Positions 1 to 64,000 of a stretch of DNA of 64,000 bases are shown here, one piece after another. The stretch is taken from assembly GCA_016765135.1 (NCBI GenBank), contig JAESQN010000037.1, forward strand, positions 1 through 64,000, written 5' to 3'. The position numbers were made by a program, and so were the translations under genes. Positions within the stretch are counted from its first letter, which is position 1. The number at the start of each line of letters is the position of its first letter. Source of the stretch: Robiginitomaculum sp. (GTDB lineage Bacteria; Pseudomonadota; Alphaproteobacteria; Caulobacterales; Maricaulaceae). The notes beneath the pieces were generated by a model that saw only the letters and a list, made by a program, of their open reading frames with translations, searched no databases and had not been told where the DNA came from.

Positions 1-60
1 CCATCGCCTGCGCAAGGGCTCGGGCACTTCCCCCATGAAAAATGGGGGAAGGAGAAGAGG
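1..60. repeat. Partial family B palindromic repeat
   Basis: This stretch after the trpB stop matches the right half of the complete repeat at 57396-57566. Both contain CCATCGCCT, then GCAAG, then a GGGCACTTCCCCC-like block and GGGGAAGGA. The element is cut by the window edge, so its left half is not visible. It holds no gene. A small hairpin (CTTCCCCCATG...GGGGGAAG) is visible at about 28-53. Confidence 0.6.
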
Positions 61-84
61 CACACATATCTTCAAATATTCTTC

Positions 85-1278
85 TCATATCTCCACCCCC
101 ATCAGCCCGGCTATCGTATTGACATCTTTATCACCGCGCCCCGACATGTTCATAATAATCAACCCGTCTTCGCCTAACTCTTTGGCCAAGTCCAAAGCAC
201 GCGGGATGGCGTGGGCGCTCTCAAGCGCCGGGATTATGCCCTCTAATTTGGTGCAAAGCTGAAACGCCTCGACGGCTTCGTCGTCCGTACACGAGACATA
301 TTCTGCCCGGCCAATCTCGTGCAAATAGGAATGCTCGGGGCCAATACCCGGATAGTCCAACCCTGCGCTTATGGAGTGAGCATCGTTGATTTGGCCGTGT
401 TCATCTTGCAAGAGGTAAGTGCGGTTACCGTGGAGTATGCCGGGCGACCCGCCCGTTAGGCTGGCCGCGTGCAGTCCGGTGTCCACACCGCGCCCGGCTG
501 CTTCGACGCCTATGAGCCGCACGTTTTTATCATTGATAAATTCGTGAAAAACTCCCAGTGCATTGGAGCCGCCGCCGATACAGGCCACCACAGCGTCCGG
601 CAATTTGCCCTCGGATTCCAATATCTGCGCTTTGGCTTCGCGGCCAATAATGCTTTGAAATTCGCGCACCATTTCTGGATATGGATGCGGGCCAGCCACC
701 GTACCGATACAGTAAAATGTCTCGGATGCGTGGGTGACCCAATCGCGCAAGGCGTCATTCATGGCGTCTTTCAAGGTCGAAGTTCCGGACGTCACCGAGC
801 GCACCTCCGCGCCCAATAATTTCATGCGAAATACATTGGGTTTTTGCCGTTCTATATCAACCGCGCCCATAAATACGATGCAGTCCATGCCGAGCCTCGC
901 GGCCATAGTCGCCGTCGCCACGCCGTGTTGCCCGGCGCCCGTCTCGGCGATAATGCGTTTCTTGCCCATGCGTTTGGCCAGCAATAATTGCCCCAGAACA
1001 TTGTTGATTTTGTGCGCACCCGTATGGTTCAAGTCTTCGCGTTTGAGATAAATTTTCGCGCCTTTTGCATGGTCTGTCAGACGCTGTGCAAGATAGAGCG
1101 GGCTGGGGCGTCCGACGTAATGTTGAGCGAAACTGTCAAATTCGGCCCAAAAGCTTGGGTCTTTACGGGCTTCTTTATAGGCGGCTTCCAACGCTAAAAT
1201 TGGCGGCATCAAAGTCTCGGCTACATAGCGACCTCCAAATGTGCCGAAACGTCCGTCTTTATCAGGATAGTTACTCAT
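85..1278 (-). CDS. trpB: Tryptophan synthase beta chain
   Basis: Catalyses the last step of tryptophan synthesis: PLP-dependent condensation of indole with serine. The 397-residue length is normal for TrpB. The PLP lysine is K90 in HTGAHKINN, the catalytic glutamate is E112 in ETGAGQHG, and the phosphate-binding loop GGGSN lies at residues 235-239. The family's N-terminal pattern [16 protein letters not shown] is intact. The start overlaps the trpF stop by 8 bases, so the two are probably translationally coupled. trpA would be expected beyond the left edge, but family B repeat sequence follows the stop, so linkage cannot be confirmed here. Confidence 0.97.
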
Positions 1279-1906
1279 GTGCAGCTTTCATAAACGCTTG
1301 AATTTTCTCGTGGTCTTTTATCCCCGGCGCGGCTTCAACACCAGAGCTTACATCAAAAAAATTAAGACCTGTAGCTTTGGCGGCGCGGATATTATCAAGG
1401 TTGAGACCTCCGGCCAAAATAAGCGGGACTTTAGTGGAAAAACCTTTGAGCAAAGCCCAGTCAAAAGCCAGCCCATGCCCGCCGCGCTGGACGTCACCTT
1501 TCGGCGCTTTCGCATCCAGCAGGATATAATCCGCACAATTCTCAAACGTCTTGGCCCGTTCAAGGTCATTGCGGTCACGCACCGCCACGGCCTTGATAAT
1601 CGGAAGCCCCGTAAACGCTTTTACCTCACTGAGCCATTTAGGACTTTCGTCCCCGTGCATCTGTAAGAAATTTGGGCGCATTTCAGAACATATGTTACGC
1701 AATAATTCTGCGTCAGCATTCACGGTAACGGCCACAATTTTGGCGCATCCGCTTGCCGGGCGCGAAATCCGCGCCGCCGTCTCAACATCAAGCTTGCGAG
1801 AACTTTCCGCCTCCACAATAAACCCAAGCATGTTAGCCCCACACCGCAAAGCGGTCTCAACATCTTGGGGCCGGGTTAGGCCGCATATTTTTATGTGTGT
1901 TTGCAT
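1271..1906 (-). CDS. trpF: Phosphoribosylanthranilate isomerase
   Basis: Cytoplasmic (beta/alpha)8-barrel enzyme that isomerises N-(5'-phosphoribosyl)anthranilate to CdRP in tryptophan synthesis. At 211 residues it is a standalone TrpF and not fused to TrpC. The general base and acid are C8 in KICGLT and D131 in [10 protein letters not shown]. The phosphate-binding segments [10 protein letters not shown] and [11 protein letters not shown] are present near residues 163-195. It lies directly upstream of trpB with an 8-base overlap. The mscL terminator sits about 15 bases upstream of its start, so trpFB probably has its own promoter or depends on readthrough. Confidence 0.96.
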
Positions 1907-1922
1907 AGGGAGTTACACTAAC

Positions 1923-1955
1923 AAAAAAAAGGGTGCCTTGCGACACCCTTTTTTT
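1923..1955 (-). terminator. Rho-independent terminator after mscL
   Basis: A GGGTG...CACCC stem with a short loop is flanked by an A-run on one side and a T-run on the other, so it can act on either strand. It lies 16 bases past the mscL stop and is best read as the mscL terminator, separating mscL from trpF. A-T pairing of the flanking runs can lengthen the stem. Confidence 0.85.
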
Positions 1956-1971
1956 GTATATTATTACGAGA

Positions 1972-2376
1972 TTATTTTTGCAACAAATCGCGGATTTCTG
2001 CGAGTAGCACTTCCTGGGCTGGTGGGGCTGAGGGTGCTTCTTCTTCTTTCTTCTTGGCTTTGTTCATGCCTTTGATGATCATGAACATCACGAAAGCTAC
2101 GATGATGAACGAGATTAGCGCAGTCAAAAAGTCGCCGATATTGATTGAGACGGCTTCTTTAACAACTTTGTCGCCTTCCATGACGGCTTCATTCATAACA
2201 TATTTCCAGCTAGCTAGATCAATGCCGCCCATGATCGGGCTGATGGCTGGCATAAATACGCCGTCAATAAATGATTTAACAACGGTGCCAAATGCAGCAC
2301 CCATAACAACACCGACAGCCATGTCGACAAGATTGCCTTTCATTGCGAAAGACTTGAATTCTGAGATCATTCCCAT
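1972..2376 (-). CDS. mscL: Large-conductance mechanosensitive channel
   Basis: Homopentameric inner-membrane channel that opens under membrane tension to release solutes during hypo-osmotic shock. The start at 2376 gives 134 residues beginning MGMISEFKSFAMKGN, the usual family N-terminus, and follows a strong AAGGGGG ribosome site. An upstream in-frame ATG at 2421 would add 15 atypical residues. The first membrane helix (roughly residues 16-48) carries the Gly/Ala-rich GVVMGAAFG pore segment. The second (about 72-100) is followed by a charged tail ending in an amphipathic LLAEIRDLLQK helix. It sits between ihfB and trpF but has its own terminator. Confidence 0.96.
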   Translation of the reverse strand: MGMISEFKSFAMKGNLVDMAVGVVMGAAFGTVVKSFIDGVFMPAISPIMGGIDLASWKYVMNEAVMEGDKVVKEAVSINIGDFLTALISFIIVAFVMFMIIKGMNKAKKKEEEAPSAPPAQEVLLAEIRDLLQK

Positions 2377-2497
2377 AGTTTCCCCCTTAGGATTTAAGTT
2401 TATTGTGTGCGCATAAGACATGAAAAACCCTGAGGCGTCAATATGTCAGAGGTCAGCGAAAGTCTGTGGTATTCGTAAAAATATAGCCAAAATGGCT

Positions 2498-2788
2498 TTA
2501 TTTCTTCGAATAATCGTTGATTTTTTTGGCCAAAGCTTTGGCCGTGCGGAAAAATGGGACGAATTTTTCAGGAATTGTAATCGATTCGCCGGTTTTGGGG
2601 TTTCGGGCGGCGCGGGCTCTGCGGCGGCGCGGCGTGAAACTGCCAAAGCCGCGTAATTCCACCCTGGCACCTGCTTCCATAGTCTGGGTAATGCTCTCAA
2701 AAAATATGGCAACAACCCGTTCACACTCAGCCGGGCTAAGGTGCGGGTTTTCCAATTCCAGTTTTTCAATCAAATCAGACTTGAGCAT
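2498..2788 (-). CDS. ihfB: Integration host factor, beta subunit
   Basis: Small DNA-bending protein that acts as a heterodimer with IHF-alpha in recombination, replication and promoter architecture. The 96-residue length and the order MLKSDLIEKL, VELRGFGSF, RNPKTGE fit the HU/IHF fold. The basic arm ends in RNPKTGESI, where the proline intercalates into DNA. The start GRVVAIFFESI-type helix and the absence of HU features favour IHF-beta. It lies 30 bases downstream of the ArsC-like phosphatase gene on the same strand and is probably transcribed with it. Confidence 0.93.
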   Translation of the reverse strand: MLKSDLIEKLELENPHLSPAECERVVAIFFESITQTMEAGARVELRGFGSFTPRRRRARAARNPKTGESITIPEKFVPFFRTAKALAKKINDYSKK

Positions 2789-2818
2789 GGCCTTTTATTG
2801 CGCCCAAAACCTCTTGCG

Positions 2819-3253
2819 TCAATGCCTGCTTTGCTTGGAGGGCAATGTTTTTTGCATAAAATTAGTAATTTTGGCGCTGATGTCGTCTCTTGCAAGGCGA
2901 AAGTCGCTCAAGATTTGCACTTCCGGTGTATCAGGCTTGTCATTGGCTGGGTCGGGGAGAGGCCAATGCAGGTGCTGAACATGTTTTGGTATAACAGGGC
3001 ATATTTCGTCAGCGCACAAAGTTATGATGAAATCCATGCGCGAAATATCTATATCATCCACGGATTTTGAATACTGGCCCGAAATATCAATACCAATTTC
3101 GTCCATGACTTGCACCGCATAAGGGTTGACATCAGCAGGCGCAGACCCGGCACTAAAAATATGGGCTTTGTCACCAAACGCATCCCGCGCCAACCCCTCC
3201 GCCATTTGAGAGCGGGCCGAATTGGCAACACACAGAAATAGGACGGATTTCAT
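2819..3253 (-). CDS. ArsC-like low-molecular-weight phosphatase
   Basis: A 144-residue protein of the low-molecular-weight tyrosine phosphatase fold. The P-loop CX5R is C8-V-A-N-S-A-R14 near the N-terminus, and the general-acid loop contains PLPDPAND near residues 98-105. The pair C80 and C85 in LCADEICP lies where thioredoxin-coupled arsenate reductases carry their relay cysteines, but the spacing is shorter than usual. It may reduce arsenate or act as a protein phosphatase. No arsR, acr3 or arsB is visible nearby. The gene starts 6 bases past the acnA stop, so co-transcription with acnA is likely. Confidence 0.8.
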
Positions 3254-3259
3254 TCTACC

Positions 3260-5941
3260 CTATTTCGCCGCCGCTGCTAAATTCCTTAGCACATAGTGCA
3301 GTATACCGCCGTGTTTGTAGTATTCCAGTTCGTTTTCTGTGTCTATGCGCACACGGGCTTTGATGGTTTTGGTTTTGCCTGCTTTGTCGGTGATGGTGAC
3401 ATCAATATCCGAGCGCGGGGTGATGTTGCTGACACCGCCTATGTCTATGGTCTCGTCGCCCGTCATGCCTAATTCCTGCCAGCCTTCGCCGTCCATGAAT
3501 TCAAGCGGCAAGACGCCCATGCCGATGAGGTTGGAGCGGTGAATACGCTCAAAGCTTTTGGCAATAACGGCTTTAACGCCGAGCAAGATCGTACCCTTGG
3601 CGGCCCAATCTCGCGAACTGCCATTACCGTAGAGGCTTCCCGCCAATATGACCAAATCTTTGCCGTCTTCCTTGTATTTCATGGCCGCGTCATAGATGGA
3701 CATGGTTTCGCCCGTGGGGACATATTTGGAAACGCCGCCCGTAGTGCCTGGCACCATTTCGTTTTTGATGCGGATATTGGCAAAGGTTCCGCGCATCATG
3801 ACTTGGTGATTGCCCCGGCGTGAACCATATGAGTTAAACGCGCTCGGTGGCACTTGCCGCTCGGCCAGATATGTGCCCGCCGGGCTTTTTTGGGCTATGG
3901 CACCAGCCGGAGAAATGTGGTCTGTGGTGATAGCCTCGCCGAGCAAGGCCAGAATATTGGCATTTTTGACATCCGATACTGGGTCCGGCGTCATGGTCAT
4001 GCCTTCGAAATAAGGCGGGTGTTGCACATAGGTAGAGCTTGAGTTCCATTTATAGGTCTCGCCGCCCTCGACCTCGATAGCCCGCCATTGGGCGTCGCCT
4101 TTATAGACATCTTTATAACGATCGACGAACATTTTGCGGGTGATGGTCTTGTGCACAAGGTTATCAATTTCTTTGGAACTTGGCCATAGATCGCGCAGGT
4201 AAATCTCTTGTCCGTCCGAACCCACACCAAGAGGATCACGCTCGAAATCGTGGTGCATGGAACCTGCCAAAGCATAGGCGACCACCAGAGGCGGTGAGGC
4301 CAGGAAATTGGCGCGAATGTCCGGGCCAATGCGGCCTTCAAAATTGCGGTTCCCGGACAAAACCGAACACGAAATCAAATCACCGTCCGCTATGGCCTGG
4401 GACAGCTCCGGCGCAATCGGGCCGGAATTACCAATGCATGTGGTGCAGCCAAAACCGACAATATTAAAGCCGAGCGCGTCCAGGTGTTTTTGCAAATTAG
4501 CTTTTTTCAGATATTCCGCCACCACTTGCGAGCCAGGTGCCAAAGAGGTCTTGACCCAGGGCTTGACCTTAAGGCCCAAAGCATGGGCGCGTTTGGCCAG
4601 TAACCCTGCGCCGATCATTACGCTGGGATTAGAGGTATTGGTACATGAAGTGATGGAAGCGATGAAAATATCGCCGTGATCAACGCTATAGTCTTTGCCT
4701 TTGACCGGGGTAGGGCTACCGTCCATGGGGGATTTGTCGAATGTCTTGCTCAGGATTTTGCCAAAATCGCGACTGGCAGTTTTTAGGTTGATTTTTTCTT
4801 CCGGGCGTTTTGGGCCGGAAATGGTTGGCTCTATAGTACTCATGTCCAAATGCAAAGTATCGGTAAACACAGGGATAATGTCGCCGCGCCACATGCCCTG
4901 GGCCTTGGCGTATTTTTCGACCAACTCGATACGGGCTGCGTCGCGCCCTGTGGCTTTCAGATAAGTTATTGTGTCTTCGTCTATGGGGAAAAACCCGCAT
5001 GTCGCGCCGTATTCAGGGGCCATATTGGCCAGTGTTGCCTGATCTTCCAGGGATAAATGGTCGAGCCCTTCGCCGTAAAATTCGACGAATTTACCAACAA
5101 CGCCGCGTGCGCGCAATTGTGCCACGACAATCAACACCAAATCAGTAGCGGTCGCGCCTTCCGGCATTTTTCCGGTAAGCTCCATGCCAATAACTTCGGG
5201 GATGAGCATGGATATGGGTTGTCCGAGCATGGCGGCTTCGGCTTCGATACCGCCAACACCCCAACCCAGCACGGACAGGCCATTGACCATAGTGGTGTGG
5301 CTGTCAGTTCCGACCAATGTGTCAGGGAAAGCATAGGTGGCGCCGTTTTCGGTTTTCGTCCACACGGTTTGGGCCAAATGCTCCAGATTAACCTGATGGC
5401 AAATACCGGTGCCGGGCGGCACAACCGAGAAATTATCAAAGGCGGTTTGGCCCCATTTCAGAAAATCATAGCGCTCGCCGTTGCGTTCATATTCGCGTTT
5501 AACATTTTTGGCAAAGGCGGCATTGGTACCGGAATAATCGATCATAACGGAGTGGTCGATAACCAAATGTACGGGGTTTTGCGGGTTGATAGCATCGGCA
5601 GATGCGCCGAGCTTGACCACGGCGTCGCGCATGGCAGCCAAATCCACCACGGCAGGTACGCCAGTGAAATCCTGCATTAGGACACGGGCCGGACGAAAAG
5701 CAATTTCGTGGGTCGAGGTTTTGGTCTCAAGCCAGCCAGCAATAGCCTCAATATCGGCGCGGGTGACGGTTTTGTCGTCCTCATTGCGGAGCAGGTTTTC
5801 CAGCAAGACTTTGAGAGAATAGGGTAGTTTGGAAATTCCGGCCAGACCGTTTTTCTCGGCCTCTTTGAGGTCAAAATAGGTGTATGTACCGCCACGCACT
5901 GTCATTTCACGTTTGCAATTAAAGCTGTCTAATGAGGCCAT
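3260..5941 (-). CDS. acnA: Aconitate hydratase A
   Basis: TCA-cycle enzyme interconverting citrate and isocitrate through a [4Fe-4S] cluster. The 893-residue length is standard for AcnA. The cluster ligands are C433 in SCTNTSNP and C499/C502 in GCTTCIGNSG. The active-site segments VGTDSHTTMVNGL (around 210-222) and GSSRDWAAKG in the C-terminal swivel domain are intact. It is the first gene of an apparent acnA, ArsC-like phosphatase, ihfB unit on the minus strand, with only 6 bases to the next start. Confidence 0.97.
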   Translation of the reverse strand: MASLDSFNCKREMTVRGGTYTYFDLKEAEKNGLAGISKLPYSLKVLLENLLRNEDDKTVTRADIEAIAGWLETKTSTHEIAFRPARVLMQDFTGVPAVVDLAAMRDAVVKLGASADAINPQNPVHLVIDHSVMIDYSGTNAAFAKNVKREYERNGERYDFLKWGQTAFDNFSVVPPGTGICHQVNLEHLAQTVWTKTENGATYAFPDTLVGTDSHTTMVNGLSVLGWGVGGIEAEAAMLGQPISMLIPEVIGMELTGKMPEGATATDLVLIVVAQLRARGVVGKFVEFYGEGLDHLSLEDQATLANMAPEYGATCGFFPIDEDTITYLKATGRDAARIELVEKYAKAQGMWRGDIIPVFTDTLHLDMSTIEPTISGPKRPEEKINLKTASRDFGKILSKTFDKSPMDGSPTPVKGKDYSVDHGDIFIASITSCTNTSNPSVMIGAGLLAKRAHALGLKVKPWVKTSLAPGSQVVAEYLKKANLQKHLDALGFNIVGFGCTTCIGNSGPIAPELSQAIADGDLISCSVLSGNRNFEGRIGPDIRANFLASPPLVVAYALAGSMHHDFERDPLGVGSDGQEIYLRDLWPSSKEIDNLVHKTITRKMFVDRYKDVYKGDAQWRAIEVEGGETYKWNSSSTYVQHPPYFEGMTMTPDPVSDVKNANILALLGEAITTDHISPAGAIAQKSPAGTYLAERQVPPSAFNSYGSRRGNHQVMMRGTFANIRIKNEMVPGTTGGVSKYVPTGETMSIYDAAMKYKEDGKDLVILAGSLYGNGSSRDWAAKGTILLGVKAVIAKSFERIHRSNLIGMGVLPLEFMDGEGWQELGMTGDETIDIGGVSNITPRSDIDVTITDKAGKTKTIKARVRIDTENELEYYKHGGILHYVLRNLAAAAK

Positions 5942-6014
5942 GAGGTTTCCTTATAATGTCTTGTTTAGATGTTTATAACGCGGCTTGCACATGGCCGCAA
6001 TCTTTGAATTTTAT

Positions 6015-6677
6015 TTAGGGTTTTGGAGGTTTAGCGCCCATATCCGGCATGTGTTTCATCAACAAAGGCATGTTGAGTAGTATGAACAAAAAAGTGATGG
6101 GCAATACCCCGACCAGCTTGAAGTTTGACCAAAAATCAACGGAGAAATTGCGCCAGATAAATTCGTTTACGCCCGCTAGAAACAAGAAAAATAAACCCCA
6201 ACGAAAGGCAAAAACCCGCCACACTTTGTCGGGCAGGGTATAAATGTTTGCAAACAATTGCCGAAACACATTTTTGCCAATGGCCAGTGAGCCAAGAATG
6301 GTTATACCGAATAATAGATTGATGGCCGTGGGTTTCATTTTAAACACTGTCGGGCTTTTAAGTCCGAGGGTTATAGCGGCGGTGCCCAATACAATTATCG
6401 CGGTTACCCACAACATGACGGACACTTTTCCGGTCTTGATTTTCGAATAAATCACAGCGGTGATAATTGCGACGGCAAAGACGATTGTACCAATATATAG
6501 TGGTGCATCTTCGCCCGGTACGCTCATGCCTAGCAGATTAAACTCCGCCGTTTTGTCGATCATCTTGCGGGCAATATTAAACACCAATACATAGGCGATG
6601 ACAGGGCCAAAGTCAGTCCACATGGAAGGTTTGTGTTGAGGGGAGGGGTTGGGTTTTTGCGGGCTTGTTTCAATCAT
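6015..6677 (-). CDS. yciB: Intracellular septation protein A (YciB family)
   Basis: A 220-residue polytopic inner-membrane protein with five or six hydrophobic segments. Family hallmarks include KMIDKTAEFN near the N-terminus, the KPTAINLLFG segment, LPDKVWRVFAFRWGLFF and ANEFIWRNF-like VNEFIWRNFSVDFW near residue 170. YciB (IspA/IspZ) proteins take part in envelope synthesis and septation in Gram-negative bacteria. The first 20 residues are proline-rich and cytoplasmic. It lies 73 bases upstream of acnA on the same strand. Confidence 0.9.
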   Translation of the reverse strand: MIETSPQKPNPSPQHKPSMWTDFGPVIAYVLVFNIARKMIDKTAEFNLLGMSVPGEDAPLYIGTIVFAVAIITAVIYSKIKTGKVSVMLWVTAIIVLGTAAITLGLKSPTVFKMKPTAINLLFGITILGSLAIGKNVFRQLFANIYTLPDKVWRVFAFRWGLFFLFLAGVNEFIWRNFSVDFWSNFKLVGVLPITFLFILLNMPLLMKHMPDMGAKPPKP

Positions 6678-6976
6678 GGAGGCGGTTTGCCTGATTGCTG
6701 ATGCGAAAGCAAGTATTTGCTTGGTGGATACTTAAAAAAACGAAGTGAGAATTCTCGCGCCCCCCTCAGCGCCCCGTGGGGAAATTAAGAAATTCTCACC
6801 TCGCCTACCTGCCACAATCACAAAGTGCACAGATTTACCACCCTGCATGGTGGATTTTGACTGCAAACGTCCAATTCACGTCCAATTAAGCTGGGGAGAC
6901 ACTTGGGAATGACTGGATTCGTCTGTAGGGGTATGTCATAGAGAGTGTGAATTGATATGGGGAGTGCAAAGATTGT
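6678..6976. other. Divergent intergenic region yciB / lysR
   Basis: About 300 bases without a credible gene between divergently transcribed yciB and the LysR gene, so it should hold both promoters. A 9-bp inverted repeat GTGAGAATT / AATTCTCAC lies at 6745-6753 and 6791-6799, with a C-rich then G-rich core between. No rRNA, tRNA or riboswitch was recognised. Confidence 0.5.
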
Positions 6977-7948
6977 ATGGCGGGTATAGATAAAATATCG
7001 CGCTTGGTAAGCTGGGATGACTACTCGGTGTTTTTGGCTATCTACAACACTGGTTCAATTTCCAAGGCAGCTTCATTGATGGGGCGCACCCAGCCGACTA
7101 TATCCAAGCGGATCGAGAATTTGGAGGCGCGCCTCGGCACACTTTTATTTACACGCACGACTTCGGGCATGATCGTTACGGATATTGGCAAAGCCATGTT
7201 GACCCATGCCGCCGCCATGAACCGCTCTGCCGCCAATATTGAACGTATGGCAAATGGACATGATAAAGCGGAAACGGGAGATGTGTTTATCCGGTGTCTG
7301 GACGGTCTTGTTACGGACTGGCTCATGCCGCGCCTTGCGGGCTTGCAAGAAAAAAACCAGGGTTTGAATTTAAGCTTTTATACGCAAAACACATCAGGGC
7401 TTAGCCCGGCGACTGAACCGGATTTAGCCGTGCAATTTAACACGAATAAGCCCATGGAATTTGTCGCCCGACAACTTGGCACCTTACATTATGTGCCTAT
7501 GGTGAGCCGGGCGTATAAGGAAAAAAACGGTATTCCGCGCCGTATGGAAGATGTCGTTAACTATCATCTAATGTATTTGCGGCGCTCTGGTTTGGTGATC
7601 GACGAATGGGAGAAAAAAACGCGGGCCCTGCGTGAACTAGCCACACCATCATTGAGCGCCAATTCCTGCGCAATCATCCTGAGCGCCGTGTTAAATGGTG
7701 CTGGCATATCTATGTTGCCAAGCTATATGGCGAAACTGTATCCGGATCTGTTGATGCTCGATTACGGGATTTTATATTCGTATAATTTCTGGTTGGTGCG
7801 CAGCCCCCATACGGTTCGTTTGGCTCGGGTCAATACGGTTGCGGACTGGATGTTGGATGCGTTTTCGTCCACCGAACAGCCTTGGTTTCAGCAAGATTAC
7901 ATCCACCCCCAAGAGTTTTCTGACATAGAGGTTGTTTTGCCGCAGTAG
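6977..7948 (+). CDS. LysR-family transcriptional regulator
   Basis: A 323-residue LysR-type regulator. The winged helix-turn-helix covers about residues 14-72, with FLAIYNTGSISKAASLMGRTQ followed by QPTISKRIENLEARLG and LFTRTTSG. The remainder is the periplasmic-binding-protein-like effector domain, somewhat diverged. LysR regulators often control a divergent neighbour. Here the upstream divergent gene is yciB and the downstream convergent gene is the MBL lipoprotein, so the target cannot be inferred. The ligand is unknown. Confidence 0.88.
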   Translation: MAGIDKISRLVSWDDYSVFLAIYNTGSISKAASLMGRTQPTISKRIENLEARLGTLLFTRTTSGMIVTDIGKAMLTHAAAMNRSAANIERMANGHDKAETGDVFIRCLDGLVTDWLMPRLAGLQEKNQGLNLSFYTQNTSGLSPATEPDLAVQFNTNKPMEFVARQLGTLHYVPMVSRAYKEKNGIPRRMEDVVNYHLMYLRRSGLVIDEWEKKTRALRELATPSLSANSCAIILSAVLNGAGISMLPSYMAKLYPDLLMLDYGILYSYNFWLVRSPHTVRLARVNTVADWMLDAFSSTEQPWFQQDYIHPQEFSDIEVVLPQ

Positions 7949-7965
7949 GGGCTTAATCCAAATAC

Positions 7966-8853
7966 CTAATCCAAATACAAGGGTGGCTTTGGCAATTCTG
8001 CAAAATCCTGAACGGAGTGCTGGATAATTACTTTGGCGTTGGTTTTGGTTGCCAGAGCTTCAAATTTATCCATGGAACGCAGGGTTTCATCTGCGTCGGT
8101 ATTGAATACGGGGATTGTCCGTTTTTCTCTGGCTTCGTGCAGATGATATAAGTCCCCGCTCAAGAGCACAGTGCCGGTTTTAGCCAGCTCCAGTTTTAAT
8201 ATCGTATGTCCCGGTGTATGACCGGGTGTGTCAACAATGGTCACGGTCCCGTCGCCGAACACATCGTGTTCGCCCGTAAATTTCACGGTTTTCGCGGTTT
8301 CCAGTGCGCTGTATGCGGAGAATGTTTGCTTGTCTTCACGAGCTGCGCCCCTAAATAAATGGGTGTGTTCGGCTTCGGTGACCAAAAAAGTCGCGCTGGC
8401 ATAGGCGCCCGCATTACCAACATGGTCAAAATGTGAGTGGGATACGCTTAGGTATTCAATATCTGTGGCCGCGACACCCAGTGCGGTGAGTTGACTTTCC
8501 AAAGTAGTGGGAACTGCAAGGTGAAACGGCCCGTTGGTGACACCGTCTGGCATGGCATTCAGGGCATCAGGAAGCCCGGTATCCCATAATAAATCACCCT
8601 TGGGATGGCGAACCAGATAGCAAGAACTAACGGCTTTGTTGGTGCGTCCTGCATAAGCCCCGCCTTTATCAAAGAGGGACAAGTCCAACATATCAATGCG
8701 TCCACACTCCAATGCATAAAGTTTGACGGAGGTTTGTGCAGATGTTGTTACCGGGGCGGTTTTAGTCTCCACATCTGGAACAGCCTTCTCACTGGTCGGC
8801 GCATTGTTACATGCGGCGAAAAATAGACAGCTCGTTAAAATAATATGTTTCAT
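7966..8853 (-). CDS. MBL-fold metallohydrolase lipoprotein
   Basis: A 295-residue metallo-beta-lactamase-fold hydrolase. The dinuclear metal motif HSHFDH is at residues 139-144, with further ligands at H216 (GHTPGH), D234 (LSGDLYH) and probably H279. The domain layout resembles N-acyl homoserine lactone lactonases of the AttM/AiiB type, but substrate cannot be read from sequence. The N-terminus is a lipoprotein signal ending FFAAC with C15 as the acylated cysteine, so the enzyme should be exported and anchored. It is convergent with the LysR gene, 17 bases apart. Confidence 0.85.
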   Translation of the reverse strand: MKHIILTSCLFFAACNNAPTSEKAVPDVETKTAPVTTSAQTSVKLYALECGRIDMLDLSLFDKGGAYAGRTNKAVSSCYLVRHPKGDLLWDTGLPDALNAMPDGVTNGPFHLAVPTTLESQLTALGVAATDIEYLSVSHSHFDHVGNAGAYASATFLVTEAEHTHLFRGAAREDKQTFSAYSALETAKTVKFTGEHDVFGDGTVTIVDTPGHTPGHTILKLELAKTGTVLLSGDLYHLHEAREKRTIPVFNTDADETLRSMDKFEALATKTNAKVIIQHSVQDFAELPKPPLYLD

Positions 8854-8896
8854 AGATCACCTCAAATAAAGTATAAGAACACCCTAGCGCCTGTTA

Positions 8897-9109
8897 TCAT
8901 ATATACCACCGCTCTGGTTTGTTCCTGTTTGTCGCAGGTTTATACTGTTTTAGCGCAGGACATGCCAGCATATTCAAGTAAAAATAGTGTGAAGTTGCGG
9001 CAAATAGGGAAAAACCCTTTGGACGCCGTCCATTTTCCCGCTGGTAGTCATAAAAATGCTCTAGTCCATTACCCCTTGGTGGCTTAAGCTGCGGAGGTTT
9101 GGCTGACAT
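8897..9109 (-). CDS. Possible small unknown protein
   Basis: A 70-codon reading frame whose ATG lies inside the last 26 bases of the PopA-like gene, in another frame, as in translationally coupled pairs. The product is basic and aromatic-rich (PPRGNGLEHFYDYQ, RRPKGF, HYFYLNM), with no membrane segment or motif I recognise. No clear ribosome site precedes it. It occupies a 230-base gap that otherwise holds nothing recognisable, and it may be a chance frame. Confidence 0.25.
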   Translation of the reverse strand: MSAKPPQLKPPRGNGLEHFYDYQRENGRRPKGFSLFAATSHYFYLNMLACPALKQYKPATNRNKPERWYI

Positions 9110-10361
9110 TTGTATTTAGTGTGGTCATGGTCAGCTCCAGCTTAATATTGAGAGGTTCGCCTGTATCAGGTGCGCTTAATGTGGCACATTTAAGGATGGA
9201 ATGTAATCGTTCCGAAACGGGCTGTAGCTGTTCTGCTGCCTGCCCAGGAAAAGCTATGGCAAATACATTGGTTTCGATGCGCGCCGTGATGTCTTGCAAA
9301 CGCACCAGGTTTTTAATCATAATGCCAATTTGGCTAAATGAAGCGCCAATGGCAAAGTCAGAATCGAAACCATCATCAGGAGAAATCCGGATTAGACACA
9401 AAGTAACTGGCAGGTTTTGGACGTCGTAAAATTTTACGACACGGGACAAATGAGCACTAAAGAAGGATTTGTTGAACAATTGTGTCGAAGTGTCCACACA
9501 GACTTCACCGCCAAGCACGCTAAATTCGTCTTTAAGCATTGAATGCATACGGTGAAAATTGGCTTGTTCAAGCACGCGGGCGCTTATGTCCCCCAGGGGT
9601 GCGCTGGCATCTATAATATCATTCATGCCTGCGCTGTAGACCGCTTTCTGCTCTTTGGCGGTTATTTTATTCGCCAATAGCAATGCGGGAACATGGTATA
9701 GCTTGGCATTTTTACGCATGGTTTGGGTAACGGAGAGGGCCGAATCCATAGACACCAGCCCGTTCATAACAACCGCATCAAATGTTTGCTCGTACAAATA
9801 ATCAAAGGCCGTAAATGAGGTAAAAGCAGCGACAACCCTGACGTTTTTGCGTTGCAAAGCATTGATAATAACCATGAATTCAGGTGAAGCTTTGCCGATG
9901 AACAGGATGTTGAACGGATCTTTTTCTTGTATTTGTGGTCGTTGGTGAGAGATACCAAAATCTTGCTCAAGCGTTTGCAGGCGCAATTTGATTTCTTGCT
10001 CCATACTAGCCAACCGCGTCAAGCCAATTGTCCGAAGCACAATTTGAGCCGGATGGTAGGGGGAGATTAAAATGGAGTCGAACTTGTCATCTTGAAGGGG
10101 CGGGGTTGTTTGCATCAAGGCTAGAACAGGAATATTCAAACCAACATAGCGAGCTTTAGCGCCAATCAATAGCCTGTCCATTTGAGCGGACGGTTTTTCA
10201 ACTATGACCACGATAGCAACTGGGGCACGGTCAGGTAATTTACTCCTGCCTGGGAGAAGAGTAATCGGTGAAAATCCACGTTCCACAAACGCAGATATAA
10301 GTGCATCCGGCGCAGCCAGTGCGTCGGATAAAATCAATACGGTTTTCACCAGTTCGGTCAT
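9084..10361 (-). CDS. PopA/PleD-like receiver-receiver-degenerate GGDEF protein
   Basis: A 425-residue protein from the ATG at 10361. It shows two CheY-like receiver folds (about 5-115 and 150-270) followed by a GGDEF-fold domain (about 285-415). The catalytic GGDEF is replaced by ETNVF at 363-367, so it should not make c-di-GMP. The inhibitory-site motif RxxD is kept as R354-L-Q-D357, nine residues before the signature as in active cyclases. The expected phosphoacceptor aspartates look lost: VVIVEKP (E55) and VVMNG (N200). This combination resembles Caulobacter PopA, a c-di-GMP effector in the CtrA degradation pathway. Longer starts exist at 10394 and 10445 without better ribosome sites. It is not an active PleD. 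Confidence 0.75.
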   Translation of the reverse strand: MTELVKTVLILSDALAAPDALISAFVERGFSPITLLPGRSKLPDRAPVAIVVIVEKPSAQMDRLLIGAKARYVGLNIPVLALMQTTPPLQDDKFDSILISPYHPAQIVLRTIGLTRLASMEQEIKLRLQTLEQDFGISHQRPQIQEKDPFNILFIGKASPEFMVIINALQRKNVRVVAAFTSFTAFDYLYEQTFDAVVMNGLVSMDSALSVTQTMRKNAKLYHVPALLLANKITAKEQKAVYSAGMNDIIDASAPLGDISARVLEQANFHRMHSMLKDEFSVLGGEVCVDTSTQLFNKSFFSAHLSRVVKFYDVQNLPVTLCLIRISPDDGFDSDFAIGASFSQIGIMIKNLVRLQDITARIETNVFAIAFPGQAAEQLQPVSERLHSILKCATLSAPDTGEPLNIKLELTMTTLNTNVSQTSAA

Positions 10362-10471
10362 AATAGGCGCCCAATACGAATCGTTTCTCCGCATTATACA
10401 AAGATGAGCGTTACCCGGATGTAAACAACTCCGAAACTCTTGCAAATAATCGCAGGTGTTGTAGCAATCCT

Positions 10472-10676
10472 AATATCCCCGATAGCTCGTTACCCCTCAC
10501 CTTGTTCCTCTCCCAAAAGGAGAGGAGACGTTAACATAACCCTTCGTGTTTACGGGATTTGATTGATAGAACCTTCGTAACTCTCTGGTGCACCAACTAA
10601 AAAAGGCAGTTGTCACACCGTCTCCTCTCCCCATTTTTCATGCAAGAAGGGGGAGAGGAACAAGGTGAGGGGTAAC
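10472..10676. repeat. Family A palindromic repeat, copy 1
   Basis: A non-coding element of about 200 bases with near-perfect terminal inverted repeats: GTTACCCCTCACCTTG from 10489 and its complement ending at 10676. It matches a second copy at 61985-62172 over its whole length, including the inner block GATAGAACCTTCGTAACT. It fills the gap between rne and the PopA-like gene. The structure suggests a MITE-like mobile repeat; no transposase is linked. Confidence 0.85.
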
Positions 10677-10720
10677 GGGCTTGAGGGGATTACAATATTT
10701 TCCACCTCAACTCTTACATT

Positions 10721-13297
10721 TTATCCAAATGGATTGCGTTTTTGCCACCAGCCAGACTTTTTTGGGCTGCTGTCTTTTGGTTTCTTTTCTTTTTGGTCTT
10801 TGTCTTTGACAGCTTTATCTTTGGTCGTTTTGCTTTCTTTAACGGGCTTAGGCTTTGCTTTGGCCGTTGGTTTGGTTTCGGCTTTTGGTTTCGCCGCCTT
10901 TACTGGTTTAGCTTTTTCTACCTTTGGTTTTTTATCAGTGGCAGGTTTTTTGCGGGCAGGTGTTTTCGTCGCTTTACTTTCCTCGGCACCAGCTTTCGCA
11001 GCTTTTTTCGCGGCGGGTTTACGTCTGCGTGTTGTCTTCTTTTCGGCAGGCTCTTGCGCTTCCGGCTTTGTACTCTCTGGTTTCTTGCGTGCAGATTTTG
11101 CGCGGGTGGGTTTCTTTGACGCTTTTTCGTCAGTTGGCGCTTTTTTGGCCGCAGGTTTATCGGTTTGACCCTCAGCACCTTTGACAGCTTTGTCTTGAGC
11201 GGTTTGATCAATATTGGTTTCTACCGCTTCATTTGTCGCGTTTGCATCATGATTTTGATTGCCGCGACGCCTACGACCACCGCGCCTGCCGCGCCGTCTT
11301 TTGCTCTTGGATGGTTTATTGTTATCATCCGTGTCGGATTGTTCAGCATGGTTTTTTCCGCCGTCTTGCTGGCTGTTTTGTTGCCCGCTTTGCTGCCCAC
11401 TTTGCTGCCCACTTTGTTGTTTATTGCGGGCTTTATTGCCGCCTCTGGAACGCCGGGAATTACTAGACTTACGGTGTTCCTTGGCGATTTCTTCCAAAGG
11501 ATCCGCACCTACATCCGCTTTTTTCCCAAGCCGTTCAATTTCAAAAGCTGGACGGATTAAACTTGGATCAGCAACAATTTCGGCAAACATGCCGTTCCCG
11601 GCTTCGATTTCGTTCAGGAGATCTCGTTTTTCATTGAGCAGATATTGCGCAACGGCAGGCGTTACTTTGATGCGGATACGTTTGCTATGTCCGCGTATGC
11701 CTTCTTCTTTAATCGCACGTAGTGCCTTGAGCGCACTGGAATCTATCGAGCGTTTACGCCCGACACCATCGCAATGCTCGCAGGAGGCTGAGGAGCCTTC
11801 AAGCAGGCTGCGGCGGCGGCGTTGCCGGGATAATTCCATCAAGCCAAATTGGGATATTTTGCTCATTTGTACCCTGGCACGGTCATCGGCGAGGGCATCG
11901 CGCATTCTTTTTTCAACCGCACGGTTATTACGGTGCTGATCCATGTCAATGAAATCGATCACCACCAGTCCAGCCAAATCACGCAGGCGCATTTGGCGGG
12001 CAACTTCGTCGGCCGCTTCCAGATTGGTTTTAAGGGCCGTGCGCTCCACATTGCGCTCTTTGGTCGAACGCCCGGAGTTAACATCAACGGACACCAAAGC
12101 TTCGGTAGGATGAATGACCAAATAACCGCCTGAACGCAATTGCGCGACGGGTTCGAGACAAGCTTCGATTTGGCTTTCCACCTGAAAACGCAAAAACAGA
12201 GGGATGTCCTCTTTATAGGGCTGCACATTTTTCGCGTGGCTCGGCATGAGTAATTTCATGAAATCTTTGGCCAGACGGTAGGCGTCATCACCCTGCACAT
12301 AAACTTTTTCGATGTCCTTGCCGTAAAGATCGCGGATGGAACGTTTCACCAGATTGGCTTCTTCGTGGATTAGGGTGGGAGCGACGCTTTTTAGCGTAGT
12401 TTTACGGATAGTGTCCCATAATTTGGACAAGTATAGATAATCACGTTTAATCTCGGTCTTGGTGCGTTTGGCACCAGCGGTGCGGACAATCAGGCCCATG
12501 CCTTGGGGGACAGACAATTCGCTCATGACGGATTTCAACCGTTTGCGGTCTGAACCATTGGCGATTTTACGCGAAATGCCGCCGCCGCGTGGAGTGTTGG
12601 GCATTAGAACGCAATAGCGGCCTGCAAGAGATAGATATGTCGTCAGCGCCGCGCCTTTATTGCCGCGTTCTTCCTTGACGGCCTGCACCAACAAAATTTG
12701 CCCGCGCTTAACCACTTCCTGGATTTTATAGCGCCGTTTGGCCATACGCTTGCGGCGTGCGCCGTGCATTTTTTCTTGCTCGGCTTCAACCTCTGCATCT
12801 GCGGCGTCGACAATATCCTCTTCGCTTTCATCAGCGCCGTCATTATCAGCACCGTCATTTTCGTCGTCAGTATTGTCTTCTTCAGTATCGTCCGCATCAT
12901 CATTTTGGTCGTCATCATCGTCTTTAGTGACCGATTTCTTTCTGCCACCTTTTTTTGCGGACGGTTTTTTCTTCAGGTTTTCTTCCTCATCCTCCTCGTC
13001 CTGCAAGCTTTCAGCCTGCTCTGCGGCCAGTAAGACCGCACGGTCTTCGTGGGGGATTTGGTAGTAATCAGGGTGGATTTCCGAAAAGGCCAGAAAGCCG
13101 TGACGGTTGCCGCCATATTCGACAAAGGCAGCCTGTAAAGACGGCTCTACCCGTGTAACACGGGCGAGATAAACATTTCCGCGTATTTGCCGCTTGGCGG
13201 CGCTTTCAAAATCAAGATCTTCGAGGCGGGTTCCGTCGACCACAGCCACACGGGTTTCTTCCGGGTGGGAGGCGTCGATCAACATTGTTCGTGGCAT
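10721..13297 (-). CDS. rne: Ribonuclease E
   Basis: Essential endoribonuclease and degradosome scaffold. The start at 13297 (MPRTMLIDASHPEE after GGAGAATTTT) gives 858 residues; an upstream frame adding 37 residues lacks family similarity. The S1 RNA-binding domain (about 36-200) is split by a highly acidic, Asp/Glu-rich insert of roughly 100 residues, seen in alphaproteobacterial RNase E. The catalytic core follows, including VDVNSGR and VIDFIDMD for the metal-binding aspartates, and the Zn-link CEHC in SCEHCDGVGRKRS. The last 230 residues are disordered, Lys/Arg/Ala-rich, with SGQQ repeats and an R-rich RRGRRGGRRRRG patch. The long upstream gap may serve autoregulation. Confidence 0.96.
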   Translation of the reverse strand: MPRTMLIDASHPEETRVAVVDGTRLEDLDFESAAKRQIRGNVYLARVTRVEPSLQAAFVEYGGNRHGFLAFSEIHPDYYQIPHEDRAVLLAAEQAESLQDEEDEEENLKKKPSAKKGGRKKSVTKDDDDDQNDDADDTEEDNTDDENDGADNDGADESEEDIVDAADAEVEAEQEKMHGARRKRMAKRRYKIQEVVKRGQILLVQAVKEERGNKGAALTTYLSLAGRYCVLMPNTPRGGGISRKIANGSDRKRLKSVMSELSVPQGMGLIVRTAGAKRTKTEIKRDYLYLSKLWDTIRKTTLKSVAPTLIHEEANLVKRSIRDLYGKDIEKVYVQGDDAYRLAKDFMKLLMPSHAKNVQPYKEDIPLFLRFQVESQIEACLEPVAQLRSGGYLVIHPTEALVSVDVNSGRSTKERNVERTALKTNLEAADEVARQMRLRDLAGLVVIDFIDMDQHRNNRAVEKRMRDALADDRARVQMSKISQFGLMELSRQRRRRSLLEGSSASCEHCDGVGRKRSIDSSALKALRAIKEEGIRGHSKRIRIKVTPAVAQYLLNEKRDLLNEIEAGNGMFAEIVADPSLIRPAFEIERLGKKADVGADPLEEIAKEHRKSSNSRRSRGGNKARNKQQSGQQSGQQSGQQNSQQDGGKNHAEQSDTDDNNKPSKSKRRRGRRGGRRRRGNQNHDANATNEAVETNIDQTAQDKAVKGAEGQTDKPAAKKAPTDEKASKKPTRAKSARKKPESTKPEAQEPAEKKTTRRRKPAAKKAAKAGAEESKATKTPARKKPATDKKPKVEKAKPVKAAKPKAETKPTAKAKPKPVKESKTTKDKAVKDKDQKEKKPKDSSPKKSGWWQKRNPFG

Positions 13298-13779
13298 AAA
13301 ATTCTCCGAAGCTGCTTTTTCTCCGGTGGACAAACGGACTTTGGGCGCGATCCTCATCAATGGGGATGAGCGCCAGCCGTGTTCCAGGGTGGAGTGCATT
13401 AAGTGCAAGCAGCTTAATATGTGTTAAAATCTGTACGTTAAGTACGTGTAAGTGTGCATAAATCCGGGCAAACACGACAAGCGCAGGTTTGCCTGCGCCA
13501 TTGTTATGGTCGAATGTGAATGGATTTTGCATAAATTTCCAAGTTTAGTTCTAGAAGTTTAGCTCTAGAATAGAGCGTTAGTTTTCATAGGGTTGGCGAG
13601 TCGCGCCGATACCCAAGGTTCAGGTTGTGGCACATAAACCTCAATATTGCCAATAGGAAATCGTGTTTATGTGAAAATACCCTGTTTATGTGAAAATACT
13701 GTGGCACATGAGCCGTTTAGCCCTGTTGTTTTTTCAAATCGTAACCTTTCATCAAATATCTACAGGCAATAGGGTTGCT
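13298..13779. promoter_or_regulatory. Divergent regulatory region rne / amiC
   Basis: About 480 bases without a convincing gene between divergently transcribed rne and amiC. A GCGCAGG-TTTG-CCTGCGC hairpin lies at 13481-13498, in the probable rne leader. A 17-bp direct repeat TGTTTATGTGAAAATAC occurs at 13664-13680 and 13683-13699 on the amiC side, and two short TCTAGAA-containing repeats lie near 13550-13575. Known RNase E genes are autoregulated through a long 5' leader, which fits the size of this gap. Confidence 0.45.
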
Positions 13780-15033
13780 ATGACGTTAATTTTATTAACA
13801 TTGCGGTTGTCCCTATTGGTCAGGTTGTCCGCCTTAGCGATGGTGTTGGTTGGCTTAATGGCTCCAGGCAGCACGGCTTATGCTCGCATGTCAAAAATAT
13901 CAATATATGAGGATAGCTTATATATAAGCGAGACAGGTAGGACGCACCTTCGTCTCCAGGTGAATGTAAAAAGCGCCCCAAATGTATTTTTTATGGCAGG
14001 TGACAAGCCCCGTATTGTCATTGATTTCAAAGGGGCGGAACTCGGCAAAGCTTTGGTGAAACAGGCAGACGGCAAGACCTATTTTGCCGGATCGGGAGGC
14101 ATAACCAAGCTTAGGTTCGCCCGGCGCGGTGAGCGGGATATACGGTTTGTTGCTGATATGGCGCAGGGTGCGAAATACTTATCCCATAGTTATGCTAATG
14201 AGATTTTGGAGGTTGTAATCAGCTATCAAGACGGCAGCAAGGATGTTAGCCCTTATACCGTCCGTGCGGGCGGACTGCCGACCCCGCGTTTAAAACCGGG
14301 TTTGCGCGTTCAAACACGCGGCGGTATTCCCGTGCCGCGCTTGAAAACTTCTCGCCGCAAACATTTCGTCAAAAAACCAATTATTGTGATTGACCCTGGA
14401 CATGGTGGCAGGGACCCGGGCGCGGTTGGGGCAGCGCGGGTGATAGAGGAGCATGTTACTTTGAAGGCGGCCATAGAGTTGCGCAAGCAGTTGCTGGCAG
14501 GCGGCAAGTATAAAGTCGTATTGACGCGCACTCGCGACATTTATGTTGATCATGACAAACGTGTCTTGATAGCGCGAAAAGCGGGCGCGGATTTATTTAT
14601 TTCCCTGCACGCGGATTCGTTGAAAAGCTCAACAGCGCGGGGGGCGTCCGTTTATACCTTGTCCAGCCGAGCGGAAGCCAGAACCCACAAGATTGTCAAA
14701 GGACAAAACTGGGTGCTTGATGTTGATCTGGCTTCAACATCGGCTCCGGTTGGCAATATATTGGTTGATTTGGCGCAAAGAAAAACCCTAACAAGATCAG
14801 AGCGGTTTTCAGATATCCTCATCCCCGAATTGAAAAAAAGCTCTAAACTCCTGAACAATACCCACCGCCGCGCCGGGTTTTACGTGCTTTTGGCCCCCGA
14901 CGTCCCGGCGGTTTTGTTGGAGATGGGGTTTTTATCAAATCCACAAGACGAAAAGCTCCTGAACACCGCCGCTCACCGAAAGAAACTGATGAAAAGTGTC
15001 GTTCGCGCCATAGATAAATATTTCGCGCAATAA
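13780..15033 (+). CDS. amiC: N-acetylmuramoyl-L-alanine amidase
   Basis: Periplasmic zinc amidase that cleaves the lactyl-alanine bond of peptidoglycan during daughter-cell separation. The start at 13780 gives 417 residues with a signal peptide ending near STAYA and an AGGG ribosome site; a GTG 90 bases upstream is less convincing. An AMIN-type targeting domain covers about 35-140. The Amidase_3 domain runs from about residue 195 to the end, with VIDPGHGGRDPG (Zn histidine), an adjacent glutamate in VIEEHV, SLHADS and the catalytic glutamate in LLEMGFLSN. mrcA follows 114 bases downstream, a conserved alphaproteobacterial pairing. Confidence 0.93.
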   Translation: MTLILLTLRLSLLVRLSALAMVLVGLMAPGSTAYARMSKISIYEDSLYISETGRTHLRLQVNVKSAPNVFFMAGDKPRIVIDFKGAELGKALVKQADGKTYFAGSGGITKLRFARRGERDIRFVADMAQGAKYLSHSYANEILEVVISYQDGSKDVSPYTVRAGGLPTPRLKPGLRVQTRGGIPVPRLKTSRRKHFVKKPIIVIDPGHGGRDPGAVGAARVIEEHVTLKAAIELRKQLLAGGKYKVVLTRTRDIYVDHDKRVLIARKAGADLFISLHADSLKSSTARGASVYTLSSRAEARTHKIVKGQNWVLDVDLASTSAPVGNILVDLAQRKTLTRSERFSDILIPELKKSSKLLNNTHRRAGFYVLLAPDVPAVLLEMGFLSNPQDEKLLNTAAHRKKLMKSVVRAIDKYFAQ

Positions 15034-15147
15034 GTTTTATGCACAAATACGGTTACATGTCAGGGTAAGAAGCTTATAGTGAGCAGATTCGCACCAGACC
15101 TTTATAAAAGCCTTATTTATGCCAAAATCTAAACCATAAAGACCAGA

Positions 15148-17955
15148 ATGAACACGAACGACCCGCAAATTATTGACGAAATCGAACCGGTTAAGTCTTC
15201 CAAATCTTCCAGGTGGCCCAAATTTTGGAAAATTGTCAAATATCTGTTTGCCACAGGCTTTGTGCTTGGGGTTTTTGCTTTGATCTTTGTTGGTGTTTTT
15301 ATTGCCCGTGCTACACGGGATTTGCCGACACTTGAGGCCGTGCAGCAATATGCGCCCGCCGTGATGTCACGGGTTCATGCTGGGGACGGCAAACTTATTG
15401 CCGAATACGGTATTGAAAAGCGGGTGTTTGTACCCATCGAATCGATCCCCAAGCAAATTCAACATGCTTTGGTCGCCTCGGAAGATCAGCGCTTTTATAC
15501 CCATGATGGTTTTGATCCCAAGGGTTTTGCGCGGGCAATGGTGGCCAATGTCGGGCACAAATTAAAGGGCCAGCGGCTTGAAGGCGGCTCGACATTGACC
15601 CAACAGGTCGCCAAGCATTTTCTGGTTGGTGATGAGCGCAATGTTGCGCGAAAAATCCGCGACATTTTCATTGCCAGGCGCATCGAAAAAGCCATCAGCA
15701 AAGACGATATTCTCGAACTTTATCTGAATGATGTCTATTTTGGTCGCAGGGCATACGGTATTGCTGGCGCGTCTTTGAATTATTTCAACAAGCCTTTGGA
15801 CAAGCTTACCCTTGGTGAAATGGCCTATCTGGCAGGGCTTGTAAAAGGGCCGGCCAATTATCAGTTGGGCACAAACAAGGAAAGAGCCATTAACCGCCGC
15901 AATTATGTCTTAAACCGTATGGCGGAAGACGGATATATTACGGCAGAACAAAAAATCGAAGCCAAGCGCGAAGATTTGGCCGTGGCCGAGCGGTTGCGCG
16001 GCGATGAATATTTGGCAGCGGAATATTTCGTGGCTGAAGTACGCAAGCAGATCAACGGTCTGTACGGCGAGGAACAACTGAATGAAGGCGGTTTGTCCAT
16101 TCGTACTACGCTGGACACAAAAATGCAATTGATGGCCCGCAAGGCATTACGGCGCGGACTGGAAATGTATGACCGTCGTCATGGCTACCGGGGGGCATTG
16201 ACCAAGCTGGACGACGGCCTAAACTGGCAAGAATTTCTCGCAGAGTTTAAACCACCAAAAGATATTGCACCTTGGCAAGTTGCGGTGGTGTTGAAGGCCG
16301 AGGGCGACGTTGCAGAAGTCGGTTTTGCCGAAGGCGCGAACGGCTCTCTCCACATCAAAGATATTGATTGGGCTAAGAAAATCACCGCAAACTTTAAGTT
16401 GGGCCCGGAGCCTAAATCTGTCACGGATGTCCTCGTCAAAGGCGATGTTGTTTTGGTCGAAGTCAAACCAAAAACCGAGTCCGGAAACGAATATAATTTG
16501 CGGCAGATTCCCGACGCCAATGGCGGTATTATCGCTATGGACCCTCATACGGGGCGGGTATTGGCGCTTGTTGGTGGTTACAGCTTTTCCCAAAGCCAGT
16601 TTAACCGCGCCACCCAGGCCTACCGGCAACCCGGATCGTCGTTCAAACCTTTCGTCTATATGGCGGCACTGGACGGCGGGATGACCCCGTCCAGCCAGAT
16701 ATTGGATGCGCCATTTGTTATTGAGCGTAATGACCGTAATGAGAACTGTGTCGAACAAGTGCGCGCAGGGCAAAGCAGACTGGTCTTTGGGCCACAAGAC
16801 CCAGAAACACCAAATCCAGCCTCTCCAGACGTTTTGTCACGGGCGCAGCTAGATGCGAACGGTAGAAAAACCGCCTGCGGGCCGGTGTTTTACAAACCTG
16901 CAAACTTTAATGCCGGGCAATGGTACGGGCTTTCCACGCTTCGGCTCGGCATTGAAAAATCACGCAACGCCATGACGGTTCGCCTCGCTAATGATATTGG
17001 CATGCGTGCGATTAGTAGATATGGCCGTAGCTTTGGCATTTATGACGAGACCAAACCCGAATTAGCTTGGGCCTTGGGGGCGGGAGAAACCACCTTGCTG
17101 CGTATGGCTTCCGCCTATGCCACCATCGTCAACGGCGGCAAGAAAGTCACGCCAACATTGCTTGACCGGGTGCAGGACAGTAAAGGCGAAACCGTATATT
17201 CCCATGACAATAGGGCATGTCCTGAATGCGCTATGGATGAATGGGGCGAGGGCATGTCGCCGCCCGAGCTTCCCGATGAACGCGAGGTCGTGGTTAGCCC
17301 CGTGACTGCGTACCAAATGACTTCCATGCTCGAAGGTGTGGTCAAACGGGGTACGGGGCAGCAAATGTTACGTCTTGACCGCCCAATGGCAGGAAAAACA
17401 GGCACGACCAATGATTTTAAAGACGCCTGGTTTATGGGGTTCTCACCGGATTTGGTGGTTGGCGTTTATGTGGGGCATGACACGCCGCGTTCTTTAGGCA
17501 CGGAAACTGGCTCTCAGGCGGCTGGCCCTATATTTAGATTTTTTATGGCAGACGCGCTCAAAGACAAGCCAAAAGTAGCGTTTCGTATCCCCGACGGTGT
17601 GTTGTTGGCCCCCGTGGATCAAGACAGTGGTGAGACGTCCTATATTGGCGCACCCAACTTCATTTATGAAGCCTTCAGGCCCGGTACGGAGCCGCGTATT
17701 GGCGACACCCGCAGAAAAATCAATGTAGGCGGCGGGGGCCGCAGCTATGACGGGTTTGATTTTGGTTTTGGCACGCAAGGAAAGCAGAACGAGCGGGCGG
17801 AGCAGCCTGCTCAAGACGGCGAAGCGCAAAACGGTGAGGATGTACCAAAACCTGCTGACGTTGATACACCAGTAGCTTTACCCCAACCAAAGCCACCTCT
17901 ACCCAAACCAGAAGATCAAGAAGATGATGTAGACCTGGACGACGGCTTGTATTAG
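15148..17955 (+). CDS. mrcA: Penicillin-binding protein 1A
   Basis: Bifunctional class A PBP that polymerises and cross-links peptidoglycan, anchored by one membrane helix at about residues 27-50. The GT51 domain has EDQRFYTHDG and GGSTLTQQVAKH with the catalytic glutamates. The transpeptidase has the SxxK serine in QPGSSFKPF, SxN as KSRNAMT and KTGTTND. An OB-like insert of about 100 residues separates the two domains. The C-terminal 90 residues are Pro/Gln/Asp-rich and probably disordered. Total length is 935 residues, on the long side for the family. It sits between amiC and prfB on the same strand. Confidence 0.96.
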   Translation: MNTNDPQIIDEIEPVKSSKSSRWPKFWKIVKYLFATGFVLGVFALIFVGVFIARATRDLPTLEAVQQYAPAVMSRVHAGDGKLIAEYGIEKRVFVPIESIPKQIQHALVASEDQRFYTHDGFDPKGFARAMVANVGHKLKGQRLEGGSTLTQQVAKHFLVGDERNVARKIRDIFIARRIEKAISKDDILELYLNDVYFGRRAYGIAGASLNYFNKPLDKLTLGEMAYLAGLVKGPANYQLGTNKERAINRRNYVLNRMAEDGYITAEQKIEAKREDLAVAERLRGDEYLAAEYFVAEVRKQINGLYGEEQLNEGGLSIRTTLDTKMQLMARKALRRGLEMYDRRHGYRGALTKLDDGLNWQEFLAEFKPPKDIAPWQVAVVLKAEGDVAEVGFAEGANGSLHIKDIDWAKKITANFKLGPEPKSVTDVLVKGDVVLVEVKPKTESGNEYNLRQIPDANGGIIAMDPHTGRVLALVGGYSFSQSQFNRATQAYRQPGSSFKPFVYMAALDGGMTPSSQILDAPFVIERNDRNENCVEQVRAGQSRLVFGPQDPETPNPASPDVLSRAQLDANGRKTACGPVFYKPANFNAGQWYGLSTLRLGIEKSRNAMTVRLANDIGMRAISRYGRSFGIYDETKPELAWALGAGETTLLRMASAYATIVNGGKKVTPTLLDRVQDSKGETVYSHDNRACPECAMDEWGEGMSPPELPDEREVVVSPVTAYQMTSMLEGVVKRGTGQQMLRLDRPMAGKTGTTNDFKDAWFMGFSPDLVVGVYVGHDTPRSLGTETGSQAAGPIFRFFMADALKDKPKVAFRIPDGVLLAPVDQDSGETSYIGAPNFIYEAFRPGTEPRIGDTRRKINVGGGGRSYDGFDFGFGTQGKQNERAEQPAQDGEAQNGEDVPKPADVDTPVALPQPKPPLPKPEDQEDDVDLDDGLY

Positions 17956-17987
17956 AAGCCTCGAACAACACACAACAAAGGTCTAAA

Positions 17988-19113
17988 ATGGCGGCAGAAC
18001 ACGATCAGTTAAGCGCGGAAATCAAGCAGTCGATTACACTGCTGAGGAGGCGTCTTTGACCCGGAAAATTCCGAGCGGCGTCTGGCCGAAATCAACGCAC
18101 TAATTGAAAGTCCTGATTTTTGGAATGACGCGGCAAAAGCCCAAAGCATGATGCGCGAGCGTGGGCGTTTGGAAACTGCATTCGAGCAAATTTCCGGTTT
18201 GGAAAATGAGCTGGCAGAGACGCTTGAATTGCTGGAAATGGCCGAGACTGAAGATGATGTTGAAATATTAGAAGAGGCTTCGGGCACACTGATATTGCTC
18301 GCTAAACAAGCTGGTAAGGCCGAGATTGAGGCACTACTCTCCGGCGAGGTTGATGCTAATAATGCCTTTGTGGAAATCCACCCTGGTGCTGGCGGCACTG
18401 AGGCCCAGGACTGGGCGCAAATGTTGTTGCGCATGTATGTACGCTGGGCCAACAAGCGCGGCATGAAGGTTGAGATTTTGGAAGAGCAGTCCGGCGATGA
18501 GGCCGGGCTTAAATCCGCGACGATATTGGTCAAGGGGCATAATGCCTTTGGTTGGCTCAAGACCGAAAGCGGCGTACACAGGCTGGTGCGGATTTCTCCG
18601 TTCGATAGCTCGGCGCGCCGCCATACCAGCTTTGCCAGTGCGTGGGTATTTCCGGAAATTGACGATACAATTGACATCGAAATCGACGAGAGCGAATGCC
18701 GGGTTGATACCTACCGGGCATCGGGGGCTGGGGGGCAGCATATCAACAAAACCGATAGTGCCGTGCGTATCACCCACGAGCCTAGCGGTATTGTGGTGCA
18801 GTGCCAAAGTGACCGCTCCCAACACAAAAACCGGTCTCGTGCCTGGGATATGCTGCGCGCGCGTCTGTACGAAGCCGAAATGCAAAAACGCGAAGCCGAA
18901 GCCCAGGCGGAAGCTGACAATAAATCTGAAATCGGCTGGGGCCGTCAAATTCGCTCCTATGTCCTGCAACCCTACCAGATGATCAAAGACCTGAGAACTG
19001 GTGTAGAAACCTCAGATGTAAACGGTGTTCTGGACGGCGATCTCGACCAGTTCATGGCCGCAAGCCTGGCAGCACAAATCGGTGAGGGGGACGCTGATGT
19101 TGAGCCGGAATAA
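17988..19113 (+). CDS. prfB: Peptide chain release factor 2 (programmed +1 frameshift)
   Basis: Terminates translation at UGA and UAA. The gene begins at ATG 17988 and reads 23 codons to CTT then TGA at 18057-18059. A Shine-Dalgarno-like GAGGAGG lies three bases before CTT, and the TGA is followed by C. This is the classic RF2 autoregulatory frameshift. The product continues from GAC at 18058, so the coding sequence joins 17988-18056 and 18058-19113, about 374 residues. GGQ lies in [12 protein letters not shown] and the anticodon-like SPF in RISPFDSS. It starts 32 bases after mrcA. Confidence 0.96.
18043..18060 (+). promoter_or_regulatory. prfB programmed +1 frameshift site
   Basis: The internal GAGGAGG followed by CGT CTT TGA C matches the known RF2 recoding element: an anti-SD-pairing stimulator, a slippery CTT, and a poorly terminated UGA C stop. 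Low RF2 lets the ribosome slip by +1 and make more RF2. Both flanking frames encode conserved RF2 sequence (LLRRRL then DPENSERRL), so it is not a mutation. Confidence 0.95.
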
Positions 19114-19133
19114 TACCTGTCGCACGGGTCGCG

Positions 19134-19154
19134 CATATCTCTAATGCAGATATG
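19134..19154 (+). terminator. Possible hairpin after prfB
   Basis: A perfect 7-bp stem CATATCT / AGATATG with a 7-base loop begins 20 bases after the prfB stop. No strong T-run follows directly, so an intrinsic terminator is only possible. The rest of 19155-19374 is G-rich near 19256-19300 and shows no other feature. Confidence 0.35.
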
Positions 19155-19374
19155 TTATACCCGCAATACTTGAAAACCCGAATTTTCCCTGGTTTGCTTT
19201 TATTTGGGTGTTTTGTGTACCCCGTTACTATTCTCTTGCTCACATCATAGCACCCTATGGGGGTGTGATGTGGATGGGGGGGTGTGTGTGGTCAGATTAG
19301 GGGGCGGTAGCGGAATGAACGACAAGCCCGTATTCCCTCTTGACACACCGCCCGGTTTTTCGGACTTACGGTCT

Positions 19375-20184
19375 ATGGAAATTGCTAGTTTTAATGTGAA
19401 TTCGGTGCGGGTGCGTATGCACGGGCTACCTCTATGGCTTAAAGAAGCCCAGCCGGATATTGTCTGTTTGCAAGAGATTAAAACTATTGACGAGACCTTC
19501 CCCAGGGAAGCTTTCGAAGAGCTTGGCTACAATGTTGCTATACATGGCCAGAAAAGCTATAATGGTGTGGCGGTGTTGTCCAAGCTACCATTTGAGGAGA
19601 TTAACCCGCGCTTACCGCTATTGAAATCGAGCGACGATGCAGACGAGCAGGCGCGCTATCTTGAGGTGGTTGTATCGGGTAAGAACGGGCCAGTGCGCGT
19701 TGCCAGCATTTATTTGCCCAACGGAAACCCGGCACTGGAGGACGGTGTGCCGAGCGCAAAATATCAATACAAACTGGATTGGATGGCGCGGCTCAAAGTC
19801 CATGCGGGGAAATTGCTCACCTATGAAGAACCGCTAATATTAGCCGGGGATTACAACGTCATCCCGACGGCTGATGATGTGTATGACGCGGCCTTGTGGG
19901 CTAATGACGCTTTGTTTTTACCCGCTACCCATGCGGCGTATAACGCTATAAAATGGCTCGGCCTGACCAGTGCATTTGAGCAAGTCGATGGTCGGCCCCA
20001 CCAATATACCTATTGGGATTACCAAGGTGGGGCGCGGCCTAAAAATCACGGCATTCGCATAGACCATTTGTTGTGTTCAGCCCAGGCGGCGGACAAGCTG
20101 AAATCCGTACGCATAGACGACCATGTGCGTGACCGCGAAAAACCGTCAGACCATGTGCCGATTATTGGCGTATTTGATCTTTAG
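19375..20184 (+). CDS. xth: Exodeoxyribonuclease III
   Basis: AP endonuclease/3'-5' exonuclease of base-excision repair. From the ATG at 19375 it has 269 residues and starts MEIASFNVNSVRVR, the usual XthA beginning. An in-frame ATG at 19315 with GCGGA before it would add 20 residues, and both ribosome sites are weak. The metal/catalytic segments LQEIKTID, AGDYNVIP, RIDHLL and the final SDHVPI are intact. It is convergent with the DUF3137 gene, only 4 bases apart. Confidence 0.93.
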   Translation: MEIASFNVNSVRVRMHGLPLWLKEAQPDIVCLQEIKTIDETFPREAFEELGYNVAIHGQKSYNGVAVLSKLPFEEINPRLPLLKSSDDADEQARYLEVVVSGKNGPVRVASIYLPNGNPALEDGVPSAKYQYKLDWMARLKVHAGKLLTYEEPLILAGDYNVIPTADDVYDAALWANDALFLPATHAAYNAIKWLGLTSAFEQVDGRPHQYTYWDYQGGARPKNHGIRIDHLLCSAQAADKLKSVRIDDHVRDREKPSDHVPIIGVFDL

Positions 20185-20188
20185 AGTT

Positions 20189-21136
20189 TCACCTTTTACG
20201 TTCCTTTACCCCGTTTATAACGTCAAATACGGCACCAATTTCTGTTAGGATTTTTTCCGTGCGTTCAGTTCCGATTAAAGGTTTGAACATGGAGCCGGCT
20301 TCAAACTGGTTTGGAGCTTGGACGGCGATATGGAGTTTGTCCTTCAAAAACCCGAAGCGGATTTTCTTACCAGAAACACTGGCTTCCAAATCCACCAATT
20401 TTTGCATAAATGTCGGCGTGAGCAAATAACGGGCTTCGACTTGGTCGGTTCCGTAAGCTTCAAAGATTTTCTCAAATTTTGGATCAACCAAACCGACGCG
20501 CTTCATGCCTGCTTTTTTCTTGAAATTAAAAATCCCCGCATCGCGCAATACAACGGTGCGCCCCAGGAAATCTCTTTGAAAATCCACCTCCATCAATATA
20601 CCGCGAAACGCAGTCCTCCATGTGGCCCTGCCTTTGCTATCTTTGTGTCTTGTTTCTAAATGGGCTTCACAAAATGTGAAACTGGCACCCTCTACCGTGC
20701 CGCTCATCCGGTCTTCAAATTGGACCCGGTCCCAGCCCGGCAGCAATCTGTTGTCTTCCCACATGGCTAAATCCGGCTCATCAAACCCCTTGGCCTGAAA
20801 TGTCCAGCCTAAAAACTTGCAAATATTTCCCATCAAGACCTGTTTGGTCTCGCCGCGCAATTTGAATATCATGCTGTAGCGAACACCAAACCCGCCCAAG
20901 ACACCAAGGATGACGAGAATTGCCGACACCGGAATGGTTTTAAGCTTGAGAGCTACAAATGCTGCGATCAAAATACTGGCAAATGTCGTTATAACAACGT
21001 ATTTATTGCCTTTTTTCAACTGCGCTAGGCGCTCATTTTCATTTTCCTGCAAAAAAGGCAATATATTTTGCGCATAAAACCTGTCAAACCCTTTAAACTC
21101 AGGACGGGTCTCAAATGTCAATTTTTGTTCAGCCAT
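20189..21136 (-). CDS. DUF3137 membrane protein
   Basis: A 315-residue protein of unknown function with the DUF3137 architecture: a charged cytoplasmic N-terminus, two membrane helices at about 45-65 and 70-90, and a long soluble C-terminal domain. Family-like segments include DRMSGTVEGASFTFCEAHLE, GRTVVLRDAG and VGLVDPKFEKIFEAYGTDQVEARYLLTP. The name rests on recall of family patterns. It is the last gene of the minus strand here, convergent with xth. Confidence 0.75.
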   Translation of the reverse strand: MAEQKLTFETRPEFKGFDRFYAQNILPFLQENENERLAQLKKGNKYVVITTFASILIAAFVALKLKTIPVSAILVILGVLGGFGVRYSMIFKLRGETKQVLMGNICKFLGWTFQAKGFDEPDLAMWEDNRLLPGWDRVQFEDRMSGTVEGASFTFCEAHLETRHKDSKGRATWRTAFRGILMEVDFQRDFLGRTVVLRDAGIFNFKKKAGMKRVGLVDPKFEKIFEAYGTDQVEARYLLTPTFMQKLVDLEASVSGKKIRFGFLKDKLHIAVQAPNQFEAGSMFKPLIGTERTEKILTEIGAVFDVINGVKERKR

Positions 21137-21222
21137 AGGTGATAAATAAATATTTTTTCTATCCTGTCCAATGAAATTTATTCAGCGAGGCTTTAAAAAC
21201 GGAGCGTGTTTGAGCCTAGTCT

Positions 21223-21867
21223 TTATGCATGTCCGGCGCTAGCGGACAGGAATTCTGGCGTAATACCGAGACTGCTTAGGGCTTGTTTCCATTTGTGGCG
21301 TGGTTCGCCCGTGAAGATAATGTCGTCATTGGCGGGCGCAACCAACCAGCTGTTGTGCATCAGTTCGTTGTCAAGTTGCCCGCTGTCCCACCCGGCATAA
21401 CCAAGTGCTAGTACGGCTTTTTTGGGTGCGTTCGGGCTGGTCAACGCTTTCAGCACGGATTTTGAGGTGGTCAGTGCCAGTGTATCGCTGAGGGGCAAGC
21501 TGTTGTCCGGATCCAGGTAATCACGCGAATGCAGGACAAAGCCGCGCTCTGTCTCGACCGGGCCACCGTACAAAACCGCCGTGTCTTCATAGGTCACGGG
21601 GCCTTTGACATTTAGGTGCGGTAGCATGGAGGAGAGTTTTAAATCGGGTTTGGGGCGGTTGATGATAATGCCCATGGCCTGTTGGCTATCATGGACGCAC
21701 ATGTAAATCACCGTGCCGTGAAACCGCTTGTCGCCCATGGCGGGGCTAGCAATAATCAACCGCCCAGCCAGATTGCACCCGTCCAGATTACTTCCGTCCT
21801 GGGGGTCATATTGAGCGTCCCAATTTTCAAGTCCGCTTTGTTTATTGCTTTGTTTATAACTGGCCAT
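21223..21867 (-). CDS. YqgE/AlgH family protein
   Basis: A 214-residue protein of the AlgH/UPF0301 family. Recognisable blocks are LAGRLIIASPAMGDKRFHGTVIYMC near 30-55, GIIINRP, VLYGGPVETERGFVLHS near 98-115 and LGYAGWDSGQLDNELMHNSWL near 155-175. AlgH was first linked to alginate regulation in Pseudomonas, but its biochemical role is unsettled. It lies 86 bases downstream of the DUF3137 start on the same strand and is divergent from the peroxiredoxin gene. Confidence 0.9.
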   Translation of the reverse strand: MASYKQSNKQSGLENWDAQYDPQDGSNLDGCNLAGRLIIASPAMGDKRFHGTVIYMCVHDSQQAMGIIINRPKPDLKLSSMLPHLNVKGPVTYEDTAVLYGGPVETERGFVLHSRDYLDPDNSLPLSDTLALTTSKSVLKALTSPNAPKKAVLALGYAGWDSGQLDNELMHNSWLVAPANDDIIFTGEPRHKWKQALSSLGITPEFLSASAGHA

Positions 21868-21987
21868 AGGCTATGCTGACGCCCATAATGAGAAAAATCA
21901 AGTATAAGAGTCGCATTAAAATCAAATTACGATTGCATATCTTGAAAAACACGGGTTAATCCCTATATATATAGTAAGGAGAAAGTT

Positions 21988-22470
21988 ATGGGCATTAAGA
22001 TTGGGGACAAACTTCCAGACGCGACATTTATGCATATGGGCGCGCAAGGCCCTGAACCAATAGCATCAGAAGATTTCTTCGCAGGCAAACGGGTTGCCGT
22101 TTTTGCTGTACCCGGCGCATTTACGCCCACATGTTCGGCCAAACATTTGCCAGGCTTTATGGAAAATGCCGATGCGTTGGCGGCCAAAGGCATAGATAAA
22201 ATCGCTTGCCTGTCGGTCAATGATGTCTTTGTCATGGATGCTTGGGGCCGCGACCAGAATGTCGGTGACAGCATTGACATGCTGGCGGACGGTAATTGTG
22301 ATTTTACGGCTGCTATAGAGCTTGAACTGGACGGCACGGGCTTTGGCATGGGGCGGCGTTCACAACGCTATGCCATGATTGTCAATGACGGGGTTATCGA
22401 AGCTTTAAACGTAGAGGAGGGCGGCGAATTTCGCGTCTCTTCTGCTGAATATATGTTGGAACACATTTAG
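21988..22470 (+). CDS. Peroxiredoxin (Prx5 type)
   Basis: Thiol peroxidase of the Prx5/AhpE-like group, 160 residues. The peroxidatic cysteine is C49 in the signature PGAFTPTCS. GRRSQRYAMIV and DGVIEALNVEE are family segments. A good GGAGAAAG ribosome site precedes the ATG. It leads a compact run with the SPFH and NfeD genes (22- and 21-base gaps), which may be one operon. A paralogue lies at 42993-43517. Confidence 0.93.
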   Translation: MGIKIGDKLPDATFMHMGAQGPEPIASEDFFAGKRVAVFAVPGAFTPTCSAKHLPGFMENADALAAKGIDKIACLSVNDVFVMDAWGRDQNVGDSIDMLADGNCDFTAAIELELDGTGFGMGRRSQRYAMIVNDGVIEALNVEEGGEFRVSSAEYMLEHI

Positions 22471-22492
22471 ATAATACAACGAGGAGAGAATA

Positions 22493-23410
22493 ATGAATAC
22501 ATTTGCAATATTTGCCATAGCGGCGGTTGTTTTAGCCATTGTCATTGGCAAAATGATTATAAAATTCGTGCCCCAGGGCATGGAATACACTATCGAAACA
22601 TTTGGGCGCTACACGCGTACACTGAAACCGGGCCTTGGCATTCTGCGCCCGTTTTTTGACAAAGTCGGCTATAAAATGAACATGCGTGAGCGAGTGATCG
22701 ATATTCCTTCACAAGATGTGATTTCCAAAGATAACGCCATGGTCACGGCTGATGCGGTTGTGTTTATCCAGGTGATAGACGCCGTCAAAGCTGCCTATGA
22801 AGTCAACAATCTTGATAATGCCATCATCAATTTGTGCCTGACCAATGTGCGGACAGTGGTTGGTGCCATGGACTTAGACGAAGTCTTGTCCCAGCGTGAT
22901 GTGATCAATGCCAAATTGCTTGGTGTGATCGACGCGGCGACCGATTCGTGGGGGGTTAAAGTCACCCGGATCGAGATTAAAGATCTGTCACCGCCCCACG
23001 ATATTACCCAGGCCATGAACAAGCAAATGATTGCCGAACGTGAGAAACGTGCAGAAATCCTGCAAGCTGAAGGTTCTAAACAATCTGCTATCCTGCGGGC
23101 TGAGGGTGAGAAAGCAGCCGCAATCCGCGAGGCCGAGGGCCGCAAGGAAGCCGCGTTTTTGGACGCCGAAGCCCGTGAGCGGGAAGCTCTGGCCGAGGCC
23201 AAGGCGACTGAAATGGTCTCAACTGCCATTGCCAAAGGTGATGTCAATGCGATCAACTACTTTATCGCCCAAGATTATGTGCAAGCCTTTAAAGCACTGG
23301 CCACATCTCCGAACCAAAGCACTGTCATTGTCCCGGCTGAATTATCTGGTCTGGCGGCAACGGTTGGCGGTCTTGAGGCTCTGTTAAAAGCCGGAAAAGC
23401 AAAGAAGTAA
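22493..23410 (+). CDS. qmcA: SPFH/band-7 membrane protein (QmcA-like)
   Basis: A 305-residue stomatin/prohibitin-type protein. One N-terminal membrane helix (about 3-23) precedes the SPFH domain (about 25-175), with [22 protein letters not shown] and the block [18 protein letters not shown] long Ala/Glu-rich coiled coil follows (about 180-245, [13 protein letters not shown] to [12 protein letters not shown]). Such proteins form membrane rings or scaffolds and couple to NfeD partners; the next gene encodes one. This gene pair is widely conserved. Confidence 0.92.
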
Positions 23411-23431
23411 GTTTAGATAGAGGAGTGTAAT

Positions 23432-23902
23432 ATGGGTAATGATCCAAATGTTTTGATCCAGTTTTTGGAAAATGTCACCGGGGTTCACTGGCTAATATTA
23501 GGCTTTGCCTTGTTAGTCGCAGAAATCGCGTCTGGCACCAGCTATATTTTATGGCCTGCCGTGGCGGCGCTTTTTGTCGGCCTTGTCAAGCTGGTCATTC
23601 CTATTGATTGGGAAATGCAGTTGGTTTTATTTGCCCTGGCCACTACGGCGCTTCTTTATATTGGCCATAAATATATCCGGCCGCGGGTCAAAGGCGGCGA
23701 GCCGTCCGACCTCAATGACCGGGCGCGCTCTATGAGGGGTATGCGGGTTAAAGCGGTCGCAGATTTTGATACGGGACGTGGCCGTGTCCATGTGGGCGAT
23801 AGCCAATGGCGTGCCTCTATGGACGTGGGCAATGCCAAAGCAGGCGACGAGCTTAGGGTTTTGTCGGTTAAAGGCACCACGCTAACGGTAGAGCCGATTT
23901 AG
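23432..23902 (+). CDS. NfeD family membrane protein
   Basis: A 156-residue short-form NfeD protein: two or three membrane segments in residues 15-80 and a C-terminal OB-fold (about 95-155) with VHVGDSQWRASMD and GDELRVLSVKGTTLTVEPI. NfeD proteins partner with the SPFH protein encoded immediately upstream. The long-form serine protease domain is absent. The TAG stop falls inside the first unit of an 18-bp tandem repeat. Confidence 0.9.
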   Translation: MGNDPNVLIQFLENVTGVHWLILGFALLVAEIASGTSYILWPAVAALFVGLVKLVIPIDWEMQLVLFALATTALLYIGHKYIRPRVKGGEPSDLNDRARSMRGMRVKAVADFDTGRGRVHVGDSQWRASMDVGNAKAGDELRVLSVKGTTLTVEPI

Positions 23903-23970
23903 CATAATTATGTAACTTAGCATAATTATGTAACTTAGCATAATTATGTAACTTAGCATAATTATGTAAC
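23899..23970. repeat. 18-bp tandem repeat, four perfect units
   Basis: The unit TTAGCATAATTATGTAAC occurs four times head to tail without a mismatch. Each unit holds the perfect palindrome CATAATTATG. The first unit supplies the nfeD stop codon, and the array ends 65 bases before the next gene. Perfect identity suggests recent expansion by slippage. It is not CRISPR, since there are no spacers. Confidence 0.95.
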
Positions 23971-24035
23971 TGGGTTTCCAATCCAACTTTATGAAATTTC
24001 ATTGTGGGAATGTTTAAACCCGTTACAATGAGGCC

Positions 24036-25634
24036 ATGACCACAAAAATATTTGACGCAATTATCATCGGAGCAGGGCATAACGGATTGGTTTGTGCGTT
24101 TTACTTAGCGCGTAAAGGCATGTCGGTTTGTGTGTTGGAGAGGTCGAACGTTGTGGGCGGGGCGGCGATTACCGAGGAATTTCATCGTGATACGTCCGGG
24201 GGTTTTCGTAACTCCGTGGCGTCCTACACTGTGTCCTTGCTCCAGCCAAAAATCATCAAGGATATGCAGCTGAGCAAGCACGGGCTTGAGGTCGTGCTCC
24301 GCAAGGTGGATAATTATTTACCTCTGGAAAACGATTATTTGCTGGCTGGTCGTGACGGGTTGACCCTGAGCGAGATAGCCCGTCATAGTGAGCGGGATGT
24401 AAAAGCCTATCCGCGTTACGCAGCGGCGCTCGACGGAATTGTTGATCTGCTCAAACAGTTCTTGCTGGTGGCACCGCCTAATGCTGGCGGCGGACTTGCG
24501 GATGTATTGGCGCTCCTCAAAGCCGGCAATAAAATGCGCAAATTATCCCTGCAAACCCAGCGTGACCTCCTGGATTTTTTCACCAAATCCGCCAGTGAGA
24601 TCCTTGAGCAATATTTCGAAAACGAAGGGGTCAAAGCCTTGTTCGGCTTTGATGCCATCGTTGGCCATTTTGCGTCCCCGCACGAGCCGGGTTCCGCCTA
24701 TGTACTTCTGCATCATGTGTTCGGAGAAGCTGCGGGCGTACCCGGTGCCTGGGGCCATGCTATAGGGGGAATGGGGGCGATCACCCAGGCCATGCAAAAA
24801 GCCTGTGAGGCGCAGGGGGTGAAGATTGTCACGGAGTGCCCCGTCAAAAACATCGTCGCTAACAAAGGCGAAGTTGCAGAAATCACCACGGATAAACAGA
24901 ACTATAAAACGAGTTTAGTGGTTTCGTCTGTGCATCCGAAAATACTATTCGAACAATTGGTGGACGCGGAAGATTTACCTGCTGATTTTCGCACTCGGAT
25001 AAAAAATTACAAATCTCATTCGGGCACATTTCGTATGAATGTGGCTTTGGATAAATTGCCAAAATTCACCAATGCCCCTAAAAATAAAGACTATCTAACT
25101 TCCGGCATCGTGATTGCGCCTAACCTTGAATACATGGACGAGGCCTGGCTAAGCGCAAAAGCTAATGGTTGGTCGGATGCGCCGATCATCGAAATGCTGA
25201 TCCCGTCCACTCTGGACGATACATTGGCACCCAAGGGTAAACACGTAGCCAGCCTGTTTTGCCAACAATTTTCATATGATTTGCCCGGCAAAAAAACATG
25301 GGATAATTGCCGTGAAGAGGTGGCTGATCACATCATCAACACGGTCGACAAGCATGCGCCGGGCTTCGCCAAATCCGTCCTGAGCCGCCAAGTCCTGTCC
25401 CCCCTAGATTTGGAGCGCAAATTCGCCCTCATAGGCGGCGACATATTCCACGGCCGTATGAGCCTTGACCAATTGTTTTCCGCCCGCCCCGTGCTGGGTC
25501 ATGGTGCATACCGCGCCCCCATAAAAGGCCTCTATATGTGCGGCTCTGGCACCCACCCCGGCGGCGGCGTCACGGGAGCGCCGGGCCATAATGCGGCGCA
25601 AGTAATATTGAAAGACCGCAAGCGTTTCTTGTAA
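24036..25634 (+). CDS. FAD-dependent oxidoreductase (PYROXD2/phytoene dehydrogenase-like)
   Basis: A 532-residue flavoprotein. The dinucleotide-binding motif IIIGAGHNGLVCAFYLARKG is at residues 9-28, followed by the acidic LERSNVVGGAA. The C-terminal FAD motif GLYMCGSGTHPGGGVTGAPGHNAA lies near 500-522. This layout matches the carotenoid-desaturase-like PYROXD2 group and not true carotenoid genes, and no crt gene is nearby. The substrate is unknown. Confidence 0.88.
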   Translation: MTTKIFDAIIIGAGHNGLVCAFYLARKGMSVCVLERSNVVGGAAITEEFHRDTSGGFRNSVASYTVSLLQPKIIKDMQLSKHGLEVVLRKVDNYLPLENDYLLAGRDGLTLSEIARHSERDVKAYPRYAAALDGIVDLLKQFLLVAPPNAGGGLADVLALLKAGNKMRKLSLQTQRDLLDFFTKSASEILEQYFENEGVKALFGFDAIVGHFASPHEPGSAYVLLHHVFGEAAGVPGAWGHAIGGMGAITQAMQKACEAQGVKIVTECPVKNIVANKGEVAEITTDKQNYKTSLVVSSVHPKILFEQLVDAEDLPADFRTRIKNYKSHSGTFRMNVALDKLPKFTNAPKNKDYLTSGIVIAPNLEYMDEAWLSAKANGWSDAPIIEMLIPSTLDDTLAPKGKHVASLFCQQFSYDLPGKKTWDNCREEVADHIINTVDKHAPGFAKSVLSRQVLSPLDLERKFALIGGDIFHGRMSLDQLFSARPVLGHGAYRAPIKGLYMCGSGTHPGGGVTGAPGHNAAQVILKDRKRFL

Positions 25635-25761
25635 GAATCATTTTGCTATGCCATACTGTCATTTCCGAGGGGCATCCTTGTTTGGATTGAGACGTACCCT
25701 TAAACTCCTGAAGGGGTTTGGTAACTTGATCCCGGTCATGCGGGCGGAAGGACGGATACGA

Positions 25762-28665
<2,904 letters not shown>

Positions 28666-28669
28666 AAAA

Positions 28670-28765
28670 TTCCCACCCCGCCGCTCATCCCGGCGCAGGC
28701 CGGGAACCATGGTGAAGGCTGATAGATGGGCCCCGTTTTTCAACGGGGTGAGCGGGAGGGGAAGG
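28670..28765. repeat. Family C-related palindromic repeat, copy v
   Basis: Starts CACCCCGCCGCTCATCCCGG with a CCCGGCGCAGGCCGGG hairpin and ends with CAACGGGGTGAGCGGGAGGGG. The ends are inverted relative to each other. It shares the CCGCTCAT edge with family C but has a different interior. It lies directly after the unknown gene at 28207-28665. Confidence 0.6.
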
Positions 28766-28792
28766 ATTGAGTGTATAAGTTTACCACAAAAC

Positions 28793-28922
28793 AACCCCCA
28801 CACCCCGCTCATACCCGGCCCCGACCGGGTATCCAGCGTATAAAGAGCGGGCCTTGCCCGCACATTTCTGATTAAGGGACTGGATACCCAGTCAAGCTGG
28901 GTATGATCGGGGTGTGGGGTGG
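28793..28922 (+). repeat. Family C palindromic repeat, copy ii
   Basis: A complete element with inverted ends (CACACCCCGCTCATACCC at the left, GGGTATGATCGGGGTGTG at the right). Inside are the GAGCGGGCCTTGCCCGC hairpin and CTGGATACCCAG / CTGGGTAT. It lies immediately before the GIY-YIG gene, in opposite orientation to copy iii on the other side. Confidence 0.85.
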
Positions 28923-28950
28923 TTTCATATGTTTTTTACTTGATTTGGTG

Positions 28951-29304
28951 ATGCGCTACATGTATGTTCGCTTTATGTTCTTCGTATATATCGTCACCAA
29001 CAAACGTAATGGCACCCTTTATACGGGGCATACTGAGGATATTTCTATTCGGATTTTGGAGCATAAGGATAAGGTGGATAAAGGGTTTACCGCCAAATAT
29101 GGGTGTGGCCGTTTGGTCTGGTTCGAAACGCACGAGACACGGGACGGGGCGTTCAAGCGCGAGCGGCGCATTAAAAAATGGGACCGGGTTTGGAAATTGG
29201 AGGCGGTTGAAATATTGAACCGGGCATGGGAGGATTTGTACGGCGGATTGACCCATGATAGCGTGTACTGTGATGAGCGCAGGTATGAGAATGCCAGGTT
29301 TTAA
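28951..29304 (+). CDS. Small GIY-YIG nuclease family protein
   Basis: A single-domain GIY-YIG protein of about 117 residues. The motif appears as FVYIVTN...GTLYTGHTED, so the second element reads LYTG where YIG is usual. R (ISIRILEHK) and the conserved EHK are kept, and the later glutamate is in FKRERRIKKWDR. The start is uncertain: in-frame ATGs lie at 28951, 28960 and 28975, and frames further upstream run into the repeat. Standalone proteins like this are related to UvrC and homing-endonuclease domains, but function is unproven. Inverted family C repeats flank it on both sides. Confidence 0.85.
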   Translation: MRYMYVRFMFFVYIVTNKRNGTLYTGHTEDISIRILEHKDKVDKGFTAKYGCGRLVWFETHETRDGAFKRERRIKKWDRVWKLEAVEILNRAWEDLYGGLTHDSVYCDERRYENARF

Positions 29305-29319
29305 TTCCGTGCTCACAAG

Positions 29320-29403
29320 TCGCGTTGTTGTAAATATGTGTGCGCAAGGGCGCACTCTTTATGCGCTGGATACCCAGTCGTAGCTGGGTATGAGCGGGGA
29401 GGG
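29320..29403 (-). repeat. Family C palindromic repeat, copy iii (short)
   Basis: On the minus strand it reads CCGCTCATACCCAGC, TGGGTATCCAGCGCATAAAG and a GTGCGCCCTTGCGCAC hairpin. The third hairpin seen in copies i, ii and iv is missing. It lies just after the GIY-YIG gene and is inverted relative to copy ii. The remaining gap to 29554 shows only the promoter region of the lipoprotein gene. Confidence 0.75.
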
Positions 29404-29554
29404 GGTGCGAGTTGAGAGTATCATAGAACGCCCCCAAACCCAATAATGCGCAAATCTTTAGCCGTTCTATATGCGCTGCACACACAAATATGTGAAACGG
29501 CTTGTCTTGCGTGTTTTGGTTTAACATTGCAATGTCAGGATAGGAGAAAGTTTT

Positions 29555-30103
29555 ATGAAAATGTATAAATTTGTTTTGGTTGTTGTGGCGGCCCTTGGCC
29601 TGTTGACGGCCTGTGCGCCCGAGAAGAAAACTGACGTTGGCGAGATGACCGGTGCGCGTATGGCAGGGCTTATTCAGAAAATTGACGAGGCGGCTGAGGT
29701 GAGCGGCAATGTTATTTCCTTTAAAGTCAAAAAGCGCGAAATGGTTTTGGTTTATGATAGCAATGCCGACCGTGTGCGGATTATGAGACCGGTCACGTCG
29801 GCCAGTGGTGTGTCCGGTGAGGTTTATAAGCGCATGTTACAGGCCAATTATGACGCGGTGCTTGACCCGCGTTATGCTATCGCCAATGATCTCGTCTGGG
29901 CAGTTTATATGCATCCTTTAGGGCAGCTGTCGGATGGCGAATTATTGTCCGCCATCGCCCAAGTCTATACGACCGCCGAAACATTCGGCTCTGGCTATTC
30001 TTCCGGCGCATTCGTATTTGGCGGCGGCGACAGCAATGCCTTGCACCAAGAATTGCTCAAGGAATTGGAAGATGCAACCAAGACAAAAGATAAGGATATC
30101 TAG
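29555..30103 (+). CDS. Lipoprotein of unknown function
   Basis: A 182-residue lipoprotein with a signal peptide ending in the lipobox LTAC (C20) and a GGAGAAAG ribosome site. The mature part looks like a compact alpha/beta fold: VISFKVKKREMVLVYDSNADRVRIM, then MLQANYDAVLDPRYAIANDLVWAVYMHPLGQLSDGELLSAI and a Gly-rich SSGAFVFGGGDS. The middle block recalls type III secretion chaperone (CesT-like) folds found in uncharacterised marine proteins; this is inference. It is convergent with ccmI. Confidence 0.7.
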   Translation: MKMYKFVLVVVAALGLLTACAPEKKTDVGEMTGARMAGLIQKIDEAAEVSGNVISFKVKKREMVLVYDSNADRVRIMRPVTSASGVSGEVYKRMLQANYDAVLDPRYAIANDLVWAVYMHPLGQLSDGELLSAIAQVYTTAETFGSGYSSGAFVFGGGDSNALHQELLKELEDATKTKDKDI

Positions 30104-30124
30104 GGATAACTAAAAACATTGGGC

Positions 30125-31012
30125 CTATTTATTTGTCGGCCACCCTGAAACAGATAAAATTTGCTCTATTGTTTGCGGGTTGTCTTTAAACGTTTCGCGC
30201 ATGCGGGCTATGTCTGCGGCGGCTTCGGCCTCTTGACCTAACACACGCCGCGCCCGCAATAATCGTGTCCAGCCGTCTGCGTCATTTGGATTGGCTTTCA
30301 ATTTTTCAGCTAGCCCTGTCACCATGCTATTGATCATGGCCTGGCGGTCTTGCGGGGTCATATTGGCCGCATCTTGCATTTGCTGTGCGCTTGGGCCGGG
30401 GGCGGTTTGTTGGGTTATGAATTGTTTGGCGCCTTCAAATTCCTTTAATATATTGGGGTCGTTGTCTGTAAGCTCAAGTGTTTTTTCGTAGGCGACCACG
30501 GCTTCGTCATAGCGGCGCAGGGTTATTAGGCTTCTGGCATAGAGCACCCAGGCTTGAGGGTCATCGTCGCCGTTTTTTAGTCTTTCTTCAAGTTGAGCAA
30601 CGGCACTTTGCAATGTCATGCCAGTCGTGTTTTCCAACTGCACGGGGCGCTGCAAGGCACCTGGCTTGGTCAACTCTGGTCGGCCAACCACGGCGTATAG
30701 CCCTATGGCGGAGAATGCGAAGATGACGAAGAGCGAGCTGAGTAAAAGGGCAGGGGGTGCGCTATCTGTTTGGGTTTCTGTATTTGTGTGTTTGATGATT
30801 TGTCTTTGCAGTTCGATCTTGGCGGTTTCCAAAACCGAAATATCAACGGTTTCGCCAGCCGTTTCGATTTGAGCATCAATCTGTGCTATTTTTCCCAAAT
30901 AGTCAGCGGTTTCACTATTTGGCGCACTTTTAGGAGCCTGCTTGATATAGAGCGGGCGGGCCACAAACAGTAGTACGCACAACACCAATATACCCATTAT
31001 TAGCCAGATCAT
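30125..31012 (-). CDS. ccmI: Cytochrome c biogenesis protein CcmI
   Basis: Membrane-bound TPR protein that holds apocytochrome c for haem ligation by CcmF/CcmH. The 295 residues start with a membrane helix (about 2-18), and a second lies near 87-107 (PPALLLSSLFVIFAFSAIGLYAVVG). The periplasmic C-terminal half has TPR motifs, including DDPQAWVLYARSLITLRRYDEAVVAYEKTLEL. The start overlaps the ccmH stop by 4 bases (ATGA). It is the last gene of the ccmFGHI operon. Confidence 0.93.
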   Translation of the reverse strand: MIWLIMGILVLCVLLFVARPLYIKQAPKSAPNSETADYLGKIAQIDAQIETAGETVDISVLETAKIELQRQIIKHTNTETQTDSAPPALLLSSLFVIFAFSAIGLYAVVGRPELTKPGALQRPVQLENTTGMTLQSAVAQLEERLKNGDDDPQAWVLYARSLITLRRYDEAVVAYEKTLELTDNDPNILKEFEGAKQFITQQTAPGPSAQQMQDAANMTPQDRQAMINSMVTGLAEKLKANPNDADGWTRLLRARRVLGQEAEAAADIARMRETFKDNPQTIEQILSVSGWPTNK

Positions 31013-31476
31013 GTGCCGTTCTCCTTCTCGGCTTTCTCAGTTTTGGATATTTTCTTAAACTGCGCCATTTCTTTATCACTCAAGGGTTCAGGCTCTAATT
31101 GCGTCGTCGTGCGGCGTGTCCGAACCACGTACCAGCCTAGGAACACCAGCATCAGCCCCATAGGTGCAAACCATAAAACATAAGTATTTGCCTGCACGGG
31201 TGGTTTCAGCAGGACGAAGTCGCCATATCGGGATTGCATATAAGCAATCACCTCGGTGTTGCTGTCGCCCTGTCTGATCCGGAAACGTACCAGCTTGCGC
31301 ATATCTTTGGCCAAATCCGCATCGGATTCGTCTATGGACTGGTTTTGGCAGACCACGCAGCGCAAAGCACTTCCGACCTCATAGGCGCGGGCCTCGACCT
31401 CTTTGTCCGATAAGTCCTGCGCAAATGCGGGGAAGCTCAAAAATAGGACGGCGAGAATTAAATTTAAATATTTCAC
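31009..31476 (-). CDS. ccmH: Cytochrome c biogenesis protein CcmH
   Basis: Membrane-anchored thioredoxin-like reductant of apocytochrome c. A signal/anchor (residues 1-19) precedes the CVVC motif in LRCVVCQNQSIDES, followed by the typical RIRQGDSNTEVIAYMQSRYGDFVLLKPP. A C-terminal membrane helix spans about 100-120. At 155 residues it is the short CcmH/CycL form, with CcmI separate. It overlaps both neighbours by 4 bases. Confidence 0.95.
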   Translation of the reverse strand: MKYLNLILAVLFLSFPAFAQDLSDKEVEARAYEVGSALRCVVCQNQSIDESDADLAKDMRKLVRFRIRQGDSNTEVIAYMQSRYGDFVLLKPPVQANTYVLWFAPMGLMLVFLGWYVVRTRRTTTQLEPEPLSDKEMAQFKKISKTEKAEKENGT

Positions 31477-32024
31477 TGACTTACCTCCACTTCTTGCTCC
31501 AGAATTAGCGCCACAGGCTTAATCTCGTCGCGCCAGATTTTATCGGAAATCGGCCCGACATATTTATAGCGGATTTGGCCATTTTTATCCACGAGGAAGC
31601 TTTCCGGCGCACCCGTCACCCCAAGGGAAATCGCTAAAATACTGTCCGCATCAAAGACAACGCGGTCATAGGGATTACCGCCGCGCTCCAGCCACCGGCG
31701 GCCCTTTTCCGTAGTGTCGCGCCAATTTATACCCAGCATGGTGATTTCGCCTGTTGCCTCCAGCTTGCGCAGGGTCGGGTGTTCCAAATCACAGGCCACA
31801 CACCACGAACCAAACACATTGACCAGGGTCACTTGTCCTTTGAGATAGGTCTGGTCAATCTGCACATCCGGATCAAATAAATCCGGTAGGGAAAATTCAG
31901 GAAATGGTTCGTTGATCAATTGCGAGGGCAATTTACTCGGGTCTTTGGTCAGGCCAATAGCCAGGAAAATCCCCATAACAGAAAATAGCAATAGCGGGAT
32001 CAAGCCTTTCCAAGTCATTTTCAT
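31473..32024 (-). CDS. ccmG: Thiol:disulfide interchange protein CcmG/DsbE
   Basis: Periplasmic thioredoxin-fold protein supplying reductant for cytochrome c maturation. The 183 residues begin with a membrane anchor (about 8-26). The active site is WCVAC in NVFGSWCVACDLEHP; most relatives read WCVPC or WCPTC, so the inner residue is somewhat unusual. Further family segments are GINWRDT, DSILAISLGVTGAPESFLVDKNG and YKYVGPI. It overlaps ccmH by 4 bases and lies 30 bases after ccmF. Confidence 0.94.
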   Translation of the reverse strand: MKMTWKGLIPLLLFSVMGIFLAIGLTKDPSKLPSQLINEPFPEFSLPDLFDPDVQIDQTYLKGQVTLVNVFGSWCVACDLEHPTLRKLEATGEITMLGINWRDTTEKGRRWLERGGNPYDRVVFDADSILAISLGVTGAPESFLVDKNGQIRYKYVGPISDKIWRDEIKPVALILEQEVEVSQ

Positions 32025-32054
32025 ATTAGTGTCATTTTCATATTAAAATCATCT

Positions 32055-34010
32055 TCATGACTTGCGGCCCCTATCAAGAATGGACACAAAACCCGCCAAA
32101 GCCGTCATCAGTGCGCCCAGCCATATCCACACCACAAATGGATGCACATAGGCCCGTACCACCCATCCAGTTTCGGGGTCGCCCTCGCCGACGCCTGCAT
32201 ATAGATTTTTCATAAACCTGACTTTGATACCGGCTTCGGTGGTGACCATATCGCGCACCGGGTAGAAGCGTTGCGAGGAGCGTAGATTGGCAACGATTTC
32301 GCCGTTTTTTTGCACTTGCACCAGCCCTGTCATTTTCTGGAAATTGGCCTCGCGGCCAGGTGTGATGCTTTTCAAAGTAAACTCATAACCGTTGACATTT
32401 ATACTTTCGCCCAACTTCAGCCGCTTGGCTTCACTGCCTTCCCAAACCGACATGCCGGTAATGCCGACCATGCAAATGGCAATACCCATATGAGCCAAGA
32501 AAAACCCCCAGACCGAGGCGGGCTGGGCTTTCAGGAGTTTCATCGCCCCCGGTTTACCGAATTTGATTTTTCGCCCCATTGCCACACATGTGCTATAGGC
32601 CAGATAGGCGGCAACGCCCAAAGACAATGCCCCAAGCACGGACTTGCCGAGCCAGAACGTCAAGGCGGCCACGACGGCAATCAAGACGGCAGATTTCAGC
32701 AAATGCGGTTTTAAACTGACCCAGCTATCCTTGCGCCATTTCACCAGTGGGCCAACACCCATAAAGGCGATCAACACAATCATCACAGGGCCAAATGTCC
32801 GGTCAAAATAAGGAGCACCGACAGATATTTTATCATTGGAAAAAGCCTCGACCAAAAGCGGGTAAAACGTACCGAGAAACACGGTGAAGGCGGCGACACT
32901 GAGCAATAGATTGTTCAGCAAAAGCCCGCCTTCTTTGGACACCATTGTAAACTCTGGCCCGCCGCGTAATTTATGGGCGCGCATGGCATAGAGGGTTAGG
33001 CCGCCTCCGGTGGCCAAGATCAACAAAGCTAAAATAAACACGCCGCGCTCGGGGTCTACGGCAAAGGAATGCACGCTGGTCAATAAGCCGGAGCGCACGA
33101 CAAATGTACCGACCAGGCTGAGACTAAAGGCGGCAATGGCGAGCAGGATTGTCCAACTGGCCATAGAATGGCGCTTGCCCAAAGTCATGATGGAGTGCAA
33201 CAGAGCTGTGCCAGCCAGCCAAGGTATAAAGGAGACATTTTCCACCGGATCCCACATCCACCAACCGCCCCAGCCAAGCTCGTAATAGGCCCAGATACTG
33301 CCCATAGTAATGCCGATGGTCAGGAAGCTCCAGGCGACCAGCACCCACGGCCTGAGCCAGCGCGCCCAAACTGCGTCCACACGCCCTTCGATCAAGGCGG
33401 CGACGGCAAAGGAAAACGCCATGGAAAACCCGACATAGCCTAAATATAAAAACGGCGGATGGAAGGCTAGCCCAGGGTCTTGCAACAACGGGTTGAGACC
33501 TTGCCCGTTGGCCGGCACCGGACTTAGGCGCTCAAATGGGTTGGAGGTAAAAACAATAAAGGCCAGAAACCCAACCCCGATCATACCTTGGACGGCCAAA
33601 GCCCGAGCTTTCAGACCTGCGGGCAGGGTTTTACCGTAAATAGGCACCAGTGCGCCGAACAGACCAAGGATAAGCACCCAAAGCAACATAGAGCCTTCGT
33701 GATTGCCCCAAACACCACTGATTTTATAGAGCATGGGTTTGTCGGTGTGGGAATTGACAGTTACCAATTTGGTGGAAAAATCCGACTGGATAAACACTAT
33801 GGTCAAGGCGGCAAATGCCAAAGCAAGCAAGATAAATTGCGCCGTAGCGGCCCGGTCGCCAAAAACCATCAAACGCCCATCATTTTTTTGCGCACCAATC
33901 ATGGGCAACACGGACTGCGCCGCCGCTACCAATAAGGCGAGTATCAAAGTGATCTGTCCAAATTCAGCTATCATGGGTGTGTACATAGACGCCATGTGTG
34001 AAAGCCACAA
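32055..34010 (-). CDS. ccmF: Haem lyase subunit CcmF
   Basis: Large polytopic inner-membrane protein that attaches haem to apocytochrome c. The 651 residues hold about 14-15 membrane segments. The WWD haem-handling motif is GWGGWWMWDPVENVSF near residue 250, with conserved periplasmic histidines such as HPPFLYLGY and HSIMTLGKRHSMASW. A soluble periplasmic domain lies near 535-610. ccmE, often just upstream of ccmF in alphaproteobacteria, is absent here; the TipN-like gene occupies that place 60 bases away. Confidence 0.96.
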   Translation of the reverse strand: MWLSHMASMYTPMIAEFGQITLILALLVAAAQSVLPMIGAQKNDGRLMVFGDRAATAQFILLALAFAALTIVFIQSDFSTKLVTVNSHTDKPMLYKISGVWGNHEGSMLLWVLILGLFGALVPIYGKTLPAGLKARALAVQGMIGVGFLAFIVFTSNPFERLSPVPANGQGLNPLLQDPGLAFHPPFLYLGYVGFSMAFSFAVAALIEGRVDAVWARWLRPWVLVAWSFLTIGITMGSIWAYYELGWGGWWMWDPVENVSFIPWLAGTALLHSIMTLGKRHSMASWTILLAIAAFSLSLVGTFVVRSGLLTSVHSFAVDPERGVFILALLILATGGGLTLYAMRAHKLRGGPEFTMVSKEGGLLLNNLLLSVAAFTVFLGTFYPLLVEAFSNDKISVGAPYFDRTFGPVMIVLIAFMGVGPLVKWRKDSWVSLKPHLLKSAVLIAVVAALTFWLGKSVLGALSLGVAAYLAYSTCVAMGRKIKFGKPGAMKLLKAQPASVWGFFLAHMGIAICMVGITGMSVWEGSEAKRLKLGESINVNGYEFTLKSITPGREANFQKMTGLVQVQKNGEIVANLRSSQRFYPVRDMVTTEAGIKVRFMKNLYAGVGEGDPETGWVVRAYVHPFVVWIWLGALMTALAGFVSILDRGRKS

Positions 34011-34070
34011 TCATAAACTACGTTGGTCACCTAATGGGTAACGGAGGTGTAGAAATCATGAAGCATAACA

Positions 34071-36350
34071 TCAAACCCGGCCGTAATTCAGGGCAGCGTC
34101 GCATAATAGATAGGCGCGTCCGGTTTCGCTTTCCAGTTTTGTGCGAATAGCCTCACGGTCCCCGGCCAGTGCCTCGATTAAGCGGTCAAACCGGGTCGCA
34201 AAAATAATAGTTTTGTCGCTAAGCTCGTCGCTTAGAGCTAAGGACTTCACCAAATGCTCCACCGGATTTTTGAGCCGCGCCGCTACGCATTTGCTCATCG
34301 CCACATGACCGTGCGACGCACGGGCGTTGCTGGCTTCGATGATGCAGCCATCGTCCACAACCGCATTGGCTGACAACCCCAATTGGGCCAAATCTGCCAA
34401 TATAATATCATCATCGCTCATGGTGGTGGTCGTGGGTTGGGCCGTGGGTTGAAGTGGTGTCCCGGCCTCGTCCTGAGGCTCGTTTGGTGGGGTGGAGGCA
34501 ACAATGTCAAGGCTGGAGACCTCCTCGCTCTTGGACTGTTTGCTGAAAATTTTACGAAATAGCCCTCCGGATTTTGATTTCGGCTTACGCTCATCATCAA
34601 TAGGCGCACTGCGCCGGACAGTTGCATCATCAGGTGTAGGCGCATCATCACGTGTATCCGGCATAATTGGAGGCTCTGGAGGTGTATTCTCAGTATTTTG
34701 CCGCAAAATATCTGCATCAATGAGAGCAGTGTCAAGATCAAGGGTTCCGGTTTTGGGGGGCGTGGGGATATCCAGAACATCCACGTGTAAAGTGGACTGT
34801 GGCTGGGTATTTTTCTCAATTTTCAGGGGAACGCTGTCTGTCTTTTCAATTTTTGCAATCGGTACATCAATAATGGGCTTTAGTTTAAGTCGCGTTCGCC
34901 GGGATGGTTTTGCCCGTTTCTTTGGCCCATCTTGCTTAGAGGTGTCTCCCTGGGAGCTATCTCCTTGGAAGGTATCTTCTGGGCTGTCATCGGGGACCAG
35001 CTCCAAGGATTTGAGTTGTTTATTGCCAATCCGGGTCTGTAAATCAGCCATTTCCCGTTCAATGCGCGTAATCTCTTTGCGGGTCAATTCTAGGCTGTCC
35101 TGCACGCGTTGGGCCGCCATATCGCTTATGCTTTGGGCGTGTTCAGTGGAATATTGCACCATATCGCGCATCTCTGCGAACCGGGCTTTTACGGCACTGT
35201 CAGCCAGAGAGGCCGATTCGGCTAAGGCTTCGATGGTTTCCTTGCCGGAGCGCGAAGCTTCCGTGAGGCTTTCCGCACTGGCCTGGGCCGACAGAGAAAG
35301 GTCGCGCATTTTGACCAGACGTTTTTCCATGCTCACCCCCAGAGAGGTTTGCTCATCGCGCAAATGCTCGATCATGGTCGTCAATTCGCCTGCGTGTTTC
35401 TTGTAAACCATGTCCAATTCTTCGGAACGCTGGCGAATAATATCTCCCAGGCTTTTGATGTCTTCATGGCTGGCGCTTAATGTTGATGCGGCCTGTACCG
35501 TGTTCGAGCGGACAATATCAGAAGCCGAATTGATCTTGGCGGTGGCACCCTCAACACTGATACGGGCTTCTTTAATTTTTTGCTCCGCGATTTGGACGGC
35601 CTTGGCAAGGTTGTCGGTGTGCATGATCAATGTATTGGATAAGCTTGCCATGCTTGTATCCAGAGTTTCCGTCATATTTATCAGGGTTTGCTTTTGCGTA
35701 TCAACAGACTGGTTGATAGTCTCAACTGTTTCGCGCACGTCTCTATTGGCGTTTTGCATGGTCTCGGCCTGGAGTTGAATTGTCTCGTCCATAGCTCCGA
35801 GGCGGGCAAGGGCTGTGTTTAATTTATTGTCCACATGGTCGATTTGAGCCGTTATAGCCTTAGCCATAATTTTACTTTTGCCAATGACGGTTTCATCTGG
35901 TGTACTGAGCGCGGTCGCGGCCTGGTTTAGGGTCTGCGCCTGACCAGACAGTTTCGCCAATTGCTTGAGGCAATATGCCGTCACAAAAATCAACAGTATT
36001 GGGCCAAGGACGAGTGTGGCAATAGAGGCCCATTGCAAGGGCGAATAAGCTTGCCAGTTTTTGCTGACATCCAGGACAATAAAAAGTAACGCCCCGACGA
36101 TAATAAGCCATAATAGACTTGCCCCAATAACAACCCGTTTGATCCAGCTAAAATCTGGCGCATCATTTAGTATCTTATTTGGTGTCTTATTTGGTGTCTT
36201 ATTTGGTGTCTGGGCTAAAGGTGTTTCTGTCACGGGTATTGCGGGCTTTGCCGTACCAACCAAATCCAGAGCATCCACATCTTTACTTGAAGTTTGCGAC
36301 TGAGTTGTCGCTGCCTCAATACTGGTAATTTTAATTTTTTTGTCTACCAC
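34071..36350 (-). CDS. Large coiled-coil membrane protein, TipN-like
   Basis: A 759-residue protein. An N-terminal linker with four TPNK-type repeats (12-bp DNA repeats near 36169-36210) precedes two membrane helices at about 71-93 and 106-127. A long predicted coiled coil follows (about 130-450), rich in Ala, Glu, Thr and Gln. A charged, Pro-rich disordered section (about 450-640) leads to a conserved-looking C-terminal domain (about 655-759) with DIILADLAQLGLSANAVVDDG and TGRAYLLCDAALNYGRV. Two helices plus a long coiled coil resemble Caulobacter TipN, a polarity landmark. The resemblance is of architecture only. Confidence 0.6.
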   Translation of the reverse strand: MVDKKIKITSIEAATTQSQTSSKDVDALDLVGTAKPAIPVTETPLAQTPNKTPNKTPNKILNDAPDFSWIKRVVIGASLLWLIIVGALLFIVLDVSKNWQAYSPLQWASIATLVLGPILLIFVTAYCLKQLAKLSGQAQTLNQAATALSTPDETVIGKSKIMAKAITAQIDHVDNKLNTALARLGAMDETIQLQAETMQNANRDVRETVETINQSVDTQKQTLINMTETLDTSMASLSNTLIMHTDNLAKAVQIAEQKIKEARISVEGATAKINSASDIVRSNTVQAASTLSASHEDIKSLGDIIRQRSEELDMVYKKHAGELTTMIEHLRDEQTSLGVSMEKRLVKMRDLSLSAQASAESLTEASRSGKETIEALAESASLADSAVKARFAEMRDMVQYSTEHAQSISDMAAQRVQDSLELTRKEITRIEREMADLQTRIGNKQLKSLELVPDDSPEDTFQGDSSQGDTSKQDGPKKRAKPSRRTRLKLKPIIDVPIAKIEKTDSVPLKIEKNTQPQSTLHVDVLDIPTPPKTGTLDLDTALIDADILRQNTENTPPEPPIMPDTRDDAPTPDDATVRRSAPIDDERKPKSKSGGLFRKIFSKQSKSEEVSSLDIVASTPPNEPQDEAGTPLQPTAQPTTTTMSDDDIILADLAQLGLSANAVVDDGCIIEASNARASHGHVAMSKCVAARLKNPVEHLVKSLALSDELSDKTIIFATRFDRLIEALAGDREAIRTKLESETGRAYLLCDAALNYGRV

Positions 36351-36492
36351 TGTCTGCCCTTTTGATTTGCCCGTTATCGTTCAGTCTGGCCCGTTAAGGA
36401 ATTAGTTGTGTCTTTATACTATACTGTGCGGCACGGGAAAAGGTTAAACAATGTATTTAACCGCTCCGTGGTGAAACGGGAAGGGGGGCCTT

Positions 36493-36729
36493 ATGGCCAA
36501 AGCTACACTGCGCATGAGCGCAACAGAACAATCATACCTGCGTTTGGGGCTTAAACAGCCCGGCGGGAAACTGCCACTATTTGATAATAATGGACGAGAA
36601 ATCAACAACCGCACGATCATGGCGTGTGTTGAAAAAGGCTATGCAGAGAAATGGTTTGCCAATCCACTTAAACCGGAATGGCTGGTTTGCCGCCTGACAA
36701 TTGCTGGGCGGGCCGCTGCTAAAGTTTGA
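36493..36729 (+). CDS. Small conserved-looking unknown protein
   Basis: A 78-residue soluble, basic protein with a strong ribosome site (GGGAAGGGGGGCC) before the ATG. It reads as compact: YLRLGLKQPGGKLPLFDNNGREI, then GYAEKWFANPLKPEWLVCRLT and GRAAAKV. It has no membrane segment and no motif of known function. Similar small proteins with LRLGL and NPLKPxWLVCRLT patterns occur in related alphaproteobacteria as I recall, but no role is known. It is divergent from the TipN-like gene. Confidence 0.65.
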   Translation: MAKATLRMSATEQSYLRLGLKQPGGKLPLFDNNGREINNRTIMACVEKGYAEKWFANPLKPEWLVCRLTIAGRAAAKV

Positions 36730-36731
36730 AG

Positions 36732-36872
36732 CTAGCTTAAAATACGCAGTATTGCAGGTTTTTTAGGCTTTTTATCTTCGGCATCATCGGGTTTTGGTTG
36801 GGCTTTAAGGCCAAGAAACATAAATGCCAGCAACAGTGTCACATTAAGCAACCATTTTATGAAAGTATCCAT
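36732..36872 (-). CDS. Short single-pass membrane protein (46 aa)
   Basis: A 46-codon frame from ATG at 36872 to TAG at 36732. The N-terminal half is a membrane helix (FIKWLLNVTLLLAFMFLGL) and the C-terminal half is charged (KPDDAEDKKPKKP). A GGGAA-like sequence lies about 8 bases upstream of the ATG. It sits tail to tail with the 78-residue gene. Coding status rests on composition and position only. Confidence 0.45.
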   Translation of the reverse strand: MDTFIKWLLNVTLLLAFMFLGLKAQPKPDDAEDKKPKKPAILRILS

Positions 36873-36979
36873 CTGTAGTTCCCGAAATAATTACGATATA
36901 TATAAAAGAGTATATAGTGAGTCGTTTTGGTAATCAAGGGCAAGAATGGTCAATTAGACGTGAACACTATGAATTATTG

Positions 36980-38806
36980 TTAAGGCTGAGGCCGGACGAC
37001 ACGGTAAACCAGTAATTCATCGCCCGAACCAATATCTACGGCTTCCAACCATGTGGGTGTCTTGCCAGCTATCAGTTGCGCCAGCATACCGTTTGGCCCG
37101 TATTTCAACATCAGGTTGGTTTCATTACTATTCCGACAAGCAATCACATAATCAGCTTTCATGTCCGTAACTGCCTTTTTGGCAACCACTTCATCTTCAA
37201 TAAACATGTCAAGTGCCGCCAAAATTCCGCTGGCATTACGGTGATAGGGCGCAGATGTAACGCTAAGCTTCGTAAAATGCAAAACCGGGGCACCCAGATC
37301 TATTTGCGTAAGGGCGGTGCCGGGGGGCAGGGCATTTAGGTGCGCCAATACGGGCTGGCTGATGCACTGTAATTCTGTGCTTTCGCTAACCGTTTCAGGT
37401 TTTTGTTTTGAGAGTGCCAGGATGATTAAAGGCAAGGTTACAGGCGTCATCGCAATGACTAAACCGATGCTTACCAATAGTTTTTTTGGTTTGGATTTAA
37501 ATCGTCCCGCCCACTGCAAAGTATTTATCAGCAACAGTGTAGCCAAAGGGATTGAAAGTGCAGTGGCAAAAAACATCAACCTGGCTTGTAATAATCCGGC
37601 GAACAGGGTCATAATAACAAATAATATCAATGTTCTATGGCGCAAACCTAATAAACCTCCTTGTTTCTTGGAGACAAACACATACGCAAGGATAGCCAGC
37701 ATCGGTAAAACAATGGTAGCGATCCCTGTCGCTAGGTCAGCGCGCACAAATTTTGCAAAGTTCTTGGCCTCAGCAACATTTGACAGCCAAATTTCGACCA
37801 GACGGCTGTCCAAACCAGCATAGGGGCCTTTTAGACATTGGGGGTAAAGGACAATGGTGATCAGTAACGCGGCGGCACCAAATGCGCCCGCCAGGAAAAA
37901 TCGGGTCATTGGCGTTTTTATTGTGCGTCCTGCAAAGCTTAGACCCCACAGAATTACGGCTATGAGTAAAGTCAGTTGGGTGTAAACCACGGAAAGCGCG
38001 TCACAGCTCGGCGCAAACCAATTTTCCGGCGTGGTGCTCACAAGCAGGCTTAGGAGCGTTGTGAGGGCCAAGGCCAGCCCAAAAACACGGAGTTTCCGTG
38101 CGGCCTCATCTTCTGCGAACACCCAAATCAAGGACACGGCAATGCAGGCGGCAGCAACATAAGGGGCGCTCTCAATACCCACATACAAACCAAACCCGCA
38201 TAAAATACCTGCGTATATCAATGCATTAGGGTTGTTTTTTGATGTGATGATAAACCAGCACGTCGCTAAAGCCATGACAATTTGCAAGCCGTGATGGTCG
38301 ATGCGTCCCATGCCAAACTGCGCCAAGGCGCCGAAGGACAATACCAGCATGAAAGCAGCTATGAGCGGTACGGCTCGGTTGTCTGATAATTTACGGGCAA
38401 TTGCCGTGGCTAGATATAGGTATATGAGCAGCAAAATGCTTGGATAAGCAATAATTATGGCCAGTTCGGCTTTGGCTGGGCCCAATATGGGGGTTAAAAC
38501 TTTAATTGGCCCGCCAATCAACACATCTGAAATACGAGACCAGTGGGCATTAAGCGGCTCAACCGGATTAAGGCGGTATTGATGCAGATCAAACCAGCTT
38601 TGCCCACCCAACCAGTCACGAATTTCCGCCATACGCATATAATCGTCATTGCCCGGCAGCTCTCCGCGCAGTAATGATGCGCTATTGCGTGTCCAGCTTA
38701 AAAACATGAATAACAGCCAGATCAAAATGACACTGCCGTGCCGCTCAATCAGATATTGCGCCCGGGGCGACAGGTCGCCGGGCTTCATTGGTGATGTTTT
38801 ACTCAA
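36980..38806 (-). CDS. Polytopic membrane protein, GT-C glycosyltransferase-like
   Basis: A 608-residue membrane protein with about 12 hydrophobic segments and a C-terminal periplasmic domain (about 490-608). The first extracytoplasmic loop has PGNDDYMRMAEIRDWLGGQ and NAHWSRISDVL, resembling the acidic catalytic loop of STT3/GT-C transferases. GMGRIDHHGLQI near 165-177 is a second conserved-looking block. It may transfer sugar from a polyprenyl carrier, but acceptor and donor are unknown. It overlaps the CPBP protease gene by 4 bases, implying co-expression. Confidence 0.65.
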   Translation of the reverse strand: MSKTSPMKPGDLSPRAQYLIERHGSVILIWLLFMFLSWTRNSASLLRGELPGNDDYMRMAEIRDWLGGQSWFDLHQYRLNPVEPLNAHWSRISDVLIGGPIKVLTPILGPAKAELAIIIAYPSILLLIYLYLATAIARKLSDNRAVPLIAAFMLVLSFGALAQFGMGRIDHHGLQIVMALATCWFIITSKNNPNALIYAGILCGFGLYVGIESAPYVAAACIAVSLIWVFAEDEAARKLRVFGLALALTTLLSLLVSTTPENWFAPSCDALSVVYTQLTLLIAVILWGLSFAGRTIKTPMTRFFLAGAFGAAALLITIVLYPQCLKGPYAGLDSRLVEIWLSNVAEAKNFAKFVRADLATGIATIVLPMLAILAYVFVSKKQGGLLGLRHRTLILFVIMTLFAGLLQARLMFFATALSIPLATLLLINTLQWAGRFKSKPKKLLVSIGLVIAMTPVTLPLIILALSKQKPETVSESTELQCISQPVLAHLNALPPGTALTQIDLGAPVLHFTKLSVTSAPYHRNASGILAALDMFIEDEVVAKKAVTDMKADYVIACRNSNETNLMLKYGPNGMLAQLIAGKTPTWLEAVDIGSGDELLVYRVVRPQP

Positions 38807-39969
38807 TTAAATGTATCCAGTGTTTGTGTTGCTGGTATGAGCGGGCGGCGCGTTACATACATGATTAGACATACCACCGATAAGCTAACAATCAGTAACA
38901 GACTGTCCAACCCCGTGTTTAAACCAACTTTAAACACGGTTGGGACGGGCAGGGCCGAATTGTCATAACCGACGATTGCGGCTGCAAAAATATTGTTGGC
39001 GGCGTGCATACCAATGGCGGATTCGAGTCCGCCGTCAATATAGGTGAGAACACAGGCGAACAGCCCAAAGAAAAAATACCCGGACAAGGCCAGCAAAACG
39101 GAATGTTTTTTCACGGTTTCGGCCACCTCCGGATTGCCAAGATGCAAAGACGCAAAGGCGGCACTGGTCAGTACAAATACGACCCACGGGTTTTTGATAT
39201 ATTTGCCTAGCCCCTGGTTTAAATACCCACGCAATGCGATTTCCTCAGTGGCGGATTGTAAGGGGATAAATAGCAGGGTAATAGGCAAATACATCCAGAA
39301 CCGGGCTGGGTCAAACACCCGTTTTACCGGGCTGGCACCTGTAACATGGGAACCATAGGTAATGATGGATGCGATGGCCCAGAGCACCAGCATGGCAAAG
39401 AACATGCGCCCCCAGCGAAACTTGAAATGGGCCGTGTGTAGGGACAAAATTGTCCGTTTTTGCATATGTTTTACACCGAGCCATAAGCCAATAGCGAAAG
39501 GCGGAAACATCAATAGCACGAACATGTAAACGCCAGCGCTTTTTGACATCCAGTCATTCATCATCTCTATGCCTTCAGGGTTAGAACCTGCAAAACTCAT
39601 AAAAATTAAAGCGACAAAGGAAATTATAGCAAAGGCAGCCGCTATAGTAAGCATTGCTTTTCGGAGTTTGCTGGAAAACTGGTTTCGAAGCATGTAGAGC
39701 AAAAAGGCAATAAGTGAGCTGAAGAAAATGCCCCTTACAGTACTTAAAATTGTTTGGTTAGCAGACCCCTCTGATTGGATTTGGGTCATGCTGTCTTTGA
39801 CTGACGGGTCGGCCAACCAAATTGCACCGACTAAAAAAGTGCCGAAAACAACCTGCCCATAAAACCAAAGCATAATGGCGAACCAAAACACGGCCAACCA
39901 TGTCCACCATTTTGTATTGCTATCTGCGGCTTGCGTAAAAAACGCCTGAATGGGTGTGCGATCCTGCAT
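38803..39969 (-). CDS. CPBP-family intramembrane metalloprotease
   Basis: A 388-residue protein with about eight membrane helices. The CPBP (Abi/Rce1-like) motifs are EEIALRGYLNQGL near 244-256, FASLHLGNPE near 285-295 and GMHAANN near 338-344, supplying the conserved glutamates and histidines. Known relatives cleave prenylated or membrane peptides, or act in bacteriocin immunity. Its stop overlaps the GT-C-like gene's start (ATGA). Confidence 0.87.
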   Translation of the reverse strand: MQDRTPIQAFFTQAADSNTKWWTWLAVFWFAIMLWFYGQVVFGTFLVGAIWLADPSVKDSMTQIQSEGSANQTILSTVRGIFFSSLIAFLLYMLRNQFSSKLRKAMLTIAAAFAIISFVALIFMSFAGSNPEGIEMMNDWMSKSAGVYMFVLLMFPPFAIGLWLGVKHMQKRTILSLHTAHFKFRWGRMFFAMLVLWAIASIITYGSHVTGASPVKRVFDPARFWMYLPITLLFIPLQSATEEIALRGYLNQGLGKYIKNPWVVFVLTSAAFASLHLGNPEVAETVKKHSVLLALSGYFFFGLFACVLTYIDGGLESAIGMHAANNIFAAAIVGYDNSALPVPTVFKVGLNTGLDSLLLIVSLSVVCLIMYVTRRPLIPATQTLDTFN

Positions 39970-40031
39970 CCGAATCCCCTAAAATGCTTCCCTAAGGGAT
40001 AAAGCGGAAACTGTGGCGCATCAATAGATAA

Positions 40032-40059
40032 ACCGCCGCTCTATAAATAGAACGGCGGT
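40032..40059 (-). terminator. Hairpin downstream of the repeat-protein gene
   Basis: A 7-bp stem ACCGCCG / CGGCGGT encloses a second short stem TCTAT / ATAGA. It lies 28 bases past the stop of the gene at 40087-40827 and is followed on the minus strand by TTTATC. It is probably that gene's terminator, although the T-run is weak. Confidence 0.5.
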
Positions 40060-40086
40060 GCGCCCCGATCTGTGTGTGTTGTCGCT

Positions 40087-40827
40087 TCAATACCGCGCAT
40101 AGGGGCAGTTTACGATTTGCTCGGAACCTTGAATTATATAGGTGCCGTCGTAAGGGTTTGAGCATTGTTTTACGCTGATAAGTTCCCTATGCCCCCGGTG
40201 ATTGGCTTCAATCACAATCCGTTCGCACCAAGTGCTGGAACGATAGGAGCTATAGGACGAATATCTAGGCTGATAAAAACTATAAGGCGACGATGCCCAA
40301 CGGTATCTGCTATATCCGGGCTGCCCAAAGGTGAAATTTATCCCTATTGAACTGCGGTAATGAGAACGATAGCCATTATGCCTGTTACTCCAGTGCGGGC
40401 GGTGCCTGTCATGCCGCACATGATCACGGCGATGACGATCTCGCCTTATATGGTCTCTACGGTGCCTGTCGCGTCTGGCATGATCACGGCGGTGGCGATC
40501 CTGTCGTGCGTGGTCCCGACGATGACGATCCTGCCGTGCATGGTCACGACGATGCCTATCTGGTCTAGCATGATCCCTGCTACGACGGTCAGTCCTTGCA
40601 TGATCCCTACGATGCTGGTTAGGCCTCGCATGATCTCGACGGTTTCGGTCTGGTCTGACATTATCACGGCGACGATGTTCGCGAGTGCTATTATCATGCT
40701 CTTGAGAAAAACTGGGCTTTGTCGCATGGGCATTGGGTGTCATCAGAAATACTGGTGTAAAAACCGTAGCCGCCATTACGCAAATAAGTGGTTTTGTTAA
40801 CCGGGGCAGTGTTATTGAACGTTCCAT
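40087..40827 (-). CDS. Secreted His/Arg/Asp decapeptide-repeat protein
   Basis: A 246-residue exported protein with an N-terminal signal ending near NAHA (residue 35). Residues 51-144 are nine imperfect copies of a ten-residue unit of the form DHARxDRHRR, giving a strongly basic, His-rich, Asp-punctuated stretch. Residues 145-205 are rich in Tyr, Ser, Arg and Phe. The tail has three cysteines (CERIVIEANHRGHRELISVKQC and NCPYARY). The C-terminal region resembles small periplasmic domains following low-complexity linkers. The repeat could bind metal, nucleic acid or anionic polymer; no function is known. Confidence 0.75.
   Translation of the reverse strand: MERSITLPRLTKPLICVMAATVFTPVFLMTPNAHATKPSFSQEHDNSTREHRRRDNVRPDRNRRDHARPNQHRRDHARTDRRSRDHARPDRHRRDHARQDRHRRDHARQDRHRRDHARRDRHRRDHIRRDRHRRDHVRHDRHRPHWSNRHNGYRSHYRSSIGINFTFGQPGYSRYRWASSPYSFYQPRYSSYSSYRSSTWCERIVIEANHRGHRELISVKQCSNPYDGTYIIQGSEQIVNCPYARY
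40396..40677. repeat. 30-bp tandem repeat array within a coding region
   Basis: About nine imperfect 30-bp units encode the decapeptide repeats of the secreted protein at 40087-40827. The units differ by point changes and by the residues before DRHRR (P, T, Q, R, H). The period and lack of unique spacers exclude CRISPR. Slippage could change copy number in frame. Confidence 0.85.
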
Positions 40828-40928
40828 TTTAAACTCCTTTGTTTAGTATTGAGCCTTGGATAGCTGAACGATGTTGAAAACAGTCTGAAAGGGCTGTTCA
40901 TCTGGCGTTAATTTTGCTAGGTCGGGAT

Positions 40929-41303
40929 ATGGGTATTCCTAAAACAGTCACGGAAATAGATTTTGAGCATATCAAACAATATGTGGGCGATGATGTTGAG
41001 TTGACCAAAGAAGTGTTCGGCCTGTTCAAAAACCAGGTCGAAATGTGGTCGCGGGCCATGACCGCTGACGCCGATGATGAAAGCTGGGGCGCGGTGATGC
41101 ATTCCCTAAAAGGCTCGGCCAGAGCCGTTGGCGCACATAATTTGGCAGCTCTGTGTGAAAAAGGCGAAGCACTCATTGGGGCAAATGCGGGCCTAGAAAC
41201 CCGCAAGGCCCATATCCATGATGTACAATTTACGACCGAAAAAATATTGATCGAAATAGGGCGCTGGGAATACCGCCAAACCCTTGCGTCCATGCGTTCA
41301 TAG
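40929..41303 (+). CDS. HPt-domain phosphotransfer protein
   Basis: A 124-residue single-domain histidine phosphotransfer protein. The phosphorylatable histidine is H58 in AVMHSLKGSARAVGAHNLA, matching the HPt signature. The start at 40929 follows AGGTCGGGAT; a TTG at 40914 is less likely. Such proteins shuttle phosphoryl groups between hybrid kinases and response regulators. No kinase or regulator is adjacent, so its partner is unknown. The acyl-activating gene follows after 32 bases. Confidence 0.87.
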   Translation: MGIPKTVTEIDFEHIKQYVGDDVELTKEVFGLFKNQVEMWSRAMTADADDESWGAVMHSLKGSARAVGAHNLAALCEKGEALIGANAGLETRKAHIHDVQFTTEKILIEIGRWEYRQTLASMRS

Positions 41304-41335
41304 GCTTAGAACAAATAAAAACCTGAGGAGCTTTC

Positions 41336-42886
41336 ATGGGGAAATTCAAACCTAGCCGCGCCCGCATTTCTGTGTTTGGCGCACTTGTTCGCGCCCGCCG
41401 GGATTTCGGCGGCAAACGCGATGCCATTATTGATGCGGATGACCGTGTACTGACCTATACGGAAATCATTCGGGCTTCATTCGCTCTCGGGAGCGCTATG
41501 AAACCTGGAACCAAAGCCCGTGAACGGGTCGGGGTTCTCTTGCCGACCGGGGCTGGCAGTATTTTATCATTTTTCGCGCTACAAGCTTCGGGCCGTGTCC
41601 CGGCCATGCTGAACTTTACCGCTGGTGCCCATAATCTTTTGGCTGCATTCAAAGCTGCTGAAGTCACCAAAGTTATCACCGCACATCGTTTTATCAAAAT
41701 CGGTCAGTTGGAGCCATTGATCGAAAAACTCTCTCCCCATGTGGAGTTTATCTATCTGGAGGATGTGCGCGATTCTATGACGACCAAAAACAAAATCGTC
41801 GCAGTTCTAGGTTCCGCTTTCCCGTCTTTATTCATGGCCAAAACGTCGTGGAAAAAACCAGCGGTGATTTTGTTCACGTCGGGCACAGAGGGCGACCCGA
41901 AAGGTGTGGCGCTTTCCCACGGTAATCTGGTGGCCAATGTGGAGCAAATCATAGCCCATATTGATGAGCTATACCCCGAAACTGATGTGGTGTTTAACCC
42001 CTTACCGACCTTTCATTGTTTCGGTTTGACAGGCGGCGCATTGTTTCCGCTGTTTGCCGGGCTTAAAGTGGCTTTATATCCGTCGCCTCTGCATGTGAAG
42101 CTTATTCCCGAGCGCATCAAAAAAGTTGGCACAACTATATTATTTGCCACGGATACTTTTCTTAGCCGTTATATTCGCTCCAGTACGGATGGGGATTTTG
42201 AAACCATTAGGTTTACAGTGTGCGGCGCGGAGCAAGTCCGCGATGAGACCCGTAATCTTGTGCGTAAAAAATCTAACATGCTTATCCTCGAAGGTTACGG
42301 CGTCACCGAAACCGCGCCTGTTATCGCCGTTAATCAACCAACGGCAAACCGCAAAGGCACCGTTGGGCATTTTCTGCCGGGAATGGAACACCGCATTGAC
42401 CCGGTGCCAGGCATTGAGCGGGGCGGGCGTTTGTTTGTGCGCGGCCCTAATGTTATGATGGGCTATATCACCACCGATAAACCGGGGGTTATTCAAGGCG
42501 TGGATAGTGGCTGGCACGATACTGGCGATGTAGTTGAAATAGACGAAGACGGTTATGTGGCCATTCGCGGGCGCGTGAAACGCTTTGCCAATATTGGCGG
42601 AGAAACCGTCTCACTTGCGGTCGTGGAAAACTGTGCCTGTGCCGTTTGGCCCGATAATCAGCATGTAGCCCTGATTAGACCCGACCCGAAAAAGGGCGAG
42701 CAAATTGTTTTACTCTCGGATTGCCCGGCGGCAAACCGCACAGATCTGCGCACATGGGCGCAAAGCCACGGCGTATCAGAGCTTTCTCTGCCTAGAAAAG
42801 TCGTGATTACGGACGAAATACCGTTGCTGGGAACAGGCAAGGTTGATTATGCAAGTTCGGCGAAAAAACTAGATGAGTTGTTGTAG
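41336..42886 (+). CDS. AMP-binding acyl-activating enzyme (Aas C-terminal-like)
   Basis: A 516-residue adenylate-forming enzyme. The phosphate loop FTSGTEGDPKG is near 182-192, followed by PTFHCFGLTGG, YGVTETAP near 319-326, HDTGDVVEIDEDGYVAIRGR near 402-421 and the C-terminal LLGTGKVDY lysine. The segment order and FTAGAHNL resemble the acyl-ACP synthetase half of Aas (2-acylglycerophosphoethanolamine pathway). The acyltransferase half is absent, so it may activate fatty acids or act with a separate acyltransferase. Confidence 0.85.
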   Translation: MGKFKPSRARISVFGALVRARRDFGGKRDAIIDADDRVLTYTEIIRASFALGSAMKPGTKARERVGVLLPTGAGSILSFFALQASGRVPAMLNFTAGAHNLLAAFKAAEVTKVITAHRFIKIGQLEPLIEKLSPHVEFIYLEDVRDSMTTKNKIVAVLGSAFPSLFMAKTSWKKPAVILFTSGTEGDPKGVALSHGNLVANVEQIIAHIDELYPETDVVFNPLPTFHCFGLTGGALFPLFAGLKVALYPSPLHVKLIPERIKKVGTTILFATDTFLSRYIRSSTDGDFETIRFTVCGAEQVRDETRNLVRKKSNMLILEGYGVTETAPVIAVNQPTANRKGTVGHFLPGMEHRIDPVPGIERGGRLFVRGPNVMMGYITTDKPGVIQGVDSGWHDTGDVVEIDEDGYVAIRGRVKRFANIGGETVSLAVVENCACAVWPDNQHVALIRPDPKKGEQIVLLSDCPAANRTDLRTWAQSHGVSELSLPRKVVITDEIPLLGTGKVDYASSAKKLDELL

Positions 42887-42890
42887 ACTT

Positions 42891-42978
42891 GTAGGGTGGA
42901 TTAGGCTTCTTAGCCGTAATCCACCATTGGCAGCCACCGCAAGGTGGATTACGTGCAAGAGGCACTAATCCACCCTAC
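42891..42978. repeat. Nested inverted repeat between convergent genes
   Basis: The outer arms GTAGGGTGGATTA (42891-42903) and TAATCCACCCTAC (42966-42978) are perfect 13-bp complements. Inner arms CGTAATCCACC (42915-42925) and GGTGGATTACG (42943-42953) are also perfect and share the TGGATTA core. The structure lies between the convergent acyl-activating and peroxiredoxin genes, where it could stop transcription from both sides. No T-run is present. Confidence 0.75.
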
Positions 42979-42992
42979 AGAGATATTTTGTG

Positions 42993-43517
42993 TTATCGGT
43001 CTTTTAGATATGCAAGCATGGTGTCCGCATCAGAGACCTCGAACGGGTCTGTTGGGCAGTCATCGGAGAAGCCTTCTTCCGAGAACATTTTGGTGATTTT
43101 CGTGTCTTCGACCAGCATGGAATAACGCCAAGAACGTGCGCCAAAACCTACATTGTTTTTGTCAACCAATGCGCCCATATGGCGGGAAAATGTACCGCTA
43201 CCGTCTGGGAGCAAATATACGTTTTTACGGTTTTGGCTCAATCCCCACTGATGCATAACGAATGCATCATTGACGGACAGGCAGATGACTTCATCAACGC
43301 CCTGGGCTTTAAATTCACCATAAAGCTCTTCATAGCGCGGCAAATGCGAGGTTGAGCAGGTTGGTGTAAATGCGCCGGGTAGGGCGAATAAAACAACGCT
43401 TTTACCTTTGAATAGATCATCGGTAGTGACAGGCAGCCATTTAAACGGATTGTCACCATCAGCGCTCTCGTCGCGAACACGGGTCATAAAGGTTACATTA
43501 GGGACGTGGGTAGGCAT
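42993..43517 (-). CDS. Peroxiredoxin (Prx5 type), second copy
   Basis: A 174-residue thiol peroxidase with peroxidatic C54 in PGAFTPTCS and further segments VICLSVNDAFVMHQW and VGFGARSWRYSMLV. A second cysteine lies in DDCPTD near residue 157. It is clearly paralogous to the protein at 21988-22470 but longer at both ends. GGAGAAAACT precedes the ATG, and a perfect 21-bp palindrome sits just upstream of that ribosome site, so it is probably regulated. Confidence 0.93.
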   Translation of the reverse strand: MPTHVPNVTFMTRVRDESADGDNPFKWLPVTTDDLFKGKSVVLFALPGAFTPTCSTSHLPRYEELYGEFKAQGVDEVICLSVNDAFVMHQWGLSQNRKNVYLLPDGSGTFSRHMGALVDKNNVGFGARSWRYSMLVEDTKITKMFSEEGFSDDCPTDPFEVSDADTMLAYLKDR

Positions 43518-43527
43518 AGTTTTCTCC

Positions 43528-43548
43528 AGATTAGAATGATTCTAATCT
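43528..43548. promoter_or_regulatory. 21-bp palindrome, likely operator
   Basis: AGATTAGAAT-G-ATTCTAATCT has perfect 10-bp arms around a single base. It lies 11-31 bases upstream of the second peroxiredoxin's start, in the 5' leader or core promoter. The shape TTAGAA-N3-TTCTAA resembles operators of the Fur superfamily, in particular alphaproteobacterial Irr (iron control element). The next gene upstream encodes an ErpA-like Fe-S carrier. Regulator identity is inference. Confidence 0.65.
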
Positions 43549-43607
43549 CGATATAGGCATTTGAAATGAGTCTGCAAGGACAAAAGGCTCGCATGTGTGA
43601 GAAAATG

Positions 43608-43955
43608 CTAAATAGAGAAACTTGTCCCGCACCCACAGGCTGCCTTGGCATTGGGATTATGTATTTTAAAGGCAGCGCCTATCAGTTCCTGGACATAATC
43701 GATTTGGCTGTCCTTGAGGAATTCTTGCGAAATCTCATCGACCAATATCCGCGCACCATCAAGTTCAATGACCATATCATCTGCGTTGGGCGCATCGGCA
43801 AAATCAAAGGCGTACTGAAAACCCGAACACCCGCCGCCGTTTACGGCCACGCGTAAAAATTTACCGCCAGCCTGTTTGGCCATAATCGCATTGATCTGTT
43901 TGGCGGCAGATTGGCTCATAGTTATATTAGCCGGGGAAATGTTTTGATTGTTCAT
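43608..43955 (-). CDS. erpA: A-type Fe-S carrier (ErpA/IscA family)
   Basis: A 115-residue A-type carrier that delivers [Fe-S] clusters to apoproteins. The three cysteines are in VNGGGCSGFQYAF and the C-terminal CGCGTSFSI. The GARILVDEISQEFLKDSQIDYV segment fits the family. ErpA and IscA cannot be separated with certainty here; no isc or suf operon is in the window. It is divergent from dgt with 64 bases between, and 90 bases upstream of the peroxiredoxin. Confidence 0.9.
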   Translation of the reverse strand: MNNQNISPANITMSQSAAKQINAIMAKQAGGKFLRVAVNGGGCSGFQYAFDFADAPNADDMVIELDGARILVDEISQEFLKDSQIDYVQELIGAAFKIHNPNAKAACGCGTSFSI

Positions 43956-44019
43956 TTTACTATCGCTATTTGGTTGTCATCTCTAGTATATAGGCAATAT
44001 TACAAAAAGGTGAAGTGAT

Positions 44020-45231
44020 TTGACAAAGTTTTCTCCAAAACGTGCCATATTTTCTCCCAAGAGAGAAAGAGCTAGATATGCAAGTGACCCGGATAAATCC
44101 CGTGGACGCCGGGTAAGCCAGGTCGGTAAATCCGAACGCACCCTGTTCCAGCATGACAAAGACCGGATTATTCACGCCTCCGCATTTCGCCGCCTCAAGG
44201 GTAAAACCCAGGTATTCGTGGCCCATGAGGGTGATACATACCGCACCCGCCTGACCCATTCTCTGGAGGTCGCTCAAATCGCCCGCTCCATTGCCAGGGT
44301 TCTGGGTTTGGATGAAGATTTGGCTGAATGCCTGGCGCTGGCTCATGATCTTGGCCACCCACCATTTGGCCATAGCGGCGAAACGGCTTTGCAGACAGTT
44401 ATGGCGCCTTACGGCGGGTTTGATCACAATGCACAGACATTGCGGATTGTCGAAACGTTGGAAGGCCGCTACGCCGAATTTGACGGGCTTAACCTGACTT
44501 GGGAGACCCTGGAGGGTATTGCCAAACATAATGGGCCGCTGATTGATAAAGAGCGCGGGGAAGACACTCTGCCGTGGGCTATGCGCGAACTTGAAGATTG
44601 GCGCCGGCTTGAGCTGGACACCTATGCAGGCCCGGAAGCGCAAGTTGCGGCCCTGGCTGACGATATTGCCTATAACAATCACGATATTGACGACGGGCTT
44701 GGGGCAGGGCTGTTTTCCATTGAAGATGTAAGCCAGGTGCCAGTTGTTGGGCGAACTTTCGCAAATGTAAAATCCCGCTATCCAGGCATTCCTCGCGACC
44801 GGTTAATTCACGAGGTTATCCGTGATTTGATCGGCTATATGGTGGCTGATTTGCTGAAAGAAAGCCGGACACGGCTGGCTGAACATGAGCCTGGTTGTGC
44901 AGATGACATTCGCCAGCTAGACCGCCCTGTAATAGCCTTTTCAGAACCTTTTAGGGCGGAAGAAAAGCCTCTGCGAAAATTTTTGTTTAACAACATGTAC
45001 CGCCATTACAAAGTCAACCGGATGATGGGGCAAGCCGTGCGTGTGGTTGAGGAGCTGTTTGGCCTGTTTATCAATGATCCGAGCCTGCTGCCCACCGAAA
45101 TTGCCAAGCAATGTAATGGGGCAGAAACCCCCGAAACCGCACGGATTATTTGCGACTATATTGCCGGAATGACCGACCGTTTTGCTATTGAAGAACACCG
45201 CAAACTGTTTTCAGTCACCGGGTATTTGTAA
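44020..45231 (+). CDS. dgt: Deoxyguanosinetriphosphate triphosphohydrolase-like protein
   Basis: An HD-domain dNTP triphosphohydrolase of 403 residues. The family motifs are HASAFRRLKGKTQVF, RLTHSLEVAQIARSIAR, ALAHDLGHPPFGHSGE near 107-122 and ADDIAYNNHDIDDGL near 215. The start is TTG at 44020, preceded by AAGGTGA at a good distance; no in-frame ATG or GTG fits better. The length matches the alphaproteobacterial SAMHD1-like type. It opens the run dgt, SPOR protein, nagZ, scpA, scpB. Confidence 0.94.
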   Translation: MTKFSPKRAIFSPKRERARYASDPDKSRGRRVSQVGKSERTLFQHDKDRIIHASAFRRLKGKTQVFVAHEGDTYRTRLTHSLEVAQIARSIARVLGLDEDLAECLALAHDLGHPPFGHSGETALQTVMAPYGGFDHNAQTLRIVETLEGRYAEFDGLNLTWETLEGIAKHNGPLIDKERGEDTLPWAMRELEDWRRLELDTYAGPEAQVAALADDIAYNNHDIDDGLGAGLFSIEDVSQVPVVGRTFANVKSRYPGIPRDRLIHEVIRDLIGYMVADLLKESRTRLAEHEPGCADDIRQLDRPVIAFSEPFRAEEKPLRKFLFNNMYRHYKVNRMMGQAVRVVEELFGLFINDPSLLPTEIAKQCNGAETPETARIICDYIAGMTDRFAIEEHRKLFSVTGYL

Positions 45232-45302
45232 CCTTTCATTAACCCTGTGGGTGGCAACATAGAAACCAAGTAATGTCGTAAATTCTTCGAGGATATATTA
45301 TT

Positions 45303-46043
45303 ATGGAAAATGAGCCCCAGGACGCATATTTACCCTCTTTAGACGGTGAAGAACTTCAACCTTTTGACGTTCGAGCCCAATCCAGCCGGGCGGGCATGAT
45401 GAAAATTTTTGCTGGGGTCGCATTTATTCTTGTCTTGATTTTTGTGGTTATCAAACTATTTGCCTCCGGTACACGCGATAGAGATCAGACACCGCTCATT
45501 CAGGCCGATACGGGGCCCTATAAAGAAGTGCCTGTAGATCGCGGCGGTACAGAAACCCCAAACCAGGACATAGAAATTTTTGACGTTTCAAACGAAGCAA
45601 AGACAAGTTCAGCTATAACAACAACGCCCGTAGCCGAAGAACCACTACCAAAACCAATACCCAAACCCGCTGCAAATGTGGTTATCAAGCAACCACAAAC
45701 CACCGATACCAGACCTGCAAGTCCCAAGCCTGTTGCAGACAAGCCCGTTATTGACAAGCCCGTTATTGACAAGCCTGTTGCATTAGCCGCTGGGAACTAT
45801 GTGGTACAAGTAGCCTCCCTTCGCTCCCAAGCAGAAGCTGAAAAAACCTGGAGCAAGCTTAGCAAGAGTATGAACGATATACTGACATCATCGCAATTTG
45901 CTGATATAAAACGAGTCGATCTCGGTACACGCGGCATTTATTATCGTTTGCGTGTAAGCGGTCTTGCCAATAGGGATACAGCAAGGCGCCTGTGTTCCCG
46001 ATTAAAGAATAGAAAACAAAACTGTATTGTCACAAGAAAATGA
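45303..46043 (+). CDS. SPOR-domain membrane protein
   Basis: A 246-residue bitopic protein: cytoplasmic N-terminus, one membrane helix at about 31-53, and a Pro/Thr/Lys-rich periplasmic linker with KPVIDKPVID repeats around 145-155. The C-terminal SPOR domain (about 162-245) begins YVVQVASLRSQAEAEKTWSKL and ends RLCSRLKNRKQNCIVTR. SPOR domains bind denuded glycan at the septum. In related bacteria this gene stands between argS or dgt and nagZ, as here. Confidence 0.88.
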   Translation: MENEPQDAYLPSLDGEELQPFDVRAQSSRAGMMKIFAGVAFILVLIFVVIKLFASGTRDRDQTPLIQADTGPYKEVPVDRGGTETPNQDIEIFDVSNEAKTSSAITTTPVAEEPLPKPIPKPAANVVIKQPQTTDTRPASPKPVADKPVIDKPVIDKPVALAAGNYVVQVASLRSQAEAEKTWSKLSKSMNDILTSSQFADIKRVDLGTRGIYYRLRVSGLANRDTARRLCSRLKNRKQNCIVTRK

Positions 46044-46049
46044 CCGAAA

Positions 46050-47084
46050 ATGACCCTAAACAATCCCATAAATGCGGTAATATTTGGCTTGGAAGGCCCG
46101 GAGCTAAAAGCTGGAGAGGTGGCGTTTTTCCGGGACTGTAATCCGTGGGGGTTTATTCTTTTTACCCGCAATATAGAAACGCCCGATCAAGTGCGAAAAC
46201 TATGTGCGGATTTACGAAGTGCCGTTGGTCGTAATGCGCTTATTTTTGTCGATCAAGAGGGCGGTCGGGTGCAAAGGTTGGGGCCACCCCATTGGCGAAA
46301 AGCCACCTATGCCTTTGATTTTGGTGAATTATACCGCATTAACAAGCAAGCCGCACTGCGGGCCGTATGGCTGAATTTTCGGCTGATTGCCGACGAACTC
46401 CGGTCGGTGGGCATTACCGCCAATTGCGCACCTGTCCTGGATTTACCTATACCTGAAGCAGATCCGATTATCTCGGATCGGGCGTTTTCTCGCGATCCGG
46501 CTGAGATGGTCAGTATGGCTCACGCCTGTATTTCCGGGTTAACGGCTGGCGGGGTTGTGCCAGTTATCAAACATATTCCCGGTCATGGTCGGGCCAAGGT
46601 TGATAGCCACAAAGAACTTCCGGTGATTTCCGCAACACTTTACGAGTTGGCGCAAACAGATTTCCTGCCTTTTGCAGCACTGGCGGACGCGCCTATTGCA
46701 ATGACCGCCCATATCGTTTTGAAAGAAATTGATCCAGAAAGGCCGATTACCGTATCTAAAACCGCATTACAGAAAGTCATTCGGGGTTATATTGGCTATA
46801 ATGGTCTACTTATGAGTGATGACCTCGATATGAAAGCCCTGCAAGGTGACCTGACAGAATTAACACGTGATACATTGGCGGCAGGCTGTGACATTGTTTT
46901 GCAATGTAGTGGCAATATGGCCAGCATGGTCAAAATAGCCAAGGGCTTAAGTCCGCTCGCTGGGGAAAGCCTGCGCCGCACACATCTGGCAGAAAATTTG
47001 GCCGAAAGCTATGAAGATTTTGACCCAAAAGCCGGTTTGGAAGAGTATACAAGTCTAATGGAGCAATTGGACAGATTCGCATGA
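46050..47084 (+). CDS. nagZ: Beta-N-acetylhexosaminidase
   Basis: Cytoplasmic GH3 enzyme of peptidoglycan recycling that removes GlcNAc from anhydromuropeptides. The GH3 signature is KHIPGHGRAKVDSHKELP near 171-188, with the mobile-loop histidines. The nucleophile aspartate is in MSDDLDMKAL near 253-262. FVDQEGGRVQRL is the substrate-binding block. At 344 residues the length is typical. It starts 6 bases after the SPOR gene and overlaps scpA by 4. Confidence 0.95.
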   Translation: MTLNNPINAVIFGLEGPELKAGEVAFFRDCNPWGFILFTRNIETPDQVRKLCADLRSAVGRNALIFVDQEGGRVQRLGPPHWRKATYAFDFGELYRINKQAALRAVWLNFRLIADELRSVGITANCAPVLDLPIPEADPIISDRAFSRDPAEMVSMAHACISGLTAGGVVPVIKHIPGHGRAKVDSHKELPVISATLYELAQTDFLPFAALADAPIAMTAHIVLKEIDPERPITVSKTALQKVIRGYIGYNGLLMSDDLDMKALQGDLTELTRDTLAAGCDIVLQCSGNMASMVKIAKGLSPLAGESLRRTHLAENLAESYEDFDPKAGLEEYTSLMEQLDRFA

Positions 47085-47899
47085 GTACGGAATTCCAAGA
47101 CGAACTTGAGTTTGAAGCCGCCGACGATGCGGCAGAAGATGGCCGGGGATTGGTACTGGACATTGACGGATTTGAGGGCCCATTACATTTACTCCTCGAA
47201 CTGGCGCGGCGGCAAAAAGTTGATTTGGCGCGTATATCCATATTGGAACTCGCTGATCAATACGTTGATTTTATCAAAAACGCCAAAGATTTGCGCATAG
47301 AACTTGCGGCAGACTACCTGGTCATGGCCTCGTGGCTGGCCTATTTGAAATCAAGGTTGATATTGCCCAAGGCCGAAGGCGAGGAACAGCTCCCAGAGGC
47401 CGAAGAACTGGCCGCACATTTGGCGTTTCGTCTGCAAAGACTGGACGGTATGCGCCGGGCGGCGGAAGGTTTGTTTAAATTGAAGCTAACCGGGCAAAGC
47501 ATTTTTGTGCGCGGCGCCCCTGAAGGTCTGCGGTCGCGCACCACACCTCTTTACCAAGCCGAGCTGTTTGACATGATCAAAGCTTACGGCGAGACCCGCT
47601 CCCAAGCCGCCATGCGCCATCACAAATTGCCTCAGCCCCTGGTTTTGGCACTGGACGAGGCCCGGCACAGGCTTGAACGCGTGGTGGGTCACAGCATCGA
47701 GTGGTTGTCATTTGACGAGCTATTGCCGGACGGCAGTGATTTTGAGCAACACTTACCCAGCCGCACCATTCGCGCCAGCTCCCTATTAGCCGGGCTGGAG
47801 CTGGCCAAAGAAGGCAAGTTGGAAATCCGCCAATCCAAAGCTTTTTCAACCATTTATCTGCGCGGCAAATCACAACCCGACAATAGGAAACCGTCATGA
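47081..47899 (+). CDS. scpA: Segregation and condensation protein A
   Basis: Kleisin subunit of the SMC-ScpAB chromosome condensation complex, 272 residues. The N-terminal FEGPLHLLLELARRQKVDLARISI is the SMC-neck-binding region, followed by YLVMASWLAYLKSRLILPK. The C-terminal winged helix includes FSTIYLRGK. ATGA overlaps with both nagZ and scpB show tight coupling. Confidence 0.95.
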   Translation: MSTEFQDELEFEAADDAAEDGRGLVLDIDGFEGPLHLLLELARRQKVDLARISILELADQYVDFIKNAKDLRIELAADYLVMASWLAYLKSRLILPKAEGEEQLPEAEELAAHLAFRLQRLDGMRRAAEGLFKLKLTGQSIFVRGAPEGLRSRTTPLYQAELFDMIKAYGETRSQAAMRHHKLPQPLVLALDEARHRLERVVGHSIEWLSFDELLPDGSDFEQHLPSRTIRASSLLAGLELAKEGKLEIRQSKAFSTIYLRGKSQPDNRKPS

Positions 47900-48663
47900 G
47901 CAATAAAAACACCCCCCCGTCACGGGTCGAAACTGCGGCAGCAGGCATTGAAGACGATATAATCAATCTCAATGAACGCCTGGTCACGCGGGGCGACGGT
48001 GAGGCCATTGGGGACGATATGCGTCTCCTGGAAGCCCTGTTGTTTGCCGCCGTGGAGCCTATAGACATAGAGACTTTACGCGAACGGATGCCGGACGGTT
48101 GTGATGTGGGTGCATTATTGGCCAGATTGGCGCGAGATTATGCAGGGCGCGGCGTAAATTTGATCCGCGTAGCCGATAGGTGGCGGTTTCAAACCGCCGT
48201 TGATCTAGAGCATGACCTGGTCGATATTCGCGAAGCCCCGCGCAAACTGTCCAAGGCTGCACTCGAAACCTTGGCCATTATCGCTTACCACCAACCCGTC
48301 ACCCGCCCTGAAATCGAAGATATTCGCGGCGTGTCCGTATCAGGCGGTACTATAGATGTGTTGATGGAACTTGGCTGGGTGCGCATCCGTGGCCGCCGCC
48401 GCACGCCGGGACGTCCTGTCACTTACGGCACCACGGAAAACTTTCTGGCACACTTTAATCTTGAGCAAGTCACCGACCTGCCGGGCCGCGACGACCTCAA
48501 AGCAGCCGGGCTTTTGGACGCCCGCCTCCCCAAAGATTTCGAAGTCCCAACCCCGATGCTATCAATGGACATAGACGAAGACCCCATAGAGGACGACGAC
48601 GAAGACAGCGAATTCATGATGGATTTCATGGAAGACGACGAAAAACCGGGGCTGGATGGGTAG
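47896..48663 (+). CDS. scpB: Segregation and condensation protein B
   Basis: Winged-helix partner of ScpA, 255 residues. Two winged-helix domains are visible: LLEALLFAAVEPIDIETLRERMP near 37-60, and LSKAALETLAIIAYHQPVTRPEIEDIRGVS near 119-148, followed by GRRRTPGRPVTYGTTENFLAHF. The C-terminus is highly acidic (DEDPIEDDDEDSE). In many alphaproteobacteria tatABC follows scpB. Here repeat and islet sequence follow, and the tat genes lie about 14 kb away on the other strand. Confidence 0.95.
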   Translation: MSNKNTPPSRVETAAAGIEDDIINLNERLVTRGDGEAIGDDMRLLEALLFAAVEPIDIETLRERMPDGCDVGALLARLARDYAGRGVNLIRVADRWRFQTAVDLEHDLVDIREAPRKLSKAALETLAIIAYHQPVTRPEIEDIRGVSVSGGTIDVLMELGWVRIRGRRRTPGRPVTYGTTENFLAHFNLEQVTDLPGRDDLKAAGLLDARLPKDFEVPTPMLSMDIDEDPIEDDDEDSEFMMDFMEDDEKPGLDG

Positions 48664-48667
48664 AGAT

Positions 48668-48790
48668 ATCACCCCTCACTCTGCTCATACCCAACTTGAT
48701 TGGGTATCCAGCGCATAAAGAGCGAGCAAAGCTCGCACATTACTGATTAACTGGATTCCCGCTTTCGCGGGAATGAACGGTAAGTGGGGG
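48668..48790 (+). repeat. Family C palindromic repeat, copy iv
   Basis: Begins CTGCTCATACCCAAC, continues GGGTATCCAGCGCATAAAG, then the GAGCGAGCAAAGCTCGC hairpin and TTCCCGCTTTCGCGGGAATGAACGG. It has the same orientation as copy ii. It starts right after the scpB stop and ends about 20 bases before the parE 3' remnant. Confidence 0.85.
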
Positions 48791-48811
48791 ACGGGAGAGA
48801 GCGGAAAAACG

Positions 48812-48864
48812 GGTCAAACATCCAGATCATCAACATATTGCGCGTGTTCCTGGATGTATTGATA
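48812..48864 (-). pseudogene. Remnant of a topoisomerase IV parE 3' end
   Basis: Read on the minus strand this encodes YQYIQEHAQYVDDLDV then TGA, the last 16 residues of ParE with one D to E change. 48816-48864 matches 50411-50459 at the end of the intact parE in 47 of 49 bases. Both mismatches fall at third codon positions, so the copy diverged as coding sequence. It is in direct orientation to the intact end, about 1.6 kb away. Confidence 0.85.
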
Positions 48865-48954
48865 GCGTAAAATGTGTACCCTTGAGTCAATGATTTAGCC
48901 GTTGAGTTTCAATGAAATGCACATTACAAGATATAGAAAATTAAAGGGGGGTGT

Positions 48955-49716
48955 GTGCAAAACAAAACATTTGGCGATGTTGTAGCAATTGTTATTGCTG
49001 GGGTAGTGGGGGTCGTCGCATATATACTTTCTATGCAAACTTCCATGTTTGGAGCAGTGTCAGATCCGCTCACAAAACAAGTGGCATCGCTTGGGTTGTC
49101 GATTTTATTTGTGATTATTGGTGAACGAGTTGCGTTCACTTTCAGAAATAAAAGCATCACCGAGCAAATTAAAAACGCAAATGATCGCTTGCTATCGATC
49201 GTGCGGTCAGAAATAGATAGTGAAGTTTTTGAAGATACTACGTCCGCACATCATCATATAAATTTGAAAATAAAAACAGCGGATAAAATTTACAATACAG
49301 TTATACGCATTTCAGAAAATGCTGTGCATATCGACGATTTTTATGACGCTGATACGACCTTGGCATGGAATAAAAATATTGCCCACATGCTGGAGCATGG
49401 TGGGACTTTTCACAATGTATTTAGCAGTAATATAAAAAGTGATACAGATAGCACCATAACATTCATGGAGAAAGTGAAAGGCCTTAGGGATTATCGAGCT
49501 TGGCAAATAACCGACTGTAAAGTTCCTCTCACAAATTTTATTATAATTTACAAGAAAAACGAACCGACAGAAGTTCTTTACGGGTGGGCTTTCGATGTTT
49601 TAGACATCAAGCCTCATGTGTTCCTCTCAAGAAACCCAAAACTCATACAGTATTTTGAAGCCCAATTTAGAGCCTTAAAAAATGCTGGTGAAGTTTATTT
49701 CCCAAAGAACAATTAA
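48955..49716 (+). CDS. Unknown two-helix membrane protein in islet
   Basis: A 253-residue protein starting at GTG 48955 behind a strong AAAGGGGG ribosome site. Two membrane helices (about 8-28 and 42-62) are followed by a short coiled region and a soluble domain with HHINLKIKTADKIYNTVIRISENAVHIDDFYD, then YRAWQITDCKVPLTNFIIIYKK and WAFDVLDIKPHVFLSRNPKLIQYFEAQF. I do not recognise the family. Codon use is markedly AT-rich compared with scpB and parE, which fits acquisition. It is convergent with the toxin gene, 4 bases apart, and may be an accessory or defence gene. Confidence 0.7.
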   Translation: MQNKTFGDVVAIVIAGVVGVVAYILSMQTSMFGAVSDPLTKQVASLGLSILFVIIGERVAFTFRNKSITEQIKNANDRLLSIVRSEIDSEVFEDTTSAHHHINLKIKTADKIYNTVIRISENAVHIDDFYDADTTLAWNKNIAHMLEHGGTFHNVFSSNIKSDTDSTITFMEKVKGLRDYRAWQITDCKVPLTNFIIIYKKNEPTEVLYGWAFDVLDIKPHVFLSRNPKLIQYFEAQFRALKNAGEVYFPKNN

Positions 49717-49720
49717 CACG

Positions 49721-50020
49721 CTATTCAGAAAAGCGAGAAGATGGGTCTTGTTGGCCAAGAACACCGATAATCAATATATGATAATCAACATCAATTATTT
49801 TGTAGTAAATACTGTTTTTACCATGAACGGCACGTCTTGCGCCTTCGCAAATATGATCAACAGTCTGGCAAAGCAGGGGACTGCTTGCGAGTTTTTTAAA
49901 CCGATCAAGCAAGCCTAAATGATACTTGTCGGCGCTGTCTTCTCCGAATGTTAGAAAACCCCATTCGTAAATGTTTTGTAGGTCAATTTCTGCCTCTGGG
50001 GTTAGCCTGTAACCATTCAT
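49721..50020 (-). CDS. parE: RelE/ParE-family toxin
   Basis: A 99-residue type II toxin. YRLTPEAEIDLQNIYEWGFLTFGEDSADKY is the characteristic N-terminal helical hairpin, and GARRAVHGKNSIYYKI followed by LIIGVLGQQDPSSRF is the C-terminal strand region. ParE toxins inhibit DNA gyrase. The toxin name is unrelated to the topoisomerase IV parE nearby. Its start overlaps the antitoxin stop by 4 bases. Confidence 0.9.
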   Translation of the reverse strand: MNGYRLTPEAEIDLQNIYEWGFLTFGEDSADKYHLGLLDRFKKLASSPLLCQTVDHICEGARRAVHGKNSIYYKIIDVDYHILIIGVLGQQDPSSRFSE

Positions 50021-50277
50021 ACGTCATCTTGCTTTGTTTTGGCTTTGAAAATTGCTAAAAGATCGGCGGGGTCTGTGTTCGAAACTCCGCTTTCAATGGA
50101 TTTCTCTAGCTTTGCCCGTATCCATTTAATTTGCTCAGGCGTTTCTTGGTGGCGCATTTCTCGTTCACGGATTAGGTCTCGAATAACTTCGCTTTCATTA
50201 CCAAAATGGCCCGACGCCACTTGAGCCGCAAGCCATTCTTTATTGCGTTCGGTGATTGATATACTTTGTCTAATCAT
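50017..50277 (-). CDS. parD: ParD-family antitoxin
   Basis: An 86-residue type II antitoxin. The N-terminal ribbon-helix-helix (QSISITERNKEWLAAQVASGHFGNESEVIRDLIRER) binds DNA for autoregulation, and the C-terminal acidic/basic helix neutralises the toxin. It precedes and overlaps the toxin gene (ATGA), the usual order. A 19-bp palindrome lies about 90 bases upstream. Confidence 0.9.
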   Translation of the reverse strand: MIRQSISITERNKEWLAAQVASGHFGNESEVIRDLIREREMRHQETPEQIKWIRAKLEKSIESGVSNTDPADLLAIFKAKTKQDDV

Positions 50278-50364
50278 AAAAACTGCCTCCAGAAAAAAGT
50301 AAAGTGTGTTACTATGTATTACTATATCATACCCTTGCTTGTTTTGCCAGACCTCATTTTCTCA

Positions 50365-50383
50365 CCATATTTTCAAAATATGG
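50365..50383. promoter_or_regulatory. 19-bp palindrome between parE and parD
   Basis: CCATATTTT-C-AAAATATGG has perfect 9-bp arms. It lies 88 bases upstream of the parD start and 26 bases past the topoisomerase parE stop, both on the minus strand. It may be an operator of the toxin-antitoxin pair or a hairpin ending parE transcription; no T-run supports the latter. Confidence 0.5.
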
Positions 50384-50408
50384 TAATGACAGCTTGCCGT
50401 AAGGGCAG

Positions 50409-52412
50409 TTAAACATCCAGATCATCAACATATTGCGCGTGGTCCTGGATGTATTGGTATCTTAGGTCGGCGCGTTTTCCCATTAGGGTTTCTACCAGGG
50501 CTTCGGTGGTTGGGAGGTTGTCTTCGTCCAGTGTTATACGAGCCAGAGTGCGGGTGTCGGGGTTCATGGTTGTGACCTTGAGCTGGGCCGGCATCATTTC
50601 GCCGAGGCCTTTAAATCGCCCGATTTCGATTTTGCCACGCCCGGTGAACTCGGTGTCTATCAGCAGTTGTTTATGGTCTTCATCATTAGCGTACATGGAT
50701 TTGCCGCCTTGGGTGATGCGAAACAGGGGCGGCATAGCCATATACAGCCGGCCTTCATGGAGCAGGTTTGGCATATAGCGATAGAAAAACGTGATCAAAA
50801 GTGCCGCGATATGAGCACCGTCCACATCGGCATCGGTCATGATAATGACCCGCTCATAGCGCAGATCGTCTGGGTTAAACTTTTTGCCGAGACCAACGCC
50901 GAGCGCAGTTGCCAGGTCATTGATTTCTTTATTGGCAGCGATTTTGGCGTAGCTGGCGCTTTCCACATTCAGGATTTTACCTTTGAGCGGCAAAATAGCC
51001 TGGGTTTTACGGTTGCGCGCTTGCTTGGCAGAACCGCCCGCGCTTTCGCCCTCGACGATAAAAATTTCGGTGCCTTCAGCCGTTTTATTGGAGCAATCCG
51101 CCAGCTTGCCGGGCAGGCGTAATTTGCGGGTGGCTGCCTTGCGTTTGACGTCGCGAGCCTTGCGGCGGCGCATCCGGTCATCGGCTTGCTCGATGACATA
51201 TTCCAAAAGCTTGGTCGCGTCTTTAGGTGATCCGGCCAGCCAGTGATCGAACGGGTCGCGCACGGCCATCTCAACAACGCGCACAGCCTCCGCATTGGAC
51301 AATCTGTCTTTGGTCTGGCCCTGAAATTCTGGTGAGGACAAGAACACCGAGACCAAAGCCCCGGCACTATTCATCACATCGTCCGGTGTGATGTTTGAGG
51401 CTTTCTTGGACATGCCGGAAATATCGGCATAGGCGCGCAAACCTTTGGTCAAAGCTGAGCGAAAGCCCTGTTCATGGGTGCCGCCGCCCAGGGTGGGGAT
51501 GGTGTTACAATAGGAACGCACAAAACTGTCTGCATCACCAAAGCCCTGGGGTGACCAACTTACCGCCCACTCAACCCGGCCATGACCGGTTTCCGCCTTG
51601 CTACGGCCCTTGAAAATTTCCGGCGTGACAGTTACTTTGTTACCGAGTGTTTCTTTGAGAAAATCAGATAGACCGCCCGGGAACAAAAATACGGCTTCGG
51701 TGGGTACCGTTTCCAAATTGGCCACAAGTTCCGGCGCACATTTCCAGCGGATTTCTACGCCGGGCTGGAGGTAGGCTTTGGCACGGGCCATGCGAAACAG
51801 ACGGGCAGGGGAGAAATGGGCTTTTGGCCCAAAAATTTCCGGGTCGGGGTGAAACGAAACCTTCGTACCGCGCCGGTTAGGCGTATCCCCAAGATGTTCA
51901 AGCTTGCCTATGGCCTTACCGCGTTTAAAACTTTGGCGGTATAATTTACGCCCCCTGGCTACCTCAACAATCAGATGGTCCGACAAAGCATTGACCACCG
52001 AGACACCAACACCGTGCAAGCCGCCAGAGGTCTGATAGGCTTTGTCGTCAAATTTACCGCCCGCGTGCAGGGTTGTCATAATCACTTCGAGCGCGGATTT
52101 ATTCTTGTATTTCGGGTGCGGGTCTACGGGGATGCCGCGCCCATTATCACTCACCGAAAGATAGCCGCTCACGTCCAGTTCCACCTCGATGCGGCTCGCA
52201 TGTCCGGCCACGGCCTCGTCCATTGAATTGTCCAAAACCTCTGCGAACAAATGGTGCAAGGCGCGAGCATCCGTGCCGCCAATATACATGCCAGGGCGCA
52301 GGCGCACAGGCTCAAGTCCTTCGAGAACCTGAATGTCCTTGGCGGAATAATCCTTCTCGGCTTTGTCTTTAGAGGAGCCGCTAAATAGCTCGTTTTGATT
52401 CGCTTTTGCCAT
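50409..52412 (-). CDS. parE: DNA topoisomerase IV subunit B
   Basis: ATPase and TOPRIM subunit of the decatenating enzyme, 667 residues. The GHKL ATPase domain has LDNSMDEAVAGHA, DNGRGIPVD and YQTSGGLHGVGVSVVNALS. The TOPRIM domain has EGESAGGSAKQARNRKTQAILPLKGK and MTDADVDGAHI. The first 20 residues precede QVLEGLEPVRLRPGMYIGGT, typical of ParE and shorter than GyrB. The final 16 residues are duplicated at 48812-48864. parC is not in the window. Confidence 0.95.
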   Translation of the reverse strand: MAKANQNELFSGSSKDKAEKDYSAKDIQVLEGLEPVRLRPGMYIGGTDARALHHLFAEVLDNSMDEAVAGHASRIEVELDVSGYLSVSDNGRGIPVDPHPKYKNKSALEVIMTTLHAGGKFDDKAYQTSGGLHGVGVSVVNALSDHLIVEVARGRKLYRQSFKRGKAIGKLEHLGDTPNRRGTKVSFHPDPEIFGPKAHFSPARLFRMARAKAYLQPGVEIRWKCAPELVANLETVPTEAVFLFPGGLSDFLKETLGNKVTVTPEIFKGRSKAETGHGRVEWAVSWSPQGFGDADSFVRSYCNTIPTLGGGTHEQGFRSALTKGLRAYADISGMSKKASNITPDDVMNSAGALVSVFLSSPEFQGQTKDRLSNAEAVRVVEMAVRDPFDHWLAGSPKDATKLLEYVIEQADDRMRRRKARDVKRKAATRKLRLPGKLADCSNKTAEGTEIFIVEGESAGGSAKQARNRKTQAILPLKGKILNVESASYAKIAANKEINDLATALGVGLGKKFNPDDLRYERVIIMTDADVDGAHIAALLITFFYRYMPNLLHEGRLYMAMPPLFRITQGGKSMYANDEDHKQLLIDTEFTGRGKIEIGRFKGLGEMMPAQLKVTTMNPDTRTLARITLDEDNLPTTEALVETLMGKRADLRYQYIQDHAQYVDDLDV

Positions 52413-52477
52413 AAAGATACCCTGTCGGAACCGCGCTCAAAACGCCAGATATTTCTAGGGAAAAACTGTTAACAGAC

Positions 52478-55400
52478 TTAAAAAATCAAGCGCACCACAA
52501 GTCTGGCAGTATGGCGAATGAAACCACTGCGGATGTCTGTATCATAATCAAAGGAAAATGAGGCGTAGCTGGTACCAGTAGCGAATGTTACACCCAGCAA
52601 TATGCCACTTTCAGGGAAGTCCTGAGCTTGTAGTGCAAATGGAGTTGTACCGTTTACAAATTGACCTGTGGTTATCACATCTCCACCGATGAAATCATTC
52701 CGGTAGCCGAACCGCAAGGAGGGTGACATCCAGGAGCGGGGACTTTCAAACCTGGCGCCTAGCTCCAAGATACCGCTCGCCGTACCAATATCAGAATTGC
52801 GAGCATCAATAGCTTGAATAATATCTGCACCACCTACTTCCTCGAAGGCATTCTCGGACATGTTAAGATATGACACCCCGACAGTTGGGCGGGCATAAAA
52901 ATTTCCAAAGCTTATATTATATCCAGCATTAATAGAGCCATTAAAATGTGTGCCAGACCAATCGCCAGATGCGGTTTGGTTGAAGTTTCCAATGGCAACT
53001 CTGCGGTTGGCTTCAAAGTCATTGTAGCCACCACCTGCATATAGGTCGACACCAAGATTGCCAAATTCCAAGCCGCCGTAAATGCCAGCCTGTAGCGTCA
53101 AGACATCAAGAGGTTCATCAATACCGAGAACGTCTTCAACTTCGGTGGTCGCAAAGCCAATGTTTATACCAGCAGTGTGGAAGGGGCCGAAAGACGTATC
53201 AAACCCGCCCGTAATACCGAAGCCATAGCCACGAAATTGCTCAGATTGGCCTGCTAAACTTCTATCGGCATAATAGGCAAATTGTTCAATCCATAAACCG
53301 CCAGGCTGGTCTTGAGAACGCCGCGCATTGTTTAGATGGGAACCAACGGCACCAGTGGTGCCATCAACATTGGCCAGTACGAACTGCCGCGCTGCAGCAG
53401 CAAATTCAGGTAAAAGTTGATTGTAGGCCGCATTGAAGCTCACCTGGTCAGTGATCCCGACAAAAGCAGATCCCAAGCTATCAGAACTTTGTAAAGCTTC
53501 AAACGCAGATGTAAATGCTCCAGCTTGTGCCGTATCCAGACCAAGCTCGTCCGTAGAACGCAAGTCTAGTGTCAAAATCAATGTGTTCGCATCGCTGGGA
53601 TCTCGTGAAAGTACCGTGTTATATAAAAAGGGTGAGTTTTCCCCGCGTACCGCACCGAAATTGGTACCTGCGGTCAATGTTCCTGCCCTGACGATCGTGA
53701 ACGAGGCAGACGGGTCATCCAAAACCGAGGCTAGGCGCGGGTCAATTGTCGCCCCGTCTTCAAAGGTCACCTCTCCGGATGCAATGAGCACGGAGGCTTC
53801 TCCGGTGGAAGGGTCAACGAAAGGTGCGTAGGTTGATGTATCGTCAAAACTCGCCGTAGTAATGTTAAAGTCGTCGGGGGTATTGATGGTCAATGAGCTA
53901 CCGCCCGTCACCATGATTTCGAGCTGGCCATCACTGTCTACAAGCGACCCAATAACAGACGAGCCACCAGATATCTGCAATCTATCAGCTCCGGCACCAA
54001 AGTCGATGCGGCTGTTGACTGTCCCGCCAGCGATATTGATCAAATCGTCACCGCTGCCCAAAAGAATATCACCGGTAATTGCTGGCACAGTATCCGTCTG
54101 GGTATCGGGGTCGGTAAACACGGTCTGGTTCAGCGTAAAGCCAGTTGTGTTAAAAGACACATCAATGGCTATCAGATTGAAATTTGTGGCTTGTTCCCCA
54201 AGGATGTCTGAGTTTATCCCAAACGCGCCAATAGCACCGCTATTATCCAAGGCAATGAAAGTCCCGGACGCATCACGAATTGCCACCGCTTCGCCGTTAC
54301 GACCTGTGACAACCGCAGAAATTGAACCAATATTCGAAAGACGTTCCACGGCTCCACCCGCTAATACTTCTATGGCGGTCGCGTAAATCATATTGGGAGC
54401 GAGGATATTGTCCCGGTCTGCATATACTGCATCAATAGCCTCAACACCTTGGGCTGCAATGATTCCGCTGTTGTTAATGCGTTCAGCAATACCGCCGCCG
54501 CCAATAACGATTACTCTGGCAATAGAATCAGGGGTTGGGGCCGTAGCAAGTGGGTCAACACCTGAACGGTAGGCCGTAGAGCGTATGGTTCCGGAATTGT
54601 TCAGCCCACCTTCAAGGGTTGCATCGCTTAATGAGAAAACTGTGGCGCTCATATCGTCCAGAAAGCCGTCGCTGACAAGCAGTCCTTGATTGACAAACGC
54701 GTATTGCAGGTCTGCATCAAAATCTGCATCCGCCGGGTCGGTAATTTGGGCGACTACACCAATGGCAATGGGCGTGCCATTGCCGTCGATCAATATAGCA
54801 GGGGCGCTCCCCGCTATAGACACACTGCCGACACTGATCAATGCGTTGGTATCTACGTCCCGGTTTTCGGCAATATGGATACCGCCGCCAATATTGCCGC
54901 TTATTTGTACCGCAGAGCCAGCTTGCCGGAGGTTTGCCGTATTTGCTAAGGCTGCCCGGCCCGCAAGGGCAGGGCGCGTGGTTAGGGTTGTGCCAGCCGC
55001 GCTTACAAAACCCGAGGTGATAATTGCATTGGTCACCGTCAGTGCGCCTGAAATATCGCCGGAAACATTGACGCCCTGGGAATTTTCTCCTGTTGCGTTA
55101 ACAGTACCACTAATCGCCAAATTACCAATAATATCACCAGCAATATCCACACCAGTACTATTGGCACCAAAAACCGCCAATGTGCCACCTTGTAGAAAAT
55201 CACCTGTCATGTTCGCCGTATTCGCCAAACGCATACCCGCAGAGTTTTGGCCGAGAACGGTGATTGCACCTGAATTTGTTACATTACCTGTAAAAGGGCT
55301 GGCACCTGAAATCAATATACCTGTACGGCCTGTGCCCATGACAATATTGCTGGTCGGTGTGATGCCGTCAGTGGGGGCTGCACCTGTCAGGGATATTGTG

Positions 55401-55711
55401 CCAGAATTGGTGAAGTTTCCGGTCACGCCCGTGATCAAAACACCAGTTGTATTGTCCGCATCAGTGGTTGTGATCGTGCCAGCATTGGTCAAATCGTTAT
55501 TTGAATCCAGTGTCGCGGCAGCGCCTGTCGTCACGGTTATGGAGCCGGTTGCTGTGATGGTCACATCCGATGGCGCGCCGTTGTCCGCGGTCGATGTTGA
55601 CACACCTGTTGTGCGGGCATCAGTTATTTCAACTTGCGCGAATGCGGAGCCGGGCAAAGCTGCAATCAAAGCAGGAATAGCCGTGGATACAAATAAATGG
55701 CGAATTTTCAT
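52478..55711 (-). CDS. Autotransporter (type Va) outer-membrane protein
   Basis: A 1077-residue secreted protein. A signal peptide ends at about residue 26 (PGSAFA). The passenger (about 27-790) is a Gly/Thr/Ser/Asn-rich beta-helix with many NSGTI or NSGAI turns and no catalytic motif, so adhesion or surface structure is likely. The C-terminal autotransporter beta-domain (about 810-1077) has the repeated amphipathic strands of a 12-strand barrel and ends in alternating RLVVRLIF with a terminal phenylalanine. It lies 65 bases upstream of parE on the same strand. Long open frames on the opposite strand are shadows. Confidence 0.9.
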   Translation of the reverse strand: MKIRHLFVSTAIPALIAALPGSAFAQVEITDARTTGVSTSTADNGAPSDVTITATGSITVTTGAAATLDSNNDLTNAGTITTTDADNTTGVLITGVTGNFTNSGTISLTGAAPTDGITPTSNIVMGTGRTGILISGASPFTGNVTNSGAITVLGQNSAGMRLANTANMTGDFLQGGTLAVFGANSTGVDIAGDIIGNLAISGTVNATGENSQGVNVSGDISGALTVTNAIITSGFVSAAGTTLTTRPALAGRAALANTANLRQAGSAVQISGNIGGGIHIAENRDVDTNALISVGSVSIAGSAPAILIDGNGTPIAIGVVAQITDPADADFDADLQYAFVNQGLLVSDGFLDDMSATVFSLSDATLEGGLNNSGTIRSTAYRSGVDPLATAPTPDSIARVIVIGGGGIAERINNSGIIAAQGVEAIDAVYADRDNILAPNMIYATAIEVLAGGAVERLSNIGSISAVVTGRNGEAVAIRDASGTFIALDNSGAIGAFGINSDILGEQATNFNLIAIDVSFNTTGFTLNQTVFTDPDTQTDTVPAITGDILLGSGDDLINIAGGTVNSRIDFGAGADRLQISGGSSVIGSLVDSDGQLEIMVTGGSSLTINTPDDFNITTASFDDTSTYAPFVDPSTGEASVLIASGEVTFEDGATIDPRLASVLDDPSASFTIVRAGTLTAGTNFGAVRGENSPFLYNTVLSRDPSDANTLILTLDLRSTDELGLDTAQAGAFTSAFEALQSSDSLGSAFVGITDQVSFNAAYNQLLPEFAAAARQFVLANVDGTTGAVGSHLNNARRSQDQPGGLWIEQFAYYADRSLAGQSEQFRGYGFGITGGFDTSFGPFHTAGINIGFATTEVEDVLGIDEPLDVLTLQAGIYGGLEFGNLGVDLYAGGGYNDFEANRRVAIGNFNQTASGDWSGTHFNGSINAGYNISFGNFYARPTVGVSYLNMSENAFEEVGGADIIQAIDARNSDIGTASGILELGARFESPRSWMSPSLRFGYRNDFIGGDVITTGQFVNGTTPFALQAQDFPESGILLGVTFATGTSYASFSFDYDTDIRSGFIRHTARLVVRLIF

Positions 55712-55847
55712 AAACGTCCCAAATTTTTATAATTATGCGCAGCAGCAACAACAGGCCGCATTGATTCAAATCGGTTCTAGCCAGTTAAAGACACTGCGTC
55801 GATAGTTTATTGATTACAAACTGCAAAGAAATTGCCAATATTTGGTG

Positions 55848-57377
55848 CTATTTCTTAATGGTAGGGAATTTAGCGGGTGCGCGGCGGTGTTTTGTGGCTT
55901 GTTCATAGGCGTAGGCCAGTTTGTAGAGGGTTTCCTCGCTATTTGGTCGCCCTAATATTTGCAGGCCAGCGGGTAAATCTTTAGCGATAAATCCCATGGG
56001 TACGGTGATGGCTGGCAGGCCCGTGGGCGGGGCGAGTGTTTGGGAATTGTCACCTTTGTAATCCTCCTCGGCCCGGTCTAGGCGGGCGGGGGGATAACGC
56101 CAGCTTGGATAGATGAGAACGTCCAAATTTTCCCGCTCCAGTGCCTCCAAAATGTCTTTTTTAATGTTTTGGCGCATGATATCTTTGGGTAAATCTCCAC
56201 AGACCGTACCGTCAGCTTTGGTGGCCACATCAATGGCCCCGCCTTCGAAATATCCCCATGCGCCCTTTGTGTGAGGGGCATAAACACCCGCTTCAAAGGC
56301 TTCATAGGGGTCACTGATATTGGCACTCATTCCGGGCTGGGTCAGATATTCATGCACGTCTTTACGAAAGGATCTACAGCCCCATGATGCGTTAATATGT
56401 GTGTCTATATCCTTGATATTTATAGCATCTATGACGGTAGCGCCTTGAGATTTTAAATCATTGATGGCCACCTCAAACAGATCAGCCATGTCCGCGTCCA
56501 TGTCGTCAGGCTTGGCCAGTTCGCGCACAATTCCTATGCGTGCATCTTTAAGCGCACCCTTGTCCAATGAAGCGGCATAATTTGGCCCGCCCATAGCAGC
56601 AAACATCATGACATTATCAGTAACGGTGCGGGTCATGGGGCCGACTACATCCCCGGTGAGGACAAGCGGCACAATTCCGTCCAAATCCAGAAGTCCGTGT
56701 GTGGAACGCATCCCGACCAGTGCCAAATGCGAGGACGGGCCGCGCACGGAATTGCCCGTATCCGTACCGAGGCCCACCAGGGCAAAACTGGCTGCAACCC
56801 CCGACGCCGTCCCGCCGGACGATCCGGCGGGTACATGTTCCAAATTATAAGCGTTTTTGGTGATGCCTGCGCTGGTGCTGTTGGTTCGCCTCGGTGAAAA
56901 CGCCCATTCCGCCATATTGGTCTTGGCCAAGACGATTGCGCCTTGGTCTTTCAATTTGGTGATTATATTGGCATCATCAGGCGGCATATTATCCATGAGC
57001 ATTTTGGAGCCTGCCGTGGTCGGGAAGCCCTTAACGTCCATATTGTCCTTGACCAACATGGGCACACAAAACAATGGGGGCAGGCTGCGCCCGTCTGCCA
57101 GAGCCGCATCGACCAAACTTGCTTTGGCCCGAGCCTGCGCATAGTTTTTGTAGGTGATTGCATTGAGGCTCGTGCTTTGGTCATAGGCTTCGATACGCGC
57201 AATATAAGCCTCAACCACATCGCTGCATTTCATCTTACCAAGCAAAATATCCGCTTGTACGGAGGCAATGGTCGCTTCGACAACGGTATTTTGTGCATGT
57301 TGAGTGCCGTCAATTTTCGTTGGCGCACAGGCGCTGAGCAATGCAAGTCCGGTAAAACCAAATAATAATTGCCGCAT
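55848..57377 (-). CDS. Amidase-signature family lipoprotein
   Basis: A 509-residue amidase with a Ser-cisSer-Lys triad. The lysine is K110 in VKDNMDVKG, the cis-serine is in PAGSSGGT (183-190), and the nucleophile is S210 in GTDTGNSVRGPS. The N-terminus is a lipoprotein signal with lipobox LSAC (C17), so it should be exported and anchored, unlike the cytoplasmic GatA. Substrates of exported relatives are mostly unknown amides or peptides. The N-terminal Asp-rich helix and C-terminal GLQILGRPNSEETLYKLAYAYEQAT are typical. Confidence 0.9.
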   Translation of the reverse strand: MRQLLFGFTGLALLSACAPTKIDGTQHAQNTVVEATIASVQADILLGKMKCSDVVEAYIARIEAYDQSTSLNAITYKNYAQARAKASLVDAALADGRSLPPLFCVPMLVKDNMDVKGFPTTAGSKMLMDNMPPDDANIITKLKDQGAIVLAKTNMAEWAFSPRRTNSTSAGITKNAYNLEHVPAGSSGGTASGVAASFALVGLGTDTGNSVRGPSSHLALVGMRSTHGLLDLDGIVPLVLTGDVVGPMTRTVTDNVMMFAAMGGPNYAASLDKGALKDARIGIVRELAKPDDMDADMADLFEVAINDLKSQGATVIDAINIKDIDTHINASWGCRSFRKDVHEYLTQPGMSANISDPYEAFEAGVYAPHTKGAWGYFEGGAIDVATKADGTVCGDLPKDIMRQNIKKDILEALERENLDVLIYPSWRYPPARLDRAEEDYKGDNSQTLAPPTGLPAITVPMGFIAKDLPAGLQILGRPNSEETLYKLAYAYEQATKHRRAPAKFPTIKK

Positions 57378-57395
57378 AAAATTCTCCGTCTATCT

Positions 57396-57566
57396 CCTTC
57401 CCCTGCCTCTTGCGGGGGAAGTACCCCGAAGGGGGATGGGGGCCGACGCTCTTGCGTCGCTGCGAAGCAAAAATGAGTAACGATAAATCGTAGCGCACAA
57501 GACGTGCGCGCCCCCATCGCCTACGCAAGAGCTTCGGCACTTCCCCCGCAAGGGGCAGGGGAAGGA
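57396..57566. repeat. Family B palindromic repeat, complete copy
   Basis: A 170-base non-coding element with long inverted ends: CCTTCCCCTGCC...GCGGGGGAAG at the left and CTTCCCCCGC...GGCAGGGGAAGG at the right. The interior carries GACGCTCTTGCGTC and the CCCCCATCGCC block that also opens this window. It separates the divergent amidase and amidohydrolase genes and probably overlaps their promoter region. Confidence 0.8.
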
Positions 57567-57650
57567 AACGCATACTCTACCCACGGCTATTTTTTATAAC
57601 AAGGCAAAAAAACCTTGCGTTTTATTGTTTATCGAGATTACATATACATT

Positions 57651-59024
57651 ATGATAAAAACACAAACCGCATTTTTGATCATTGCCGCGTCTGCGTTGGC
57701 TTTGGTTGGTCTCTCATATTTTCATTCAAGCAAGAAAAAAGACGCCGGGGACGCATCTGCCGCCTTTGCTTCTACTTATGAACCGTTGGAAAGCGGCACG
57801 GTCTATATCACCAATGCTCATATTTTGGACGGGATTGGCGGGGAGTTCGCTAGCGGAAATTTGCTGATTGAAAACGGAAAAATAACCCAGGTCGGGGATT
57901 TCAAAGCCGAGCTGGCCGAAGGTGCTACCATTATTGACGCCAAGGGACAATGGGTTACGCCCGGCGTTATTGATGTGCATTCCCATTTGGGCGTCTATGC
58001 TTCGCCCGGCGTTCGCGCCCATTCGGACGGCAATGACGCCACCAGTCCGATCACATCAGAAGTTCACGCCGAGCATGGTGTCTGGCCCCAAGACCCCGGC
58101 TTTGCCGAAGCTTTGGCGGGCGGTGTCACTACTTTGCATGTATTGCCGGGTTCAGCCAATTTGTTTGGCGGACGCGGGGTGACTTTGCGTAATGTGCCGT
58201 CGCGCTCCGTGCAGGGGATGAAATTTCCAGACGCGCCTTATACGCTGAAAATGGCGTGCGGGGAAAACCCCAAACGGGTTTACGGTCAAAAGGGCGGCCC
58301 GGCCTCGCGCATGGGCAATTTCGCCCATTACCGCAAAAACTGGGTTAAGGCCAAAGGTTATAAGGCCAAGCTGGATAAGGGCGAAATGAAGCCCGGAGAT
58401 CGCAATTTGCAACTGGAAACTCTGGCAGGGGTTTTAAGCGGTGATATCTTGGTGCAAATGCATTGCTACCGCGCCGACGAAATGGTGCAAGTATTAGATT
58501 TGGCCAAGGAATTTGGCTACAAAGTCAGCACCTTCCACCATGCGGTTGAAGCCTATAAAATCGCCGATTACCTCAAAGAAGCCGATACATGCGCCGCTAT
58601 GTGGTCGGATTGGTGGGGTTTTAAAATGGAAAGCTATGACGGTATTCGCGAAAACCTACCTTTCGTTCATGTGGGCGGGGCTTGTGCCGTTGTGCATTCT
58701 GATAGTTCCTTAAACATTCAAAGGCTCAATCAGGAAATCGCCAAAGCTTGGGCGCACGGCAACCGCGCCGGGCTGGAAATCAGCAAGGCTGATGCCTGGA
58801 AATGGATATCTTCCAACCCGGCCAAAGCCGTCGGTATATCGGAGACTACGGGGTCTCTGGAAATTGGAAAACGTGCTGATATTGTAATATGGAGCGGTGA
58901 CCCGTTCTCAAATTACACCAAGGCGGATAAAGTCTTTATCGACGGGGCATTGATGTTTGACCGTGAGACAGGCCTGAAACCCATGAGCGATTTCAGGCTC
59001 GGTCAACCGGGAAGTGGAGAATAA
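57651..59024 (+). CDS. Amidohydrolase-family protein, metal-site intact
   Basis: A 457-residue exported or membrane-anchored amidohydrolase from the ATG at 57651; an upstream TTG at 57615 adds 12 unlikely residues. An N-terminal hydrophobic segment (about 5-24) anchors it. The metal motif is HSH at residues 110-112 in VTPGVIDVHSHLG. Further ligand candidates are in VQMHCYRADE, STFHHAVEA and MWSDWWG. The C-terminal KRADIVIWSGDPFS is typical of imidazolonepropionase-like amidohydrolases. The next gene starts 1 base later and encodes a related, degenerate protein. Confidence 0.88.
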   Translation: MIKTQTAFLIIAASALALVGLSYFHSSKKKDAGDASAAFASTYEPLESGTVYITNAHILDGIGGEFASGNLLIENGKITQVGDFKAELAEGATIIDAKGQWVTPGVIDVHSHLGVYASPGVRAHSDGNDATSPITSEVHAEHGVWPQDPGFAEALAGGVTTLHVLPGSANLFGGRGVTLRNVPSRSVQGMKFPDAPYTLKMACGENPKRVYGQKGGPASRMGNFAHYRKNWVKAKGYKAKLDKGEMKPGDRNLQLETLAGVLSGDILVQMHCYRADEMVQVLDLAKEFGYKVSTFHHAVEAYKIADYLKEADTCAAMWSDWWGFKMESYDGIRENLPFVHVGGACAVVHSDSSLNIQRLNQEIAKAWAHGNRAGLEISKADAWKWISSNPAKAVGISETTGSLEIGKRADIVIWSGDPFSNYTKADKVFIDGALMFDRETGLKPMSDFRLGQPGSGE

Positions 59025-59025
59025 T

Positions 59026-60306
59026 ATGCGTAAGTTTTTCATCATTGTGATTATATTTGTCGCTTTCTTTCACGTTGTTTTAGCCAGCGCGCAAACGAAA
59101 ACCTTTGTCCTTAAAGGCGAACGCATTATTACCAATACGGCGCAAGCTTCGTCGGGTAGTGATGTCGTCATTATCGTGGACGGTATTGTCGAGCAGATCG
59201 GTAAAAGCCCGGACGGCAGTCAAGCCTCCATTCCGGGTGATAATCTTTGGATAACCCCCGGTATTTTCGCGCCGTTCTCAACCCTTGGTCTTGTCGAGGT
59301 TAGCGGCGAAAGCGCTACTAATAATATAAATTCAGCCAACAAAACCGCTACGGTGAGTATTCGCGCCGCCGACAGCTTCAATCCAAAATCTACCGCCGTT
59401 GCCGTATCACGCCTGGGCGGTGTGACCCACACCGCCGTTGTGCCGGGTGCGCGTTCGGATTTATTTGGCGGCTTGGGCATGATCGTATCCACCAGCGGCG
59501 AGTTTAATTCCGCCGTTAACGAGGCCGCCTTTATATATGTCAATTATTACGGCAACTCTGACAAAACCGGCAGCACCAAGGGCGCGGCTATGGCATTTTT
59601 GCGCTCGGCCCTTTCTGATGCGGCCAATTATAATACCCGTTTTGAGGAAGTAAATGACGGGGACGCGCTGCGCCGGGCTGATGCCAATGCTTTGCGCCCG
59701 GTTTTAAATGGCAATATACCTTTACTTATTGGGGCCGACCAGGCCATTGATATTCTCAACCTGCTCAAGCTTAAATCCGAATACCCCAAGCTTAATATGA
59801 TCATTATCGGAGCGGCGGAGGGCTGGATGGTATCGGATGAATTGGCCAACGCTAATGTTGCCGTGGTCGTTGACCCTCTGGAAAACCTGCCGTCCTCCTT
59901 TGACCAGATCGCGACGCGGCTGGATAATGTCAAACGTCTGATGGACGCGGGCGTGACAACTGCAATCATGAGCCAGACCGCTACGGGCGGCACGGCCCAT
60001 AATTTGCGCCTTATCACCCAGCACGCCGGCAATGCTGTGGCGGCGGGCCTGACATGGGAGCAAGCCTTTGAAGCTATCACCTTGACCCCGGCCATCATGT
60101 TTGGTCAACCAAAACTGGGACAAATCCGTATTGGAGAAAAAGCTAACCTGGTGGTTTGGGACGGTGATCCACTGGAAGCCACCAGCGCACCCGTGGCAAT
60201 ATTCATAGACGGTAAGCTCCAATCCATGGAAAGCCGCCAAACCAAACTACGAGACCGCTATAATCCAGCCAAGGACAACAAACCCGCTTATGGATATCAG
60301 CCTTGA
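59026..60306 (+). CDS. Amidohydrolase-like protein with degenerate metal site
   Basis: A 426-residue exported protein with a signal peptide ending near ASAQ (about 23). It shows the amidohydrolase outline (GERIITNTAQ, VDGIVEQIGKSPDG, LWITPGI, GEKANLVVWDGDPLEATSAPV), but the HxH motif is replaced by FAPFS at 81-85. The tyrosine or histidine ligands are also not evident. It pairs with the upstream metal-competent paralogue with a 1-base gap and GGAGAATAAT ribosome site. The two may form a heteromer in which this subunit is structural. Confidence 0.82.
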   Translation: MRKFFIIVIIFVAFFHVVLASAQTKTFVLKGERIITNTAQASSGSDVVIIVDGIVEQIGKSPDGSQASIPGDNLWITPGIFAPFSTLGLVEVSGESATNNINSANKTATVSIRAADSFNPKSTAVAVSRLGGVTHTAVVPGARSDLFGGLGMIVSTSGEFNSAVNEAAFIYVNYYGNSDKTGSTKGAAMAFLRSALSDAANYNTRFEEVNDGDALRRADANALRPVLNGNIPLLIGADQAIDILNLLKLKSEYPKLNMIIIGAAEGWMVSDELANANVAVVVDPLENLPSSFDQIATRLDNVKRLMDAGVTTAIMSQTATGGTAHNLRLITQHAGNAVAAGLTWEQAFEAITLTPAIMFGQPKLGQIRIGEKANLVVWDGDPLEATSAPVAIFIDGKLQSMESRQTKLRDRYNPAKDNKPAYGYQP

Positions 60307-60505
60307 CCTATGAATTTTGATGGTTATGTTGCGGAAAATTTAACAAAGAGGATTCTAGCCTTAACGCCAGTCTCCTACTGATAGGCTCTATGTGTGGATT
60401 TAGGGGCCGGAATGCAAAACACTGACTAAAAAAGATGACAAAGGCGCCGAAGATGCGCCAAAAAAAGATAAAACGCCAAAGCTGAGCTTTAAAGATATTG
60501 GCCTT

Positions 60506-61960
60506 ATGCCCGAGATTTTGAAGGCTTTGGACGATGTGGGCTATACCCACCCGACCCCGATCCAGGAACAGGCCATACCGGCGGCTTTAAAACGCCAGGA
60601 CGTGCTCGGCATCGCTCAAACGGGTACGGGTAAAACTGGCGCATTCGTTCTGCCGATATTGCAAAGCATGGCCAAGGGCCGGGCGCGGGCGCGGATGCCC
60701 CGCTGTCTGATCGTTTGCCCAACCCGCGAATTAGCGGCGCAAGTGGCGGAAAACGTTGAGCAATACAGCAAATATCTCAAAATTGATATGGCGCTGCTGA
60801 TTGGCGGTGTGTCATTTGCCAAGCAAGAAATGAAGCTAAACCGGGGTGTTGATATTCTCATCGCTACGCCGGGGCGTTTGCTCGATCATTTCGGACGCGG
60901 CAAAGTTATGCTCGGCGGGGTTCAGGCTTTGGTGGTTGATGAAGCCGACCGGATGCTGGACATGGGTTTCATCCCGGATATCGAACAAATTTTCAAGCTG
61001 ACACCTTTCACACGGCAAGTCCTGTTTTTCTCTGCAACCATGCCGCCAGAAATCCAGCGTCTGGTTGATCAGTTCCTGCATCAGCCATTCGAAGTGCAAA
61101 TCGCCCGCGAAAACATCACTGCCAAGACGGTCAAGCAAATGATCGTTCGTATGCCGAGCAATGATTTCAAGCAAAAACGCACGGCCTTGCGCCATATTAT
61201 TGATAATAATGATATCAAAAGTGGTATCGTGTTTTGTAACCGCAAGAGAGATGTGGATATTGTGGCCAAATCTCTTGCCGTGCATGGTCATAACGCCGCG
61301 CCTATTCATGGTGATCTTCGCCAAAGTCAACGTATGGAAACGCTCGCCAAGTTTAAGAGCGGTGAGATTGAGTTTCTTGTCGCTTCGGATGTGGCCGCAC
61401 GGGGGCTTGATATTCCTGCGGTGTCCCATGTGCTGAATTTTGATGTTCCGACCCACAGCGAAGACTATGTTCACCGCATTGGTCGCACAGGTCGGGCAGG
61501 GCGCAAGGGCGAAGCCATTATGTTTGTCACGCCCAGCGACAGCAAATATCTCAAAGATATTTTGAACCTGATCAATTTCAAAGAAATAGAAGAATACAAA
61601 ATCCCCGGTATCGAGGACTTTGCCACCGGTTCCAGCCGGGGCAAGCGCGGCAAACCCTTTAATAAGTCAGGTGGCAATAAATCTCGCGGGCGGGGTGAGC
61701 GCTCATCCGCCAAACCAAAACGGCGCAACAACGAAAATCGCCAGCAGCAAGAAACTAAGGCTCAGGTTAAACCTAAGTCCCAACCTGAAACGGTTAAACA
61801 GGACAATCCAAAGGCTAAAAGCCCATCTGCGAAACCTCAGCCAAAACCTTCTGGCCGGGACAACAACACCCCCCGAAAAGGCAGAAGAGGCGATCTCCCA
61901 ACCAATAATAAAAGCGGTTTCGGCGATAGTGTTCCAGCATTTTTTGGTGGTGATGATTAG
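60506..61960 (+). CDS. rhlE: DEAD-box RNA helicase (RhlE-like)
   Basis: A 484-residue helicase from the first in-frame ATG. Motifs are the Q-motif PTPIQEQAIP, Walker A AQTGTGKT, PTRELAAQ, TPGRLLDH, DEAD in VVDEADRMLDMG, SAT, ARGLDIP and HRIGRTGRAGRKG. The C-terminal tail (about 375-484) is basic and disordered. The conserved N-terminal phenylalanine segment, LSFKDIGL, lies upstream of this ATG in the same frame, so the real N-terminus is probably further upstream. The open frame reaches back to a TAG at 60401 without ATG, GTG or TTG. See findings. Confidence 0.9.
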   Translation: MPEILKALDDVGYTHPTPIQEQAIPAALKRQDVLGIAQTGTGKTGAFVLPILQSMAKGRARARMPRCLIVCPTRELAAQVAENVEQYSKYLKIDMALLIGGVSFAKQEMKLNRGVDILIATPGRLLDHFGRGKVMLGGVQALVVDEADRMLDMGFIPDIEQIFKLTPFTRQVLFFSATMPPEIQRLVDQFLHQPFEVQIARENITAKTVKQMIVRMPSNDFKQKRTALRHIIDNNDIKSGIVFCNRKRDVDIVAKSLAVHGHNAAPIHGDLRQSQRMETLAKFKSGEIEFLVASDVAARGLDIPAVSHVLNFDVPTHSEDYVHRIGRTGRAGRKGEAIMFVTPSDSKYLKDILNLINFKEIEEYKIPGIEDFATGSSRGKRGKPFNKSGGNKSRGRGERSSAKPKRRNNENRQQQETKAQVKPKSQPETVKQDNPKAKSPSAKPQPKPSGRDNNTPRKGRRGDLPTNNKSGFGDSVPAFFGGDD

Positions 61961-61984
61961 GGGCTGATTCTGATATAGGGGGTG

Positions 61985-62172
61985 AATATCCCCGATAACC
62001 CGTTACCCCTCACCTTGTTCCTCTCCCAAAAGGAGAGGAGACGTTACCAATACCTTTCGTGATTACGGGGTTTCACTGATAGAACCTTCGTAACTTTCCA
62101 GTGTAACAATTAAAAAAGGAAGATGCCACACCGTCTCCTCTCCTTTTGGGAGAGGAGACGGTGTGGGGTAAT
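61985..62172. repeat. Family A palindromic repeat, copy 2
   Basis: Matches copy 1 (10472-10676) from AATATCCCCGATA through the core GATAGAACCTTCGTAACT to the right end. The left terminal GTTACCCCTCACCTTG is kept; the right end diverges to GAGACGGTGTGGGGTAA. Internal arms CTCTCCCAAAAGGAGAGG form a hairpin. It lies between convergent rhlE and tatC, where it may also act in termination. Confidence 0.85.
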
Positions 62173-62206
62173 GCAGGTGAAGGGGCCAAAGCTTTCACTT
62201 CACTCC

Positions 62207-63046
62207 CTACTCCTCATCCTTTTTCGGGCGTTTTTTCTCTATCATTCTTACGCTTAGGATTGATATTTCGTAGAGGAGATAAATCGCGGCGCCGAGGGCA
62301 ATTTGCGTGATTGGGTCTGGCGGAGTGACGAAAGCTGCGAATAGCGCAATACCGACAATAGCGTAGCGGCGGCCATTTTTAAGGGCATTTGCAGACACGA
62401 TTCCCGCCCGGCCTAGCAAGCTCAATACGACTGGTAATTGGAAGGACAGGCCAAAGGCGAGGAACATAGTTGTCGCGAGGTTTAGATATTCACTAACCTT
62501 TGGCAGCAAGGAAACACTGGCCCCGGTGGAAAAGTCCTGTTGTTGGCGCAAGCCAAACTCCAGGACGAACGGGAAGATATAGAAAAACACCATGGACGCA
62601 CCGGCTATAAACAACAGCGGCGACATGATTAAATATGGTAAAAATGCCCCGCGTTCGTTCTTGTACAAACCCGGTGCAACAAAGCGGTAAACCTGATAGG
62701 CAATGACGGGAAATGCCAATATAAGCCCGCCAAACAGAGCCAGCTTTAATTTGACGAAGAAAAACTCCAACACCTGAGTATAGATTAAATCTCCGGTCAA
62801 TCCCGGCTTGCCGTCTGCGATTAAATCCGCGCTGACATTGGCAATTGCGACCTCGAACGGCAGGACAAGGAAATCAAAGATAGGCCGCACGAAAAACAGA
62901 CAAATGGTAAAGCCGATAATGATGGCCAGAATGGAATAGATCAGGCGACGGCGCAGTTCATATAAATGATCCAGCAGGGGCGCACGGCTGGTTTCCAGAT
63001 CATCTGTACCCTCACCATCGTCCTCATTTTCAAGTTTTGCTGTCAT
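62207..63046 (-). CDS. tatC: Sec-independent translocase TatC
   Basis: Polytopic receptor for twin-arginine signal peptides, 279 residues from ATG 63046. The family pattern APLLDHLYELRRRLIYSI near residues 22-39 is intact, and six membrane helices follow. FVTPPDPITQIALGAAIYLLYEISI is the typical C-terminal helix. The start overlaps the tatB stop by 17 bases. AAGGTGG precedes it; the adjacent ATG at 63049 and a longer upstream frame are less likely. Confidence 0.95.
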   Translation of the reverse strand: MTAKLENEDDGEGTDDLETSRAPLLDHLYELRRRLIYSILAIIIGFTICLFFVRPIFDFLVLPFEVAIANVSADLIADGKPGLTGDLIYTQVLEFFFVKLKLALFGGLILAFPVIAYQVYRFVAPGLYKNERGAFLPYLIMSPLLFIAGASMVFFYIFPFVLEFGLRQQQDFSTGASVSLLPKVSEYLNLATTMFLAFGLSFQLPVVLSLLGRAGIVSANALKNGRRYAIVGIALFAAFVTPPDPITQIALGAAIYLLYEISILSVRMIEKKRPKKDEE

Positions 63047-63368
63047 CATCCACCTTGTCATCTTTCGGTGTCGCACTTTCGCGCAAATCTTCATCAAGAG
63101 CGCGCATATCTTCCTCAAAAGCTTCGTCGGACAGGTTTGATAATTGACCCATGGCTTTTAGCTCGTCGATCTCTTTGCGCAAATTGACCAGATCTTCATC
63201 CTCTCCGATCTGGGTAAACGCGTCTTTAAACTCCTGGCCCATAGATTTGATCCGGGCCATAAAACGCCCGGCCGTGCGCATCATTTTGGGCAGGTCTTTC
63301 GGGCCAACCACCACCAATGCCAAAACGGCAATTATCAGCATTTCTGCAAGACCTAGCTGGGGGATCAT
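63030..63368 (-). CDS. tatB: Sec-independent translocase TatB
   Basis: A single-span membrane protein of 112 residues from ATG 63368 (MIPQLGLAEMLII). The N-terminal helix carries a glutamate at position 9, a TatB feature, followed by VVGPKDLPKMMRTAGRFMARIKSMGQEFKDAF and an acidic tail. It makes the TatBC receptor complex. An upstream extension of the frame reads through the tatA-tatB gap and is rejected. Confidence 0.93.
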   Translation of the reverse strand: MIPQLGLAEMLIIAVLALVVVGPKDLPKMMRTAGRFMARIKSMGQEFKDAFTQIGEDEDLVNLRKEIDELKAMGQLSNLSDEAFEEDMRALDEDLRESATPKDDKVDDDSKT

Positions 63369-63420
63369 GGTGTTTACCTGTTGGGGGCCCAAGGGGCTTA
63401 TAAAGGGCTTGATAGGGGGC

Positions 63421-63654
63421 TTATTTCTTCTCATCTTTTTTCCGAGAGGGAGGCTGCGCACTAGGCGGGGTGACATCAATAGCATCATCAGCCTTGGCGT
63501 CATCATCAGCGTCCGGGTCGTCTTTCAGACCTTTCTTGAAACTGGTGATGCCTTTAGCCACATCCCCCATAATAGAAGAAATTTTACCGCGTCCGCCAAA
63601 TAACAGCATAGCAAGTATGCCAACTATCAATAACTGAATCATACTGGGGGCCAT
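63421..63654 (-). CDS. tatA: Sec-independent translocase TatA
   Basis: Pore-forming Tat subunit, 77 residues. The hydrophobic helix [21 protein letters not shown] is followed by the amphipathic [22 protein letters not shown] and an acidic, then basic tail. It is the first gene of the tatABC operon on the minus strand, 52 bases from tatB. Confidence 0.94.
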
Positions 63655-63725
63655 AATACTCTCCTGAATTTACGCCAAACATAAGCACAACATGCCTCGT
63701 GTTCAAGCGTTTGGTGCTATAATAT

Positions 63726-64000
63726 CTATAATGATTGCCGGATCAGCGAAAGGATACCTTTATCCGCTAGTTTAGCATCAGACAGGCTGGTTGCGGATAT
63801 TGTTATATCCGCCATCATTTCGTAGAGACCCGCACGGGCATTTAGTAATTGAGGATACCGTAATTGTATCAATTGTTTGTTGGATAAACCGTCAGAGGGG
63901 CGAAAAACATCACCCCATATGGTCGGTTTCGGGTATTTAAAAAATCGTTTGGTGAGCATATCAATATCATCAAGGCTAGCTTGAATATAGATGATTAAAC
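63726..64000 (-). CDS. Unknown protein, 5' end outside the window
   Basis: An open frame ending at 63726 continues without a stop to the window edge, so at least 90 C-terminal codons are visible and the start is missing. The product contains KYPKPTIWGDVFRPSDGLSNKQL and RYPQLLNARAGLYEMMADITI, with no membrane segment or motif I recognise. An ATG at 63959 is internal or an alternative start. It precedes the tat operon on the same strand by about 70 bases. Confidence 0.5.
   Translation of the reverse strand, partial: LIIYIQASLDDIDMLTKRFFKYPKPTIWGDVFRPSDGLSNKQLIQLRYPQLLNARAGLYEMMADITISATSLSDAKLADKGILSLIRQSL

Follow-up and report, generated by a model that had tools for sequence, protein, structure and literature searches.

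A small GIY-YIG gene between inverted hairpins

The window, that is, the whole 64,000-nucleotide stretch of Robiginitomaculum sp. DNA analysed here, contains an intact GIY-YIG nuclease gene (P0001) at 28951-29304 on the + strand. It encodes a protein of 117 aa, or of 109 aa if the alternative ATG at 28975 is used as a start. The protein matched PF01541 with 53.6 bits (E = 2.7e-14), above the curated cut-off of 22.6, and possesses the catalytic Y, Y, R, H, E, and N, both of which place it in the GIY-YIG superfamily. Indeed, Y13, Y24, R34, H38, E71, and N90 were invariant across an alignment of 19 related proteins. No Pfam domain besides GIY-YIG was found in it, and it is not an HUH-tyrosine protein of the RAYT kind. 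A single-sequence AlphaFold model (pLDDT 41) was discarded and replaced by a model built with the 19 sequences (pLDDT 87.9). With the latter, Foldseek returned UPF0213 protein 1zg2 first and the Slx1 branched-DNA nucleases next, so that the nearest structures of known activity were repair nucleases, not transposases. The modeled resemblance to Slx1 fits a hairpin or junction substrate, although it is no proof of one.

Hairpin repeats lie on both sides of the gene. The proposed REP-GIY-REP unit (28796-29406, +) is about 611 bp long, with its left end in element ii and its right end in element iii, and it ends in two arms of 57 nt in inverted orientation (28797-28853 and 29349-29405), which are 84% identical. 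This agrees with the earlier note, which had described two repeat copies in opposite orientation on either side of the gene. Element ii comprises a GCTC-tagged REP hairpin at the left outer end (28807-28835, +), a central hairpin, AAAGAGCGGGCCTTGCCCGCACATT, common to gene-less dimers (28842-28866, +), and the inner half of the dimer, a REP hairpin with a GATC tag (28881-28908, −). Element iii comprises an inverted copy of the central hairpin (29338-29362, +) and a GCTC-tagged REP hairpin at the right outer end (29367-29395, −). On one side the gene has a full REP dimer (ii), on the other half an element (iii). While the outermost pair of hairpins is inverted, the nearest upstream hairpin has the same direction as the downstream one. 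The related element reported next to them (v) was recovered as a dimer of two REP hairpins (28683-28709, +, and 28727-28753, −). That the repeats consist of short hairpins was borne out by folding, which beat nearly all of 200 shuffles, with z values of -3.4 to -4.9 for the hairpins of elements ii and iii and of -8.1 for the whole of element ii. Likewise, the copies reported elsewhere in the window, near 26198 and 48668, turned out to be genuine relatives. They are gene-less REP dimers, one upstream of thiC (26198-26325) and the other at 48672-48789. Element ii, used as a BLAST query against the 2.87-Mb genome, yielded 82 matches in about 50 places; a generic REP pattern yielded 67, whereas the reversed-pattern control gave 0.

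Other features of the window were noticed in passing. The thiC gene (from 26253) has an in-frame TAA at 27834-27836, after ...GLPDRDDV, and conserved ThiC sequence continues in frame to 28220; it is either a pseudogene or a draft-genome error. A second repeat family (10472-10690 and 61985-62160), whose 159-nt copies are 88% alike and contain inverted TCCTCTCCCAAAAGGAGAGGAGACG hairpins, is unrelated to the window REPs. Four units of TTAGCATAATTATGTAAC form a perfect 18-bp tandem repeat at 23899-23970, and a degenerate array of a 30-bp tandem repeat occupies 40398-40697.

The chromosome of the window genome carries four small GIY-YIG genes, and REP-type hairpins adjoin three of them. A REP dimer lies upstream of the gene at locus L002, and at L004 inverted, partly disrupted ATCCCGG hairpins around the gene were spotted by eye. 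The fourth gene, which is YhbQ-like and adjoins tRNA-Ser, has no REP-type hairpin beside it. A sixth, weaker GIY-YIG match (L006) was seen on a short AT-rich contig of the same assembly (G000 contig 47), possibly a contamination.

Two classes of REPs have been distinguished. GTAG REPs are tied to RAYT tyrosine transposases; CGTC REPs, to which Neisseria dRS3 and Rickettsia RPE-4/RPE-6 belong, predominate in alphaproteobacteria, usually form inverted dimers, and were described as elements that "apparently lack a dedicated transposase", their mover being proposed to be lost or generic (Di Nocera et al. 2013, PMC3733652). The window hairpins have the structure of the CGTC super-family, namely an 8-9 bp stem beginning with AT (ATACCC..GGGTAT), a 4-5 nt loop, a CCA tail, and inverted dimers, which occur throughout the genome. 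Their terminal tags, however, are GCTC/GATC rather than CGTC, TGTC, or CCTC. Because the tag is GCTC, though stem, loop, tail, and dimers match, we regard them as a related variant and do not file them as CGTC REPs. CGTC/TGTC tags do occur at loci of the enzyme's relatives. Further variants were observed, namely CCTC in one family (L346, L351) and CCGCTTT- or CCGCAC-like tags, to which our scanner is blind, in genomes of the window's order (L324, L353, L354). REP tags are more diverse than the literature indicates.

REPs beside one GIY-YIG subfamily

PF01541 genes were listed in 289 genomes of the same class, and 93 loci with small genes were examined. This first class-wide sample was ordered by Pfam score, which diluted the signal with YhbQ-like genes, and it became clear only after a subfamily had been split off. 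The subfamily was defined by the protein motif W.R.[WY]K, picked after viewing the proteins and with no use of the repeats, and a gene was counted as flanked when a CGTC-type REP lay within 250 bp of it. Over the 93 loci, the scanner for CGTC-type hairpins found 42 of them within 250 bp of the genes, or 0.92 per kb as compared with ~0.03 per kb farther out. A stricter scanner gave 1.05 versus 0.018 per kb, and in non-coding DNA alone the densities were 1.57 versus 0.097 per kb, a 16-fold enrichment. REPs flanked 30 of the 42 subfamily genes, 1 of the 51 other small GIY-YIG genes, none of the 15 YhbQ-like genes, and 4 of the 79 other genes within these loci (P = 1e-14). No scanner-detectable REP was present at 12 of the 42 subfamily genes, and the scanner misses variants such as those around L004 and L324. 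A tree in which the motif was not used placed all 31 REP-flanked rows in one nested clade of 49 (SH-aLRT 90), itself within a larger clade with an SH-aLRT of 98, and none of the 42 other rows was flanked. As for orientation, REPs were upstream + and downstream − 44 times and the reverse 13 times, mostly tag-outward on both sides. Independence of repeats and GIY-YIG genes, which the earlier note had given as grounds for abandoning its reading, is thus refuted by position for this subfamily (30/42 versus 1/51). Chance was rejected as an explanation, reversed-pattern matches being zero in almost all genomes.

A scan of the genome_contigs collection with the subfamily alignment gave 80 loci, 66 of which were REP-flanked, 33 of them bracketed tag-outward, as compared with 10 of 87 neighboring genes (P = 1e-21). 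Since the query was itself a REP-flanked gene, this set is biased towards such genes, a bias from which the class sample is free. The loci span Alpha-, Beta-, Gamma-, and Deltaproteobacteria, Bacteroidota, Patescibacteria, Omnitrophota, Nitrospirota, Chloroflexi, Planctomycetota, and others, but individual phylum labels may be wrong because many of the records are metagenome bins. In a viral collection, 20 of 39 loci were REP-flanked. Named cases of REP-flanked genes include Neisseria gonorrhoeae, Azospirillum lipoferum, Sinorhizobium meliloti, Rhizobium, and Aeromonas. In N. gonorrhoeae, an unannotated GIY-YIG gene lies within a dense dRS3 array (NZ_CP119140, L168 613-2195); this record, though filed as a plasmid, is a chromosome. 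At some loci, including that of the window, the gene adjoins whole REP dimers, not single REPs.

The association was also seen between genomes. We called REP-rich the genomes with at least 10 REPs, and counted as extra every GIY-YIG match beyond one, the one taken as UvrC. An extra gene was present in 48 of 57 REP-rich genomes versus 103 of 232 others (P = 4e-8), and in 35 of 36 REP-rich GTDB families versus 50 of 107 REP-poor ones (P = 8e-9); within mixed families, a paired comparison gave 3.6 extra genes in REP-rich genomes versus 2.3 (P = 0.002), all three values being uncorrected for genome size. Independence across genomes is likewise refuted by these counts. The other objection anticipated in the earlier note, repeats that are present and equally mobile in strains without the gene, holds in part. 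On the one hand, 9 of the 57 REP-rich genomes are devoid of an extra gene, as confirmed by a subfamily profile search; on the other, the 35 of 36 REP-rich families have one in some sampled genome.

The repeat tag follows the enzyme clade. Six of 113 REP-flanked proteins have REPs with a GCTC tag, namely those of the window gene, of its paralog, and of four genes from different sources, and these six form one clade (SH-aLRT 95). The GCTC tag requires one change on the tree versus 5.9 in shuffles, none of 500 shuffles being as low. In a prospective test, a profile of the GCTC clade was searched across 399 genomes of the phylum: all three new top-scoring loci with detectable REPs carried GCTC, and no GCTC was found at any locus scoring below 136 bits. 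The high scorers L324, L353, and L354 have REP-like hairpins with other tags, missed by the scanner. Such co-variation is what an enzyme reading its own repeat would produce.

These data bear on the possibility of an indirect association, whereby the genes sit in dispensable intergenic islands in which REPs, moved by an unrelated enzyme, pile up. As a matter of fact, REPs are intergenic and REP-rich genomes without the gene exist. Yet this account sits poorly with the scarcity of REPs at other small GIY-YIG genes (1/51) and at neighboring genes (4/79 and 10/87), with the persistence of the 16-fold enrichment in non-coding DNA only, with the inverted orientation, and with a tag that tracks the enzyme clade, and we regard it as highly improbable.

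Units at unrelated sites and their empty counterparts

A REP-gene-REP unit of 380 bp in genome G207 (locus L053) has matches in three other genomes of its genus (G289, G290, and G322) at non-syntenic places. The matches cover the whole unit up to the outer edge of each REP, and their flanks are unrelated. At the orthologous site in 22 congeneric genomes, neither the gene nor any REP was found, and in two of these genomes 25-33 bp separate the flanking genes. In the same way, a unit with a REP dimer on each side separates sufB from sufC on plasmid p3 of Azospirillum lipoferum 4B (L169 1351-1969), and the sufB-sufC spacer of A. ramasamyi, A. oryzae, and B510, ~96% identical there, contains neither REP nor GIY-YIG gene. 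Shinella units match the S. meliloti unit from REP to REP only, at a different locus. The flanks of the Rhizobium CIAT894 unit gave no usable empty site, since one side is an IS4 element. The two features of an insertion sequence, terminal inverted repeats and non-orthologous sites, are thus present, in the form of the 57-nt arms and of the unrelated sites within one genus. No target-site duplication was found in six units of one genus; the empty sites of the 22 relatives and of the Azospirillum sisters are too diverged at the junction for an exact reading. On comparing these sequences, the REP-gene-REP block appears to move as one piece.

The best rival explanation is that a freestanding homing endonuclease inserts by cutting into the spacer of existing REP dimers, the REPs themselves spreading otherwise; gene-less dimers would then be empty targets. 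The geometry of the bracket equals that of a dimer, the Sinorhizobium K101 spacer corresponding to the REP-gene-REP of S. meliloti holds a REP pair and no gene, and GIY-YIG homing endonucleases are generally known, as exemplified by I-TevI and the Seg proteins. The co-variation of tag and enzyme fits homing and a mobile element alike. However, pre-existing REPs are what the empty sites fail to provide: they were found at 0 of 22 ortholog sites of the L053 unit and were lacking between sufB and sufC in the Azospirillum sister species. Homing would, moreover, require another mover of REPs. Besides, no intron, intein, or fixed allelic target is associated with the gene, which is free-standing and occurs at many unrelated intergenic sites. 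We consider homing unlikely.

Decayed copies were also encountered. In the G207 genus, two further copies (L153 and L154) are disturbed at the 3′ end, and the L154 gene has in-frame stops. Immediately upstream of the intact S. meliloti unit is a truncated second copy of the end of the GIY-YIG gene, accompanied by its REP (L170 1155-1316). Such decay, together with a patchy distribution, several copies per genome, and non-syntenic positions, is difficult to reconcile with a host function, in which an Slx1-like repair nuclease would resolve REP cruciforms and the REPs around its own gene would serve autoregulation. The Foldseek similarity to Slx1 speaks for this possibility, and the adjoining hairpins could have a role in the mRNA of the gene, but we deem it a little less likely still than homing.

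A candidate mobile element and its relation to known systems

Collectively, these data lead us to favor, as the probable reading, that the locus is a compact mobile element of the form REP - GIY-YIG gene - inverted REP, and they make the enzyme a strong candidate for the missing driver of this REP family. This partly upholds the suggestion of the earlier note, in which a GIY-YIG enzyme takes the role that a Y1 transposase has in REP systems: the association of subfamily and REPs, the non-syntenic units, and the tag tracking the clade speak for it, while the cutting or spreading of the repeats by the protein is a prediction. We infer three steps. The REPs belonging to the enzyme would form hairpins, probably on single-stranded or supercoiled DNA, and the small nuclease would recognize these and cut at the hairpin base beside the tag. 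From this cut, the stretch bounded by two inverted REPs would be excised or copied and then inserted elsewhere, and gene-less REP dimers, non-autonomous derivatives in this view, would be mobilized in trans, much as RAYT transposases mobilize REPINs. Host repair or replication would complete the joins; indeed, at ~95 aa and lacking a ligase or recombinase, the nuclease would depend on host functions to finish the movement. The chemistry of the proposed element would be GIY-YIG, replacing the HUH-tyrosine enzyme.

The odds seem to us evenly balanced on a broader proposal, that GIY-YIG enzymes, alone or with host repair, mobilize REP-bounded elements of ~0.4-0.6 kb and, in trans, dRS3, RPE, and CGTC REP dimers, and so represent a new class of prokaryotic mobile DNA. 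CGTC REPs, including dRS3 and the rickettsial RPEs, are among the commonest short bacterial repeats, and the enzyme is a specific, very small, testable candidate for their mover, found next to them in many phyla. If the enzyme acts on REPs, this would be a REP system that runs on another type of nuclease chemistry, and it would rank among the smallest autonomous mobile elements. Searches of openly licensed PMC papers turned up no article that ties GIY-YIG genes to REPs.

I-TevI and the Seg proteins are freestanding GIY-YIG homing endonucleases. The enzyme described here shares their catalytic domain, and theirs too are selfish nuclease genes, but it has ~95 aa, no separate DNA-binding domain, and no intron or intein, and its gene is flanked by inverted hairpins at many unrelated sites. 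Small proteins of the UPF0213/YhbQ type (1zg2, 1ywl) share the same domain and are the nearest solved structures, but YhbQ-like genes were never REP-flanked in the class sample (0/15). In its layout, the window locus resembles a RAYT/REPtron with GTAG REPs/REPINs: one small enzyme gene lies between inverted cognate REPs, more copies occur genome-wide, gene-less REP dimers look like non-autonomous copies, and enzyme and REP types are cognate. It cannot be classed as a RAYT, since its enzyme belongs to another family, GIY-YIG here and HUH-tyrosine (Y1) there, and its tag is not GTAG. Last, the window repeats share with CGTC REPs the order of tag, AT-starting stem of 8-9 bp, short loop, and CCA tail, and the prevalence of inverted dimers, but they carry GCTC rather than CGTC, TGTC, or CCTC and, whereas no transposase was assigned to CGTC REPs (PMC3733652), a GIY-YIG gene is consistently associated here.

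Follow-up and report, generated by a model that had tools for sequence, protein, structure and literature searches.

Irr and its boxes are already known from the Alphaproteobacteria. We take the consensus of the Irr operator (the ICE or Irr box) to be a TTAGAA-N3-TTCTAA-like dyad near target promoters. The N-terminal Cys-Pro heme regulatory motif belongs to the B. japonicum type and is not universal in Irr. For PerR of Bacillus, the operator (the PerR box) is presumably TTATAATnATTATAA, and we take His37, Asp85, His91, His93, and Asp104 to be the Fe-site ligands of the B. subtilis protein. For OxyR, the classic targets are katG, dps, and peroxiredoxins, and the OxyR regulon overlaps the target genes found here. 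As stated in the available part of PMC8638967, Irr shares an Asp and an Asn with PerR, lacks the CxxC motif, and regulates many genes in common with it, catalases and peroxidases. In R. sphaeroides, according to the available part of PMC3413700, loss of Irr raises peroxide resistance, and mbfA and ccpA are direct targets with Irr boxes. Degradation of Irr both by heme and by H2O2 is described in the available part of PMC4902296.

Here, a dyad of this kind was analyzed in a genome of the family Robiginitomaculaceae. The window, that is, the whole stretch of 64,000 nucleotides that was analyzed, contains at positions 43528-43548 the perfect 21-bp dyad AGATTAGAATGATTCTAATCT, in which arms of 10 bp flank one center base (10+1+10); the sequence is exactly as claimed in an earlier sequence-only reading. 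Within it lies the conserved operator core TTAGAAT-g-ATTCTAA (7-1-7; 43531-43545), a predicted Irr-type FUR-family dimer site; neither feature is assigned to a strand. The 15-bp functional core reads TTAGAATgATTCTAA. A perfect dyad had been held to be rare by chance. In Markov simulations of the window, dyads with arms of at least 10 bp were expected 0.083 times per 64 kb for a gap of 1 and 0.32 times per 64 kb for gaps of 0 to 4. Because the window actually holds two gap-1 dyads (43528-43548 and 50364-50384), perfection alone is only moderately rare, and it is the TTAGAA-N3-TTCTAA core that is truly rare: five copies were found in the 2,874,980-base genome versus none of the reversed control pattern, with about 0.11 expected from the dinucleotides of the window.

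The second perfect 21-bp dyad, ACCATATTTTCAAAATATGGT, separates a gene for a type II topoisomerase subunit (50409-52412, minus strand; ParE/GyrB-like by eye), which faces it with its 3' end, from two overlapping small genes that start on its other side (49721-50277, minus strand; 86 and 99 aa). By eye, the latter resemble a ParD/ParE-type toxin-antitoxin pair.

The dyad at 43528-43548 lies directly upstream of prx2 (42993-43517, minus strand), its predicted target, which encodes a Redoxin-family (Prx5-like) peroxiredoxin of 174 aa (Pfam PF08534, 1.1e-27). The ribosome site GGAG (43524-43527, minus strand) stands 6 nt before the ATG and abuts the dyad, so that the distance is 0 rather than the 4 bases given earlier. 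On the other side, a putative -10 element, TATATC (43550-43555, minus strand), and a putative -35 element, TTGCAG (43572-43577, minus strand), 16 nt apart, were seen by eye and, by regular expression, in the genus orthologues. A TTG...TA(T/A) promoter-like pair was found in this way 31 to 33 bp before the core in 8 of the 10 genus Prx2 orthologues. The putative prx2 promoter resembles what we take to be a Caulobacter-type CTATATC element; a scan for E. coli-consensus promoters and terminators returned nothing at prx2, the putative -10 and -35 included. The predicted transcription start would fall inside the dyad. Thus, the view that the dyad is ideally positioned for repression is borne out by its placement, after the predicted -10 and against the ribosome site.

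An ErpA-like A-type Fe-S carrier gene (43608-43955, minus strand) lies upstream of prx2 in the same reading direction and stops about 60 bp short of the dyad. Its product scores 123.6 bits against the NCBIfam ErpA cut-off of 117 (NF010147), in agreement with the earlier assignment, and we treat the gene as a neighbor only. The paralogous peroxiredoxin gene prx1 (21988-22470, plus strand) had been said to lack such a site, and the upstream search agreed: the best core match within about 300 bp had 5 mismatches in 12 positions. The window also holds an acyl-ACP synthetase-like gene (41336-42886, plus strand), the product of which matches NF005291, a model of a bifunctional acyl-ACP--phospholipid O-acyltransferase, over its C-terminal part alone (positions 624-1132 of 1140).

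The sequence-only reading was to be abandoned if no similar sites occurred elsewhere; identical half-sites were found at dps, at katG, and at two Irr-type regulator genes, RegA and RegB. The core lies 13 bp upstream of the start of prx2 and 10, 9, and 77 bp upstream of those of RegA, dps, and katG, and the fifth copy is located 15 bp 3' of RegB. No iron-uptake or heme-synthesis gene is marked by any of the five exact sites, and the co-marked genes share peroxide defense, which speaks against the iron or heme control proposed earlier. In front of prx2, dps, and RegA, the box comes immediately after the predicted -10 and borders on the ribosome site or the start (by eye), a position that would suit repression. 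At katG and at rubrerythrin genes of relatives, it is mostly ahead of a TTGAC-like -35 (by eye), where it would suit either repression or activation.

At the place of the box behind RegB (L105, 2261-2275; G000:C23:28760), relatives have a rubrerythrin gene and an Fe-S oxidoreductase gene. The rubrerythrin beside RegB seems to have been lost from the present genome with the box left behind. The rubrerythrin protein of the relatives had no match in this genome in a search run without a positive control, and PF02915 gave two weak matches there (26.3 and 23.5 bits). For sites with two mismatches, the genome gave 40 in all versus 43 for the control, and since there was no excess, the regulon was not extended with them. 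One box of this class, ATATAATGATTCTAA (L025, 1501-1515; G000:C31:21514), lies 12 bp before an OxyR-like gene, the class as a whole being not above background.

The prx2 site was conserved throughout the genus. When Prx2 was searched in 14 genus genomes (E<=1e-40), it was present in 10, with no match at this threshold in G105, G106, G108, and G110. Exact half-sites were found upstream of prx2 in all 10 orthologues, at distances of 13 to 46 bp to the start, and the box was intact even at 46 bp (G115), 43 bp (G111), and 24 bp (G109). The ErpA-like neighbor was kept beside prx2 in only six of these orthologues, with none seen next door in the other four. Because the site stays where the neighbor is absent, it follows prx2 and not ErpA, and the use of the ErpA-like gene as an argument for iron control fails. 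In G110, a 99% complete genome of the same genus, the Irr-type gene, Prx2, and the site are missing all three together. The outer 3 base pairs of the dyad were not kept in relatives (0 to 1 extra pairs in eight of nine, 6 in G112); thus, the conserved unit is about 15 to 17 bp. The 6 further pairs upstream of prx2 in G112 (L065) give a perfect 27-bp dyad in that relative only. Of 22 further Prx2 loci inspected outside the genus, a single one has an exact site (G104, at -106), and prx2 control is therefore mostly a genus trait.

A core scan was carried out over 137 genomes of the family, labeled Robiginitomaculaceae in the tree. The core was present in 34 genomes, with 55 sites in all, and 47 of these adjoin prx2, dps, katG, rubrerythrin, an Irr-type gene, or an MFS gene. 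By our own classification with proteins from site loci, 11 sites belong to prx2, 11 to dps, 9 to katG, 12 to rubrerythrin (2 shared with a divergent MFS gene), 3 to an Irr-type gene alone, and 1 to an MFS gene alone; because some of the reference genes were first encountered at sites of this kind, the present genome is not an independent test of this tally. The remaining eight sites are beside no target gene (G015, G017, G020, G032, G044, G087, G093, and G126). In genus g18, the box was seen before an MFS transporter gene (L100, L103, and L101), which is divergent from rubrerythrin in two of the three loci.

Irr-type genes, called with RegB at our own threshold of E<=1e-15, were detected in 34 of the 137 genomes. 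The site was present in 26 of these 34 versus 8 of the 103 others (Fisher p 2.6e-14, not corrected for kinship and, because the species are related, not to be taken literally). Two groups of exceptions count against an Irr reading. No exact site is present in eight of the Irr-bearing genomes (G030, G031, G118, G119, G123, G131, G134, and G135), and eight genomes have a site with no Irr-type gene detected. In seven of the latter, the site is beside no target gene; the eighth, G111, is 79% complete and has its two sites at prx2 and dps.

When named genomes were scanned with the regulator alignment, 80 loci were obtained. The regulator was beside rubrerythrin in 31 of them, followed by an Fe-S oxidoreductase gene in 30, and a box with at most 1 mismatch preceded rubrerythrin in 23 of the 31. 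In total, 42 boxes were counted at this tolerance versus 0 for the control in the 616,570 bases of the 80 loci, 49 of which had no box. At locus L211, the regulator, katG, rubrerythrin, and the oxidoreductase are consecutive genes, and both katG and rubrerythrin are preceded by a box.

The genome has four FUR-family genes, two of which are Irr-type: RegA (C38, beside katG) and RegB (C23). RegB exceeds the NCBIfam IrrA cut-off (155.4 versus 150); RegA is below it (140.4 versus 150), yet IrrA is its best match. No cysteine occurs in either sequence, and both therefore lack the CxxC zinc site of PerR as well as the Cys-Pro heme motif. In alignment with B. subtilis PerR (2fe3), RegA and RegB keep every one of the Fe-ligand places named above, and the aligned family members retain the HxH His cluster (H91 and H93). 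In the DNA-reading helix, both carry the PerR/Irr-type Asn, whereas the Fur/Mur homologue on C39 has the Fur-type Arg (VYRTL); near the Asp104 place, they have Asp and the C39 protein has Glu. Because Irr shares these markers with PerR in the account given by the available part of PMC8638967, they split RegA and RegB from Fur, not Irr from PerR.

The regulator tree (137 columns, few resolved forks) was used only for the genus clade and the pairing of RegA with G105. The genus regulators, 14 rows of which one repeats G107 as a named genome, group in a single clade (100/100), and RegA branches together with the protein that is linked to katG in G105 (100/98); RegA and RegB thus appear to be paralogous within the genus group. 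The prx2 site was probably controlled ancestrally by a RegB-type protein, since in several relatives that have the site, the only close copy is of the RegB type. RegA seems to be the younger paralogue, one that arose inside the genus.

The described systems closest to the locus are Irr, PerR, and the OxyR regulon. The predicted operator is an A+T-rich dyad, like the Irr box, and lies near target promoters in a genome that encodes an Irr-family protein. RegA and RegB resemble alphaproteobacterial Irr in their best profile match, their His cluster without CxxC, and their Asn and Asp markers; unlike B. japonicum Irr, they have no cysteine and hence no heme regulatory motif. The two targets verified for R. 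sphaeroides Irr in the available part of PMC3413700, mbfA and ccpA, are likewise oxidative-stress genes. Unlike known Irr systems, this one comprises two paralogues, and its predicted targets are prx2, dps, and katG (plus rubrerythrin in relatives), with exact sites at no iron-uptake gene. The predicted regulon of catalase, Dps-type, and peroxiredoxin genes is similar to that of PerR, and the 7-1-7 site differs from the PerR box at one place per half. The Fe-site residues, Asp104 included, and the Asn are also those of PerR, a likeness common to Irr and not decisive. RegA and RegB differ from PerR in being nearer Irr by profile, lacking the structural zinc cysteines, and being alphaproteobacterial.

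Taken together, the dyad is very probably the operator of an Irr-clade FUR-family repressor placed over the prx2 promoter start, within a peroxide-defense regulon. Judging from the arrangement of elements, a homodimer of the repressor would read the heptamers TTAGAAT and ATTCTAA, seated downstream of the -10 element and ahead of the ribosome site. Because the bound dimer would cover the predicted transcription start, RNA polymerase would be blocked and prx2 kept off. The same repressor or repressors (RegA and/or RegB) would keep dps and katG repressed, as well as the rubrerythrin operon of relatives. Once the repressor lost activity, most likely on peroxide, prx2, dps, and katG would be switched on together. 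Such loss could come about by oxidation of a PerR-like Fe site or by the heme- or peroxide-driven loss reported for rhizobial Irr. Peroxide appears the more likely signal than iron or heme, because all targets share peroxide defense and Prx2 itself needs no iron.

The same operator and Irr-clade protein could respond instead to iron or heme as in rhizobia, and the two explanations overlap in all but the signal. The repressor would then be active at low iron, sparing iron-rich enzymes, and be released by heme. IrrA as the best match of both RegA and RegB, the conserved H91 and H93, and targets that include an iron store (dps) and a heme enzyme (katG) would suit such a signal, as would the Irr boxes at mbfA and ccpA (PMC3413700) and the heme-driven degradation of Irr, which the available part of PMC4902296 reports for H2O2 too. 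However, iron sparing does not explain repression of prx2, the product of which needs no iron; RegA and RegB have no heme regulatory motif, and the exact sites avoid iron-uptake and heme-synthesis genes. We regard an iron or heme signal as plausible but less probable than not. As for the regulator, the palindrome had been called Irr/Fur-like, and its probable assignment to the Irr branch is upheld at family level, through the sites at dps, katG, and the Irr-type genes and through the co-occurrence. Fur-family operators are A+T-rich dyads, and the C39 Fur gene has a two-mismatch site nearby, so that the C39 Fur/Mur homologue or Zur (C52) might be considered. Nevertheless, the sites track Irr-type genes across the family genomes, and the site-linked RegA and RegB carry Asn and Asp in place of the Arg and Glu of C39 (markers from the available part of PMC8638967), which makes a canonical Fur operator very unlikely.

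An OxyR operator would agree with the target genes, and the genome encodes a homologue with 37% identity to E. coli OxyR. However, OxyR is an unrelated LysR-type protein with an unrelated site, and the dyad is a 7-1-7 FUR-type box. A homologue (E<=1e-50) was present in 20 of 34 site-bearing versus 70 of 103 other genomes (counted by hand), giving no family-wide link, and G112, a 100% complete genome, has the prx2 site and no OxyR match at this threshold. An OxyR operator is thus highly improbable here; the homologue is additional and could share control of the target genes. Least credible of all, with hardly any chance of being right, is an RNA element in which the dyad forms a hairpin masking the ribosome site. 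The fold next to GGAG reaches -11.4 kcal/mol with a z of -2.56 over 57 nt, but z is only -1.10 over 121 nt. In addition, the predicted start is inside the dyad, the letters are conserved and most relatives have lost the outer arm pairs, and the box at katG and rubrerythrin, mostly before the -35, is therefore not in the RNA.

For the repressor of the preferred reading, the Irr-clade protein, we tentatively consider a bolder possibility, less probable than its alternatives taken together: the Cys-free Irr-type proteins may be true peroxide sensors with a PerR-like Fe site that ignore heme and, alongside OxyR, control a second peroxide regulon, which prx2 would have joined at the genus root. If so, this would apply to Robiginitomaculaceae, perhaps to many alphaproteobacteria with the Irr-rubrerythrin pair, and "Irr" would be a branch with both iron/heme sensors and peroxide sensors. 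If the signal is peroxide, proteins annotated as iron response regulators would often be peroxide regulators. A literature search among open-license papers returned neither this target combination with a genus-wide prx2 site nor any match for an Irr box together with a peroxiredoxin. One palindrome has led to a testable five-site regulon with likely regulators named in a little-studied family, and has brought to light a wider module of Irr-type regulator and rubrerythrin in which the box is conserved. In genus g18, the gene immediately upstream of prx2 is Dps-like (L081, L082, L084, L086, and L088; by eye), another sign that both work together.
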